This document shows positions 1-50,966 of a stretch of 50,966 nucleotides of DNA, piece after piece. Each line of letters starts with the position of its first letter. Position 1 is the first letter of the stretch. The position numbers and the translations under genes are program-made. The stretch spans positions 1 to 50,966 of the forward strand of contig VHBA01000012.1 in the NCBI GenBank assembly GCA_016872175.1, given 5' to 3'. The DNA comes from Sphingomonadales bacterium. GTDB lineage: Bacteria > Bacteroidota > Bacteroidia > NS11-12g > UBA955. Below the pieces are notes generated by a model, which saw only the letters and a program-made list of their open reading frames with translations, had not been told where the DNA came from and searched no databases.

Positions 1-1250
1 GTTCCGTTTATTTTGACTATCTTTTTAGCGTTCGTCGCAACAAGAACATTCACATAGTGTTTGTTCATGTTGCTTGTATTAGCAGTTCCTACAATTGTTT
101 TGAGCATTTTTTGTGACTGATCCGGCATGATCAGAATGGCAGGATCTCCATTGTTACCGGTAGTACCTGCGCAGTTACCACCATTTTTCATGTACTGAAC
201 TACATAAACCGGGCTGTCTGATGTGATGCAACGGGCAACCGAGGAGGTAACATCCAAATAATAATATTTACCTGCGTCTCGTGTAGATCCAACGTAGGTG
301 CCATCAACCGAAATTCTGGTATTGGGCTTGGTTGCCAATACCTTTACTATGTAGCCTTTTGATTGGTCTTTGTATGGCATTACTACATGCTTGGTCCCTA
401 GCACCGATATTGGAAAAAGCTGTGTATAGAGATGATCCACGGCGATTCCACATGAAGAATTGGGGATTTTAACCGAACGCATTCCACAGAAAACATTAAT
501 TTTTCCGCATCCGTTGACAACACGAATCCTTGTACCGGTTAAATCTCCAGTCAGGCTCGTTCCATCACTCGTATTGCCATCAGCAGGGTTACTTTGAACC
601 TGATATACTTGGCCTCTGGACATTGAAACAGTAAAAGCTGTTCCTGCAGCCTTGCCTCCCCTTGTTCGCACTGTGGGCGTAATCTCCACGGAAACATTGT
701 TATCCATAGCAATTATGGCGAACTGACTGGGCGAATAGGTTGAACCAGATCTTTGTGTTGGCGTGTATGAAGTAACATAAAAAACGGGGGCCTGTGGAAT
801 AGACTCATAAGGCATTACAAACGTACCGTCTGATCTGTTTAGTTCCAGATTCATACAATACACATTCACCGGATCCTTGGCAACAATCCGTAATCCACGT
901 TTACTATTCAGGTCAGAGGCATTGAATTCTGAACCCTGAGGATAATAAAATTGGGGATCCACAGCCCGTCTGTTTACCACACCGGCGGTAATGTTAATGG
1001 TCTGGGATGAACCGGACAATCTGGGATTATCCAAAACTATAGTCGTGTTCTTTTCTGAGGTTATGTAAATAATAAGCGAGTCAGGATACCCGCCTGTGCG
1101 AGCTTCCATTTCCATAAAAGTCATGTAAAATGTTTTCCCCGTTGATGATATCTGGGAACGTAACCCATTGCATATCATTATAAAAGAGAATAAAAACAAC
1201 AATTTATTTATTGCTCTGTGGTTTATCAATACTGTCTTTGTGGTTTCCAT
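1..1250 (-). CDS. Secreted IgGFc-binding-like protein, 5' part (runs off left edge)
   Basis: An open frame runs on the minus strand from an ATG at 1250 to the window edge, about 416 codons without a stop. The N-terminus has a basic stretch and a hydrophobic segment (about residues 17-28) followed by an RSQ cleavage-like site, so export is likely. The body matches the IgGFc-binding protein N-terminal domain found in many Bacteroidota surface proteins: FVMPYES, then SQFAIIAMDNN, VEITPT, a glycine-rich GGKAAGT turn, YQVQS, DLTGTRI and AVDHLYTQLFP in that family's usual order. Such proteins often end in a T9SS sorting domain, but here the C-terminus lies outside the window. Substrate and binding partner are unknown. 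mnmA lies 32 bp downstream of its upstream-facing start, on the same strand. Confidence 0.75.
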   Translation of the reverse strand, partial: METTKTVLINHRAINKLLFLFSFIMICNGLRSQISSTGKTFYMTFMEMEARTGGYPDSLIIYITSEKNTTIVLDNPRLSGSSQTINITAGVVNRRAVDPQFYYPQGSEFNASDLNSKRGLRIVAKDPVNVYCMNLELNRSDGTFVMPYESIPQAPVFYVTSYTPTQRSGSTYSPSQFAIIAMDNNVSVEITPTVRTRGGKAAGTAFTVSMSRGQVYQVQSNPADGNTSDGTSLTGDLTGTRIRVVNGCGKINVFCGMRSVKIPNSSCGIAVDHLYTQLFPISVLGTKHVVMPYKDQSKGYIVKVLATKPNTRISVDGTYVGSTRDAGKYYYLDVTSSVARCITSDSPVYVVQYMKNGGNCAGTTGNNGDPAILIMPDQSQKMLKTIVGTANTSNMNKHYVNVLVATNAKKIVKING

Positions 1251-1282
1251 AAACTTTATCATTACATATTAGACGTTTGTTA

Positions 1283-2467
1283 TTACTTAATCGTTGCACT
1301 GCATATCAATTCTTCCAAATAATATACGGCCAAAAACTGCCCAGAAGTTACTGAACGCTGTGCTGTGAGAAAGATACAGAATTGTCGGTTTTCTGTCATT
1401 TTTATATGACAGTCAAAAAGGGCCTGCCGATATCGGATTCTGGCCTGCATTTTTTCGCCGCTTTTTAATAACATTTTTGCCGATGGATTCACCCAGTGCA
1501 TCCCTTGCGCATCGGCCTCCAGCGCCCTGCTTAGCAAGGCCGGATGGTCTTCACCAAGACCCACATAGATACTATTTTCATTTACATCTGTTTGCAGCAC
1601 AAATAGTGGCAAGCCCGTGCCCCCGATATGCAATCCCCGACGCTGGCCTATGGTGTAGTAATGCGCTCCTTTATGCTTTCCAATGATTTTTCCTGAAGAT
1701 CTCGTAAAACTGGGTTTCTGCACCCATAATTCAACAGCGTTTTCTTCCTGCATTCGCTGAGCATGCTGCAATACTTCGGGTGAATCTCGCTCTACCAAAA
1801 TCACATCCCCTTCTTTGGGCTTTAATTGCTGCTGCAGAAAATCCGGAAGCGACACCTTACCTATAAAACACAACCCCTGACTGTCTTTCTTGTTGTGGAC
1901 ATGCAAACCCGCTTTCACGGCAATTTCCCTAACTTCAGATTTCTGCAAATGACCTATCGGGAATAGCGCTTTTGAAAGCTGCTCCTGATTCAACTGGCAC
2001 AAAAAATAACTTTGATCTTTATTGGGATCAGCACCCCGTAATAACCGAAAGTACTCCTGACCATCCACCATTTCGCTGCCTTTACAAACATAATGTCCGG
2101 TCGCCACAAAATCAGCCCCGAGTTTTAGTGCGTTCTGTAAAAATAAATCAAACTTGATTTCCCTGTTACATAGAACATCCGGGTTGGGTGTACGCCCCGA
2201 GGCATACTCCGCAAACATGTAATCCACGATTCGGGTTTTATAGTCTGCACTTAAATCCAGTATCTGAAAAGGAATCCCCAGCTGTTCTGCAACCAGCATG
2301 GCATCTCGGCTGTCATCAATCCAAGGGCATTCATCTTCGAGTGTAGGCGAAGCATCGTTCCAGTTGCGCATAAACAGGCCTATAACATCATGACCCTGCT
2401 CTTTGAGCAACCATGCTGCCACACTGCTGTCTACACCACCGCTTAAACCGACTACCACCCTTGCCAT
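1283..2467 (-). CDS. mnmA: tRNA-specific 2-thiouridylase MnmA
   Basis: MnmA thiolates uridine 34 of Lys, Glu and Gln tRNAs, using ATP and a persulfide sulfur donor in the cytoplasm. The protein is 394 residues. It shows the PP-loop GLSGGVDSS near residues 7-15, the nucleophile-type Cys100 in NPDVLCNREIKF, ATGHY near 122-126, and the second catalytic-type Cys200 in DSQGLCFIG. YYTIGQRRGLHIGG marks the central domain. An in-frame TTG lies three codons upstream at 2476, but the ATG at 2467 gives the canonical MARVVVGLSGG start. The gene follows the VWA-like gene after 15 bp and may be cotranscribed with it. Confidence 0.95.
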   Translation of the reverse strand: MARVVVGLSGGVDSSVAAWLLKEQGHDVIGLFMRNWNDASPTLEDECPWIDDSRDAMLVAEQLGIPFQILDLSADYKTRIVDYMFAEYASGRTPNPDVLCNREIKFDLFLQNALKLGADFVATGHYVCKGSEMVDGQEYFRLLRGADPNKDQSYFLCQLNQEQLSKALFPIGHLQKSEVREIAVKAGLHVHNKKDSQGLCFIGKVSLPDFLQQQLKPKEGDVILVERDSPEVLQHAQRMQEENAVELWVQKPSFTRSSGKIIGKHKGAHYYTIGQRRGLHIGGTGLPLFVLQTDVNENSIYVGLGEDHPALLSRALEADAQGMHWVNPSAKMLLKSGEKMQARIRYRQALFDCHIKMTENRQFCIFLTAQRSVTSGQFLAVYYLEELICSATIK

Positions 2468-2482
2468 TAAATGCAAAGTTCG

Positions 2483-4543
2483 TTAATAACCGCCAAGATA
2501 TTTTCTAAAAATCCACTCAAGCGAAAAACATAAAATAATAATCAGAAAAAACCATTTGGCATGAATAAGTTCTGTAATTTTTGTTTCGCTATAAACAACA
2601 GGTCGGGCTGTTTCCTGTTTTTCCAAATTTTGCATCAGACCTTCCATTGCATTGCGATTTGCAAATACTCCGCCGTAGCGTGCAGCCCATTGGCGCAGCA
2701 AACCGTGATCAGCTCGTTTCTGGGCTGTTTCAGCTACCATAGAGGTAACGAAAAATACCGTTGAGGCAGCAATTGCCGGATTTTTATCCAGCCTGGCAGT
2801 TGCTTTGTATTGCCCTGTCGGCAAACCGGTTGTTTCCAACCTGTATATATTATTATAGCGTGCCATCTGCATAACGCGTTTAAAGCCTTTTTCCCCATTA
2901 AGCGTAAGGTCACATGCAGCCTTATTATCCCGATTACCTGCAGCATCCAGCCAGGTTGCCTGTAGCACAGCAGATTCATCCGGCTCATATTCGTTTTTAG
3001 AAGATTTAAGTGCGAATGTTTTCGGTTTACCGGAGACAGCCAGGTACTGCAGCGACTGAAACAATAATGATTCCGTTGCCATACAATCACCATGATTCGC
3101 AAATTCCTTTAACCGCCAGCGCCAGAAACCCTCACCACAAATCCAAACACTGCGATGGCTGTTCACATCCTTAAAATAAAAAAGCGGATAATCGGTTTCC
3201 ACATTCCCGATTCTTTGTTTAAGCAAGACCTTCTGGCTTGCATCAGCCTGCCACCTGCCATAGGCAACTTTTAGGGGTGGGAAAGATTCTACACGCCTTA
3301 AAGCTTCAGGTTCATATGAAATTTCAGAAAAACCGGTAACTGCCTGCGGCAAAACATCTTCAGCTTGCGAAGCCGAGGATGGGTACATTCCACCAGGCAA
3401 TCCGCCTAATAAACTTCGCCTTGTTTGAAGAGAACTAACATGAAAAAATGGCTTACCGGCATCCACCAGTTTTTTCAGCCATTCTGCCTGATTTTCATTA
3501 AGCGGCATGCCATGCACCACAAAAATATCTGCAGATTCCGGATTGGGCGTAAGGCCCGGATCGGCCATACTAATCTGATAACGTGCATTGCCTTCCAGCA
3601 GTCTTCTGATTGCGCCAATATCCGGATGGGAAGCACCCATCACCAATGTGATTTTTTTTCGGTCATCAACCACTTCTGTTACCGCTGTAGCCTGATTGTT
3701 GGCCAGATTTTTCTCTCCGGGAATTGAAGACACTTCAACCCGGTACTGTTTAAGTCCGGGACTTTTACCCTTAAGCGCAAATGAAATTCTTTTGTAGCCA
3801 ACACCTTTGTCAAAAACTCCGGCTTGGCTTTGAATTAGCGTTGTGCCTTCCCATAAATTAACCTTATAGGCAGAAGACAGGGCTGCATCACACTGTAATT
3901 GCGCTTCTAAAGTAAACTCACTGCCCAAAAAAACAGATTCATTTACCTGAACGCCTGAAATACGAATATCAGTTACCGGTGTTGTATCACCCAAACCAAT
4001 GCAATACAGCAGCGGATTGCTATGCAAGGGCTGTACCAACGGACTTACCCCACGGTTTTGAATACCATCTGAAATTATGAGCACAGCCGATACAGAGCGC
4101 GAATCTCTGTAGTTATTTATGTGCGTGGCGATTTGCCCAAGATCCGTAGCGTTGAAGCCTTTTACCGTGTCTGCTGACTGATAAATTTTATCTGAAAACG
4201 AATAGGTCCGAACATTGAATTTATCCTGAAGTGATAATAACGTCTTCTTAAGTTTTTGCTCAAATACCTCATTGGTTTCCGAATTCACAGAAGCGCTTTT
4301 ATCCAAATATACGAGCAAGGTAGGCTTCTCTTCCTGTTGGACTGTCAACACCACAAAAGGCGATAAAAGCAATAAGAATAGAAAGAATAAACCAGTAAAA
4401 CGAAATGCCGGTAAAATAAAATTCCAAGGCCTCTGGAATTGAGTCGCCTTTTTATAAAGCAAATACGTTAAACCCGCTGCAGCAATTAAACACACTATCA
4501 AAAACCAACCGGAAGTCAGTGTTTGAAATGCAAAAAGCAGCAT
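2483..4543 (-). CDS. VWA-like membrane protein
   Basis: This 686-residue protein has two N-terminal hydrophobic segments (about 12-30 and 43-66) and one near the C-terminus (about 659-678), with a large part presumably facing the periplasm. After the second helix comes LVYLDKSAS, a MIDAS-like DxSxS at residues 81-85, and later LIISDGIQNRG, so a von Willebrand factor A-like fold is likely. The middle resembles CARDB or Ig-like modules. BatA/BatB-type and related Bacteroidota membrane proteins share this plan, but no specific role can be assigned. It lies between a T9SS substrate upstream (18 bp) and mnmA downstream (15 bp), all on minus. Binding of a divalent metal is an inference from the DxSxS motif. 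Confidence 0.7.
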   Translation of the reverse strand: MLLFAFQTLTSGWFLIVCLIAAAGLTYLLYKKATQFQRPWNFILPAFRFTGLFFLFLLLLSPFVVLTVQQEEKPTLLVYLDKSASVNSETNEVFEQKLKKTLLSLQDKFNVRTYSFSDKIYQSADTVKGFNATDLGQIATHINNYRDSRSVSAVLIISDGIQNRGVSPLVQPLHSNPLLYCIGLGDTTPVTDIRISGVQVNESVFLGSEFTLEAQLQCDAALSSAYKVNLWEGTTLIQSQAGVFDKGVGYKRISFALKGKSPGLKQYRVEVSSIPGEKNLANNQATAVTEVVDDRKKITLVMGASHPDIGAIRRLLEGNARYQISMADPGLTPNPESADIFVVHGMPLNENQAEWLKKLVDAGKPFFHVSSLQTRRSLLGGLPGGMYPSSASQAEDVLPQAVTGFSEISYEPEALRRVESFPPLKVAYGRWQADASQKVLLKQRIGNVETDYPLFYFKDVNSHRSVWICGEGFWRWRLKEFANHGDCMATESLLFQSLQYLAVSGKPKTFALKSSKNEYEPDESAVLQATWLDAAGNRDNKAACDLTLNGEKGFKRVMQMARYNNIYRLETTGLPTGQYKATARLDKNPAIAASTVFFVTSMVAETAQKRADHGLLRQWAARYGGVFANRNAMEGLMQNLEKQETARPVVYSETKITELIHAKWFFLIIILCFSLEWIFRKYLGGY

Positions 4544-4561
4544 GCGTCAGGGTTCTACCCG

Positions 4562-5242
4562 TTAATTTTTAATGAATGGATAACTGCGCGTGCCGTTTGT
4601 GCCCTTCAGCACAACAACATAATTGCCTGCATTCAGACCAGAGATGTCCAGGCGTGTCAAATCTGCAGCCGTGCTGTAATGTTTGATAGTCTGCCCTGAA
4701 ACACTGCGAATTTCAATACAGTCAAAAGCCATTATATTTACCTGAAGATGGGTATTTGCGGGTACAGGAAAGATAATCGGCTGCTGCATACAAGACAATT
4801 GCATTCCGGCAGACCAGCGCACCATGATATTAAACGTAAGGGTATCTTTTTGTGAAGGATTATTCACATCCCAAACCGCGTATTTCACAATGGCTGTATC
4901 AGCCGTTCCTTTTGGGAAAACAGTAATTTTCATACTGGCTTTTTCCCCTGCCGCCATGGCAGAGAAAGTATCTTTATCACGAAATGTAAAAAAACAGTTG
5001 CGATTATCGCAAAAAGAGACATCCCAGCCGGCCGGATAATCAACAGAAACCTTTTCGTATGCAATTCGGAGCGATCCTGTTCCTACATTTTTCAAGTACA
5101 CAGAGCAATCGGTAAAACCACTGTATCCAGGATAAAAATTATGGATGTTACCACCTTCCACTTCGATGCTTTGCGCCTTGCCATGAATGCAAGCCATTAC
5201 TGTTACTGCGAACAATATGATATTTTTAATACGGATAACCAT
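4562..5242 (-). CDS. Small secreted protein with T9SS type A sorting domain
   Basis: The 226-residue product starts with a clear signal peptide (MVIRIKNIILF to about KAQS). The middle is a beta-rich domain of roughly 130 residues that I do not recognise. The last 75 residues look like a type A T9SS C-terminal sorting domain: IEIRSVSGQTIKHY, then LDISGLNAGNYVVVL and a short basic tail. By family knowledge, such tails send proteins through the PorSS/T9SS outer-membrane translocon, and they are then released or anchored. A TATCTTTG promoter -7 element lies 7 bp before the ATG, so transcription may start at or just before the start codon. The ligand or enzymatic function is unknown. Confidence 0.75.
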   Translation of the reverse strand: MVIRIKNIILFAVTVMACIHGKAQSIEVEGGNIHNFYPGYSGFTDCSVYLKNVGTGSLRIAYEKVSVDYPAGWDVSFCDNRNCFFTFRDKDTFSAMAAGEKASMKITVFPKGTADTAIVKYAVWDVNNPSQKDTLTFNIMVRWSAGMQLSCMQQPIIFPVPANTHLQVNIMAFDCIEIRSVSGQTIKHYSTAADLTRLDISGLNAGNYVVVLKGTNGTRSYPFIKN

Positions 5243-5249
5243 GTTTGCA

Positions 5250-5257
5250 CAAAGATA
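5250..5257 (-). promoter_or_regulatory. -7 element TATCTTTG upstream of T9SS substrate
   Basis: TATCTTTG on the minus strand matches the Bacteroidota -7 consensus TAnnTTTG exactly, 7 bp before the ATG at 5242. I see no TTG at the expected -33 distance. Confidence 0.45.
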
Positions 5258-5290
5258 AACAAGCCATTTGTAAATTGTGTAAGTAAATTG

Positions 5291-6031
5291 TCAAAGCCGC
5301 TCAATCAAGGAAAATCCGAGTGATGAAAGTGAATCATGCGCCCCCATAAAGAGGGGATGTCGCGATGTTTCATCCTCAGGAACGTCAGCAGCTGCATGGT
5401 TGTACCAGTAAGTTGGTATTCCTGCATTTACACCACCTGCAACGTCCGTATCCCAGGTATCACCGGCATAAAAAACACTATTGAACATGCCCCATTTTTC
5501 GCCGGACATTTTAAGTGCTATATCAAAAATACCTTTATCCGGCTTTGCTATACCTACTGACTCGCTGCTTATCATTAAATCAATGTAATCAACCAAACCA
5601 CAGGCATTAATTTTGGTGCGTTGTGTTTTTTCAAAGCCATTGGTTAGCAACACCATAATAAAGTGCTCCTTCATTTCCTTCACAAAAGTCATGGCACCCG
5701 GCATCATTCTGGTCATAACCGGGCAAATCTCCAGATACTCATCCCACACATTTTCAGGATGTTCTTCATCGGGTATTCCCAGCGCCCGAAATGTGTCAAT
5801 AAATCGACCTGTTCTCAACAAATCCTTGTGTATTTCACCGGCTTCATAACGCTTCCAGTAAGCCTTGTTGATGGATTTGTATGTTTGAATAAAATGATGA
5901 ACAGAATGCGGTGTGCGTACATGCAAATGATGACGGTGAAACAATTCGGCCAGGGCTTCTTCGGCATTGCCGTCAAAATCCCACAGTGTATTATCCAGGT
6001 CCAGCAATAATAAATTGCTTGGATGCATCAA
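5291..6031 (-). CDS. HAD-superfamily hydrolase, YjjG-type nucleotidase-like
   Basis: A 246-residue haloacid dehalogenase-fold phosphatase. Motif I is DLDNTLWDFD (nucleophile Asp11, acid/base Asp13), motif II is LLTNGF, the motif III lysine lies in GIAKPDKGIF, and motif IV is AGDTWDTDVAGG. The DLDNTLWDF form and the total length fit the YjjG family of noncanonical pyrimidine nucleotidases, which hydrolyse (d)UMP, dTMP and damaged nucleotides. Substrate specificity cannot be confirmed here. Its ATG overlaps the stop of the SIMPL gene by 4 nt (ATGA), implying translational coupling in an adk-SIMPL-HAD operon. A housekeeping nucleotide-pool role would fit beside adenylate kinase. Confidence 0.85.
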   Translation of the reverse strand: MMHPSNLLLLDLDNTLWDFDGNAEEALAELFHRHHLHVRTPHSVHHFIQTYKSINKAYWKRYEAGEIHKDLLRTGRFIDTFRALGIPDEEHPENVWDEYLEICPVMTRMMPGAMTFVKEMKEHFIMVLLTNGFEKTQRTKINACGLVDYIDLMISSESVGIAKPDKGIFDIALKMSGEKWGMFNSVFYAGDTWDTDVAGGVNAGIPTYWYNHAAADVPEDETSRHPLFMGAHDSLSSLGFSLIERL

Positions 6032-6753
6032 TGGGTAGCAAAATTGGAAGAAACGGTAACCCGCGCAGTTTTGCGCTTGCTGGATGTATTAAAAACGCCA
6101 CCCCAGCTGTATTCTTCATTATCATTCTCACCTGTAATCTGAAACACGCCCAGGTCTGATGACTTCAGCGAACCCAGACTGCTGTTGCTTGCTTCTGCTA
6201 TTTTTCCGGCGCGGGAACTGGCATCTGCTGCAGCTTTGCGAATAAGTTCCAGCTTTAGCTCTGACAACCTTGTGTAATAAAACTCAGGCGTTCCGGCATT
6301 AAATTCAATACCATTCTCAACAAGCTCCATGCTCTCTTTGGCAATAGACTCGATAGCATCAATGCGATGGGAGTGTATCTTAATACCCTGTGAGGCCTTA
6401 TAACCTGCAAATACTGTCCGATAATTGCCGTCTGAGCGAATATCCTCATATTGTTTCTCAAGATTAACGGTTCCAAATACCATCTCAGAATCATGAATTC
6501 CTTTGGATTTAAAATACTGATAAACCTTGTCTTTATCGGCCTTAAGCGACTGATAGGCATCTTTCATTTCCTGACTGGAACGCGAAAATGAACCCGACCA
6601 GCGAATATCATCACTGGCAAAGTTAACCTCGGCCATGCCGGTCACAGAAATATATTCCCCGGAGGGTTTGCGCTTAAAACCATTGCCGATAAACCATGCT
6701 GCTGTAATTCCAGCCACCGCCAGAATGAGATAGTGAATGTTGTTTTTAATCAT
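6028..6753 (-). CDS. SIMPL domain-containing protein
   Basis: A 241-residue SIMPL (DUF541, BP26/OMP28-like) protein. An N-terminal hydrophobic segment (about residues 7-24) ends in a WFIGNGF stretch, giving a signal anchor or signal peptide. The domain follows with YISVTGMAEVNFASDDIRW, a long helix DAYQSLKADKDKVYQYFKSKGI, and the late TARVTVSSNF strand typical of the family. SIMPL proteins are periplasmic or membrane-tethered, assemble as oligomers in some members, and have no agreed biochemical role. It overlaps the adk stop and the HAD start by 4 nt on each side, so the three genes are almost certainly one transcript. Confidence 0.85.
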   Translation of the reverse strand: MIKNNIHYLILAVAGITAAWFIGNGFKRKPSGEYISVTGMAEVNFASDDIRWSGSFSRSSQEMKDAYQSLKADKDKVYQYFKSKGIHDSEMVFGTVNLEKQYEDIRSDGNYRTVFAGYKASQGIKIHSHRIDAIESIAKESMELVENGIEFNAGTPEFYYTRLSELKLELIRKAAADASSRAGKIAEASNSSLGSLKSSDLGVFQITGENDNEEYSWGGVFNTSSKRKTARVTVSSNFATH

Positions 6754-7328
6754 TGTTTTATTGTGTTAATTAACGAACACAAGTTACTAAATATTTCATC
6801 AACTTTACCAATTCCCTTAACACTGTTGTATTTGCCCTGTTTGGCATAAAAATCCTGAAGCGGCAGCGTCTTATTTTGATACTCTCTGAAACGGTTTCTC
6901 ACGGTACTTTCGTCCTGATCATCCACCCTGCCTGATGTTTGCCCGCGTAGCATGAGTCTTTTAACCAGCTCATCTTCCTCTACTTCCAGGCCGAGTACGA
7001 TGGCTATGGATGTATTGAATTCGAGCAACATAATATCAAGTGCTTCAGCCTGTGGTATGGTGCGGGGAAATCCGTCAAAAATAAAACCCTTGGCTGAAGT
7101 TTTTGACAGCATAAAATTGCGTACCATGCCTATTACCACCTCATCGGGTACTAGCTCGCCCCTGCTTATATATTCGTTGGCTTTGTTTCCCAGTTCTGTC
7201 CCGGCATTTCTTTCAGCACGCAGCAAATCGCCGGTTGAGATGTGTTCAAGTTGATATTGCGCTATGATTTTTTCGCTTTGGGTGCCTTTGCCTGCACCCG
7301 GAGGACCAAAGATGATGAGATTAAGCAT
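6750..7328 (-). CDS. adk: Adenylate kinase
   Basis: Adk interconverts ATP + AMP and 2 ADP in the cytoplasm. From the ATG at 7328 the product is 192 residues: P-loop GPPGAGKGT (8-16), AMP-binding HISTGDLLR, GFIFDGFPRT and RVDDQDESTVRNRF. It is the short form without the zinc-binding LID insert, normal for many Bacteroidota. The frame stays open upstream to 7433, but MLNLIIFGPPGAGKGT is the canonical N-terminus, so the internal ATG is preferred. It heads the adk-SIMPL-HAD cluster and is divergent from the flippase gene. Confidence 0.96.
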   Translation of the reverse strand: MLNLIIFGPPGAGKGTQSEKIIAQYQLEHISTGDLLRAERNAGTELGNKANEYISRGELVPDEVVIGMVRNFMLSKTSAKGFIFDGFPRTIPQAEALDIMLLEFNTSIAIVLGLEVEEDELVKRLMLRGQTSGRVDDQDESTVRNRFREYQNKTLPLQDFYAKQGKYNSVKGIGKVDEIFSNLCSLINTIKQ

Positions 7329-7437
7329 GTGAATGGGCAAAATAAGGGTGGAAAAACCGATTGAACAAACAAATCGAATGCAGGTGCGCTTTTGTCGTAA
7401 ATTGTAAACAAATTCATCAACTGGATATTGCATTCCC

Positions 7438-7445
7438 TAAATTTG
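7438..7445 (+). promoter_or_regulatory. -7 element TAAATTTG before flippase start
   Basis: TAAATTTG matches TAnnTTTG and is only 4 bp from the ATG at 7450, implying a leaderless or near-leaderless transcript. No TTG is present at -33 spacing. Confidence 0.45.
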
Positions 7446-7449
7446 CTGC

Positions 7450-8967
7450 ATGGGTGTTATCATCCGCCAAAGCATAAAATCCACCCTGAGTAATTACGTG
7501 GGCATAGGACTGGCGTTTCTAAGCCTGTTTTTATTACAACCCTTGTTTTATACCCCGAGAGAACTGGGTGCTGTGCGACTTTTGATAGAAAGTGCAGCTG
7601 TTATTTCCAGCTTTGCCCTTATGGGAACCAATTACAGTATCAATCGATATTTCCCGCATTTTCAAACAGCCGATAGGAAACACCATGGTTTCTTTTTTTG
7701 GGCATTCAGCATTCCAATGGCTGGCTACCTGATGGTACTTACAGGCTTGCTTTTCTTCCGAGAACCACTGCTCAATCTGTTTAAAAAAGACGCGGCTCTG
7801 CTGAGCCCCTTGTATCCCATGCTGATTTTCATGGTTCTGTTCTCATTGTATCAGACCGTAATGGAGACCTGCGCGGCAAATCACGGGCGGACGGCTATTC
7901 CCAATTTTTTACGGGAAGTATTGCTACGGTCGTTCGTCATTATATCCGGATATTGTTTTTATAAAGGCTGGCTGTCCTTCGCTCAGTCTCTTTGGCTCAT
8001 GTCCGGCGCATACGGCTTGGTTTTCCTGTTCAATATCATCTTTATACGTAAACTAACCCTCATAAACCTTAAACCAGACTGGCAGTATCTGCGTGAAAAC
8101 CCGGGGCTAAAAAAAGACATGATCCGCTACACTGCATTTTTGTTTTTGGGCGGATTAACAGGCCTTATTGTCAGTAAAATAGACTTCTTCATGGTATCAT
8201 CCATGAAAATGCTTGATGACACTGCCATTTACAGCATCGGCTTTTATCTGGCCATGCTGATTGATATCCCAAAACGCACACTGTTACAAATTGCCACACC
8301 GGTTTTCTCGCGCCATATGAAAGCAAACGAGCATCATGAGGTAGAAAAACTATATCAGCGAAGCACTTTAAACCAGTTTATGGCAGCCACCATTTTGTTT
8401 TACCTGATTTGGATAAACGTAGACAACCTATATGCCATCATGCCAAGGGGTGACTACTATGCACAGGGTAAGTGGGTTGTTTTTCTTATTGGCATTACCC
8501 GCCTGGTTGATGCTCTGGGTGCATCGGCCGGCCCCATTATTGCCAATTCACCCTATTATGCCTGGACATTGTTAAACTTTGGAATTGCAATGACCACTGC
8601 CATTATTGCCAATTATTTTCTCATTCCGGTATACGGAATTAATGGCGCCGCAGCCGGCACCCTCATTACATTTTTATGTACCCAAACTTTTGGTGTGTCC
8701 ATCATTTATTATAAATTGAAACTGCATCCTTTTACCAGAAAAAAGGGGGTGCTCATAATTATATTCGCAATCATGATGGGACTTTCCTTTACAGGACGCT
8801 GGCTGGAAAACCCAATTATAGACAGTGTTTTAAAAACAGTGGTTCTCGGCGGTGCCTACGGTTATCTGCTGTATGCATTTCAGATATCGCAGGAAGTGAA
8901 TTCGCTTGTAAACAAATACCTGGCAAAATTCACGGGCGACAGAATTAAGAAACTACCAGGATTCTAA
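7450..8967 (+). CDS. Oligosaccharide flippase (MOP/Wzx-like)
   Basis: A 505-residue polytopic membrane protein with about 12-14 hydrophobic helices and the polysaccharide-transporter layout: N-terminal IKSTLSNYVGIGLAFLSLF, an NYSINRYFPHF cytoplasmic loop, and a C-terminal GINGAAAGTLITF motif typical of MOP-superfamily lipid-linked oligosaccharide flippases. Such proteins move undecaprenyl-linked glycan units across the inner membrane. It is convergent with the WbsX-like gene, overlapping its end by 4 nt, and the genes beyond are glycan-related, which supports a role in surface polysaccharide export. The exact glycan is unknown. Confidence 0.85.
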   Translation: MGVIIRQSIKSTLSNYVGIGLAFLSLFLLQPLFYTPRELGAVRLLIESAAVISSFALMGTNYSINRYFPHFQTADRKHHGFFFWAFSIPMAGYLMVLTGLLFFREPLLNLFKKDAALLSPLYPMLIFMVLFSLYQTVMETCAANHGRTAIPNFLREVLLRSFVIISGYCFYKGWLSFAQSLWLMSGAYGLVFLFNIIFIRKLTLINLKPDWQYLRENPGLKKDMIRYTAFLFLGGLTGLIVSKIDFFMVSSMKMLDDTAIYSIGFYLAMLIDIPKRTLLQIATPVFSRHMKANEHHEVEKLYQRSTLNQFMAATILFYLIWINVDNLYAIMPRGDYYAQGKWVVFLIGITRLVDALGASAGPIIANSPYYAWTLLNFGIAMTTAIIANYFLIPVYGINGAAAGTLITFLCTQTFGVSIIYYKLKLHPFTRKKGVLIIIFAIMMGLSFTGRWLENPIIDSVLKTVVLGGAYGYLLYAFQISQEVNSLVNKYLAKFTGDRIKKLPGF

Positions 8968-10052
8968 GAACTATCAGCTGATTCATCCAGGGCCAACTTT
9001 AATGCCTCGAGATAGCCTCGGCCAAATCTGAGGTCTGGTTCCATATAATTTCCTTCTGCCCATTCATTCCAGGAACGAATAAAAATTATCTGTTCTTCTT
9101 TAGGCTTGTGTTTAACCGTTTGCAGCACATTGGAAACATGATTTTTAAACGCTTTCGGGGTTGAATTATGCAAAATGTGACCATGACGCCCTGAACGAGG
9201 CGAATGATCCCAGTTTGGATAAATACTAGGATAACAATAACGCAGCTTATCTTCTTCACCATGAAAATACCTGGAACATTGTTCATAATCCAAAACCTGC
9301 CCCCGCTTAAATACCAACCGCATAAACTTTGCATACATGCGGTAAAAAAGAGAGAAATCCGCCTTGAACACATGAAATAATCTTACCGGGCTAACCGCAT
9401 CAAAACCTTTGCTGTGCATGGTTTCTATATCCTGAAGGTTGTGAGTATTGCAAACAAAATGTATACCCGGAAATCCATTTTCACATGCAAGATTCTGCCA
9501 AATATTCATAAATACTTCTAAGTCAGGCACTTCAGAAGGTGAATGAATAACAAAAACAGGCTTATCATGAACCCTGATATAACGGTAATCTTTGAACGCA
9601 GGCAACACAATGTTGAAATGCCTGGTGTAATCTTCAACCCCTCCATATTTCTGCTCAATCAGCATTTTATCACTTCCTTCCTTACTAAACTGCTTATCCT
9701 TCCAGCTATGATTTGCCCATGCAAGACAAAACGGGAAATCAGGTTTCCCGCTGTTTAACACTTCATCAAAGGGTCTTTCCAGCAAACGACGGCCATCACC
9801 AAAATAATAATGCCAATAGCAAAAACCCTCAACCCCATATTTTTTGGCCAACGCAGCCTGTGCTTCCCGCGATTCCGAAAGTCTCAAATCATAATAACCT
9901 AAATCTGCAGGAACCCGCGGCTGATAATGGCCTTTGAAAAGTGGCTTTGCTTTTCCCACATTGGTCCATTCAGTAAAACCTTCGCCCCACCATTTATTAT
10001 TTTCGGGGATTGGGTGAAATTGAGGAAGATAAAAAGCGATTAAACGAGGCAT
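8964..10052 (-). CDS. WbsX-type (GH99-like) polysaccharide biosynthesis protein
   Basis: A 362-residue protein with the WbsX hallmarks: AFYLPQFHPIPENNKWW running into WWGEGFTEWTNV (residues 21-32), then GHYQPRVPADLGYYDLR, a YWHYYFGDGRRLLERP loop, and IRSWNEWAEGNYMEPD near the C-terminus. The family belongs to the glycoside hydrolase 99-like fold and is common in O-antigen and capsule loci, where a glycan-trimming or transferase role is proposed but not generally proven. The next gene upstream ends 4 bp away, making an FkbM-acyltransferase-WbsX operon on minus. Confidence 0.85.
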   Translation of the reverse strand: MPRLIAFYLPQFHPIPENNKWWGEGFTEWTNVGKAKPLFKGHYQPRVPADLGYYDLRLSESREAQAALAKKYGVEGFCYWHYYFGDGRRLLERPFDEVLNSGKPDFPFCLAWANHSWKDKQFSKEGSDKMLIEQKYGGVEDYTRHFNIVLPAFKDYRYIRVHDKPVFVIHSPSEVPDLEVFMNIWQNLACENGFPGIHFVCNTHNLQDIETMHSKGFDAVSPVRLFHVFKADFSLFYRMYAKFMRLVFKRGQVLDYEQCSRYFHGEEDKLRYCYPSIYPNWDHSPRSGRHGHILHNSTPKAFKNHVSNVLQTVKHKPKEEQIIFIRSWNEWAEGNYMEPDLRFGRGYLEALKLALDESADSS

Positions 10053-10056
10053 GTAA

Positions 10057-10764
10057 TTATGTTGAAGAGGTTAAGGCTCGGACCAGTTTTTCTGCATCCG
10101 CTTTGGACCGAATTGGATTGTAGAGTAAATCCATGTGTTTTTTTATTGTCTCGTTATCCAAATCACACAAATAAACAGGAGAAATGACTTCCAATATTTC
10201 ATCGGAAAACTTAAACCGTATGAGTTTTGCAGGATTACCCCCTACAATGGCATAAGGCGGAACATCCTTTGTAACCACGGCTCCTGCAGCAATAATGGCT
10301 CCTTTGCTAATGGTAAGCCCGGAAAGAATAATGGCATTGGTTCCAATCCATACCTCATCTTCAATAACCAACGGACCTTTTACTACAGCGTCCATGTTAG
10401 ATGGCTTAATGAGCCGGCTATACATCGGAAAAGTTGAAAGCGTTTCAGTCTGATGATTCACACCCAGCAGAAACTGTACACCCGGGGCAATGGAAACATA
10501 ATTTCCAATAACCAGTTTTTCACCCTCCTGTTCAAAAAGACTTTGAATATTCAGTGCACCATAACTCATCTTCCCCACGTTAACATTATTCATTGGAAAG
10601 AATCTGTCGCCAACCGCAGTAACATTATTCATTGGAAAGAATCTGTCGCCAACCGCAGTTAGATTATGTGGATTGTGCTTTCGCCAGGCACGTTTAAATG
10701 CGCGTTTTTCAAGGTACAAAATACACTCTTTGACTACCGGTATTTTTCTCAGCAATCGCTTCAT
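10057..10764 (-). CDS. Left-handed beta-helix acyltransferase with internal 13-residue duplication
   Basis: A 235-residue CatB/xenobiotic-type O-acetyltransferase-like protein. Hexapeptide repeats run from about residue 70 to 190 ([43 protein letters not shown]-like turns and [22 protein letters not shown]). His in GVNHQTE is a plausible catalytic base. It probably transfers an acetyl or similar group to a sugar in the glycan cluster. Just before the beta-helix, [13 protein letters not shown] occurs twice in tandem, encoded by an exact 39-bp duplication; relatives would be expected to carry one copy. The start overlaps the FkbM stop by 4 nt. Activity is probable, as the duplication is in frame and outside the helix core. 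Confidence 0.85.
10582..10659. repeat. 39-bp perfect tandem duplication inside the acyltransferase gene
   Basis: Copies at 10582-10620 and 10621-10659 are identical. The unit is a multiple of three, so the frame is kept and 13 residues are doubled. Confidence 0.95.
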
Positions 10765-11654
10765 TCGCCTTTAAGACCTCTCACAACAGCTTTACTAAGT
10801 CGCTTACCCCAGAAAAGAAATCCATCTGAGAAAGATGTAGCAAAACCATTTTCAGTTAAAATTTGATCGAATTTTTCCGGATCACCAGGCCTGTGGTAAG
10901 TGCATATTGCAGTGCGCATTACCGGCTGTTTTTTTAAAGTATTAGTAGCCCCGTTAAGCGCCGCAAGCTCTGCACCTTCTATATCCATTTTGAGGAATAA
11001 CCTATCAATTTCCTTATCTTTTAAATAATCATCAAGTGTAATAAAATTGTCCTCTGTTTTGTCGCCAACGTACTTTTCAACGATGGTGATTTTTTCTTTC
11101 CATGGTTCGAATGTAGCCTTTAGCGCATCAATCCAATATGGCTCAGCTTCAAACAAATAGGCATGTTTAATTCTGTCAATATTGTCCAGTGTAAAGATAC
11201 CTTCAGCCGAACCTACATCCAAAAGGGTATAATTATTTAATTTGTCATAATCATCTATGTAGCGATGAGCACTTCTGGAATCCTGCTCTGTTATCAGGCT
11301 TTTGTATAACCTTTCTATCCTGTCATTGGTAAACGCCGATGTGAAATACAATTTCCTTCCATTATGCAGGCAATAATGCAATTTTTTATGTTCATCATAG
11401 ACAACATCTGTAACTTTCCTCTTATATTCCAGCATATAATCTGCAGGATAGGAAGTTAGTCCGTGTTTACCCATAAAAGACAAGGCCTTGTTTAAATCAT
11501 TTTTTGGAAGAAATGCCCTAAAAATGTAGGTGAATTTAGCACGCGCATTCATCCTGAAGTTACGGATAAACAGCAACAATGTGCCTAAAAACCCCTCATA
11601 AATTGTTTGCCTGACTGATGCAGGCATAACCGACCTATATACTCGGGCAAGCAT
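10761..11654 (-). CDS. FkbM-family methyltransferase
   Basis: A 297-residue S-adenosylmethionine-dependent methyltransferase of the FkbM type. SAM motif I is LLDVGSAEG (144-152), the acidic loop FEAEP is at 168-172, and LKMDIEGAE (221-229) is the family's signature. The first 100 residues have a hydrophobic patch near 23-31 and no assigned domain. FkbM enzymes in glycan loci commonly O-methylate sugars, and that is the likely role. It starts at an ATG preceded 4 bp upstream by the promoter-like TATCTTTG and overlaps the acyltransferase start by 4 nt. Confidence 0.85.
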
Positions 11655-11658
11655 GTAG

Positions 11659-11666
11659 CAAAGATA
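11659..11666 (-). promoter_or_regulatory. -7 element TATCTTTG before FkbM gene
   Basis: Exact TAnnTTTG on minus, 4 bp from the ATG at 11654. No clear -33 TTG. Confidence 0.45.
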
Positions 11667-11725
11667 TTACGCTAAATGCGCTAATGAAACATTTTATATT
11701 GCTGTAGTAAAAATCAGACTTTCAT

Positions 11726-12865
11726 TCAGCTCAGTAATTCATTGCAAATAACTTCAAATCGTTTCACCCGCGATTCAGCCGAATATTGAGAAAATGTTCT
11801 TGCCTGCGCGTTTTTTGCTATTGCTTGAGCCTCTTTGGGATGATTCAGAAAATATGTAGCCTTTTCAATAGCCTCTGCATTATTTCTAAAGGTAACAATT
11901 TCTTTTTCAGGATCAAAAATATCCGCAATATTGCTTTTCCAGTCAGTAAGGAGTAAAGACCCCATACCCGTTGCCTCATAGAGCCTCATGTTTCCGGCCT
12001 GCAAGGAATTATCACCGTGTATGTTTAATTGGATTGAGCTGCTGCCCAGGGTTTTGAACATATCGCGGCCATACACTCCACCCAAATTATGTGATTGCAA
12101 CAAGAAATAATCAAAAAAATCATCCAAACGTCTGTCTTTGAGCGCCCTAATCTGCGCTCTGCTTATGCAGAATTTACCTTTACCCAAGTTGCTTATGTGT
12201 AGTGAAAAAGGAATTTTAGCCGCTATAAAATCCAAAAGGAGGGCCTTTCTGTCGCGGTGAACGTTATCGGAAATAGTGCCTGCAAAGCAGACCTGATTTA
12301 GCACATCCTTTTCACTTTGCACCTTGTCATAAACCCTTCTGTCAAAAGCAAATGGCAGCAAAACACTCCTGAAACCCAGTTTCCCATATATAGAACGTAT
12401 GTATTCAACACAAGTAAGCACCACATCCACCCCCCGGCTCTGTTTGTCGAACTTACTTCCGGTGTAGGCATCCCATGCAATAATACCTCGTACCCCAAAG
12501 TCTTTCTTACATTTTAAAGCATCATTCTTCATGAAATAATAATTGTTGTCATAGACTAGTGTTGGCTTGTAATACCTCATCTGCTCGATGAATATCTCAT
12601 CCATGGAACAGTCTCTTCGAACGCCATTTTCATCAGCCCATTTCCGCTGTAAAATCTCATCGTTTAATATCAATTCTTCCATGTGATAGCGCCCCGAAAG
12701 GTTCAAATAATGCGAATACTGATCGAATTCGTGAATAAAATAACCAAATATGGCTGTTCTCAATTCACTGTATTTCATTTCCTGCCAGTTTACGATTCTG
12801 TTACGATACAAATCATGCAGATAACGGGTTGGAATTGTAGATGTTCGAATTATTTTCAGGGTCAT
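11726..12865 (-). CDS. Glycosyltransferase, CgeB/YkvP-like
   Basis: A 379-residue protein. The C-terminal half resembles the CgeB-like glycosyltransferase group: LNIHGDNSLQAGNMRLYEATGMGSLLLTDW, then EIVTFRNNAEAIEKATYFLNHPKEAQAIAKNA, with the conserved glutamate of the donor-binding loop in LYEATG. The N-terminal half carries tyrosine-rich stretches and no motif I can name. It is a likely GT-B fold enzyme in surface glycan assembly; acceptor and donor are unknown. A GTG lies four codons upstream at 12877, but the ATG at 12865 is preferred. It is 71 bp upstream of the FkbM gene on the same strand. Confidence 0.75.
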   Translation of the reverse strand: MTLKIIRTSTIPTRYLHDLYRNRIVNWQEMKYSELRTAIFGYFIHEFDQYSHYLNLSGRYHMEELILNDEILQRKWADENGVRRDCSMDEIFIEQMRYYKPTLVYDNNYYFMKNDALKCKKDFGVRGIIAWDAYTGSKFDKQSRGVDVVLTCVEYIRSIYGKLGFRSVLLPFAFDRRVYDKVQSEKDVLNQVCFAGTISDNVHRDRKALLLDFIAAKIPFSLHISNLGKGKFCISRAQIRALKDRRLDDFFDYFLLQSHNLGGVYGRDMFKTLGSSSIQLNIHGDNSLQAGNMRLYEATGMGSLLLTDWKSNIADIFDPEKEIVTFRNNAEAIEKATYFLNHPKEAQAIAKNAQARTFSQYSAESRVKRFEVICNELLS

Positions 12866-13041
12866 AAATACAAACACAATATTAGCATATAAAAGGAAAA
12901 ATACCGAACTGCAAGGCAGATCCCCTTAGCTTTCCCATTTTGTCACATCAATGTCTTTTAAAAATTTATTTAACCAAAATATTGAAATTCTCCCTAACAT
13001 TTGCTTTATTTGAAATCTATTAAAACTAAAACTACTAAAAA

Positions 13042-14056
13042 ATGAAAAACCTAATGTTCGTAGCTTCAGCCGTGGCACTGACCATGTCAGTTGCCTGCAA
13101 AAAGAAGAAAACTGACACGCCTGCTGATGCTTTCACCGTTGAAAACAAACAAAACACCTTTTTAGTTTACAACACCGCTACCTGGTGTGGTCCTTGTGGT
13201 GTTTATGGTGGTCCTACCTTCAAGGGTGTTTTAGACAATCCTGATATTGTTGCGATTAATCTTCACACTTCAAACTCATCATGGCTTACACCTATTTATT
13301 CACCAGGCGGAGCAAAAAAAGATACCGCCATGGTAGCTCTTTTCGCTCCACGCCTGTATGCTCAGACTAAGCCCAACGGCTATATCCCGCACTCTTCACA
13401 CTTCAAACTCATCATTGCTTACACCTATTTATTCACCAGGCGGAGCAAAAAAAGATACCGCCATGGTAGCTCTTTTCGCTCCACGCCTGTATGCTCAGAC
13501 TAAGCCCAACGGCTATATCCCGCACTTTTTTGCTAATAATACTTTTCTAGGCAACAGCGAAGTAACCTCAACCTCTATCACAAGTGCTGCCAATACTTTT
13601 AAGTCCGCTGTTCCTGCTGCGGGTGTTGCTGTTAAAGCTTCTTCCAACGGCAACGTAATCTATATTGATTACAAAATAAAAGCTTTTTCAGCAGGTTCTG
13701 GAGACTACCACCTGTCCTTGATTTTGTGTGAAAAGTCAGTTACTGCAACTCAGAGCGGTGCTTCTGGTGGTATTACCGATCACAAAAATATCGTGCGCGC
13801 TACTGCTTTTGGCACTATAACTAGTCCTTTGGAAGCGTTCTCTCCTTCTGCTGTTATGAGCAACCCTTCCGCAGGTCAGGAAATCAGCGGCTCCACATCG
13901 TTTACATGGGAACTGCCTGCTATTGCCAGCCGTTACAATCAGTTTAAGCGCTGGGATAACTTTACCCCTGCCAACACCATGGTGGCCGCTATCCTTTGGA
14001 AAAAGAATGGCAATGCTTACGATGTGGTTAACGCTGCCAAGTGCGATGTTGAATAA
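13042..14056 (+). pseudogene. Omp28-like lipoprotein gene broken by 133-bp tandem duplication
   Basis: Frame 1 from the ATG at 13042 gives a lipoprotein-type N-terminus (Cys19 in TMSVACKKK) and a thioredoxin-like TWCGPCG active site (C49, C52). After residue 117 it runs into the second repeat copy out of frame and stops at 13503. The correct frame resumes at 13526 (FFANNTFLGN) and ends at the TAA at 14056. Removing one 133-bp copy restores a single 293-residue protein. The restored sequence looks like the Omp28 family of Bacteroidota outer-membrane proteins, with a Trx fold followed by a beta-rich domain; a second member lies at 31576. The break could be real, phase-variable or an assembly artefact. 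As read, the full-length protein is not made. Confidence 0.85.
13260..13525. repeat. 133-bp tandem duplication, one mismatch
   Basis: Copies span 13260-13392 and 13393-13525 and differ only at 13283 (G) versus 13416 (T), changing Trp to Leu in the relevant frame. 133 is not a multiple of three, so the duplication shifts the frame by one base. Confidence 0.95.
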
Positions 14057-14074
14057 CATAACCATTAACCCAAT

Positions 14075-14102
14075 AAAAAACCCGGCTGATGCCGGGTTTT
14101 TT
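14075..14102. terminator. Bidirectional intrinsic terminator
   Basis: The stem CCCGGC/GCCGGG with loop TGAT is flanked by A6 on the left and T6 on the right, so it works on both strands. It separates the Omp28-like gene from the convergent enoyl-CoA hydratase gene. Confidence 0.9.
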
Positions 14103-14117
14103 ATTGTCTATACTTTC

Positions 14118-14897
14118 TTATTTCCCTTTGAAATGAGGTTTGCGCTTCTCCACAAAAGCATTCATGCCCTCCTTCTGATCTTCGGTAGCAAACAACATAT
14201 AGAAATTCTTGCGCTCAAAATACAATCCTTCTTGCAGATGTGTATCAAACGCTTTTAATACGCTTTCTTTGGCAAGCTGAACGGCAATCGGAGATTTTTC
14301 GGCTACTGCCAAAGCCATTTTAATGGCTTCATCCAGATACAGGGCCGCAGGAACCACTTGGTTTATAAGTCCGGCATCTCTGGCTTCCTCAGCATTGATA
14401 AATTTTCCAGTCAGCACCATTTCCATGGCCCTCACTTTGCCTATGGCGCGGGTAAGGCGCTGCGTACCACCTGCACCAGGCATCACACCGATATTGATTT
14501 CAGGCTGCCCAAACTGAGCGGTTTCAGATGCAACCACCATATCGCAGTGCATGACCAATTCGCAGCCGCCACCCAGCGCAAAACCGCTCACTGCAGCGAT
14601 GATGGGCTTTTTGGTGCGCCGAATTGCGTCCCAGGTGCTGAACTGATCGATTTGCAGCATATCAATCGCAGTTTTACCCGCCATTTGCTTGATATCGGCA
14701 CCGGCGGCAAATACCTTATCATTGCCCGTTATCACGATGGCGCGCACCTGATTATCGGCATCCAGTTCTTTCAGTGCATCGCGCACTTCGCCCATAAGTT
14801 GTAGGTTCAATGCATTGTATTCCTTAGGTCTGTTTAAGCGGATAAGCGCCACCCAAGGGGCTACTTGCGGTTCTACCAAAATAAATTCGTAAGCCAT
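14118..14897 (-). CDS. Enoyl-CoA hydratase/isomerase family protein
   Basis: A 259-residue crotonase-fold enzyme. The oxyanion-hole segment is FAAGADIKQM (63-72), the second is SGFALGGGCE, and the two acids of a hydratase are visible: Glu113 in GGCELVMHCD and Glu133 in QPEINIGVMPGAGGTQR. It would hydrate 2-enoyl-CoA to 3-hydroxyacyl-CoA in fatty-acid or amino-acid breakdown. The family also includes PaaF and Crt-type enzymes, which cannot be told apart here. It is convergent with the broken Omp28-like gene across a shared terminator. TATCTTCG at 14902-14909, a one-base variant of the -7 consensus, is 4 bp from the ATG. Confidence 0.9.
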   Translation of the reverse strand: MAYEFILVEPQVAPWVALIRLNRPKEYNALNLQLMGEVRDALKELDADNQVRAIVITGNDKVFAAGADIKQMAGKTAIDMLQIDQFSTWDAIRRTKKPIIAAVSGFALGGGCELVMHCDMVVASETAQFGQPEINIGVMPGAGGTQRLTRAIGKVRAMEMVLTGKFINAEEARDAGLINQVVPAALYLDEAIKMALAVAEKSPIAVQLAKESVLKAFDTHLQEGLYFERKNFYMLFATEDQKEGMNAFVEKRKPHFKGK

Positions 14898-14901
14898 GCT
14901 G

Positions 14902-14909
14902 CGAAGATA
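14902..14909 (-). promoter_or_regulatory. -7-like element TATCTTCG before enoyl-CoA hydratase
   Basis: One mismatch to TAnnTTTG, 4 bp from the ATG at 14897. The 11-mer TTCGCAGCATG across the start recurs at aat and sucD. Confidence 0.35.
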
Positions 14910-14930
14910 AATGCTGTGCGGCAGAATTGT

Positions 14931-15518
14931 TTACTGCACCAAACGGGGCATTATCCACCTGCGATAAAAGGCAAACAACACCAGCGCAATGCCGCAACCT
15001 ACCAACCCACCGCAAATAACATCCAAAGGATAATGCTTACCCAGGTATACCCTAGAATACGCCACCAAAAAGGCAATAAACAACAGCAACAGTTTCCTGT
15101 ATCCTTTGTAATCCAGCAACAGAGTGGCCAGCAGCATGATGGCAAAAAAATTGGAGGCGTGACTGCTTACAAAGCCGTAATTGGTTCGGTTATCATGGAT
15201 AAATTTGACTTTGACTTTATCGGAAATATCAGGCAGGCGGGCTTGGTTACTTTCCAGCATATACGGGCGCTGCCGTTTAAAATACGGCTTCATCACCTTG
15301 GAAGTAAAGCTGTCTGATATACCAAATGCAGCCACCATCAGTAAAACACGGCTCAAACCCAATTTCCAGGGTTGCTTGTAAAAAAACAGAAAAATCAACA
15401 ATGTATACAACGGCAGCCATCCGTATTTTGAACTACAGAAAACCATGAACCCGTCCAGCCATTCGGCAGACAGCGTTTGGTTAATCAGCTTGAATAAGGT
15501 CGCATCAAATTGAAGCAT
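14931..15518 (-). CDS. PAP2-family phosphatase
   Basis: A 195-residue membrane phosphatase of the PAP2/undecaprenyl-pyrophosphatase type with about five hydrophobic helices. Signature motifs are in order: KPYFKRQRPY (KxxxxxxRP), FVSSHASN (the PSGH-type motif with His) and SRVYLGKHYPLDV (SRxxxxxHxxxD). It may dephosphorylate undecaprenyl pyrophosphate or another lipid phosphate; substrate is not determined by the sequence. The gene ends 33 bp after the enoyl-CoA hydratase start and begins 5 bp after the methyltransferase stop, so it is likely cotranscribed with the methyltransferase. Confidence 0.88.
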   Translation of the reverse strand: MLQFDATLFKLINQTLSAEWLDGFMVFCSSKYGWLPLYTLLIFLFFYKQPWKLGLSRVLLMVAAFGISDSFTSKVMKPYFKRQRPYMLESNQARLPDISDKVKVKFIHDNRTNYGFVSSHASNFFAIMLLATLLLDYKGYRKLLLLFIAFLVAYSRVYLGKHYPLDVICGGLVGCGIALVLFAFYRRWIMPRLVQ

Positions 15519-15523
15519 GTAAA

Positions 15524-16252
15524 CTAAGATTTTTGCGATACAAGGATAATGCGCACTGAGGATTTTTCATCAAACGGCTGCAAAGAATAATCACCAAAGG
15601 TCTGTAAAACCCTGAATCCGGCCGTTTCGTGCAGTTTAAACAATAATTCTGCTGTATATAGTTTCACACTTTCCTGAAAATGAAAGGTTTTAGCGGCATC
15701 AATTACCTCAATATTTTTTTTGATAAAACCATCCTGGACATAACGGCGAATGTTAAACCGGACTTGATTCCGCAGCACCGTCTCTTCGGGTTTAAGTTGA
15801 GATATGATGAAATTGGGATTCAGATAATCCTGAACAAATATGCCACCGGGTATTAGCGCATGGCAGATATTTTCCAAAGAAATTAAATCGTCGGCTTCAT
15901 CATCAAAATAACCAAAGCTGGTAAAAAGATTGAGGGCCGCATCCAGTTGCCCTTTAGGAAAGGGCTTGCGCATGTCATGCACCAGGTATTGCTCATTGGC
16001 ACCGGCTAATGTTTTTGCATATTCAATGCTGGACGGGCTGATATCCAGACCGAAAACTTTAAAGCCCAACGATGCAAGCACACGGCTGTGTCGGCCTTTA
16101 CCGCAGGCGATATCGGCGACAAGCGTATCTTTGGGAAACTTCAGAAATGAACATAGATTTTGAATAAAACGTGCTGCCTCTGCCTCATCCCTGTTTTTGT
16201 ACAAAAGATGATAATATTCCGAATCAAACCAGCTTTCGAACCATTTCGGCAT
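15524..16252 (-). CDS. Class I SAM-dependent methyltransferase
   Basis: A 242-residue Rossmann-fold methyltransferase with motif I VADIACGKGRHS, the acidic motif II end VFGLDISPSSIEYA, and LNLFTSFGYFDDEADD in the acceptor region. This pattern fits a broad methyltransferase group (Methyltransf_25-like); the substrate cannot be inferred. Its start is well supported: the TTG/TATCTTTG promoter pair ends 8 bp before the ATG at 16252. It is divergent from the ECF sigma gene, with 59 bp between the two starts. Confidence 0.85.
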   Translation of the reverse strand: MPKWFESWFDSEYYHLLYKNRDEAEAARFIQNLCSFLKFPKDTLVADIACGKGRHSRVLASLGFKVFGLDISPSSIEYAKTLAGANEQYLVHDMRKPFPKGQLDAALNLFTSFGYFDDEADDLISLENICHALIPGGIFVQDYLNPNFIISQLKPEETVLRNQVRFNIRRYVQDGFIKKNIEVIDAAKTFHFQESVKLYTAELLFKLHETAGFRVLQTFGDYSLQPFDEKSSVRIILVSQKS

Positions 16253-16260
16253 AATTTTTT

Positions 16261-16289
16261 CAAAGATACTGTAACTAAAGGTCTGCCAA
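16261..16289 (-). promoter_or_regulatory. Housekeeping-type promoter of the methyltransferase
   Basis: On minus, TTG (16289-16287) is followed by an 18-bp spacer and TATCTTTG (16268-16261). The -7 element is 8 bp from the ATG. Spacing falls in the 17-23 bp range described for Flavobacterium-type promoters. Confidence 0.65.
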
Positions 16290-16311
16290 CAACGTCATTA
16301 AAAGTATAGGA

Positions 16312-16800
16312 ATGAATGAGGAACAGTTTCATCAATGCGTTACAGCATTCAGTGACGGACTGTACCGATTCGCCCTAAAAAACCTGAATGACCATGATGA
16401 AGCCAAGGAGATTGTCCAAAGCAGTTTTGAAAAACTCTGGTTGCACCACAGCAAGGTTGATGCTGCCAAATCAAAAAACTACCTGTTCACCGTGGCCTAT
16501 CATTGCATGGCCGACTACTGGAGGAGAAATAAAAAAATGATGCCCATTACCGATGAATCCGCCATGCAGCAGGCAGCACCCTCATCAGAGTACACAGGGC
16601 TCAAAGAACTCGTGAACAAAGCACTTGAAATACTGCCTGATATTCAGCGCACCGTTGTTTTACTCCGCGATTATGAAGGATATTCGTACCAAGAAATAGG
16701 CAGCATCACCAGATTGAATGAATCGCAGGTAAAAGTTTATATTTTCAGGGCCAGACAGACATTAAAAAATCACCTGGGCAGCATGGAGGGAATTATATGA
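16312..16800 (+). CDS. ECF-family RNA polymerase sigma factor
   Basis: A 162-residue ECF sigma factor. Region 2 is LYRFALKNLNDHDEAKEIVQ (about 17-36) through HCMADYWRRNKK (about 64-75), and region 4 is EILPDIQRTVVLLRD (about 102-116) to LNESQVKVYIFRARQTLK (about 136-153). It directs RNA polymerase to a small regulon when released by its partner. The stop overlaps the next gene's ATG by 4 nt, and the encoded membrane protein downstream is the likely anti-sigma factor. No -7 element of the usual type is visible before the start at 16312, so autoregulation from an ECF-type promoter is possible. Confidence 0.92.
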   Translation: MNEEQFHQCVTAFSDGLYRFALKNLNDHDEAKEIVQSSFEKLWLHHSKVDAAKSKNYLFTVAYHCMADYWRRNKKMMPITDESAMQQAAPSSEYTGLKELVNKALEILPDIQRTVVLLRDYEGYSYQEIGSITRLNESQVKVYIFRARQTLKNHLGSMEGII

Positions 16801-17585
16801 CACCAATAAACGAAGAGCAAAGTATGCTGATCTTTGATTTGCTGGAAGGCAATTTGAGTGAAACAGAAAAAGCTACTGCAATAGAACTCGTTAACTCCGA
16901 TGCAAATCTGAAAAACGAATACGAACTGCTAAAAAAGACCTACCTGCAAAAAGAGGATGTTGTTCATTTCCCCGATAAATTAACTTTACACCATATCCCT
17001 AAAAGCACAAATCACTTTTACCTGTATATAAAACCCATTGCGGCGGCTGCCGTGCTTCTTATTATAGCTGGTATAGGGGTTTATTATTTCCGCTCTCAGA
17101 CCAACACAATCAATACCGGGAAAATATCAGGGAAAACCATCACTATAAAACCACCGGCCATGAAGACAGAAAAAACCATTCCGGAAGTTCTTTCCATTGC
17201 ACCAAAAACACTTATTGTATCAGAAACCAAGTACATAAGTTCCCCTATATCTGCTGCGGACACTTCGCTCATTCCTTTCACTGAAAAACCCGGCAGCAAT
17301 ATACTTTCGCTTACAGCTACTTCACCCCGGGCAGCCACACCCACAGAAGTTAGCACCGAGGAAATTGAATACAGAATTGCTTTTTATCCGCAACAGACCG
17401 CACCGGCAACAAACCGAAAAAAAAGAAGTCTTTATTATCAGCTTTTCAAAACAGGCCGAACCATGCTGGCTAACCTGCAACTGCCGGAAGTGAAAATTAA
17501 TACGCAAAAATCAAAACATCGTTTGCCCAATATCAATATTCAAATAAACACACCTGCCAATTATGCAACATACAATGAAAATTAA
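16797..17585 (+). CDS. Anti-sigma-factor-like membrane protein
   Basis: A 262-residue single-pass protein: a short acidic cytoplasmic part (about 1-75) with SMLIFDLLEGNLSETEKA, one transmembrane helix at about 79-98 (IKPIAAAAVLLIIAGIGVYYF), and a Ser/Thr-rich periplasmic stretch. This is the layout of Bacteroidota anti-sigma proteins paired with ECF factors, although the cytoplasmic domain does not show a zinc (HxxxCxxC) motif. It overlaps the sigma gene by 4 nt and the barrel gene by 11 nt, so three genes form one operon. The role in holding the sigma factor is an inference. Confidence 0.75.
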   Translation: MTPINEEQSMLIFDLLEGNLSETEKATAIELVNSDANLKNEYELLKKTYLQKEDVVHFPDKLTLHHIPKSTNHFYLYIKPIAAAAVLLIIAGIGVYYFRSQTNTINTGKISGKTITIKPPAMKTEKTIPEVLSIAPKTLIVSETKYISSPISAADTSLIPFTEKPGSNILSLTATSPRAATPTEVSTEEIEYRIAFYPQQTAPATNRKKRSLYYQLFKTGRTMLANLQLPEVKINTQKSKHRLPNINIQINTPANYATYNEN

Positions 17586-18534
17586 CACGACGTTACTAAC
17601 CGCATTATTGCTCATTTTCTTCAGTTTTCCTTTCAACGATATTCATGGTCAGGACAACCCAAAAAAAGGCCGGATCATTGTTGAAAAAGTAGTAAAAACC
17701 AAAAAAGACAGTGCCGGAATAATCACAGAAACAAAAACCATAAAACGCATCAGAATTGACAGTTTGCGCATGAATATAGATGAAGAATTCATAAACGATT
17801 CTCTGAATTTAGATTTTCAAAAAGATACTGTTCAATCTCTCATCAGTATATGGCCCAACAGAAGCATTGTAATCATAGAAAATGACACCCTTTACCCATC
17901 ACCCAAAAAGAAAAACAAAAAATCTCCGGTAGTCATTTCCGAAGGCGGAATTCAACTAGGATTTGCCACCTTACAACGTGAAAATATTACAGGCATCGGT
18001 CCAGAATTTCCGGAACTGAAAAACAACAGTTCCATGCACATAGGATTTAACAACCAATGGGGCATTAAAACCTTTTCAGGCAACTGGCGGCTTTGGACAG
18101 GATTGCAATACGATATCTTAAATTACCGTTTTTCCAACAGCAACGTTCGATTGCTGGCTGATCGGCAAATATTTAACACAGCGCTTGACTCGGGAAATAA
18201 TTCTGAAAAGAGCAAAGTGGTGGTTAATTATTTAGGTATTCCCATATCTTTTGGGTATCAGTCAAAAGCCAAAGAAGCAGATGAAGGATTCAGCATCCGC
18301 GCAGGAGTTGTAGCCGGATACAGGGTAAGAACGCACACCAAAGTGAAGCTTGACAATGACAAAACAACCAAAGATTTTGATGATTTCAACATGAACGACT
18401 TCCTGATTACACCGTTTGTGCAGGCAAGCTACAACAACATTGGGATTTATTTCAGATACAATACCAGGACACTTTTCAAAGATTTACAGGGACCAAAATA
18501 TACCGGTATGCAATTTGGGCTGGTTTTTCAATAG
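17575..18534 (+). CDS. Outer-membrane beta-barrel protein (PorT-like)
   Basis: From the ATG at 17575 (MKINTT) this is 319 residues; another ATG exists at 17563. A signal peptide (LLTALLLIFFSFP) ends near GQD. The first third is low-complexity and charged. The C-terminal part has alternating strands (IQLGFATLQRE, LWTGLQYDILNYRF, GIPISFGYQ, SIRAGVVAGYRV, IGIYFRYNTRTLF) and ends in GMQFGLVFQ, as in the PF13568-type outer-membrane barrel. It is probably the sensor or effector of the ECF operon, but no partner can be named. The overlap with the anti-sigma gene argues for coupled expression. Confidence 0.75.
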   Translation: MKINTTLLTALLLIFFSFPFNDIHGQDNPKKGRIIVEKVVKTKKDSAGIITETKTIKRIRIDSLRMNIDEEFINDSLNLDFQKDTVQSLISIWPNRSIVIIENDTLYPSPKKKNKKSPVVISEGGIQLGFATLQRENITGIGPEFPELKNNSSMHIGFNNQWGIKTFSGNWRLWTGLQYDILNYRFSNSNVRLLADRQIFNTALDSGNNSEKSKVVVNYLGIPISFGYQSKAKEADEGFSIRAGVVAGYRVRTHTKVKLDNDKTTKDFDDFNMNDFLITPFVQASYNNIGIYFRYNTRTLFKDLQGPKYTGMQFGLVFQ

Positions 18535-18551
18535 AATTTCCAATTTGGCGG

Positions 18552-18559
18552 TAACTTTG
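18552..18559 (+). promoter_or_regulatory. -7 element TAACTTTG before menB
   Basis: Exact TAnnTTTG, 7 bp before the ATG at 18567. It begins 17 bp after the barrel-gene stop; no convincing -33 TTG. Confidence 0.45.
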
Positions 18560-18566
18560 CAGCGAA

Positions 18567-19391
18567 ATGACAAACACCCGCATCTGGACGCCAATCAAGG
18601 AATATTCCGACATTCTGTTTGAACAATACAATGGCATAGCCAAAGTAAGTATCAACCGCCCACAGGTTTACAATGCCTTCAGGCCGCAAACCGTGATGGA
18701 TATGCTGGATGCTTTTGATATTTGCCGAGAGCGTCAGGACATCGGCGTGGTAATTCTTACCGGCGTGGGTGACAAAGCCTTCTGCAGCGGCGGCGACCAA
18801 AATGTGAAAGGCATTGGTGGCTATGTCGGCGAAGATGGCATCCCACGCCTCAATGTGCTGGATTTGCACAAAAAAATCCGTTCGCTGCCAAAACCTGTGA
18901 TTGCCATGGTGAATGGTTATGCCATTGGGGGAGGCCATGTACTGCACGTAGTATGCGACCTCACCATTGCCGCCGACCATGCCAAATTTGGCCAGACAGG
19001 TCCTAAAGTGGGAAGTTTCGATGGCGGATTTGGAAGCAGCTACCTGGCCCGCCACGTGGGACAGAAAAAAGCCCGCGAAATCTGGTTTTTATGCCGCCAA
19101 TACAACGCCGATGAATGCGAAAAAATGGGACTGGTAAACAAAGTTGTGCCATTGGCACAGCTGGAAGATGAAACCATAGATTGGTGCAACACCATTCTGG
19201 AGCGCAGCCCCATGGCCATACGCATGCTCAAGCGCGCATTCAACGCCGAACTGGACGGACAGGCCGGACTAATGGAACTGGCGGGTGATGCCACCCTGCT
19301 GTATTACCTCACCGAAGAAGCCCAGGAAGGGAAACATGCATTTCTGGAGAAACGGAAACCTGATTTCCAGAAGTTTCCGAAGTTTCCGTAA
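18567..19391 (+). CDS. menB: 1,4-dihydroxy-2-naphthoyl-CoA synthase
   Basis: MenB closes the second ring of menaquinone from o-succinylbenzoyl-CoA. The 274-residue sequence has the family's own signature: [64 protein letters not shown] and [20 protein letters not shown] is the type I (bicarbonate-dependent) form in characterised enzymes. Other men genes are not in this window. The KFPKFP ending fits the family, and a promoter element lies 7 bp before the ATG. It is followed by a repeat-rich gap. Confidence 0.95.
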
Positions 19392-19401
19392 ACCACAAAG
19401 T

Positions 19402-19428
19402 TTTGACAACTTTTCCAAAGTTGTCAAA
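19402..19428. repeat. Hairpin with 12-bp perfect arms, 3-nt loop
   Basis: TTTGACAACTTT (19402-19413) and its exact complement (19417-19428) flank the loop TCC. The core recurs, extended, at 21238. Confidence 0.85.
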
Positions 19429-19440
19429 GCGCCCCACCCC

Positions 19441-19526
19441 CCGATCCCGGAGGGATCGCATATTTGTAACCCGGTGCGACCGCGCCGGGTGGCAACCAAC
19501 GGAGCCCTGCGACCCCAGAGGGGTCG
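19441..19526. repeat. Cluster of three GC-rich hairpins (REP-like)
   Basis: Three imperfectly related hairpins follow each other: CGATCCC/GGGATCG with loop GGA (19442-19458), ACCCGG/CCGGGT with a longer inner stem (19469-19490), and CGACCCC/GGGGTCG with loop AGA (19510-19526). They sit between menB and trmB and no convincing gene covers them. They look like dispersed palindromic repeat units, an inference that needs a genome-wide count. Confidence 0.7.
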
Positions 19527-19640
19527 AATAATCCTACTCCCCTTGTGTCGGGCTATCAAGGGCCAATTGTCACTATCCACTTCGTTTCAGGCTGCAAGGC
19601 TCTCCACGCGCTGAAAATGAATCATATCTATGGTACTCTA

Positions 19641-19722
19641 CCTCACCCCTGCTGACGGTGTCAGCTTCCCCTCTCCAGCAGAGCTGGAGAGGGGTGGCTT
19701 CGGCAACGAATCCGGGGTGAGG
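19641..19722. repeat. Nested palindromic repeat
   Basis: Outer arms CCTCACCCC (19641-19649) and GGGGTGAGG (19714-19722) enclose GCTGAC/GTCAGC with loop GGT (19651-19665) and CCCCTCTCCAGC with its exact complement around loop AGA (19668-19694). Together with the two preceding entries this fills much of the 465-bp stretch 19392-19856. The remaining part (19723-19856) is AT-rich and I see nothing in it. Confidence 0.8.
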
Positions 19723-19856
19723 GAAAAATAACCGGCCGTTATTGCAGCTGTACATTTATTAATATTTCCAAAATAAAAAAATTAAAAGATGGCAATTTCA
19801 TTTTCAAATTGATAATACAAATCTATTCAATTCAACACAAAAATCAATTTCGGCTG

Positions 19857-20498
19857 CTACCTGCGGTTCAATAAAAACCGCAAATATTTAATCGTCCGGC
19901 CTTCTGCCAGCCATATATTTTCGTAAAAAGTTTGAATTTCTTTTAATTCTGCGGCGCAAGGCTGTATATACACATTTTCAATATTTTCCAGTAGCACCAA
20001 ACCCTCTTCAGCAACGGTTTCCTGGGTGCTTTCATAAAAAAGATCACTGTCTGTTTTCAGGTTTATCTGTGCATCCGTTTTGCAAATATTCCTATAATGC
20101 GCCAAAAACCTGGAGGATGTTAAACGCTTTCTGGCCTTGGCAGGCTGGGGATCCGGAAAAGTAATCCAGATGCCGGAAACTTCTTCTTTTTCGAAATGCT
20201 TTTCAATAAAATCTATTTGTATTCTTAGAAACCGCACATTGCCCAACCCTTCATCCACCGCGGTTTTGGCTCCACGCCAAAGTCGGTTGCCCTTAATATC
20301 CACACCTACATAATTGATATTGGGATTTCGCTTGGCCAGCCCTACCGTGTAATCGCCTTTGCCACAGGCCAGTTCCAGCACAATGGGATTTTCATTCCCG
20401 AAAATCTCATGCCATCTGCCTTTGGTGTCGTTGTTAAAATCCAGCGTATTTTCATACGCGTCAAATTCTGCAAACTTTTGCAGTTTCCCTTTGCTCAT
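19857..20498 (-). CDS. trmB: tRNA (guanine-46-N7)-methyltransferase
   Basis: TrmB makes m7G46 in the variable loop of tRNAs with S-adenosylmethionine. The product is 213 residues from the ATG at 20498 (MSKGKLQKF); a TTG lies three codons upstream. Motif I LELACGKGDYT, the acidic end NYVGVDIKGNR, and ITFPDPQPAKARKR (the family's FPDPWPK region, here with Q for W) identify it. It is divergent from aat; the two candidate start codons lie at 20498 (minus) and 20548 (plus). It is the only tRNA-modification gene here besides mnmA. Confidence 0.92.
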   Translation of the reverse strand: MSKGKLQKFAEFDAYENTLDFNNDTKGRWHEIFGNENPIVLELACGKGDYTVGLAKRNPNINYVGVDIKGNRLWRGAKTAVDEGLGNVRFLRIQIDFIEKHFEKEEVSGIWITFPDPQPAKARKRLTSSRFLAHYRNICKTDAQINLKTDSDLFYESTQETVAEEGLVLLENIENVYIQPCAAELKEIQTFYENIWLAEGRTIKYLRFLLNRR

Positions 20499-20547
20499 GG
20501 CTTGCAAAAAAAGTACAGAAGTGCCGTATTCTTACGAAATTCGCAGC

Positions 20548-21120
20548 ATGTTTTTGTCGCCGGAGATTTTATTGGCCGCCTATATGTCGGGAGCATTCCC
20601 CATGGCGCACCCTGACGACAACAATGAAATTTACTGGCACACGCCAAAACGCAGGGGTATCATCCCCCTGGACGAGCGGTTTACCGTATCCAAAAATCTG
20701 AAACGTCTTTACCGCAGCGGCAAATTCACCTTTACTGTTAACCGCAATTTTGAGGAGGTCATTCACCAATGCGCCAGCCTGCGTGCCGATGACACCTGGA
20801 TTTCAGAAGAAATTATGGAGGCCTATATTGGGTTGCACAAGGCAGGCTTTGCCCACAGCTTTGAAACGCGATTGAATGACGAATTGGTGGGCGGATTGTA
20901 TGGCGTATGCATTGGCAAGGCCTTTTTTGGCGAAAGTATGTTTCACATCCACACCGATGCCAGCAAACTGGCACTGATGTATCTGGTTGAATTTTTACGC
21001 GAGAAAGAATTTATGCTGCTGGATACCCAATATCTGAATCCGCACATTAAACAATTCGGTGCGTATGAGATATCCCACACTACATACATGCTGTTGTTGA
21101 AACAGGCGACACGTGTGTAG
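20548..21120 (+). CDS. aat: Leucyl/phenylalanyl-tRNA-protein transferase
   Basis: Aat attaches Leu or Phe to N-terminal Arg/Lys of proteins for ClpS/ClpAP degradation (N-degron pathway). From the ATG at 20548 the product is 190 residues: LSPEILLAAYMSGAFPMA, EIYWHTPKRRGIIPLDE, DDTWISEEIMEAYIGLHKAGFAHSFE, LVGGLYGVCIGKAFFGESMFH and LLDTQYLNPHIKQFGA, all characteristic. The frame is open to 20359 and has an ATG at 20497 overlapping the trmB start, but 20548 fits the family N-terminus and has the TTCGCAGCATG start context seen at two other genes. Confidence 0.92.
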   Translation: MFLSPEILLAAYMSGAFPMAHPDDNNEIYWHTPKRRGIIPLDERFTVSKNLKRLYRSGKFTFTVNRNFEEVIHQCASLRADDTWISEEIMEAYIGLHKAGFAHSFETRLNDELVGGLYGVCIGKAFFGESMFHIHTDASKLALMYLVEFLREKEFMLLDTQYLNPHIKQFGAYEISHTTYMLLLKQATRV

Positions 21121-21237
21121 AGCCGTGCAACTGCGCATCTCCTCCATCAACACCGAAGGCCGGTCGGTCTCACTCCGCTGCTGCGAAAAGCAGAAAACAG
21201 CAGGAAACATGAACGGAGCGCCGCAGGTGCGGTGCCT

Positions 21238-21299
21238 GCGTTTAGATTTGACAACTTTTGGAAAGTTGTCAAATCTAAACGCCCGATCCCGGCGGGGTC
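21238..21299. repeat. Long perfect hairpin plus REP-like hairpin
   Basis: Arms of 21 bp (21238-21258 and 21262-21282) are perfect complements around loop TGG; the core TTTGACAACTTT is the same as at 19402. A second hairpin, GATCCC with GGGGTC (one G-T pair) and loop GGC, follows at 21285-21299, as after the first locus. It lies between aat and the cyclase-family gene. Confidence 0.85.
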
Positions 21300-21331
21300 A
21301 AATAACCCAAATCCTTACGTAACTTTGCCTA

Positions 21332-22084
21332 ATGCATCTGCACTGCTGTATAGATGGTGTAAACTTCACGGCCAGCGTCGCCGATGGCACAGACCTCAGC
21401 CAGGGTTTCGGACCCAATGGCGACAATGCCCTTGCATTCCACATACCACCGGCAGAGATTGCACCCATTCGTGTGGGTGATTTTGTTGGCAGCGTAGCCG
21501 CCGGCAGCGGTGCCAATTGCGAGGTGATAAAATTCTGTGCCCACGGAAACGGCACCCACACCGAATGTATTGGCCACATCACCCGCGAAAGAAACAGCGT
21601 CAATAAGCTGATACAACCCGGAATGATGGCCGCCTGCCTCATAAGCGCCACCCCCGAAAAACAAGGTGAAGACTGGGTTATAACTGCAGAAAATTTCAAG
21701 AATTGCCACCTTCAAAAAACCCCGGCCATTATCATCCGTACCAACAATATTTTAGACATACGCGGGAAAAACTGGAGTGGCACCAACCCCTGCTATTTTG
21801 AGCCTGCGGCCATACAACTGCTGGTAGAGGCCGGATATGAACACATACTGACTGATTTACCCAGCATAGACCGTGAAGAAGACGGCGGCGCAATGGCATC
21901 GCACCACGTTTGGTGGCAGTATCCGCAAAATCCGCGTCTGCATGCCTCCATCACCGAACTAATTATGGTGCCCGAAGATGTTCAGGATGGTCTGCACCTT
22001 CTTAGCCTTCAGTTTGCCCCCATCGAATCGGATGCTTCACCTTCACGCCCAATTATTTATCCTCTAACACCTGTAAGACCGTGA
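21332..22084 (+). CDS. Cyclase-family (kynurenine formamidase-like) protein
   Basis: A 250-residue protein with the cyclase-family metal motif, here H71-GNGTH76-TE78-CIGH82: HxGTHxDxPxH with Glu for Asp. Further signals are VGDFVGSVAAGSG, ILTDLPSIDREEDGGAMASHHVWW (the family's late D and H region), and LLSLQFAPIESDASPSRPI. Members hydrolyse N-formylkynurenine, aryl formamides or cyclic amides with Zn or Mn; the substrate here is not determined. The next gene starts with GTG overlapping this TGA (GTGA), suggesting coupling to a glycosyltransferase, an unusual pairing. Confidence 0.75.
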   Translation: MHLHCCIDGVNFTASVADGTDLSQGFGPNGDNALAFHIPPAEIAPIRVGDFVGSVAAGSGANCEVIKFCAHGNGTHTECIGHITRERNSVNKLIQPGMMAACLISATPEKQGEDWVITAENFKNCHLQKTPAIIIRTNNILDIRGKNWSGTNPCYFEPAAIQLLVEAGYEHILTDLPSIDREEDGGAMASHHVWWQYPQNPRLHASITELIMVPEDVQDGLHLLSLQFAPIESDASPSRPIIYPLTPVRP

Positions 22085-23106
22085 CGGCCGGCAGCGAAAA
22101 ATGGCTCTACTTCTTCAACATGCTGCTATCGCGCATGGTGAATGCAGGCATGCGTCCAACCAAACTCAATCCGCAAAAAATCCTCATCATCAAATGGGAT
22201 GAGCTGGGCGATATGGTCACAGCAACTCCCGTATTTTCAATGCTGCGGGCCCGCTTTCCCGAGGCATACATAGAACTTATTACCAAACCTCAGAATGTTC
22301 CGCTGGTCAAATACGACACAAATCTGGACTGCATATCGTCTAATATTGAAAGCTGGAAAGGCCGCTATGACCTACACATTGAACTTCGCGGCACCTGGAA
22401 ATCATTCTTCAGAACCTTCCGCTATATGCCCGGCTACCGCCTGGACCGCGGCTGGGTGCGTTTTCTGCAGCGCGGAAACCAACCGCATGAAACCCTCACC
22501 AATTATCGCATTGTGGCAGCATTGCTGGGCGACATACCCATGCATAAGCCCTACATTGCCCTTTCGGCAAGCGATGATGAAAATGCTGTAAAGCACCTTC
22601 AACAAATTGGCACAGACAACTTTATTGTTTACCATACAGGGGCCCGAAAAGCCCTAAGACGCTGGCCTTCGGCGAATTTTGCCGCATTGGCGGATTATGT
22701 ATACAAGCAGTTCAACCTACACAGCGTTTTTGTTGGCACGCCCGACGAACTGCCCCAAATTCAAGCCATTACCGGATTGATGGAAACACCGTTCATTACC
22801 GCCACAGAAAACCTAAGTATCACAGAACTGGCCGCACTCATTTCCAAAGCCCGCGCTTTTGTTGGCAATGAAAGTGGTCCTCTGCAAATTGCCGATGCCG
22901 TGAATATTCCATCCCTGTCATTCTTCGGTCCCGGTGTAAAAGACGTTTTTTATCCGCAGCATCCGCAATCCATGGTTATTCATAAAATTTTACCATGCAA
23001 TCCCTGCGATCAGGTGCACTGCATACACCCAGAAAACCCTTGTATTAACCGCATAAGCATTGAAGAAGCAAAAAATGCATTGGGTTTAGTATTAAGAAAT
23101 TTTTAG
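22081..23106 (+). CDS. Glycosyltransferase family 9 (heptosyltransferase-like)
   Basis: A 341-residue GT-B enzyme of the GT9 family, which adds heptose-type sugars to lipopolysaccharide core. The N-terminal domain has ILIIKWDELGDMVTATPVF, the middle has NFIVYHTGARKALRRWP, and the C-terminal donor domain has AFVGNESGPLQIADAVNIPSLSFFGP. It starts at a GTG (22081) overlapping the previous stop. CDQVHCIHPENPC near the C-terminus is Cys-rich as in other family members. Acceptor and exact sugar are unknown. It probably works in envelope glycolipid assembly at the inner membrane. Confidence 0.85.
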   Translation: MTAGSEKWLYFFNMLLSRMVNAGMRPTKLNPQKILIIKWDELGDMVTATPVFSMLRARFPEAYIELITKPQNVPLVKYDTNLDCISSNIESWKGRYDLHIELRGTWKSFFRTFRYMPGYRLDRGWVRFLQRGNQPHETLTNYRIVAALLGDIPMHKPYIALSASDDENAVKHLQQIGTDNFIVYHTGARKALRRWPSANFAALADYVYKQFNLHSVFVGTPDELPQIQAITGLMETPFITATENLSITELAALISKARAFVGNESGPLQIADAVNIPSLSFFGPGVKDVFYPQHPQSMVIHKILPCNPCDQVHCIHPENPCINRISIEEAKNALGLVLRNF

Positions 23107-23133
23107 CAAAATCCTAATTTCAAGGCTTGTATT

Positions 23134-23167
23134 TTGGGGGGGAAAACGCGAATTTGTTGTATATTTG
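23134..23167 (+). promoter_or_regulatory. Promoter of rnz
   Basis: TTG (23134-23136), 23-bp spacer, then TATATTTG (23160-23167); the -7 element is 7 bp from the ATG at 23175. Confidence 0.5.
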
Positions 23168-23174
23168 GTAACCA

Positions 23175-24092
23175 ATGCACCGCTCCTTTGAGGTAACCGT
23201 ATTAGGCACATCATCTGCCTCCCCCACCAAAACCCGCTTTCCCAGCAGTCAGCTGGTGCGGCTGGAAGGGGATTATTTTCTCATTGACTGCGGCGAAGGC
23301 ACACAACATCAGCTGGTGCGTCTGGGCTTGCGCATGCAGCGAATCCGCTACATTCTTATCACCCACCTGCATGGCGATCATGTATATGGCTTACCCGGAC
23401 TTATCAGCAGCATGTCGCTGTTCGGCAGAACAGAAAAGCTCACCATCGTTGGGCCCGAGGCCTTGAAAGACCTGCTGGATGTAATTACACGTACTACAGA
23501 ATCCCGCGTAACGTTTGAGATTGAGTACATTAAAACCAATCCCGAAAAAGCCGAAACGGTGCTGGCCAACCGCAAGTGGAGCTTGAGCACCGTGCCGCTT
23601 AAACACCGCATTCCCTGCACCGGCTATATACTTCGAGAGCAAGGTCCCGAATTGCGACTAAACCCTGCTGTCTGCGAACAGATGGGTGTTCCGGTTGAAT
23701 GCTACGAAGCCCTGAAATGGGGCGATGACTGGCACAGGGAAGACAGCACCGTCGTTTCCAACTCTTTGTTAACCCTGCCGGGAAACCCAAACCGCAGCTA
23801 TGCTTACATTTCAGACACCATCTATGATGAAAGTATAGTGCCGCATATTCAGGGATGCAGTCTGCTGTATCATGAAGCAACTTTCCTGCACAACCTGCTC
23901 GAGCGCGCCACCGAAACCCACCATACCACATCCAAACAAGCCGGACAAATTGCGGCCAAAGCCGGTGTTGGAAAACTGATGATTGGGCATTTCAGCAGCC
24001 GATACAACCAAACAGACGATTTACTTACCGAGGCGCAAGAACAATTTAAGGATGCTTTGCTTGCCAATGAGGGTCTGACATTGCAGGTTTAA
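23175..24092 (+). CDS. rnz: Ribonuclease Z (tRNA 3'-endonuclease)
   Basis: RNase Z removes 3' trailers from pre-tRNAs as a dizinc metallo-beta-lactamase-fold enzyme. The 305-residue sequence has GTSSASPTKTRFPSS, the HxHxDH motif THLHGDH (H64, H66, D68, H69), VPLKHRIPCTGY, SDTIYDE, LLYHEATFL and LMIGHFSSRY, all standard for the family. Length is normal. It has its own short-leader promoter, with GT9 ending 68 bp upstream. Confidence 0.95.
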   Translation: MHRSFEVTVLGTSSASPTKTRFPSSQLVRLEGDYFLIDCGEGTQHQLVRLGLRMQRIRYILITHLHGDHVYGLPGLISSMSLFGRTEKLTIVGPEALKDLLDVITRTTESRVTFEIEYIKTNPEKAETVLANRKWSLSTVPLKHRIPCTGYILREQGPELRLNPAVCEQMGVPVECYEALKWGDDWHREDSTVVSNSLLTLPGNPNRSYAYISDTIYDESIVPHIQGCSLLYHEATFLHNLLERATETHHTTSKQAGQIAAKAGVGKLMIGHFSSRYNQTDDLLTEAQEQFKDALLANEGLTLQV

Positions 24093-24231
24093 GTAACAAG
24101 TCATTTCCGTCTAATTTAATCAACACAATTTTGAAAGTCTGTAGGTCGTTTTAAGAAATTAAACCTACTATTATTAATTTAAACCTTTGAACAGAAGAAA
24201 TATGCACTTATCAATAAGTTATAAAATAAAT

Positions 24232-24259
24232 TTGACTATGAAAAAAAAAAGTAGATTTG
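24232..24259 (+). promoter_or_regulatory. Promoter of the GldM-like operon
   Basis: TTG (24232-24234), 17-bp spacer, and TAGATTTG (24252-24259) match the Bacteroidota consensus. It leaves a leader of about 40 nt before the ATG at 24305. Confidence 0.6.
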
Positions 24260-24304
24260 CATGAAAGACAATACATTTTAAATTAACCAACCTTTCAAAT
24301 AAAT

Positions 24305-24940
24305 ATGCTAAACAAAATTATCGCATTAGGTTTTTTCTTCATCAATGCTGGCGTATTTGCGCAGGCTAACATAGGAGCTGAAGAAAACAATATTATCTAC
24401 CGAGGGCTGCCCAACCCCATTTCTGTGGCTTGCGGCAACAAAGATTCTTTTTTTATAAAAGAGAAATCTGCCGCACTGGAAGTAAAAAATGACAATGGAA
24501 AGCTTTATCTGAATTGCCTAAACGTAAAGGAAGATACGGCCTTTATTGTATTTGGACTTCAAAATTCCACCTTGCAAAGAAAATTCGTTTTCCCGGTTGC
24601 CGATGTTCAGGAACCGGTGATTCGTTTAGGGGCAATAGATGTTATAAACCGCGAAGTATCACGAGATGCACTTATGGTGCAAAACTCGTTGGTGGCGATT
24701 TTAGAAAATTTTACATACGATGGTGTTAAATGCTCCGTTACCGGCTACCAGATGCGGTATTTCGATCCGGTGTATCAGGATTTTAAAACCCTTGAAGTTA
24801 AAGGAGCCTCCCTGTCTCCTATAAATCCCGCATTGGCTAAATTAAAGGCAGGAGACCGTTTTGAACTGAAGAATATTCAGATTATGACACCAGGCAATAA
24901 AATTATCACGCACCCGGATATCCTAATAACACTTAAATAA
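24305..24940 (+). CDS. Secreted GldM C-terminal-domain-like protein
   Basis: A 211-residue protein with a signal peptide (MLNKIIALGFFFINAGVFAQA). Residues 27-93 resemble GldM domain D3 (NIIYRGLPNPISV), and 95-211 resemble D4: FPVADVQEPVIRLG, an ALMVQNSLVAILENFTYDG helix-strand, CSVTGYQMRYFDP, SPINPALAKLKAGDRFELKNI and ILITLK at the end. GldM is the inner-membrane gliding and T9SS motor protein whose D4 contacts the outer-membrane ring. This protein has no transmembrane helix, so it is a stand-alone periplasmic form. It has its own promoter and the next gene starts 2 bp after its stop. Confidence 0.65.
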   Translation: MLNKIIALGFFFINAGVFAQANIGAEENNIIYRGLPNPISVACGNKDSFFIKEKSAALEVKNDNGKLYLNCLNVKEDTAFIVFGLQNSTLQRKFVFPVADVQEPVIRLGAIDVINREVSRDALMVQNSLVAILENFTYDGVKCSVTGYQMRYFDPVYQDFKTLEVKGASLSPINPALAKLKAGDRFELKNIQIMTPGNKIITHPDILITLK

Positions 24941-24941
24941 T

Positions 24942-26669
24942 ATGAAGAACGTATTTAAAATTTTATGCATAGCAGTATTGGCCATGCAGGCTAAAGAGGC
25001 CATTGCCCAGGAAAAATTTGATATTAGTGTATCTACCGACGAAACCAATGTATTGTATGTAGGACTTATCAATACCATTCAGTTTAATGTAAATTATATT
25101 CCGTCCGAAAAATTGTTTGTTCTGTTTACGGATGAAGAAGATAAAGTACTTGACAGCAATGTATTCAGCATAAACCGAATTTCACCCAATACCTATACGC
25201 TTCACATGTCAAGAAGGTGGGGCAATACAGTAATTGCCCATTTATACAAAAGTGGAGCAGATTCATCAATCCCGATGGGAAAAAAAAGGTTTAAAATTCG
25301 CAATGTTGCCAGACCAGTGACGGAAATTTCTTTGTTACCCCTGCAAAAGCACTGGGATTATTTGATGAATTCACCAACATTAAATGTTACTATGCTAGGC
25401 ATGTTGAGAAAGGATATACAATATACAATAACCGGATATGACTTTACAGTAATCTCAAAAGATGGTCCTCGTAAAGTTATAGCAACCGGTAATTCACTGG
25501 CACCGGCAAAACAACTTTTACAGAGAGTTGAAATAAATAATTTTGACAGTGTTTTTTATATGTTCTCCAACATAAAGGCTATAGGGCCTTCCGGGACTGT
25601 TTACCTGGAAAATATTAGCAGCATACTCACCCACGGCAAGCCGGCCTATCAAAGTCTGGAGAACTTTTATGGAAAGAAAATGGAGCAGTATTTCGACCTC
25701 AACAAAGCCTTACAAAACAAACTGCTTCAGATTTCTTTAAAAATACACAATGCCGCCATTGCAGGAAAAATACAACCCTACTGGGACCAGTCCCTTAGAA
25801 AAAAATGCACCCCGGATTCCTATGCCATGAACGGTTCTAAATTGATATTAACCCAAATCCCACTCAACAACGATCCGGAAGATCTAATAGACACCTTCTT
25901 TTCAATCCCCTTGAAAGAATCAAGTATGACAGCCGATTTGCGTTTTTGTTTCAAATTATCTGACCAAAAGAAAGGTTCTGTTCGAAAAGATATTCAAAGC
26001 ATTGCTCCCATGTATTTCGAGAGATTTCCGAATGGTTTATCATACAACATACCAACCGGTTGGTTTTCATACAAAAACATTAATTCTGTATTGAGTGCTG
26101 AGGATATGAAATTCTTAGAAGCATACAGCTGGTATAAAAATTTGGAACCATTATATGTTGAATATTCAAATGATGCATTTCAAGGCAGACTAGAGGATTT
26201 TGAAGAAAATAAGACAATAACACATACGTACAATGGAATTGGGGTAACAGAAAACCTGGGAAATAATTTACAGGAAAACTGGCGCAGTCAGCTATACAAA
26301 GCATTCAAAGAAAATAAATTCTCTTTAACCATGGGTTTCGATAAACCCATCGCTGAAACTGAATTTAATAAACTCCATACCATTCAAGAGTATGTCTTTG
26401 TACAGGACACTGCTTATCCAGATGACTTTGAGAAACTCATAGAAGTATATTACAATAAAATTCCTACCTCTTTTGACTCAATTTATTTCGTTTTTAATAG
26501 GGACATGCATTTCATGAAAATCGCACAAAAAAACAATGAGGACATCAAATTTACGTATTCCGTCAATTTACAAAATGTTAAATCCAGCATGAATCCGCAT
26601 GCATTTTGCTTGCTGGAAATATTACTAAACGAAAGCAGGCAAAAATTGCAGAAATTCTCTCCAAAATAA
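24942..26669 (+). CDS. GldM-C-like domain fused to an unrecognised C-terminal region
   Basis: A 575-residue protein with signal peptide (to about AIAQE). Residues 28-235 repeat the pattern of the upstream protein (NVLYVGLINTIQF, FKIRNVARPVTEISLL, ITGYDFTVI, GNSLAPAKQLL, NISSIL), so both belong to one GldM-C-like family. The remainder (about 236-575) has KIHNAAIAGKIQPYWDQSL, weakly reminiscent of GldN, and RFPNGLSYNIPTGWFSYK, but no family I know. Two copies of a GldM-C-like module in one operon, without the membrane anchor, suggest an accessory or modified secretion complex. No T9SS tail is visible. Function is unknown. Confidence 0.6.
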   Translation: MKNVFKILCIAVLAMQAKEAIAQEKFDISVSTDETNVLYVGLINTIQFNVNYIPSEKLFVLFTDEEDKVLDSNVFSINRISPNTYTLHMSRRWGNTVIAHLYKSGADSSIPMGKKRFKIRNVARPVTEISLLPLQKHWDYLMNSPTLNVTMLGMLRKDIQYTITGYDFTVISKDGPRKVIATGNSLAPAKQLLQRVEINNFDSVFYMFSNIKAIGPSGTVYLENISSILTHGKPAYQSLENFYGKKMEQYFDLNKALQNKLLQISLKIHNAAIAGKIQPYWDQSLRKKCTPDSYAMNGSKLILTQIPLNNDPEDLIDTFFSIPLKESSMTADLRFCFKLSDQKKGSVRKDIQSIAPMYFERFPNGLSYNIPTGWFSYKNINSVLSAEDMKFLEAYSWYKNLEPLYVEYSNDAFQGRLEDFEENKTITHTYNGIGVTENLGNNLQENWRSQLYKAFKENKFSLTMGFDKPIAETEFNKLHTIQEYVFVQDTAYPDDFEKLIEVYYNKIPTSFDSIYFVFNRDMHFMKIAQKNNEDIKFTYSVNLQNVKSSMNPHAFCLLEILLNESRQKLQKFSPK

Positions 26670-26762
26670 ATTTGGGGATTTCTGTTTACATGCCACTTCC
26701 AATATAATAAACACCTTTTTACTGCGTTAATAACTCTACAGGCCATGCCTATGGCACTGTTT

Positions 26763-26770
26763 TATCTTCG
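26763..26770 (+). promoter_or_regulatory. -7-like element TATCTTCG before ftsK
   Basis: One mismatch to TAnnTTTG, 10 bp before the ATG at 26781. Supports the shorter ftsK start over 26745. Confidence 0.35.
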
Positions 26771-26780
26771 CAATCTACCC

Positions 26781-29273
26781 ATGCTGGCTAAAAAACAAGA
26801 AAAACAAAAGCTCGAAGATTTCGACCGGTCTGACAAGGGCGCCCAAACCGCTCCCATAGACCGCAAGCAGGTTGCTGATATTGCAACCCTTAAAAACGAG
26901 CAGGCACGCAAAGTATTTGGGTTTCTGCTGCTAGTATTGACCGCTATACTGCTTATCAGTTTTGTCTCCTTTTTCTTCTCTTGGAAATCGGATCAGGATT
27001 TTCTGGCCGGTGGCGACTGGAAACTATTCAAGGCCAACCACGGTAAGGTTGAAAATGCCATGGGACTGGTTGGTGCGCGTTTGGGTTATTACTTCATCCA
27101 CAATGGATTTGGGTTGGCGGCTTTTGCATTGTTGCCATACATTGCCTTATCGGGGTTATTTCTTTTATTCAACTACAGGCCTTTTTCCCTGCTTAGAATT
27201 GCTATACATACCATTCTCTTCACCGCATGGTTCAGCCTTACACTGGGTTTTGTTTTTCATCCATGGTTTCCAGTGCTGGGTGGTACTTTCGGATATTTTG
27301 GCATAAGCAAACTAAATCAAATTATAGGATGGCCGGGCTCGCTAATTTTTCTGGTTTCCTATGCCGTTGTCTATGTAATGCTGTTTCTGAACCTCAATCC
27401 GTTTGACCGTATAAAACTGCCTTCCAAATCCCCTGTACCTGAAGCTGCTGTTGATGGTGATACTATTTCCGGAGCTCAAATCATTGAAGACGACCCTGAT
27501 ATCGTATTTGTGGATGAGGAAGATGAGGAAGATTATCAGCCAGTGGATGTGTCTGCCCTGCCGCCAATTGAACTGAAAATAAAAGAGGAACCACCTGTGG
27601 TTATTCAGCAGCCTGAACCTGTAACCGAGCCTGAATCCCGCACGCAGGTAATTGAACTGGAAGGCGATGACAACTTCCAGATTGAAGTAAAAACCGACAA
27701 TCCGGATGAATTTGTGGAAGAAAACGTAGGTGACACTACTGCCTCACATTTCGGCATAGACACTACCCACGACCCCACACTGGAACTCAGAGATTACAGA
27801 CATCCAACATTAGATTTACTGAATGACTACGGCAGTGGGAAAAAGCAGGAAATCGATATGAATGAGATTGAGAGCAGCAAAACCATGATTATTGATACCC
27901 TGAAGAACTACAATATCGGTATTTCCAAAATCATGGCCAGCGTGGGTCCTACGGTTACCCTGTATGAAATTATTCCGGCTCCGGGTGTGAAAATATCGAA
28001 AATTAAAAACCTGGAAGACGATATTGCCCTGAGTCTTGCCGCCCTGGGAATACGTATCATTGCACCCATTCCCGGTAAAGGAACCATAGGCATTGAAGTT
28101 CCAAACAAAAATCCGGAAATGGTACCCATGAAAGGGGTACTGGCCAGTAAAAAGTTCCAGGAAGCAGATATGCAGCTCCCCATTGCCCTGGGCAAAACCA
28201 TCAGTAACGAAATATTTGTTACTGACCTGGCCAAAATGCCTCACCTGCTTATGGCAGGAGCCACAGGGCAGGGAAAATCCGTAGGGTTAAATGCCATTCT
28301 GGTTTCACTGCTATACAAAAAACACCCTGCCTATATCAAGTTTGTGCTGGTTGATCCAAAAAAGGTAGAACTTACTTTGTACAACAAAATTGAGCGTCAC
28401 TTTCTTGCTAAACTGCCTGGTGACGGGGAAGCCATCATCACCGATAACACCAAGGTTATCAATACCCTAAACAGCCTGTGTGTGGAAATGGATAACCGTT
28501 ACAAACTGCTGCAGGACGCCATGGTGAGAAATATTGTGGAATACAACGCAAGGTTTCTGGAACGCAAGCTCAATCCTCAAAACGGGCACAAATTCCTTCC
28601 CTACATTGTGGTGGTGATTGATGAGGTAGCCGATCTGATGATGACCGCCGGCAAGGAAATTGAAACACCCATTGCGCGTATCGCACAGCTGGCAAGGGCT
28701 ATTGGCATTCACCTAATTTTAGCCACACAGCGCCCAAGTGTGAATGTAATTACCGGTATGATCAAAGCCAACTTCCCCGCCCGTATTGCCTTTCGTGTAA
28801 CCAGCAAAATTGATAGCCGTACCATTCTGGATGCTAACGGCGCCGATCAGCTGATTGGTAAAGGGGATATGCTTTACAGCGGGGGCAATGAAATGATTCG
28901 TCTGCAATGCCCGTTTGTGGATACGCCTGAGGTTGAACGCATTGTAGAATACATTGGCGAACAGCGGGCCTATTCAACCGCGTTTATATTACCGGAGGTA
29001 AAAGATGAAGTCGGTGAAGGCCGCGGTAGTGAAGGTTTTGACCCCAACGAAAGGGATGATCTTTTTGAAGATGCCGCCCGTGTGGTAGTGCAAAACCAGA
29101 TAGGCAGCACCAGTCTCATTCAGCGCCGACTGAAAATAGGCTACAGCCGTGCCGGCCGTCTTATGGACCAGCTGGAAGATGCGGGTGTGGTTGGCCCCAA
29201 CCTGGGTAGCAAAGCCCGTGAGGTGCGTATTCCGGATGAAATGAGCTTGGAACAGTTTTTGAACAACCTGTAG
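26781..29273 (+). CDS. ftsK: DNA translocase FtsK
   Basis: FtsK anchors at the division septum and pumps chromosomal DNA for XerCD-dif resolution. The N-terminus has about four transmembrane helices, followed by an acidic linker rich in Glu, Asp and Pro. The motor shows Walker A GATGQGKS (493-500), Walker B VVVIDEVADLMM (D614, E615), ATQRPSVNVITG and RIAFRVTSKIDSRTILD. The C-terminal gamma domain is RRLKIGYSRAGRLMDQLEDAG. The ATG at 26781 gives 830 residues starting MLAKKQEKQ; an alternative ATG exists at 26745. It lies 16 bp upstream of lolA, a common Bacteroidota pairing. xerD is 3 kb away. Confidence 0.95.
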   Translation: MLAKKQEKQKLEDFDRSDKGAQTAPIDRKQVADIATLKNEQARKVFGFLLLVLTAILLISFVSFFFSWKSDQDFLAGGDWKLFKANHGKVENAMGLVGARLGYYFIHNGFGLAAFALLPYIALSGLFLLFNYRPFSLLRIAIHTILFTAWFSLTLGFVFHPWFPVLGGTFGYFGISKLNQIIGWPGSLIFLVSYAVVYVMLFLNLNPFDRIKLPSKSPVPEAAVDGDTISGAQIIEDDPDIVFVDEEDEEDYQPVDVSALPPIELKIKEEPPVVIQQPEPVTEPESRTQVIELEGDDNFQIEVKTDNPDEFVEENVGDTTASHFGIDTTHDPTLELRDYRHPTLDLLNDYGSGKKQEIDMNEIESSKTMIIDTLKNYNIGISKIMASVGPTVTLYEIIPAPGVKISKIKNLEDDIALSLAALGIRIIAPIPGKGTIGIEVPNKNPEMVPMKGVLASKKFQEADMQLPIALGKTISNEIFVTDLAKMPHLLMAGATGQGKSVGLNAILVSLLYKKHPAYIKFVLVDPKKVELTLYNKIERHFLAKLPGDGEAIITDNTKVINTLNSLCVEMDNRYKLLQDAMVRNIVEYNARFLERKLNPQNGHKFLPYIVVVIDEVADLMMTAGKEIETPIARIAQLARAIGIHLILATQRPSVNVITGMIKANFPARIAFRVTSKIDSRTILDANGADQLIGKGDMLYSGGNEMIRLQCPFVDTPEVERIVEYIGEQRAYSTAFILPEVKDEVGEGRGSEGFDPNERDDLFEDAARVVVQNQIGSTSLIQRRLKIGYSRAGRLMDQLEDAGVVGPNLGSKAREVRIPDEMSLEQFLNNL

Positions 29274-29281
29274 TAGATTTG
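29274..29281 (+). promoter_or_regulatory. -7 element TAGATTTG before lolA-like gene
   Basis: Exact TAnnTTTG starting directly after the ftsK stop (29271-29273), 8 bp from the ATG at 29290. The gene may therefore also be expressed separately. Confidence 0.4.
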
Positions 29282-29289
29282 CATTCCTT

Positions 29290-29934
29290 ATGAACAAACG
29301 CGCCCTTCTTATTGGATTATTCCTGTTTTCGTTGCTAACTGCACAGGCACAAAACGACGCCAAAGCAACTGCCATTTTAAACAAAGTCAGCAAACTGTAT
29401 AAGAGCTATACAGGCATTAAAAGCACATTTACCATCACAACCAGCACCGCTCAGGGGAAAAGTACCAACAGCAATGGAACAGTCTGGATTAAGGGCACAA
29501 AATACAAGCTGGATTATGCCGGTCAGGAAATTTTTTGTAATGGAAAATTTATCTGGACTTATAATAGCGAGGACAATGAGGTTACCAAGGAAAACTACAA
29601 GGTAAAGGACAATGCCATCACACCCAACGAAATTTTCACCATCTATAACCGCGATTTTAAAAATGCATACGAAGGCCCTACGGTTCGTGATGGCAAAAAT
29701 TACGAAGTGATAAAGATGGTATCAAAAAAGAAAGTGAATTATAGTTATATCAAACTGGAAATTGACAAATCGACCAACAAAATCCAGCGCATGACACAAC
29801 ACTATAAAAACGGCACCGAAATCATCTATAGCATTGGCCAGTTTACCGCAAATACCACACTGGCAGACAATTTTTTCGATTGGAATGCAGCTGCACACCC
29901 GGGTGTTAGCGAAGTGGACCTCACCAAAAAGTAA
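29290..29934 (+). CDS. lolA: LolA-family outer-membrane lipoprotein carrier-like protein
   Basis: A 214-residue periplasmic protein with a signal peptide (MNKRALLIGLFLFSLLTAQAQ). The LolA-like half-barrel pattern is visible: AILNKVSKLYKSYTGIKSTFTIT, GTVWIKGTKYKLDY, GKFIWTYNSEDNEVT and IYSIGQFTANTTLADNFFDW. LolA shuttles lipoproteins from LolCDE to the outer membrane, and Bacteroidota homologues are diverged; the role is inferred. It is 16 bp downstream of ftsK and is closed by a strong terminator. Confidence 0.82.
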   Translation: MNKRALLIGLFLFSLLTAQAQNDAKATAILNKVSKLYKSYTGIKSTFTITTSTAQGKSTNSNGTVWIKGTKYKLDYAGQEIFCNGKFIWTYNSEDNEVTKENYKVKDNAITPNEIFTIYNRDFKNAYEGPTVRDGKNYEVIKMVSKKKVNYSYIKLEIDKSTNKIQRMTQHYKNGTEIIYSIGQFTANTTLADNFFDWNAAAHPGVSEVDLTKK

Positions 29935-29954
29935 AAAATAATTATTCAAATAAA

Positions 29955-29987
29955 AAAGGCTGCATCAACCATGCAGCCTTTCTTTTT
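29955..29987. terminator. Intrinsic terminator after the ftsK-lolA pair
   Basis: An 11-bp stem (AAAGGCTGCAT and its complement) with loop CAACC is followed by a T-rich run. An A-run on the other side makes it usable for sucD on minus too. Confidence 0.9.
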
Positions 29988-30002
29988 ATGTTAAGTATTG
30001 TC

Positions 30003-30869
30003 TTAAAGAACTTCTTTCATGCGCTGACCAATCTCAGCAGGGCTGGCTACGACGTGAATGCCGCATTCAGCCATGATAGCCATCTTGGCAGCAGCTGTAT
30101 CATCCTTACCACCAACAATGGCACCGGCATGGCCCATTCTGCGGCCGGGAGGCGCTGTTTGGCCGGCAATGAACCCAACAACCGGCTTGGTTCCGTTTGC
30201 CTGAATCCAGCGTGCCGCTTCGGCTTCCATGCCTCCGCCAATTTCGCCAATCATAACTATACCTGCAGTTTCAGGATCATTCATAAATAATTCAACTGCT
30301 TCTTTGGTAGTAGTGCCGATGATGGGATCACCTCCAATTCCAATGGCTGTGCTCTGTCCCAATCCCAGTTTGGTTAGCTGGTCTACCGCTTCATAGGTAA
30401 GGGTTCCACTCTTAGATACAACACCAATGTTGCCTTTTTTGAATATAAAACCGGGCATAATACCAATTTTGGCTTCTTCAGGAGTAATGATTCCTGGACA
30501 GTTAGGACCAATTAAAGTGGCTTTTTTACCTTCAAGATAACACTTCACTTTAACCATATCGCGGGTGGGAACGCCCTCCGTGATAGCAACAATCACCTTA
30601 ATACCGGCATCGGCAGATTCCATGATAGCATCGGCGGCAAATGCGGGTGGAACAAAAATAATGCTCACATCTGCACCGGCATCCTTCACAGCTTGCTCAA
30701 CAGTATTGAAAACGGGCCTGTCAAGGTGCGTGCTTCCGCCTTTACCCGGAGTAACACCACCTACAAGCTGGGTGCCATATTCGATCATTTGTGTTGCGTG
30801 AAACGTTCCTTCGTTTCCGGTAAAACCCTGTACAATTACACGGGAATGTTTATTAACCAGTATACTCAT
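30003..30869 (-). CDS. sucD: Succinate-CoA ligase, alpha subunit
   Basis: SucD forms succinate from succinyl-CoA with substrate-level ATP or GTP synthesis together with SucC, which is not in this window. The 288 residues include [62 protein letters not shown] and the phosphohistidine loop [10 protein letters not shown] (H247). Length is normal. TTCGCAGCATG spans its start, as at two other genes. It is convergent with lolA across a shared terminator. Confidence 0.96.
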
Positions 30870-30917
30870 GCTGCGAAAAGTTCCGCGAAAATACGATGCA
30901 AGGGACGAATTGCCTTG

Positions 30918-31508
30918 TTATTTTTCAATTGCTGATGTCAGCTCCGCATCTTCAGGGCTAACACGGCTAGGATAATAGCCCACAAGATTGCCTTTTTCAT
31001 CAATTAAAAACTTATTGAAGTTCCAGGTAACCGAAGCATCCAAAGCCCCATTCTCTGTCTTATTGCACAGCCACTTATACAAAAGATGTTGGGCATCACC
31101 GCGCACATCCAGCTTCTCGCTGATTTTGAAGGTAACCCCGTAATTCTTCTGACAGAAAGAACCAATTTTGGATGCGTCACCCGGTTCCTGCCCGCCAAAC
31201 TGATTACAAGGGCAACCTATAATGATGAGCTTCTCTCCATATTTTTCATGCAGTTTTTGCAAACCTTCATACTGCGGGGTGTAGCCGCATTCGCTGGCCG
31301 TGTTCACAATCAGCACTTTTTTACCCTTGAATGCCTCCATAGACCACTCTTCCTTACCGTCCAGTGATTTTAGCTTCAATGTATAGAAAGAAACGGGTGT
31401 CGACTTAATCATAGATGGATCCACTTTTTTGGTTTTAGCAAAGAAACATCCTTGGATTGCGAATACAATCCCGCCAAAAATGAAAAAACGAATTGCTTTT
31501 TTTATCAT
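30918..31508 (-). CDS. Glutathione peroxidase-like lipoprotein
   Basis: A 196-residue GPx family protein reducing peroxides; bacterial members often use thioredoxin. The Cys74 nucleophile lies in NTASECGYTPQYEGLQ, with CNQFGGQEPG and VTWNFNKF supplying the Gln, Trp and Asn of the catalytic tetrad. The N-terminus is hydrophobic and followed by Cys21 in AIQGCFF, so it is probably a lipoprotein or exported. The ATG at 31508 is preferred over the TTG at 31514. It is 48 bp upstream of sucD on the same strand. Confidence 0.9.
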   Translation of the reverse strand: MIKKAIRFFIFGGIVFAIQGCFFAKTKKVDPSMIKSTPVSFYTLKLKSLDGKEEWSMEAFKGKKVLIVNTASECGYTPQYEGLQKLHEKYGEKLIIIGCPCNQFGGQEPGDASKIGSFCQKNYGVTFKISEKLDVRGDAQHLLYKWLCNKTENGALDASVTWNFNKFLIDEKGNLVGYYPSRVSPEDAELTSAIEK

Positions 31509-31534
31509 ATACAAGTAACAAAAATAAGCCCGTA

Positions 31535-31566
31535 TTGTTTAGGCAGCTGCACTTTGCTTAACTTTG
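31535..31566 (+). promoter_or_regulatory. Promoter of the Omp28-like gene
   Basis: TTG (31535-31537), 21-bp spacer, TAACTTTG (31559-31566), 9 bp from the ATG at 31576. Confidence 0.6.
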
Positions 31567-31575
31567 TGGCTACGC

Positions 31576-32448
31576 ATGAAAAAACTGCTGTTAATCCCTT
31601 TTCTGGCTTCCATAATCTGGGTATCCTGCGATGAAGAACCGCCGCCTGTACGTTTCACCGACCCTGAAAAACCCTTGCTGGATACCATCTACAATGGCAT
31701 TGCGCCTGCTCCTGACCCAAAAGCAATTCTGCTAATGGATATTACCGGGGTTGGTTGCAGCAACTGCCCTGATGCTGCTGTATTGGCAAAAAATATTGTA
31801 GGAAACAATCCCGGCCGGGTAAATCTTCTGGCTGTTTACCCTTTCATATTCCCTAACCATCCACTAACAAATCCCTACGGTGGATACGACACTCTCGCCA
31901 ATGCCGATGCAGAGGGTCTTGTAACCAATCTCGGCAGCATTGTGGGATTGCCTACCGGCATTATCGACCAAATAAAAATCAGCGGAAACCCTTTCATTGC
32001 GCCGTCTTCCTGGGCCGGCACAGTCACTACAAGACTTTCACAGGCATCGCCCGCCAATATTGGCCTTAATGCAAAATGGCTTGTGGCAGACAATAAAGCC
32101 CGACTTGAAATTAAAGTCCAGTACCACCAAAACTTGCCGGCCGGAACCAAAAACCTCATGTATATTGGCATTACAGAAGACAATATCACAGGAAAACAAG
32201 CCCACAAAGACTCTGCCGGTGGCTATGCCTACAAGTATAAGTTTATGCACGTTCTACGCAAACTCATTACGCCCGTTACCGGCGACACCTTGCGTGAAAC
32301 ACCGGTCGCTGGGAAAGTGTTTGAAAAACATTATTATGTAAAGCCTCGCTACAACTGGAAACCTGACAACCTGAATGCTGTTGTTTGGATTGTGAATGCT
32401 GCCACCAAAGAAATTCTGCAGTCTGCCGAGGTTAAACTCAAACCATGA
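31576..32448 (+). CDS. Omp28-related lipoprotein
   Basis: From the ATG at 31576 the product is 290 residues. The N-terminus has a lipoprotein signal with Cys18 in WVSCDEE. The thioredoxin-like part has ITGVGCSNCPDA (C61, C64), and the rest follows the Omp28 pattern with ILLMDITGVGC, PTGIIDQ and a beta-rich C-terminal domain. The paralogue at 13042 is broken. It is the intact member here. Partner and role are unknown; redox activity is inferred from CxxC. Its stop overlaps the xerD ATG by 4 nt, an odd pairing that may only reflect compact layout. Confidence 0.75.
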   Translation: MKKLLLIPFLASIIWVSCDEEPPPVRFTDPEKPLLDTIYNGIAPAPDPKAILLMDITGVGCSNCPDAAVLAKNIVGNNPGRVNLLAVYPFIFPNHPLTNPYGGYDTLANADAEGLVTNLGSIVGLPTGIIDQIKISGNPFIAPSSWAGTVTTRLSQASPANIGLNAKWLVADNKARLEIKVQYHQNLPAGTKNLMYIGITEDNITGKQAHKDSAGGYAYKYKFMHVLRKLITPVTGDTLRETPVAGKVFEKHYYVKPRYNWKPDNLNAVVWIVNAATKEILQSAEVKLKP

Positions 32449-33353
32449 GTAGCCACTGGGCCAGCCATTTCAAACAATTCCGACAATATCTCCTGCTTGA
32501 AAAATCGCTGGCCGAACCCAGTATAGCCGCTTATCTTCATGATGTAGAAGCCCTTCGCAAATGGAGCGAACTGCGGGGCATGAACCGCAATCCTGAAACA
32601 TTCAACCTGCAAGACCTAATGGCCTTTTCCGCTTGGCTGGCAGAGATTGGCTTCAGTGCTACCTCACAGGCCCGCATCCTGAGCGGCATTCGGGGCTTTT
32701 ACCGATTTCTTGTGCTGCAAAATGAAATCCCGGAAAGCCCTGCCGATTTTCTGGAACCACCTAAAACCGGCCGCAAACTCCCTGTGGTGCTCAGTCCGCA
32801 GGAAATTGACGGCATGATTGGTGCCATAGACCGCAGCAAACCCGAAGGCGAGCGCAATGTAGCCATGCTGGAAACTCTCTACAGCTGTGGTTTGCGCGTT
32901 AGCGAACTGGTTGGCCTCAAAACCACCGACATTTTTGCCGAAGATTCATACCTGCGGGTAATTGGCAAAGGCAACAAAGAAAGGCTGGTTCCTATTGGCG
33001 GTCGAGCACTTAAACATATTAACCTTTACCGCGATGCAGTAAGGCGCCATATGAACATACAAACCGGCAGCAGAGACATTGTCTTTCTGAACCGCCGCGG
33101 TGGTAAACTTAGCCGGCAATCGGTATTTCTGCTCATTAAATCATTGGCGGGTAAAACAGGTATATCCAAAAATATCAGTCCGCATACGTTCCGGCATTCG
33201 TTTGCCACACACCTGGTAGAAGCCGGTGCCGACCTCAGAGCAGTTCAGGAAATGCTAGGTCATGAAAGCATCACAACCACTGAAATTTATACCCATTTAG
33301 ACCGAAGCTACCTGGCAGATACCATTCACAAATTCCATCCCAGAAGTCAGTAA
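32445..33353 (+). CDS. xerD: Site-specific tyrosine recombinase XerD
   Basis: XerD with XerC resolves chromosome dimers at dif. The 302-residue protein has an N-terminal SAM-like domain and a catalytic domain with all six residues: R151 (SCGLRVSELVGL), K175 (VIGKGNKERLVP), H247 and R250 (SPHTFRHSFATHL), H273 (LGHESITTTEIYTH) and the nucleophile Y282. Its ATG overlaps the Omp28-like stop. With ftsK nearby this part of the genome carries two dimer-resolution components. Gene context gives no sign of an integrase of a mobile element. Confidence 0.95.
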   Translation: MSSHWASHFKQFRQYLLLEKSLAEPSIAAYLHDVEALRKWSELRGMNRNPETFNLQDLMAFSAWLAEIGFSATSQARILSGIRGFYRFLVLQNEIPESPADFLEPPKTGRKLPVVLSPQEIDGMIGAIDRSKPEGERNVAMLETLYSCGLRVSELVGLKTTDIFAEDSYLRVIGKGNKERLVPIGGRALKHINLYRDAVRRHMNIQTGSRDIVFLNRRGGKLSRQSVFLLIKSLAGKTGISKNISPHTFRHSFATHLVEAGADLRAVQEMLGHESITTTEIYTHLDRSYLADTIHKFHPRSQ

Positions 33354-33364
33354 TTAAATATTAG

Positions 33365-34378
33365 TTATAAACCCAGTTTGTCCCAGGTTTTTTTACCTTT
33401 CAAAAAATAAGAATACACCAGGCCTGCATGCAGCAAGCCTTCAAGAGATTCAAGCTTTTTATTGTTCTCCCCCACCTTCAGTTTTACTTTCATTTTTTCA
33501 AAATCCCTATGGGCTTTTAAAATCTGCGGAATATGATTTATTTTCCCCTGTAAAATAAAAAAACAAGCAGCTAAACCGTCTAATAATTTCCTTTTAAAAA
33601 TTACTGAATCCCTCTCCTCTGTTTGCAAATTCTTATAGAGCATTAATAAATTGTTGCGGAAATTTAAATACGTTTTTCTGGGGCTTTGATTGCTCAGCGT
33701 TGCACCGCCAATATGATATACTTTGCTTTGGGGACATGACCATATTTCATAACCCATATTTTGCAATCTCCAGCACAAATCAATTTCTTCCATGTGTGCG
33801 AAAAAAGCCTCATCAAGCCCCTTTGCCTTTTCCCATGCCTCTCTTTTGATAAAAAATGCCGCCCCTGTTGCCCAAAACAACGGTTTTTCATCATTATACT
33901 GGCCATTATTTTCCTCAACATTTCCGAATATACGTCCCCTACAAAACGGATAACCATATTTATCCATAAAACCACCCGCAGCTCCTGCATACTCAAATTT
34001 ATCACGGTTTTTAAAATCCATAATATGCGGTTGCGCAGCACCCAATTTAGGATTTTTTTCTGTTATAAAAACCAGGGCCTCTATCCAGCCCGGAGCCGGT
34101 TCTGCATCGCTGTTCAGCAGTACAAAATAATCGGCCTTTCTGTTTTTTAAACAATAATTATAACCACCTGCATATCCGAGATTTTCAGGAATACATATTA
34201 ATTCTATTTCCGGAAATTTCTCACGCACAAATTCAGCACTATTATCGCTGCTATGATTATCCGCTACTACTATTTTAATATTATCACCCTTGCTATTTTC
34301 TATAACTTTTGTCAATAACGACGCCAACAAATCACACGTATTGTAATTAAGAATAACAATATCTATAGCAATACTCAT
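33365..34378 (-). CDS. Glycosyltransferase family 2 (rhamnosyltransferase-like)
   Basis: A 337-residue GT-A enzyme. It has DIVILNYNTCDLLASLL, VVADNHSSDNS, NLGYAGGYNYCL, the DxD-like LNSDAEPAPGW, then TGAAFFIKREAW and LDEAFFAHMEEIDLCWRLQNMGY, a pattern shared with WbbL-like rhamnosyltransferases. The acceptor is unknown. The C-terminal 80 residues are basic and may contact membrane. It overlaps the small hypothetical gene by 4 nt, and xerD ends 11 bp away (convergent). Confidence 0.85.
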   Translation of the reverse strand: MSIAIDIVILNYNTCDLLASLLTKVIENSKGDNIKIVVADNHSSDNSAEFVREKFPEIELICIPENLGYAGGYNYCLKNRKADYFVLLNSDAEPAPGWIEALVFITEKNPKLGAAQPHIMDFKNRDKFEYAGAAGGFMDKYGYPFCRGRIFGNVEENNGQYNDEKPLFWATGAAFFIKREAWEKAKGLDEAFFAHMEEIDLCWRLQNMGYEIWSCPQSKVYHIGGATLSNQSPRKTYLNFRNNLLMLYKNLQTEERDSVIFKRKLLDGLAACFFILQGKINHIPQILKAHRDFEKMKVKLKVGENNKKLESLEGLLHAGLVYSYFLKGKKTWDKLGL

Positions 34379-34752
34379 GATTCTGTATCTGTATTGCGAC
34401 CCGCAAAAGGGAATAATATATAACGTGCATTATCGCCATGAATCCAAAAAACACATGTATTGTTTTCAGGATTACCAAAAGCTTCTCTAAAACCCGCCAG
34501 TTTTTCTTTTTGAATTAAACCTGTCTCCACGAATTCTTCCACCGTACTAACACTCAGCGAAAACGGAACCTCATATTCTTTCATATCCACTATCACTTCG
34601 CCTAAAAAAACATCCGCCTGATGCGCAATAAAAATAGGGAATTCGGTAACCCGCTCCTTGAGTAGCTCACGCGTTATCTCCAGCAACTGACCGCTGAATT
34701 CGGTCAACTCTCCCTGTAGTTCCTTCAGTTCTTTCTCCAGCGGATCTGACAT
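34375..34752 (-). CDS. Small protein of unknown function coupled to GT2
   Basis: A 125-residue protein starting MSDPLEKELKELQGEL, with a likely helical coiled-coil over the first 35 residues and then a compact mixed domain (VFLGEVIVDMKEYEVPFSLSV, CVFWIHGDNARYILFPFAG). No family is recognised. A GTG upstream (34776) would add eight residues; the ATG at 34752 is preferred. The 4-nt overlap with the glycosyltransferase start suggests the two are translated together, so a helper or regulatory role in glycan assembly is a guess. Confidence 0.6.
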   Translation of the reverse strand: MSDPLEKELKELQGELTEFSGQLLEITRELLKERVTEFPIFIAHQADVFLGEVIVDMKEYEVPFSLSVSTVEEFVETGLIQKEKLAGFREAFGNPENNTCVFWIHGDNARYILFPFAGRNTDTES

Positions 34753-34873
34753 ATACTTACTCTGCAAAGTTACCACTTAAAGGTGGCTTTGTTTATTCTG
34801 TAAATCCAAATTAAAAAAATGGACAAACAATATTTTTTTTATTTGTTTATTATAGGTAAGATTGAATATTCTT

Positions 34874-36004
34874 ATGAAAAAACTCACCAAAGGCCTTCTA
34901 TATATTGCTATTACCCTCATTGCACTCATAGCCATTCTGTATACATCACCCTATCGCTATTTAATAAAAGGCGTCAGCCTTACCTACCTCAAAGGTAAAA
35001 CCTCAGCAAACTTTTATGATAAAGAAGATTTTGATTTGAGAAAGGTTGAAAAAGGAAACGATGTGTTACCTCTTCTAAAATCAACATTTTACAATAAGGC
35101 AGCGCTTACTACCGAATTAAAAGACATGCTGACCAAAACCAATACCGGTTCATTCCTTGTGCTCAGAAATGACAGCATCATTGCCGAACATTATTACAAT
35201 GATCACTGTGACACGACCGCATCCAATTCTTTCAGTATGGCAAAAAGTATTGTTACCATGTTGGTGCAAATTGCCATACAGGACGGGAAAATAAAAAGTT
35301 GGGATGAAAAAGCAATTACCTATCTGCCCTGGCTTTCCGGACCTTATGCAAAAGAATTATCCCTGCGTCATCTCAGCACCATGACGGCAGGAATAGACTG
35401 GTCAGAAAAATACAAAGACCCTTTCAGTATTATGGCTAAAGCTTACTACAGCGATGATCTGGATGCCGTGATGCAAAGCACCCCGGTGCTAGATAAGCCG
35501 GGCGAAAAGTTCAAATACCAAAGTGGCAGCACGCAAATGCTTTCAATGATATTGAGAAAAGCTACCGGTAAATCTCCAGCTGAATATGCATCCGAAAAAC
35601 TTTGGAAGAAAATAGGCATGGAAGCCCCCGCCTACTGGCACCTTGATAAACCAAACGGAAACGAACTATGCTATTGTTGCTTCAATGCTATCAGCCGTGA
35701 CTTTGCCAGACTAGGCGTTCTCATGGAGCACAATGGAATGGGGCTTGTTGACAGCAATTTTATGTTGGAGGCCAGAAAACCATTCAAAGCCGATCACTAC
35801 GGACATTCATTCTGGATTGCCAATAAAACAGAAAATCCCTTCTTCTTTATGCATGGTTTTCAAGGCCAATACATAGCTGTGGTACCTTCACAAAACCTTG
35901 TCATCGTTCGCACTGGCGCAGGCCAGCAACGGGGCGAAATGCCAACTCCTGATTGTATCCAGCTTTATGTTAAAGAATCAGTGAAAATGTTCGGCAGGAA
36001 ATAA
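34874..36004 (+). CDS. Serine hydrolase, class C beta-lactamase family
   Basis: A 376-residue protein from the ATG at 34874. One N-terminal hydrophobic helix (about 8-23) anchors or exports it. The beta-lactamase-type SxxK is S121-MAK124 in SFSMAKSI, the second motif Y215 lies in KYQSGSTQ, and FFMHGFQGQY is the HxG-type third motif. The family includes D-aminopeptidases, esterases and 6-aminohexanoate-oligomer hydrolases, so function is not fixed. The last 27 nt overlap the convergent GT-C-like gene. Confidence 0.82.
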   Translation: MKKLTKGLLYIAITLIALIAILYTSPYRYLIKGVSLTYLKGKTSANFYDKEDFDLRKVEKGNDVLPLLKSTFYNKAALTTELKDMLTKTNTGSFLVLRNDSIIAEHYYNDHCDTTASNSFSMAKSIVTMLVQIAIQDGKIKSWDEKAITYLPWLSGPYAKELSLRHLSTMTAGIDWSEKYKDPFSIMAKAYYSDDLDAVMQSTPVLDKPGEKFKYQSGSTQMLSMILRKATGKSPAEYASEKLWKKIGMEAPAYWHLDKPNGNELCYCCFNAISRDFARLGVLMEHNGMGLVDSNFMLEARKPFKADHYGHSFWIANKTENPFFFMHGFQGQYIAVVPSQNLVIVRTGAGQQRGEMPTPDCIQLYVKESVKMFGRK

Positions 36005-37462
36005 CCGCTGCATAATTTCCTTATTATTTAGGTTTCCTGTCTTTAGCACGTAACCATTTCCTCTCACATTTACTTTTTCAAAAGAAAACTTATTACGGAT
36101 GGAATCTTCAGAAAGATGGCTATCCAACAACATAACTTTTCCGGGAATCTGCTTTCCATACTCAGACCATAACCATCCCCTGCGTTCATACTTGGGCCGC
36201 AATGCTACCGGAAAATCATTGTCAAAACCTGCACATCCGCAGGTAATTGTTTCCTGCATGTAATGATCACCCATTAAAATAAGTTGTATATTATTCTCAG
36301 CCGCGGATTTTTTTATTTCACGACAATTTTTCTTAAGCTCAGCAATTTTTTCAACAAAAACCGGTGCATATTCCCTGCACATAAATTGAATATTGCTGTG
36401 TTGGACGAACATATTTCCGGCAATACCTAATAGAAAGACTACTATAAACCTGCTGTTTATTTTTTTTATATCTTTTTCTGTAAATGAAATAAAAAATAAT
36501 AACACGTATGGTATCGCCAGAAAAAACCGACCAGGACCAAAAAAAACATTGTTTGAAAAATCTCCTGTTTTATTGAATCCTATAACAACTAAAAACAACA
36601 CAAACAGCGCCGAAAGAGAAATATACAAATATTTATTTTTAGGGATTAGCCAAATAAATAATGCAAGAAAAACAACATTGTAAATACCCATATAAAATGT
36701 ATGCGAAAGCATAGATTTAAACTTCACAACATGTTGCATAAAATATTGCATACCCCATTCCATGGGAGGTTCAGGGTGTACTATATATTCCATATGCCTT
36801 ACAGCAAGGGCGCGCAGCGCAAACCACATAATTGTTGCAGCCACCGCGCCACTCAAAGCTATACTGATTCTGCTTAAAGGCCTAAATCGATGTGCCATCA
36901 GCGGCAATGCAGAAATCAAAAATATAGCATTCGGATTCTGCCATATTCCGCCGGCAATGAGTAACCCTGCAAGTGCAAACATAATACTCATGCGAGTGCG
37001 GAAAATGATATAAAACCCAAGCGACACACAGGCAATTCCCTGAATAAATCCGCGGCTTAACATGGTCGTTTGCCAATACTCCACAGGAAAAGCCAAGGAT
37101 AACATCAAAACAAGCACAGCGCAGGCATAGCGACCATTTCGCGCCGCAATATCTGCAAACATAACTATAGGCATTAACGACAGCAGACCACTCAGTGTGG
37201 GTAGCGCCAGATATACCGGCACATTAAGCCATAGCAGCGGCACGGCAAGTAAAGATTCGAGGTTACTGCTATAGGTTTGTCCGTACCAAAACAAATTATG
37301 AAAATCGCCACGGGCTATGTCCATGGCGGCCTGCCACATCACAGTCTGATCACTGTCTGTAAATTGAAACCCCAGTGCAACAATACAAACGGCCTTATAT
37401 GCCAGAAAAATCCAGAGCGTGAATCGGTAAATTGTCCTTATAGATGATTCTTTGTCTGTCAT
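35978..37462 (-). CDS. Polytopic GT-C-like membrane protein
   Basis: A 494-residue protein with about ten hydrophobic helices. The first extracytoplasmic loop has FTDSDQTVMWQAAMDIARG, resembling the acidic loop of GT-C glycosyltransferases (ArnT/PMT-like); the C-terminal about 130 residues are soluble. Such enzymes use polyprenyl-phosphate sugars, but no diagnostic motif confirms activity. The ATG at 37462 is preferred over TTG at 37474. The 3' end overlaps the serine-hydrolase end by 27 nt, and the XRE-Fic gene ends 21 bp upstream of its start, on the same strand. Confidence 0.6.
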   Translation of the reverse strand: MTDKESSIRTIYRFTLWIFLAYKAVCIVALGFQFTDSDQTVMWQAAMDIARGDFHNLFWYGQTYSSNLESLLAVPLLWLNVPVYLALPTLSGLLSLMPIVMFADIAARNGRYACAVLVLMLSLAFPVEYWQTTMLSRGFIQGIACVSLGFYIIFRTRMSIMFALAGLLIAGGIWQNPNAIFLISALPLMAHRFRPLSRISIALSGAVAATIMWFALRALAVRHMEYIVHPEPPMEWGMQYFMQHVVKFKSMLSHTFYMGIYNVVFLALFIWLIPKNKYLYISLSALFVLFLVVIGFNKTGDFSNNVFFGPGRFFLAIPYVLLFFISFTEKDIKKINSRFIVVFLLGIAGNMFVQHSNIQFMCREYAPVFVEKIAELKKNCREIKKSAAENNIQLILMGDHYMQETITCGCAGFDNDFPVALRPKYERRGWLWSEYGKQIPGKVMLLDSHLSEDSIRNKFSFEKVNVRGNGYVLKTGNLNNKEIMQRLFPAEHFH

Positions 37463-37482
37463 TACAGGATTCAAAATGAATC

Positions 37483-38529
37483 TTATTCCAGCAAACTTAC
37501 ATATTCCCTGATACAGCTCAACTCGGTTTCAGCAATTAGCTTTAAAAAAGACTCCTTTTTATCAGTTTGGGCATCCTCAAGGCGATCATAATAGCGAAAA
37601 CGGTGTTCCTTGTCTCCTTTAAGATTGGCTATCACATAACCATGTTGTAATAATATCAAGTTCATAAGCAGGCGCGACGTGCGACCATTCCCGTCTATAA
37701 ATGGATGGATGGAAACCAGCCGCTCATGCATTTCTGCAGATAATAACACAGGATGCATGTGCTGATTTTTATAATACCATTCAAATAATTCCTCCATTTT
37801 CTGGGGAACAACCATTGCATTGGGCGGTATGTGTGTGCTCCCCCCAATTCTAACCTGTACATCCCTGTATCGGCCTGCATTTTCTTTGTCAATACCACGC
37901 AACACAAGTGCATGTATATCCAGCACAAAACGCTCCGTTAAGGGTTTTTTAACAGATACAAACTCCTGTATCAAGGCAATTGCTTCATAGTGATTAATGG
38001 CCTCCAAATGCTCACGCATAGATTTACCTGATACCGTAATTCCATGGTTAATTACCCTTTCTGTTTCCTGAAGTGTAAGTGTATTTCCTTCGATAAGGTT
38101 GCTATGATAAGTGTACTCTACTTCATATGCTTCGCTAAACTTAGCGCTCCCCATGTGCCTTACTTTATCAAGGCGAGTCTTACACTGATCTATCTCTTTT
38201 AATATTTTCCGAAGCTCTCCGGAAACAGCTTTTGCAGAAACCGCTCTGCACCGAACTTGCTCTTCAGCAGCTATTAGCACTTCTCGGGCGAGGGGCTCAT
38301 ACTGCAACTCCTTTACAATCTTTTCACTCAGCCAACGAACCAAAAGCTTCTTTTCAGGTAAGCCCAGCAAAGCCGCAATTTGCACCACCTGAGCTCTTAC
38401 CGGCAAGCGCTCTCCCTTCTCCATTCTGGTTATCAGTGATGAATCTATATGTAAAAGCCCTGCAAGCTCTTTCTGTGAAATGCCTTTTTCATGTCGGGCT
38501 TCTTTTATTAAGAATGAAAATGTTTTCAT
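37483..38529 (-). CDS. Fic protein with N-terminal XRE helix-turn-helix and inhibitory motif
   Basis: A 348-residue two-domain protein. Residues 6-60 are an XRE-type HTH (ISQKELAGLLHIDSSLITRMEKGER). The Fic domain follows with the active loop H275-PFIDGNGRTSR286 and an upstream autoinhibitory motif S143-NLIEG (the S/TxxxE[G/N] form), so AMPylation or another nucleotidyl transfer is expected to be restrained in cis. The combination suggests a DNA-binding regulator that also modifies a protein target. A strong promoter with a palindrome on its -7 side lies directly upstream. No antitoxin-like partner gene is present. Confidence 0.88.
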   Translation of the reverse strand: MKTFSFLIKEARHEKGISQKELAGLLHIDSSLITRMEKGERLPVRAQVVQIAALLGLPEKKLLVRWLSEKIVKELQYEPLAREVLIAAEEQVRCRAVSAKAVSGELRKILKEIDQCKTRLDKVRHMGSAKFSEAYEVEYTYHSNLIEGNTLTLQETERVINHGITVSGKSMREHLEAINHYEAIALIQEFVSVKKPLTERFVLDIHALVLRGIDKENAGRYRDVQVRIGGSTHIPPNAMVVPQKMEELFEWYYKNQHMHPVLLSAEMHERLVSIHPFIDGNGRTSRLLMNLILLQHGYVIANLKGDKEHRFRYYDRLEDAQTDKKESFLKLIAETELSCIREYVSLLE

Positions 38530-38541
38530 ACATGATCTTTT

Positions 38542-38581
38542 TTGTCAATGACAAATTTAGTCATTTTTTACCGCAATTCAA
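38542..38581 (-). promoter_or_regulatory. Promoter and palindrome of the XRE-Fic gene
   Basis: On minus: TTG (38581-38579), 19-bp spacer, TAAATTTG (38559-38552), ATG 22 bp on. The perfect palindrome TTGTCA-A-TGACAA (38542-38554) overlaps the last bases of the -7 element, where an operator would block RNA polymerase. Autorepression by the HTH domain is an inference. Confidence 0.65.
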
Positions 38582-38608
38582 CACACATCTAAATTTTTCT
38601 TCAAATTT

Positions 38609-40873
38609 CTACTTAATACTCCTGCGAATAATATTCAATGCACCACCCGCTTTGAACCACTCAATTTGCTGTTCGTTGTAGGTATGGTTGGCCACAATCC
38701 TCTCTGTGATACCATCGGCATGATTCAAAACCAGCTCAAGCGGTTTGCCCGGCGCAAAATCCGTTAATCCGACAATATCAATGCTGTCCTTCTCCTGAAT
38801 CTTGTCGTAGTCTTCTTTATTGGCAAAAGTCAGCGCCAGCATACCCTGCTTTTTCAGGTTGGTTTCGTGAATTCGGGCAAAAGATTTAACCAGCACCGCT
38901 CTAACCCCAAGATGTCTGGGTTCCATGGCAGCATGCTCACGCGAAGATCCCTCTCCATAGTTTTCCTCACCCACCACAATACTGAATTCACCGGCAGCTT
39001 TATATATACGCTGCACTTTAGGAACTTCATCATATTCGCCCGTCATTTGGTTTAACACGCTATTGGGTTTGTCATTAAAATAATTAATGGCTCCAATCAG
39101 CATGTTGTTTGAGATATTATCCAGGTGACCACGGAACTTCAGCCAGGGACCTGCCATAGAAATATGATCGGTAGTGCACTTACCTTTGGCTTTAATCAAG
39201 AGTTTCAAACCTTTCAGATTCTGTCCTTCCCAGGCCGCAAAAGGTTCCAGCAACTGCAAACGGCTGGATGTAGGCGCAACATTTACAACCACACCGCTTC
39301 CGTCTGAAGCCGGTGCCTGATATCCTGCATCTTCAGCATCAAAACCGTTGGGGGGCAATTCCATGCCTGTAGGTTCGTCCAGTTTCACCTGCTCACCTGC
39401 CTCATTGGTCAGTGTATCGGTAAGCGGATTGAAGTCCAGACGCCCCGCAATAGCAATAGCCGTAGTTATCTCAGGGCTGGCCACAAAAGCGTGTGTATTG
39501 GGATTACCGTCCTGGCGGGCGGCAAAGTTTCTATTGAAAGAATGAACAATGGAGTTTTTCTCTTTCTTCTCGGCACCCATGCGTGTCCACATACCAATGC
39601 AAGGTCCGCATGCATTGGCAAAAACAGTTGCACCTATCTCATGGAAAGTATCGATAAATCCATCTCTGTCTATGGTATAGCGAACCACTTCACTACCGGG
39701 TGTAATGGTAAATTCCGCTTTGGTTTTCAGGTTTTTGGCAGCAACCTGTTTGGCTAAACTGGCCGCGCGTGAAATATCTTCATAACTGCTATTGGTGCAG
39801 CTTCCAATCAAACCAACTTCTACATTGATAGGCCAACCGTTGGCTGCCGCTACTTCTTTCATTTTGCTGATAGGCGTAGCCAAATCGGGCGTAAAAGGTC
39901 CATTGATATGAGGTTCCAGTTCCGATAGGTTAATCTCAATTACCTGATCGAAATAGGCTTCCGGATTTGCATAACATTCAGCATCTGCTGTAAGGTGCTC
40001 TTTCACACCGTTGGCCAAATCAGCAACATCGGCACGGCCTGTAGCACGCAGGTAGCGCTCCATACTGGCGTCGTATCCAAAGGTTGAGGTAGTTGCTCCG
40101 ATCTCAGCACCCATGTTACAGATGGTTCCTTTACCAGTGCAACTCATGGCCTCGGCGCCTTCTCCAAAATATTCAACGATACAGCCGGTTCCGCCTTTTA
40201 CAGTAAGGATTCCGGCCACTTTCAAAATCACATCTTTGGGAGCAGTCCATCCGCTGAGCTTACCTGTCAGCTTTACGCCAATCAGTTTTGGAAACTTCAA
40301 TTCCCATGGCAGTCCGGCCATCACGTCACAGGCATCAGCACCACCCACACCGATTGCAACCATGCCCAATCCGCCGGCATTTACCGTATGGCTGTCGGTA
40401 CCAATCATCATGCCTCCAGGGAACGCATAGTTTTCAAGCACTACCTGGTGAATGATGCCCGCACCGGGCTTCCAGAAACCGATTCCGTATTTATTGGAAA
40501 CCGAACTTAAAAAATCAAAAACCTCTTTGCTCTCGTGGTTGGCGAAATCTAGATCTTTATCCGCGCCCACTTTGGCATTAATCAGGTGATCACAGTGTAC
40601 CGTAGAAGGCACAGCCACCTTAGGCCTACCGGCCTGCATAAACTGCAACAGCGCCATTTGAGCTGTTGCATCCTGCATCGCAACACGATCCGGCGCAAAA
40701 TCTACGTAACTCTTACCGCGCTCAAAGGTTTCGCTCACATTACCCGACCAGAGATGACTATACAGAATTTTCTCTGTCAGGGTTAATGGCTTGCCCAGCA
40801 TTTTGCGGGCCGCGTTTACCCTTTCGGGCATTCTTTCATACACTTTGGCAATAAGGTCAAGGTCAAATAACAT
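38609..40873 (-). CDS. acn: Aconitate hydratase, mitochondrial type
   Basis: Aconitase converts citrate to isocitrate through a [4Fe-4S] cluster. The 754 residues from the ATG at 40873 show [21 protein letters not shown], the cluster ligands in [13 protein letters not shown] (about C358) and [11 protein letters not shown] (about C421 and C424), and [22 protein letters not shown] in the swivelling domain. The order and length match the mitochondrial-type enzyme rather than AcnA or AcnB. An in-frame extension to 40921 lacks family similarity, so [10 protein letters not shown] is chosen as the start. It is divergent from the giant surface-protein gene. Confidence 0.94.
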
Positions 40874-40978
40874 GGTTTTGAATTTAAGTACAAATTTCGT
40901 CTTTTTTACGGGAAATCCCAACCATTAAAAATATGAAATAAGGCAAATTACCGTGAATATTTTTGTGGACATTTGTCA

Positions 40979-41049
40979 TACATTTGCAATAAGCCCTATT
41001 GATATTAAGGGTCACATTGTGTAATATTGTATTAAGGAATTATTACACA
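40979..41049 (+). promoter_or_regulatory. Leader with -7 element and hairpin before the giant gene
   Basis: TACATTTG (40979-40986) matches the -7 consensus, though a TTG at proper distance is missing. A hairpin, TGTGTAATA (41018-41026) with its exact complement (41041-41049) around 14 nt, lies in the leader 16 bp before the ATG. Confidence 0.45.
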
Positions 41050-41065
41050 TAAAACCCAATCGCCT

Positions 41066-44000
41066 ATGAAAAAACTCATTACCCTGCTATTTTGTATTTA
41101 TGGCACCGCAGCAAACCTTGCCATAGCGAATCCTACTCCACCATCTGCTAATTTCAGTGCAGCTCAATGGTCGGGTTGTGCACCATTTACGGCAACATTT
41201 TATAATGCCTCATCGGGAGGAACTGGTTCTTACGCCTGGAATTTTGGCGATCCATTGAGCGGAATCTACAATACCAGTAACGCCTGCAGTCCGGTTCACA
41301 CCTTTAACAATCCGGGAACTTATACGGTTCAGCTTACGTTTACGGTAAACGGAAATCCATATTCCACCACCCACATAGTTACAGTTCATCCAAGACCCAA
41401 TCCCAATATATTGGGCAAAGACACCGTTTGTGACGGATCAACCGAAAACTACTCGGTAACGGGAACTGCCGGATCCTCCTATTTTTGGACTACTTCAGGG
41501 GGAATTATCAACGGCGCCAATAATGGAAGTACTGTATCTATAAATTGGCCGGCACCAGGTGTTCATAGTGTATCTGTAACAGAAACGAATTCATTTGGTT
41601 GCTCAAGAACCAAAACCATCAAAATTCTTGTTGCCAACCAGCCACGCCTTGGCAATTTTTGCAGTGGCAGAAAAGAAGGTTCTGACGGCAACCCCAAGGA
41701 TTCTTCAACACCTTGCATTTGCCAGTATGCTATTAGAAATTTTGAAGCGTTGGATTTAAACTTCCAGCTTTTAAGCAATGATATTTACACCTTTCAATGG
41801 TCTGTAATCGGTGGCACCATTATAAGCGGCCAAGGCACCAACTCACCACAAATCCAAGCGGGTTTCGGGCCCACCATGACCATAAAACTGATAGTTTCCA
41901 ACCCATTTGGCTGCACCGACAGTGGCATTTGCGTCTATGACATCTGCCCATCACCGAAAGCATCGTTCATGGCAGATACTGCCTGTCTTAGTTCAGCAAC
42001 CCAATTCAGTGCTTTTTCCTCGTCTTTATATAGCCAAATCACCTCTTTTTCATGGAATCTGGGGAATGGCAATATACAAATCAGCAATACCGGCAATTTT
42101 GCGTGGACCTTTCCAGCGCCAGTTATTTATCCCGTAACCCTAACAGTAACCTATGCAAACGGCTGCTCAGATGACACTACCATTCAAGTGCGGGTAAATC
42201 CGGGCAATGCGCCTCCCATCAACTGTGTGGGCACGGTTTGCAATAATACTAAACATTGTTACGGAACACCTTATTTCGCCGGCGCCACATACAATTGGAC
42301 GGTTATCGGAGGAACAGGCACTCCTAATGCAACCGGTGACAGTATTTGTGTTTTATGGGGCAACGGACCTGCAGGTATTATTTCTCTTAATGTAACAGGC
42401 GGCCCTTACCAATGTGGCCGAAATACAGTGAATGTTCCAATTTTCCCGGCTACAGTAAATTTGTACGGGCCCGATACCGCCTGTGTTGGCGATAACGTAA
42501 ATTACAACACTGATATAATACCGGGCAGTTGCTATTCATGGACTGTTACAACACCGAGCGGAAGCACCATTAGTTTAAGTCCTTCCAACAATCCAGGCAC
42601 TATGATAGAAGGTAATTTCCCGGCCCCCGGCATTTATATCATCAACCTGGAGGTGGAAAATCAGCTCGTTTGTTGCAAAGGGAGAATATCAAAAACCATT
42701 GTTGTACAGGATAAAATTAAGATTTTTGGATCTCGTCAACATTGCGAATTCAGCACAATCAACTACACATCCAGTGTGCCTGTAATTTGGGGCCCGATAG
42801 GAAACGGAACTCTCATCTCCAGCACCACAACCTCTTGTATCATACAATGGGGAGCAGCAGATATAGGATTTATCAGGGCTACTGCCATTTCCCCCAATCT
42901 GGTGTGCGATAACGATATCACCTTGCCTGTTGTGCTGGTACCCCGCCCGCCAAACCCTGCCATCAATGGGCCGGCTATATTATGCAAGGGCACAAATTCA
43001 ACTTATTCATTCGATTCATCTGACCTTATCAGTTCTTGCTCCTGGAATGTGACTCCCGCCGGAGGTGTTACGTATACAACATCCTCGCGGAAAAGCAAAA
43101 ACATACTATTTACCATTCCCGGCACATACGCAATCACTGTTAATTATGTTGGCCTGGCACCCTATTTCTGTACGTCTTCATCTCAACTAACCGTAACTGT
43201 TGTGGACACAGCATGTCCATCACTAAGCGGCCCTACATCATCTTGCATTGGACAAACCAATACTTATACCATTTCTTCTAACCCTGGCAACATTTGGCAG
43301 TGGAGTGTGATTGGAGGCTCCATTGTTTCTCAGACCGCTACCAGTTTGTCCGTTACATGGAACAACATCAACCAAGGTCAGGTGATTGTACAAAACACCA
43401 AATGTCCAAAACTCTGCATTCGTAAAGTAACCATAAATGCCATACCAACCGGGGCCATTACTCTGGGTAAGGCGTCTTGCAAAGGGGACTCTATAAGATT
43501 GTTTGGTCCTCCCGGTTACACCTACAGTTGGAGTGGACCTTCCGGTTTAGGAACCAGCCAGCATTATCTGGTAAATACTACGGGGCTTCACACATTGGTC
43601 ATTTCGCAATTCGGCTGCAGTGCTACCCTTACCCAAAACGTTTCACCTATCCCTAAACTGCCAAAACCCAATGTGAACGTAGTATTTAACTGCATGACCG
43701 CCCCGGCCTTGCCCATTCCGTATCAGATGACTGCTACGTACAATCCTAACTGGCAATATGCCTGGAGCCCCCAAACTGCTACACCGGGCGCTTCTGACAC
43801 ATTGCATCAGCATTATTCAACCGTAGCAGGAAGTACTCATACGGTCATTGTCACAAATGAACATGGCTGCAAAGACACCGCTTCCGTTACTGTTACCGGC
43901 AGCTGTGTTGTTTATGATCCGGGCAATGGATGCAGCACCCCCTGCAATGCCATGGTTAATCCTACATACAACCCATGCACGGGAAAATTCACAGCCAACT

Positions 44001-47000
44001 TGATTAGTGGAAATCCCATCGCCTATTTCTGGAATTATGGCGATGGTTTTTACAGCAATCAACAAAACCCAGAGCATTGGTATTATACCACCGGTTCTTT
44101 TATGGCAACCCTAAGCTATTACTGCAATTGCTCATGGGTAACAGTAAAAGTTCCTGTCAATGTTCCCTATATACTTAGACCTAAACTCAAAACAACTTTT
44201 CCCTTTAGTTGTAATTATAAAACCATACAGCTGAATTATGCGCCCACCTCCGTAGTACTGGGCACTGGAGTAACGTGGAATGTAGATTGGGGCGACGGAT
44301 CACCTTTGTACATCGGTGGTACACTCCCCCAAAACCACACCTACAACTATACTAGCAATACAGACTTTATCATTACTTACACCGTCACCGCTCCCAACCC
44401 CCTGTGCACTGTGGTAATTAAAGATACCGTTCGTATGAAATACTTCGATGCTGACTTCAGTTTTTGTAATGGTTGTGTAGGCCAGCCGGTGCAGCTGGTT
44501 GATCAGAGCAGCTCTCCGGTACCTATCGTTCAGTGGAAATGGAATTTTGGAGATGCAACCACATCTAACCTGCAAAGCCCTTTCCACATATATAACAATG
44601 CCATAACCTATTTTCCAAAACTCGTTATTACCAACCAGCAAGGTTGCAAAGATTCACAAACGTATCCCATTACCATTACTATTTTTAATGCCGGTAGCTT
44701 AACATTTACCAACAATGGTGGGCCGGCAACACCTGCAAGTCCCGGTGTATACCATATTTGCGAAGGCGATGTATTTGTAAGCTCTGCACCCTTTAACAGC
44801 AACTGGACTTACAGCTGGAATGATGGAAAAAGTGGCAACAAAGACACCATTAAACAATCTGGCCTTTACTGGGTAATTGTTGGTAACGGAAATGGGTGCA
44901 CCGATACCCTTGGTCCATTCCAAGTGATTGTTAATCCCCGCCCCAATGCAACCATATTGGCTCCCGATTCCATTTGCTCCAACCTCTGGACTTCCATACA
45001 TGCACTTCAGGGTCTCGGATATTCATATGCCTGGAGCAGCTCTCCTGTTGGCGTTTCAGGCACAAGTCCTTCGGCATGGTGGGGTGGTCTCATTGGCCCT
45101 GTAAATGTATATTTGCAGATCACCAACACCAACGGATGTTCATCCAGAGACACCGCCCTCGTTATAGGTGTAGCTGCACCCAACGTAAGTGTTAGCAATA
45201 ATACGTACTCCCCTTTGTGCAAAGGCGATTCCGTTCAAATCAACCTAAACATTACCGGTGCTTATACCAATATTGTATGGGCATCCGGGCAAATTGGGGT
45301 AACCAGCATTTGGGTATATCAAAATGGCGTTTATCGCGTTACTGTTACCAATGCATTAGGATGCAGCCAAACGGTGCAGGCATATGTTAACAATATTTTT
45401 GAAAGACCTGATATTAGAAATGCTCCAAAAGGTTGTTATTCCATTTGCTCTACAGCCGCACCGGTAAAAATTTGCGGGCCATATGCCACAACCGGACAAC
45501 CACTCAGTTATCAATGGTTCTTAAACAACAACCCATTTAGTACCAATGCCAATTTATCGATTACAACCGGCGGAAACTATCACCTCGAGGTAACCAACAT
45601 CAACACCAATTGCAAGTCCATTTCGTCTCCATTCAGCGTAACCTTGGTATCGGGTCCGATAGCAAACATAAATAGCCCGTCACCCAATCCTGTGCTTTGT
45701 GTTGGGAAACAAGCCTGCATCACTGTTACGGTGGACCAACCTAATTCAGACATTTTATATACCTGGTATGAAGGCAATAACACACTACCGGACACAGGCA
45801 CTTCCCTGGTAATTTGCCACCCGGGCGTTTACATTCTTCAGGCATTCAAGAGTGAATGTTGCAAGGCCTTTGATACACTGATTGTAAAAGAAGGCGACTG
45901 CTGCTGGGATTCTACCGTCAATTATACCGTTATCCAGGATAGTACCGTCTATACCACAAGTCAGGTATGGGATGGTAAATATTTTGTAGCCGGCAGACTC
46001 TTCGTGCGTAATAAAGCAGTGCTGGATATGACTACCATAGATGTTGTCTTTGACCGAGACGGTGAAATTATTTTTGAAGATAGCAGCCAAGTTCGAGCCA
46101 ACAATAGTGTTTTCCGCCCCTGCGACATGCATGATGTGTGGGTTGGATTTACCTTCAAAGATTCCAGCTCCGGCGTAATTCACACCAGTCTGTTTAAAAA
46201 TGCCAGGCATGCTGTGGATATTAATACCCAAGGACCCCAGGCAGTGAAAATAACCGATAACACTTTCAGCAATTGTCATATTGGTGTTCGAATCCTGCGC
46301 GGCGGAAGAAATTGGAATGAAGGCATTACAAAAAACTCTTTTGTGATTAATAATTACAATTTCACCACACCGGGCCTCTATCCCAATTTCGATTACTTCG
46401 GAATAATACTCAATGGTGTCCGTATGGAAGAAATTATCAGTCAAAATGACTTCCGAAATTCTGACCGTTTTAATCAACCCAATCGCTATTATGGTATTTA
46501 TGCCCTTCGTTCAGGATTTAACGCCAGTGAAAACCGATTCACCAACATGTACCGAAGCATTGATGCAGCCTATGGTTCTGGCTTCGTTAATATTGAAAAT
46601 AACGAAATTGAAAAGACTGCCCAGGGCCGCTATGCAAGCGATGTACAGATTAGGGTAAGCGACCACAAGGAACCCGCACTGATTTTTGGCAATGAACTAC
46701 GCAATTCCGACAACCGTCATACTGGCACTGTAGGCATTTTTGCCGAAAACATGTTTGGACTAAATATTCGGGATAATAATATCAAAGGTTTTGATGTTGG
46801 TATTTGGACCAAACGGCTGGAAAGTTGCATTATCAACGAAAACGATATTGATCAGGGAGGGGATATAGGAATTTTAGATTCTCTTAGCCGAAAACTGGAT
46901 ATCAACTGCAATGTTATCAGACTAAAAGATTGTAAATCCGGCATTTTAACGTCATGTAACAGCGTTGGGATTTATATGCAGGCTGGCAATAACACCAACA

Positions 47001-48160
47001 ACATTTACACTAATTGCATTTTTGATACTCGACGCAGTATTTTCCTACGCAGCAATGCAGCAGGACTTCCTGTGCCGCTTGTTCTTAATAATTACCTCTA
47101 CAATTATCTAACTGCGGGAATAAATATTACGGGGCATAGCGGAAGCATAGGTAGCCCGCTGCAACCCGGAAGAAATACGTTCGTTAGCAATAATTACGCC
47201 GGTGGCGCCAGGGAAATCGTCGCTTCTCCATTTGGCAGCATTAGCGAAAGTTGCAACTTTGGTGTGCTCGGAAATGGCGCGGGTGTTACCACCACTTTGT
47301 GCCCAACGAACACCATGCTAAGCTCAACAGCGGCATGCGGACAGCAGATAAACAACCCTCGGCATAACAAACAGAACAAATGGGATATCTGCGAAAATTA
47401 CAGTGGTAAAACCGCCGTATTCGAAGAAATAAGCGGAACCGGCGTTGTAGTGGTAAAAATCGGTGATTTAAATCCGGCTAAAATTGCACCTCCCGAACTC
47501 TTTGCGGCCGGGTTGTCGTTAATTAGCCAAAAGTCCTTTAGCGAATTTGAAAATTTCATGCAGAAAATATCCATGCAGCAGTCACTTTCACAGTGGCAAC
47601 TTAATTATCTTAGGGCTCAGTTGGAAATCAGCAAAGGTAAAACCGAAATAGCACTGCAAATTTTACAATCAGCCAATCCAAGCATTGAAGAAGATAAAGT
47701 TGAACAATGGTTGACCATGCTATCATTGCAAAACAAATCCGGCATGCTGTCAGCATCTGAAAAGGCAACACTGCTTCAAATTTCACAAAGCCAAAGTACG
47801 CTCGCCAATGCATCCTTTGATTGGTTACATGCCTTTACTGGAAACCATGACTATCGGTTTGGTTGTTGGTATATCAATCCGGCCGGTGAGGGTGTGCGTA
47901 ATTTACCGGAAAACACCTTTGTGAATGTGATGCCAAATCCTACAGAAAATTTCGCCAATGTTCAATTCGCACTATCAGGAAATAAAACTAGTATCACCCT
48001 GCATGATCTCACCGGAAATTTACTCACCTCGGTTGAGCTGCAACAAGGCGCCGGTGCTTACAAATTGGATTTGCGCAACCTCTCTAACGGTGTATACTTG
48101 GTTAGTGTAACAGACAATGATAGTGGAGAGAAAAAGGTTACCAAATTGATTAAACAGTAA
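41066..48160 (+). CDS. Giant secreted PKD / beta-helix protein with T9SS sorting domain
   Basis: A 2364-residue surface protein with signal peptide (to about LAIANPT). The first 1600 residues are a chain of PKD and Ig-like modules, including SYAWNFGDP, SFSWNLGNG, YFWNYGDGFYS, VDWGDGSP and WKWNFGDATTS, with many Cys. About 1650-2080 is a right-handed parallel beta-helix (NTFSNCHIGVRIL, NRFTNMYRSIDAAYG, NNIKGFDVGIW repeats). A helical segment follows, and the last 80 residues (MPNPTENFANVQF, HDLTGNLLTS, LSNGVYLVSV) are a type A T9SS sorting domain. It probably binds or processes extracellular material; the ligand is unknown. Export through T9SS is expected from the tail. The gene stands alone between divergent aconitase and ruvC. 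Confidence 0.9.
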   Translation: MKKLITLLFCIYGTAANLAIANPTPPSANFSAAQWSGCAPFTATFYNASSGGTGSYAWNFGDPLSGIYNTSNACSPVHTFNNPGTYTVQLTFTVNGNPYSTTHIVTVHPRPNPNILGKDTVCDGSTENYSVTGTAGSSYFWTTSGGIINGANNGSTVSINWPAPGVHSVSVTETNSFGCSRTKTIKILVANQPRLGNFCSGRKEGSDGNPKDSSTPCICQYAIRNFEALDLNFQLLSNDIYTFQWSVIGGTIISGQGTNSPQIQAGFGPTMTIKLIVSNPFGCTDSGICVYDICPSPKASFMADTACLSSATQFSAFSSSLYSQITSFSWNLGNGNIQISNTGNFAWTFPAPVIYPVTLTVTYANGCSDDTTIQVRVNPGNAPPINCVGTVCNNTKHCYGTPYFAGATYNWTVIGGTGTPNATGDSICVLWGNGPAGIISLNVTGGPYQCGRNTVNVPIFPATVNLYGPDTACVGDNVNYNTDIIPGSCYSWTVTTPSGSTISLSPSNNPGTMIEGNFPAPGIYIINLEVENQLVCCKGRISKTIVVQDKIKIFGSRQHCEFSTINYTSSVPVIWGPIGNGTLISSTTTSCIIQWGAADIGFIRATAISPNLVCDNDITLPVVLVPRPPNPAINGPAILCKGTNSTYSFDSSDLISSCSWNVTPAGGVTYTTSSRKSKNILFTIPGTYAITVNYVGLAPYFCTSSSQLTVTVVDTACPSLSGPTSSCIGQTNTYTISSNPGNIWQWSVIGGSIVSQTATSLSVTWNNINQGQVIVQNTKCPKLCIRKVTINAIPTGAITLGKASCKGDSIRLFGPPGYTYSWSGPSGLGTSQHYLVNTTGLHTLVISQFGCSATLTQNVSPIPKLPKPNVNVVFNCMTAPALPIPYQMTATYNPNWQYAWSPQTATPGASDTLHQHYSTVAGSTHTVIVTNEHGCKDTASVTVTGSCVVYDPGNGCSTPCNAMVNPTYNPCTGKFTANLISGNPIAYFWNYGDGFYSNQQNPEHWYYTTGSFMATLSYYCNCSWVTVKVPVNVPYILRPKLKTTFPFSCNYKTIQLNYAPTSVVLGTGVTWNVDWGDGSPLYIGGTLPQNHTYNYTSNTDFIITYTVTAPNPLCTVVIKDTVRMKYFDADFSFCNGCVGQPVQLVDQSSSPVPIVQWKWNFGDATTSNLQSPFHIYNNAITYFPKLVITNQQGCKDSQTYPITITIFNAGSLTFTNNGGPATPASPGVYHICEGDVFVSSAPFNSNWTYSWNDGKSGNKDTIKQSGLYWVIVGNGNGCTDTLGPFQVIVNPRPNATILAPDSICSNLWTSIHALQGLGYSYAWSSSPVGVSGTSPSAWWGGLIGPVNVYLQITNTNGCSSRDTALVIGVAAPNVSVSNNTYSPLCKGDSVQINLNITGAYTNIVWASGQIGVTSIWVYQNGVYRVTVTNALGCSQTVQAYVNNIFERPDIRNAPKGCYSICSTAAPVKICGPYATTGQPLSYQWFLNNNPFSTNANLSITTGGNYHLEVTNINTNCKSISSPFSVTLVSGPIANINSPSPNPVLCVGKQACITVTVDQPNSDILYTWYEGNNTLPDTGTSLVICHPGVYILQAFKSECCKAFDTLIVKEGDCCWDSTVNYTVIQDSTVYTTSQVWDGKYFVAGRLFVRNKAVLDMTTIDVVFDRDGEIIFEDSSQVRANNSVFRPCDMHDVWVGFTFKDSSSGVIHTSLFKNARHAVDINTQGPQAVKITDNTFSNCHIGVRILRGGRNWNEGITKNSFVINNYNFTTPGLYPNFDYFGIILNGVRMEEIISQNDFRNSDRFNQPNRYYGIYALRSGFNASENRFTNMYRSIDAAYGSGFVNIENNEIEKTAQGRYASDVQIRVSDHKEPALIFGNELRNSDNRHTGTVGIFAENMFGLNIRDNNIKGFDVGIWTKRLESCIINENDIDQGGDIGILDSLSRKLDINCNVIRLKDCKSGILTSCNSVGIYMQAGNNTNNIYTNCIFDTRRSIFLRSNAAGLPVPLVLNNYLYNYLTAGINITGHSGSIGSPLQPGRNTFVSNNYAGGAREIVASPFGSISESCNFGVLGNGAGVTTTLCPTNTMLSSTAACGQQINNPRHNKQNKWDICENYSGKTAVFEEISGTGVVVVKIGDLNPAKIAPPELFAAGLSLISQKSFSEFENFMQKISMQQSLSQWQLNYLRAQLEISKGKTEIALQILQSANPSIEEDKVEQWLTMLSLQNKSGMLSASEKATLLQISQSQSTLANASFDWLHAFTGNHDYRFGCWYINPAGEGVRNLPENTFVNVMPNPTENFANVQFALSGNKTSITLHDLTGNLLTSVELQQGAGAYKLDLRNLSNGVYLVSVTDNDSGEKKVTKLIKQ

Positions 48161-48179
48161 TAATCCACACTTAACGAAT

Positions 48180-48206
48180 AAAAAACGCCCTTCGGGGCGT
48201 TTTTTA
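48180..48206 (+). terminator. UUCG-loop terminator after the giant gene
   Basis: Stem CGCCC/GGGCG with tetraloop TTCG, A6 before and T6 after. Symmetrical, so it could work both ways. Confidence 0.92.
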
Positions 48207-48211
48207 TTAAA

Positions 48212-48219
48212 TACATTTG
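48212..48219 (+). promoter_or_regulatory. -7 element TACATTTG before ruvC
   Basis: Exact TAnnTTTG, 4 bp from the ATG at 48224; directly after the terminator. No -33 TTG seen. Confidence 0.45.
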
Positions 48220-48223
48220 CCCC

Positions 48224-48790
48224 ATGTCTGACCCACGCATTATTCTTGGCATCGATCCGGGTACCAATTTGCTTGGGTATGGTATCATTCGCACCGAAGG
48301 CAAAAAGATGGAACTGCTTTCCGTGGGTGTGGTCAGGCTTTCCAAACTGGCAGATCATGGCGAAAAACTCCACCACATTTTCGAACGCATCGCAGGTCTT
48401 ATCGACGGTTATCAGGCAACGGAAGTAGCCATTGAAGCCCCCTTTTTCGGTAAAAACGTGCAAAGTATGCTCAAACTGGGCCGTGCACAGGGCGTTTCCA
48501 TTGCCGCCGCCATCAGCAAAGGATTAAAGGTTTACGAATACGAACCCCGAAAGATCAAGCAGAGTATTACCGGAAACGGAAATGCCAGCAAGGAACAGGT
48601 AAGTGCCATACTGCAAACCCTGCTCACTTTTACCGAACAACCTGAAACCAGCGACGCATCCGATGCGGTGGCCGCTGCTGTCTGCCATTTCTTTCAGTTA
48701 AACCCCAAACAATTTGGCGTAAAAAACAGTTCCGGTGGCGGATGGAAACAGTTTATTGCCAACAATCCCGATAAAATAAAAAGGGGCTGA
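48224..48790 (+). CDS. ruvC: Holliday junction endonuclease RuvC
   Basis: RuvC cleaves four-way junctions with RuvAB in recombination repair. The 188 residues hold all four acidic catalytic positions: D11 (GIDPGT), E71 (AIEAPFF), D144 and D147 (SDASDAVAAAVCH), matching the spacing of the E. coli enzyme (D7, E66, D138, D141). FFGKNVQSMLKLGRAQG is typical. It starts just after the terminator of the giant gene and has its own -7 element. Partners ruvA and ruvB are outside the window. Confidence 0.95.
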   Translation: MSDPRIILGIDPGTNLLGYGIIRTEGKKMELLSVGVVRLSKLADHGEKLHHIFERIAGLIDGYQATEVAIEAPFFGKNVQSMLKLGRAQGVSIAAAISKGLKVYEYEPRKIKQSITGNGNASKEQVSAILQTLLTFTEQPETSDASDAVAAAVCHFFQLNPKQFGVKNSSGGGWKQFIANNPDKIKRG

Positions 48791-48804
48791 AAGCCTCTTC
48801 TGTA

Positions 48805-48841
48805 TTACTAAATCGTAATTCGTCGATATACGATTTAGTAA
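48805..48841. repeat. Palindrome with 13-bp arms over the sdhB stop
   Basis: The arms (48805-48817, 48829-48841) are exact complements around 11 nt. The right arm contains the sdhB stop codon (48835-48837). No T-run follows on either strand, so it does not look like a standard terminator. Confidence 0.8.
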
Positions 48842-49593
48842 CCTTTTAATTTAGCTTTAATGTATTCCCTGTTCAGCGTAGCAATTACACTTAACGGAAT
48901 CTGCTTTGGGCACTCTGCAGAGCAAGCGCCGGTATTGGTGCAGGCGCCAAATCCTTCCGCATCCATCTGATTAACCATCGCCACAACACGCTTGGAGGAC
49001 TCGGCCTGACCCTGTGGCAACAAAGCCAGCTGTGTAACCTTGGCGCCTACAAACAGCATGGCACTGGCATTTTTGCAGGCACTTACGCAAGCACCGCAAC
49101 CAATACAGGTAGCCGCTTCAAATGCTTCGTCGGCAATTTCTTTCGGAATCAGCGTAGCGTTGGCATCTACGGCATTGCCTGTATTTACTGAAACGTATCC
49201 GCCGGCTGCGATGATGCGATCGAAGGACGAACGGTTTACGCTCAAATCACGGATTACCGGGAATGCATTGGATCTCCAGGGCTCTACCACAATGGTATCG
49301 CCATCGCTGAAACTGCGCATGTGCAACTGACAGGTGGTAACACCGCCTTTAGGCCCGTGAGGCCTGCCGTTGATAACCATGCTGCACATACCGCAAATTC
49401 CTTCGCGACAATCATGATCAAATGCCACAGGATCTTTGCCTTCGGTTATCAGTTGCTCGTTCAGCACATCGAACATCTCCAGAAATGACATATCCGGGTT
49501 GGCCTGAACCGTGTAATCCTCAAAATGTCCGGAATCATTAGCATTCTGCTGCCTCCACACCTTGAGTTTTAAATTCATATTGCTGTTTGACAT
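48835..49593 (-). CDS. sdhB: Succinate dehydrogenase/fumarate reductase iron-sulfur subunit
   Basis: SdhB passes electrons from the flavin to menaquinone through three Fe-S clusters. The 252-residue protein has the [2Fe-2S] ligands C62, C67, C70 and C88 (CREGICGMC), and the remaining ligands in [11 protein letters not shown] (C163, C166, C169, C173) and [12 protein letters not shown] (C218, C224, C228). It is 12 bp downstream of sdhA. The membrane cytochrome subunit is not in the window. A palindrome overlaps the stop. Confidence 0.95.
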
Positions 49594-49605
49594 ACTCGTT
49601 TTCCT

Positions 49606-50966
49606 TTATTTATAACTGCGCTGTGCGATTTTAATATTTTCATACACCAGGGATTCTTTATGCAATTCCCAGCCATTTCCTTCCTTGTATTCCCATGCGG
49701 AAACAAACATATAGTTGTCGTCATCACGCTTGGCTTCGCCCTCTTCTGTTTGGTATTCCTCGCGGAAATGACCACCACAGCTTTCGTTGCGTTCCAATGC
49801 ATCAAGACACATCAATTCGCCAAGCTCCAGAAAATCAGCAACCCTGCTGGCTTTTTCCAGTTCGGGGTTGAACGAATCCATGGTTCCGGGCACACGCACA
49901 TCTTTCCAGAATTCATCGCGAAGTGCCCTGATTTCAGCGATGGCCTGTTTCAGTCCTTCTTCGCTGCGCGACATGCCGCACTTATCCCATATAATAAGAC
50001 CCAATCGGCGGTGGAAACTTTCCACTGACTGCTTACCGTTAATGGACATCAAATGCTCAAGTTGCTCGCGTACTTTCTTCTCTGCTGCCGCAAACTCCTC
50101 ACTGTCGGTAGGCATGCTCTTGGTGCGGATTTCATTGCTGAGGTAAGAACCAATGGTGTAAGGAATTACAAAGTATCCGTCGGCCAGACCCTGCATCAGT
50201 GCTGATGCACCCAGACGGTTGGCACCATGATCCGAGAAGTTGGCTTCGCCCAAAGCATACAAACCGGGGATATTGGTCATCAGCTCGTAATCTACCCACA
50301 AACCGCCCATAGTATAATGCACGGCAGGATAAATGCGCATTGGCACTTCGTAGGGATCTTCATCGGTAATCTGCTTGTACATGTCAAACAGGTTGCCGTA
50401 CTTCTCTTTGGCCACATTCTGCCCCAGTTTCAGCAAGGTAGCTTCATCAGGGTTTTCTATATTCAGACGGCTGGCCTCCGCACGGCCGTATTTGTTGATC
50501 ATGTTGAAGCGGAAATCCAGGTACACCGCCATTTTGCTGGAACCTACACCATAACCTGCATCGCAACGCTCTTTGGCGGCGCGGCTGGCAACGTCACGGG
50601 GAACCAGGTTACCAAAGGCCGGATAACGGCGCTCCAGGTAGTAATCGCGGTCTTCTTCGGGAATATCGTTGGGGTTGCGGTTGTCGTCCTTGTTCTTAGG
50701 AACCCAGATACGTCCGTCATTCCTCAAAGATTCGCTCATAAGCGTCAGTTTACTTTGGTAATGACCACTCACAGGAATACAGGTTGGGTGAATCTGCGTA
50801 AAGCAGGGATTACTAAACAGCGCACCAGCTTTGTGGGCTTTCCAGCCTGCCGTTACGTTGCTTCCCATGGCGTTGGTACTCAGGTAGAATACGTTTCCAT
50901 AACCACCGGTGCACAACAACACTGCATGTCCGAAATGTCTTTCCAGATCGCCGGTCATCAGGTTGC
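49606..50966 (-). CDS. sdhA: Succinate dehydrogenase/fumarate reductase flavoprotein subunit (5' end missing)
   Basis: SdhA oxidises succinate with covalent FAD. Only the 3' part is present; the frame continues through the right edge. Visible motifs are [15 protein letters not shown] (FAD-binding strand), [17 protein letters not shown] near the substrate site, [15 protein letters not shown] with the catalytic Arg, and [22 protein letters not shown] in the FAD-binding end. The C-terminal domain is helical. It is followed by sdhB after 12 bp, so the two form an operon. Confidence 0.95.

Follow-up and report, generated by a model that had tools for sequence, protein, structure and literature searches.

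The window, the whole 50,966-nt stretch of DNA that was analysed, contains two adjacent ORFs on the forward strand, P1 (24305–24940, 211 aa) and P2 (24942–26669, 575 aa), with the same boundaries as in the earlier note. They occupy a site between rnz and ftsK (Table 1). The P1 stop codon TAA (24938–24940) is followed by a single T and then by the P2 start codon ATG at 24942; the genes are 1 nt apart and not 2 bp, as had been noted, and this spacing is retained in two species. A promoter had also been proposed to drive the pair. The corresponding pattern, TTTG-N17-TAGATTTG, is indeed present upstream of P1; however, it occurs four times in the window against 1.28 expected and is not seen by eye in the intergenic region of the ortholog G005, so it is weak evidence for a promoter.

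Table 1. Features of the P1/P2 cassette and its borders (positions in the window).
Feature	Coordinates	Strand	Basis
Possible Bacteroidetes-type promoter, TTTG-N17-TAGATTTG, 5' of P1	24231..24259	+	Pattern match, weak
P1 signal peptide, residues 1–19, cleavage between VFA and Q	24305..24361	+	N-terminal hydrophobic segment; cleavage site by eye
P1 GldM D3, residues 20–104	24362..24616	+	hhalign to canonical GldM
P1 GldM D4, residues 105–211, plus stop	24617..24940	+	Pfam GldM_4th
P2 signal peptide, residues 1–22, cleavage between AIA and Q	24942..25007	+	Hydropathy; cleavage site by eye
P2 GldM D3-D4, residues 28–230	25023..25631	+	hhalign; Foldseek on low-confidence model
P2 GldM-to-GldN linker, residues 231–252	25632..25697	+	Gap between aligned domains
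P2 GldN-like unit 1, residues 253–398	25698..26135	+	Pfam GldN; hhalign
P2 second, divergent GldN-like unit, residues 399–575, plus stop	26136..26669	+	hhalign, unit 1 vs. unit 2
Block 5' of ftsK, right edge of the variable segment	26696..26738	+	Common to 7/7 species, by eye

Both proteins had been described as GldM-C-like. This holds for P1 and for the first 230 residues of P2, whereas the remainder of P2 is GldN. In profile–profile comparisons (hhalign), canonical GldM of the order was aligned with P1 residues 20–210 (E 1.5e-15) and canonical GldM with P2 residues 28–229 (E 2.3e-27), which is far beyond chance. P1 also passes the Pfam GldM_4th cut-off (37.3 bits versus 24.6), P2 has a weak match to Pfam GldM_3rd, and residues 325–411 of the GldM structure 6ys8 were weakly aligned with P1 residues 20–105 (phmmer E 0.05). 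The GldM motif quoted earlier is inexact in P2, where RPVTEISLLP lacks the LG. The equivalog model TIGR03517 gives weak scores of 17.9 and 21.2 bits for the two proteins, below its cut-off of 180, and both matches begin at model position 325, which is the start of D3.

Signal peptides had been suggested to replace the GldM membrane helices, and hydropathy analysis agrees: P1 and P2 both have a signal-peptide-like start, and no hydrophobic stretch of membrane-helix grade follows it in either protein. The motor part of GldM, i.e., the membrane helix and D1/D2, is missing from both according to alignment and hydropathy. Both P1 and the first half of P2 are evidently D3-D4 pieces carrying a predicted signal peptide instead of the motor part. 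AlphaFold models built from few sequences have an unusable confidence (pLDDT 43 and 48). With these poor models, all seven Foldseek matches of P1 under 0.001 and the top six matches of P2 are PorM/GldM proteins, the best for P2 being 6ey6 (PorM 315–516). The profile and structure comparison advised earlier was thus positive for both GldM and GldN by hhalign, and Foldseek on the low-confidence models is consistent with the GldM assignment. On the phylogenetic tree, the D3-D4 portions of both proteins form long branches within the family's GldMs and fall outside the genus's canonical GldM.

The approximately 340 residues of P2 that had previously defied placement are GldN-like. A search of relatives revealed that P2 residues 265–388 match the ORF located right behind gldM in many genomes. 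The C-terminal part alone scores 29.9 bits with Pfam GldN (PF19841; gathering cut-off 23), and canonical GldN was aligned with P2 residues 244–388 by hhalign (E 8e-17). Among the P2 orthologs, L108 scores 30.4 bits with the same Pfam model and L109 is not listed. The full-length GldN model TIGR03523 reports only the GldN of contig 47 in this genome, and not P2. When the two successive parts of the module were compared with five relatives, they were collinear (hhalign E 1.7e-5, score 39.1), while 60 column shuffles gave a score of at most 15.6; the doubling was undetected with three close sequences. A tandem pair of GldN-like units is therefore supported but not proven. The N-terminal helix segment RRxWRRID, a conserved element of canonical GldN, is absent from P2, which for this reason may not join the GldK ring. 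Taken together, the alignments show P2 as a predicted signal peptide, GldM D3-D4 and a GldN-like module without the GldM membrane helix, D1, and D2. The putative operon composition, GldM-C plus a GldM-C::GldN fusion, is well supported.

The host genome (2.26 Mb, 98.7% complete, by kinship a member of the class Bacteroidia) contains a single complete porP-like-gldK-L-M-N operon on contig 47. P1 and P2 lie on a different contig, unlinked to canonical gldK, gldL, and gldN, and no extra gldK or gldL was found beside them. Therefore, P1 and P2 are additional to the canonical set. SprA is encoded as well; its gene (contig C19, 22030–28958; L180, L181) is split into overlapping frames 22030–28299 and 28293–28958, by a frameshift, an assembly error or a genuine split. 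A 2364-aa protein at 41066–48160 (+) of the window combines PKD repeats and a NosD-like stretch with a C-terminal sorting domain of T9SS type A, and is a probable T9SS cargo. The host thus possesses what an accessory of the T9SS presupposes, a complete core (gldKLMN, SprA) and a CTD protein in the window. The window also encodes a Fic/DOC domain protein whose N-terminus carries an HTH domain (37483–38529, −). The two named database relatives are MAGs labelled Flavobacteriales and Bacteroidetes, and their isolate names can be read as pointing to fresh water. The alternative outer-ring adapter suggested earlier is a plausible candidate role, although the host already has a complete gldKLMN, P2 is missing the N-terminal helix of GldN, and the site has no extra gldK or gldL.

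GldM D4 is known to bind GldN. PorM D4 of P. gingivalis by itself binds PorN in a two-hybrid assay (PMC5790014). The D3 strands are swapped in the PorM dimer of P. gingivalis (PMC5790014). A designed disulfide backs the D4–PorN contact, and prediction places PorM between two adjacent PorN subunits, one D4 being bound (PMC12421860). GldN of F. johnsoniae has been proposed as the track surface pushed by the motors (PMC12635249). We consider it rather likely that P1 and P2 reproduce, in soluble form and without the motor, the contact of the GldM D3-D4 motor arm with GldN of the outer-membrane hub or track, and that they are an accessory of the T9SS/gliding machine. Through D3, P1 would pair with the first half of P2 in the manner of a GldM dimer, and their D4 domains would sit on the tandem GldN, forming a unit of two D4 and two GldN. 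Between them, the two proteins would provide a pair of D3-D4 arms and a pair of GldN units, which make one motorless contact. Such a complex would probably be an accessory or modulator of the host T9SS hub or gliding track, and could act as a linker, scaffold, or brake by binding surfaces of the GldN or GldM type; having no motor, it would not be a driver.

Like GldM/PorM (TIGR03517; Pfam GldM_3rd, GldM_4th), P1 and P2 have D3 and D4, which are presumed periplasmic with D4 expected to face GldN. Unlike GldM/PorM, they have neither the membrane helix nor D1 and D2, the signal peptide being joined right at the D2/D3 border, and score only 18–21 bits against the TIGR03517 cut-off of 180. With GldN/PorN (PF19841, TIGR03523), P2 shares the core unit above the Pfam cut-off; unlike them, its GldN is fused behind GldM D3-D4, is apparently doubled, and is devoid of the RRxWRRID segment. 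GldO, described as a GldN paralog (J Bacteriol 2010, as cited in PMC8986121), differs from P2 in being full-length and stand-alone. Surveys of 108 genomes from the order and 395 from the phylum revealed no second GldM-first GldM–GldN fusion, and every GldN match in the latter set except P2 is a stand-alone frame of 275–424 aa. Stand-alone GldM-C genes are rare in the phylum. These surveys are Pfam-based and miss very divergent paralogs, so the counts are lower bounds. No report of a GldM–GldN fusion was found in the literature searched, most subscription papers being outside its reach.

The closest counterpart is L073 from genome G015 (genus g10, same family), one secreted chain of 712 aa with a GldN-like module followed by two D4 domains, D4a and D4b. 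It shares the GldN-like module and two GldM D4 with P1/P2, but it is a single chain in reverse order and without D3. The profile of the P2 C-terminal part matches its residues 71–454 (E 7.6e-8). D4b scores 45 bits with the P1 profile versus 29 with canonical GldM and 8 with the P2 N-terminal part; D4a scores 35 bits with the latter versus 23 with P1 and 37 with canonical GldM. D4b thus appears closer to P1, while D4a matches the P2 N-terminal part no better than canonical GldM. On the tree, the GldN-like part of L073 is a long branch apart from P2, although joint grouping is not rejected (p-AU 0.109). Because the same modules are fused in opposite order, by descent or convergence, a joint function can be argued: the GldM D4 and GldN modules of L073 and P1/P2 seem to work as one unit, and that P1 and P2 belong together is supported. 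P1 and P2 may also, tentatively, form a self-contained complex of two D4 and two GldN, a passive transmission element of a rotary/track machine without a motor of its own, re-evolved at least twice by different fusions.

Elsewhere in the order, the GldN-like module stands alone in other genera, and the GldN-like proteins form one group separate from canonical GldN (support 90/96). This group includes P2 and the paralogs L071, L211, L212, L213, and L075, which, unlike P2, have no fused GldM domain. Stand-alone or tandem paralogs at L075:5316–7615, L212:3913–6116, and L213:4348–5430 are unlinked to gldKLM and share a conserved neighbourhood, judged by eye, with moaA/moeA on one side and a TonB-like protein and a response regulator on the other; other stand-alone paralogs are located beside dnaK, also unlinked to gldKLM. 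No GldM-C gene was found beside those whose neighbourhoods were inspected. The proteins L076:4569–5906 and L074:5055–6383 combine a signal peptide, GldM D3-D4, and MORN-like repeats and apparently put the GldM arm to a further use outside the motor. In L172:5601–6323, GldM D3-D4 follows a lipoprotein-like N-terminus (LALNC), and the neighbours of the stand-alone GldM-C genes L172–L174 in other families have no notable GldN-profile match. These conserved contexts away from gldKLM, the fusion of GldM-C to MORN-like repeats or its lipoprotein-like form, and the fast divergence of P1/P2 would fit modules that were recruited away from the T9SS and now form a periplasmic complex on their own, with a different task, e.g., sensing or envelope scaffolding. 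We regard this as unlikely, since exactly the two mutually binding T9SS domains were kept, twice, in different gene architectures.

A genome search for the same pair, as the earlier note advised, was successful: P2 orthologs are present in three of the seven genomes of the genus, with P1 ahead of them wherever the contig extends far enough. The remaining four congeners have an empty site, with an rnz–ftsK gap of about 90 bp. All seven genomes share the block 5' of ftsK, whether or not they carry the cassette (intergenic regions compared by eye). The listed ftsK ORF begins at 26745 (26745–29273, +); its orthologs begin with M(P/S/A)AKKQ, and the actual start is probably a later ATG near 26783. 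On the species tree, the cassette pattern requires three changes, e.g., one gain and two losses. A chimeric MAG was ruled out by the identical architecture and site in three assemblies. Among the three carriers, identity is 53–61% for P2 and 65% for P1, and 86–94% for flanking and canonical gld proteins. Its patchy presence and fast divergence imply that the cassette is dispensable for the T9SS. The pN/pS ratio is about 0.3–0.4, with pS near saturation, and the ORFs are intact in three separate MAGs; the cassette is under purifying selection despite the near-saturated pS.

The cassette has a GC content of 34–40%, compared with mostly 46–52% in its neighbours (lolA, 40.5%). An AT-rich cassette, patchy at one site, without a motor and with both sides of a single interface, might be a decoy or inhibitor that jams the T9SS or gliding by saturating D4 or GldN sites, either in self-regulation or as a selfish or defensive cassette. 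This seems quite improbable: no toxin, phage, or mobile genes were identified at the site, no P2 relative was found in viral, plasmid, and phage collections, and D4 and GldN in one chain would mostly satisfy one another. That the pair is a decaying, functionless gldMN duplicate, as the low interspecies identity and absence from four congeners might suggest, is scarcely credible given the intact ORFs in three species, the pN/pS values, the clean signal peptides replacing the motor part, and the retained 1-nt spacing.

If P1 and P2 are a motorless copy of the arm–GldN contact, they bear on an open mechanical step of the T9SS and gliding, namely, the way in which the GldKN hub or track is gripped by the GldLM motor. 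In the papers cited, the evidence for the D4–PorN contact comes from one designed disulfide, two-hybrid assays, and modelling. Here the contact between motor and track is seemingly isolated in a soluble module of two genes, one chain of which holds both partners, and purification and structure determination should be far easier for this module than for the ring. GldM D3-D4 and GldN would then be modules that are reused outside the motor.
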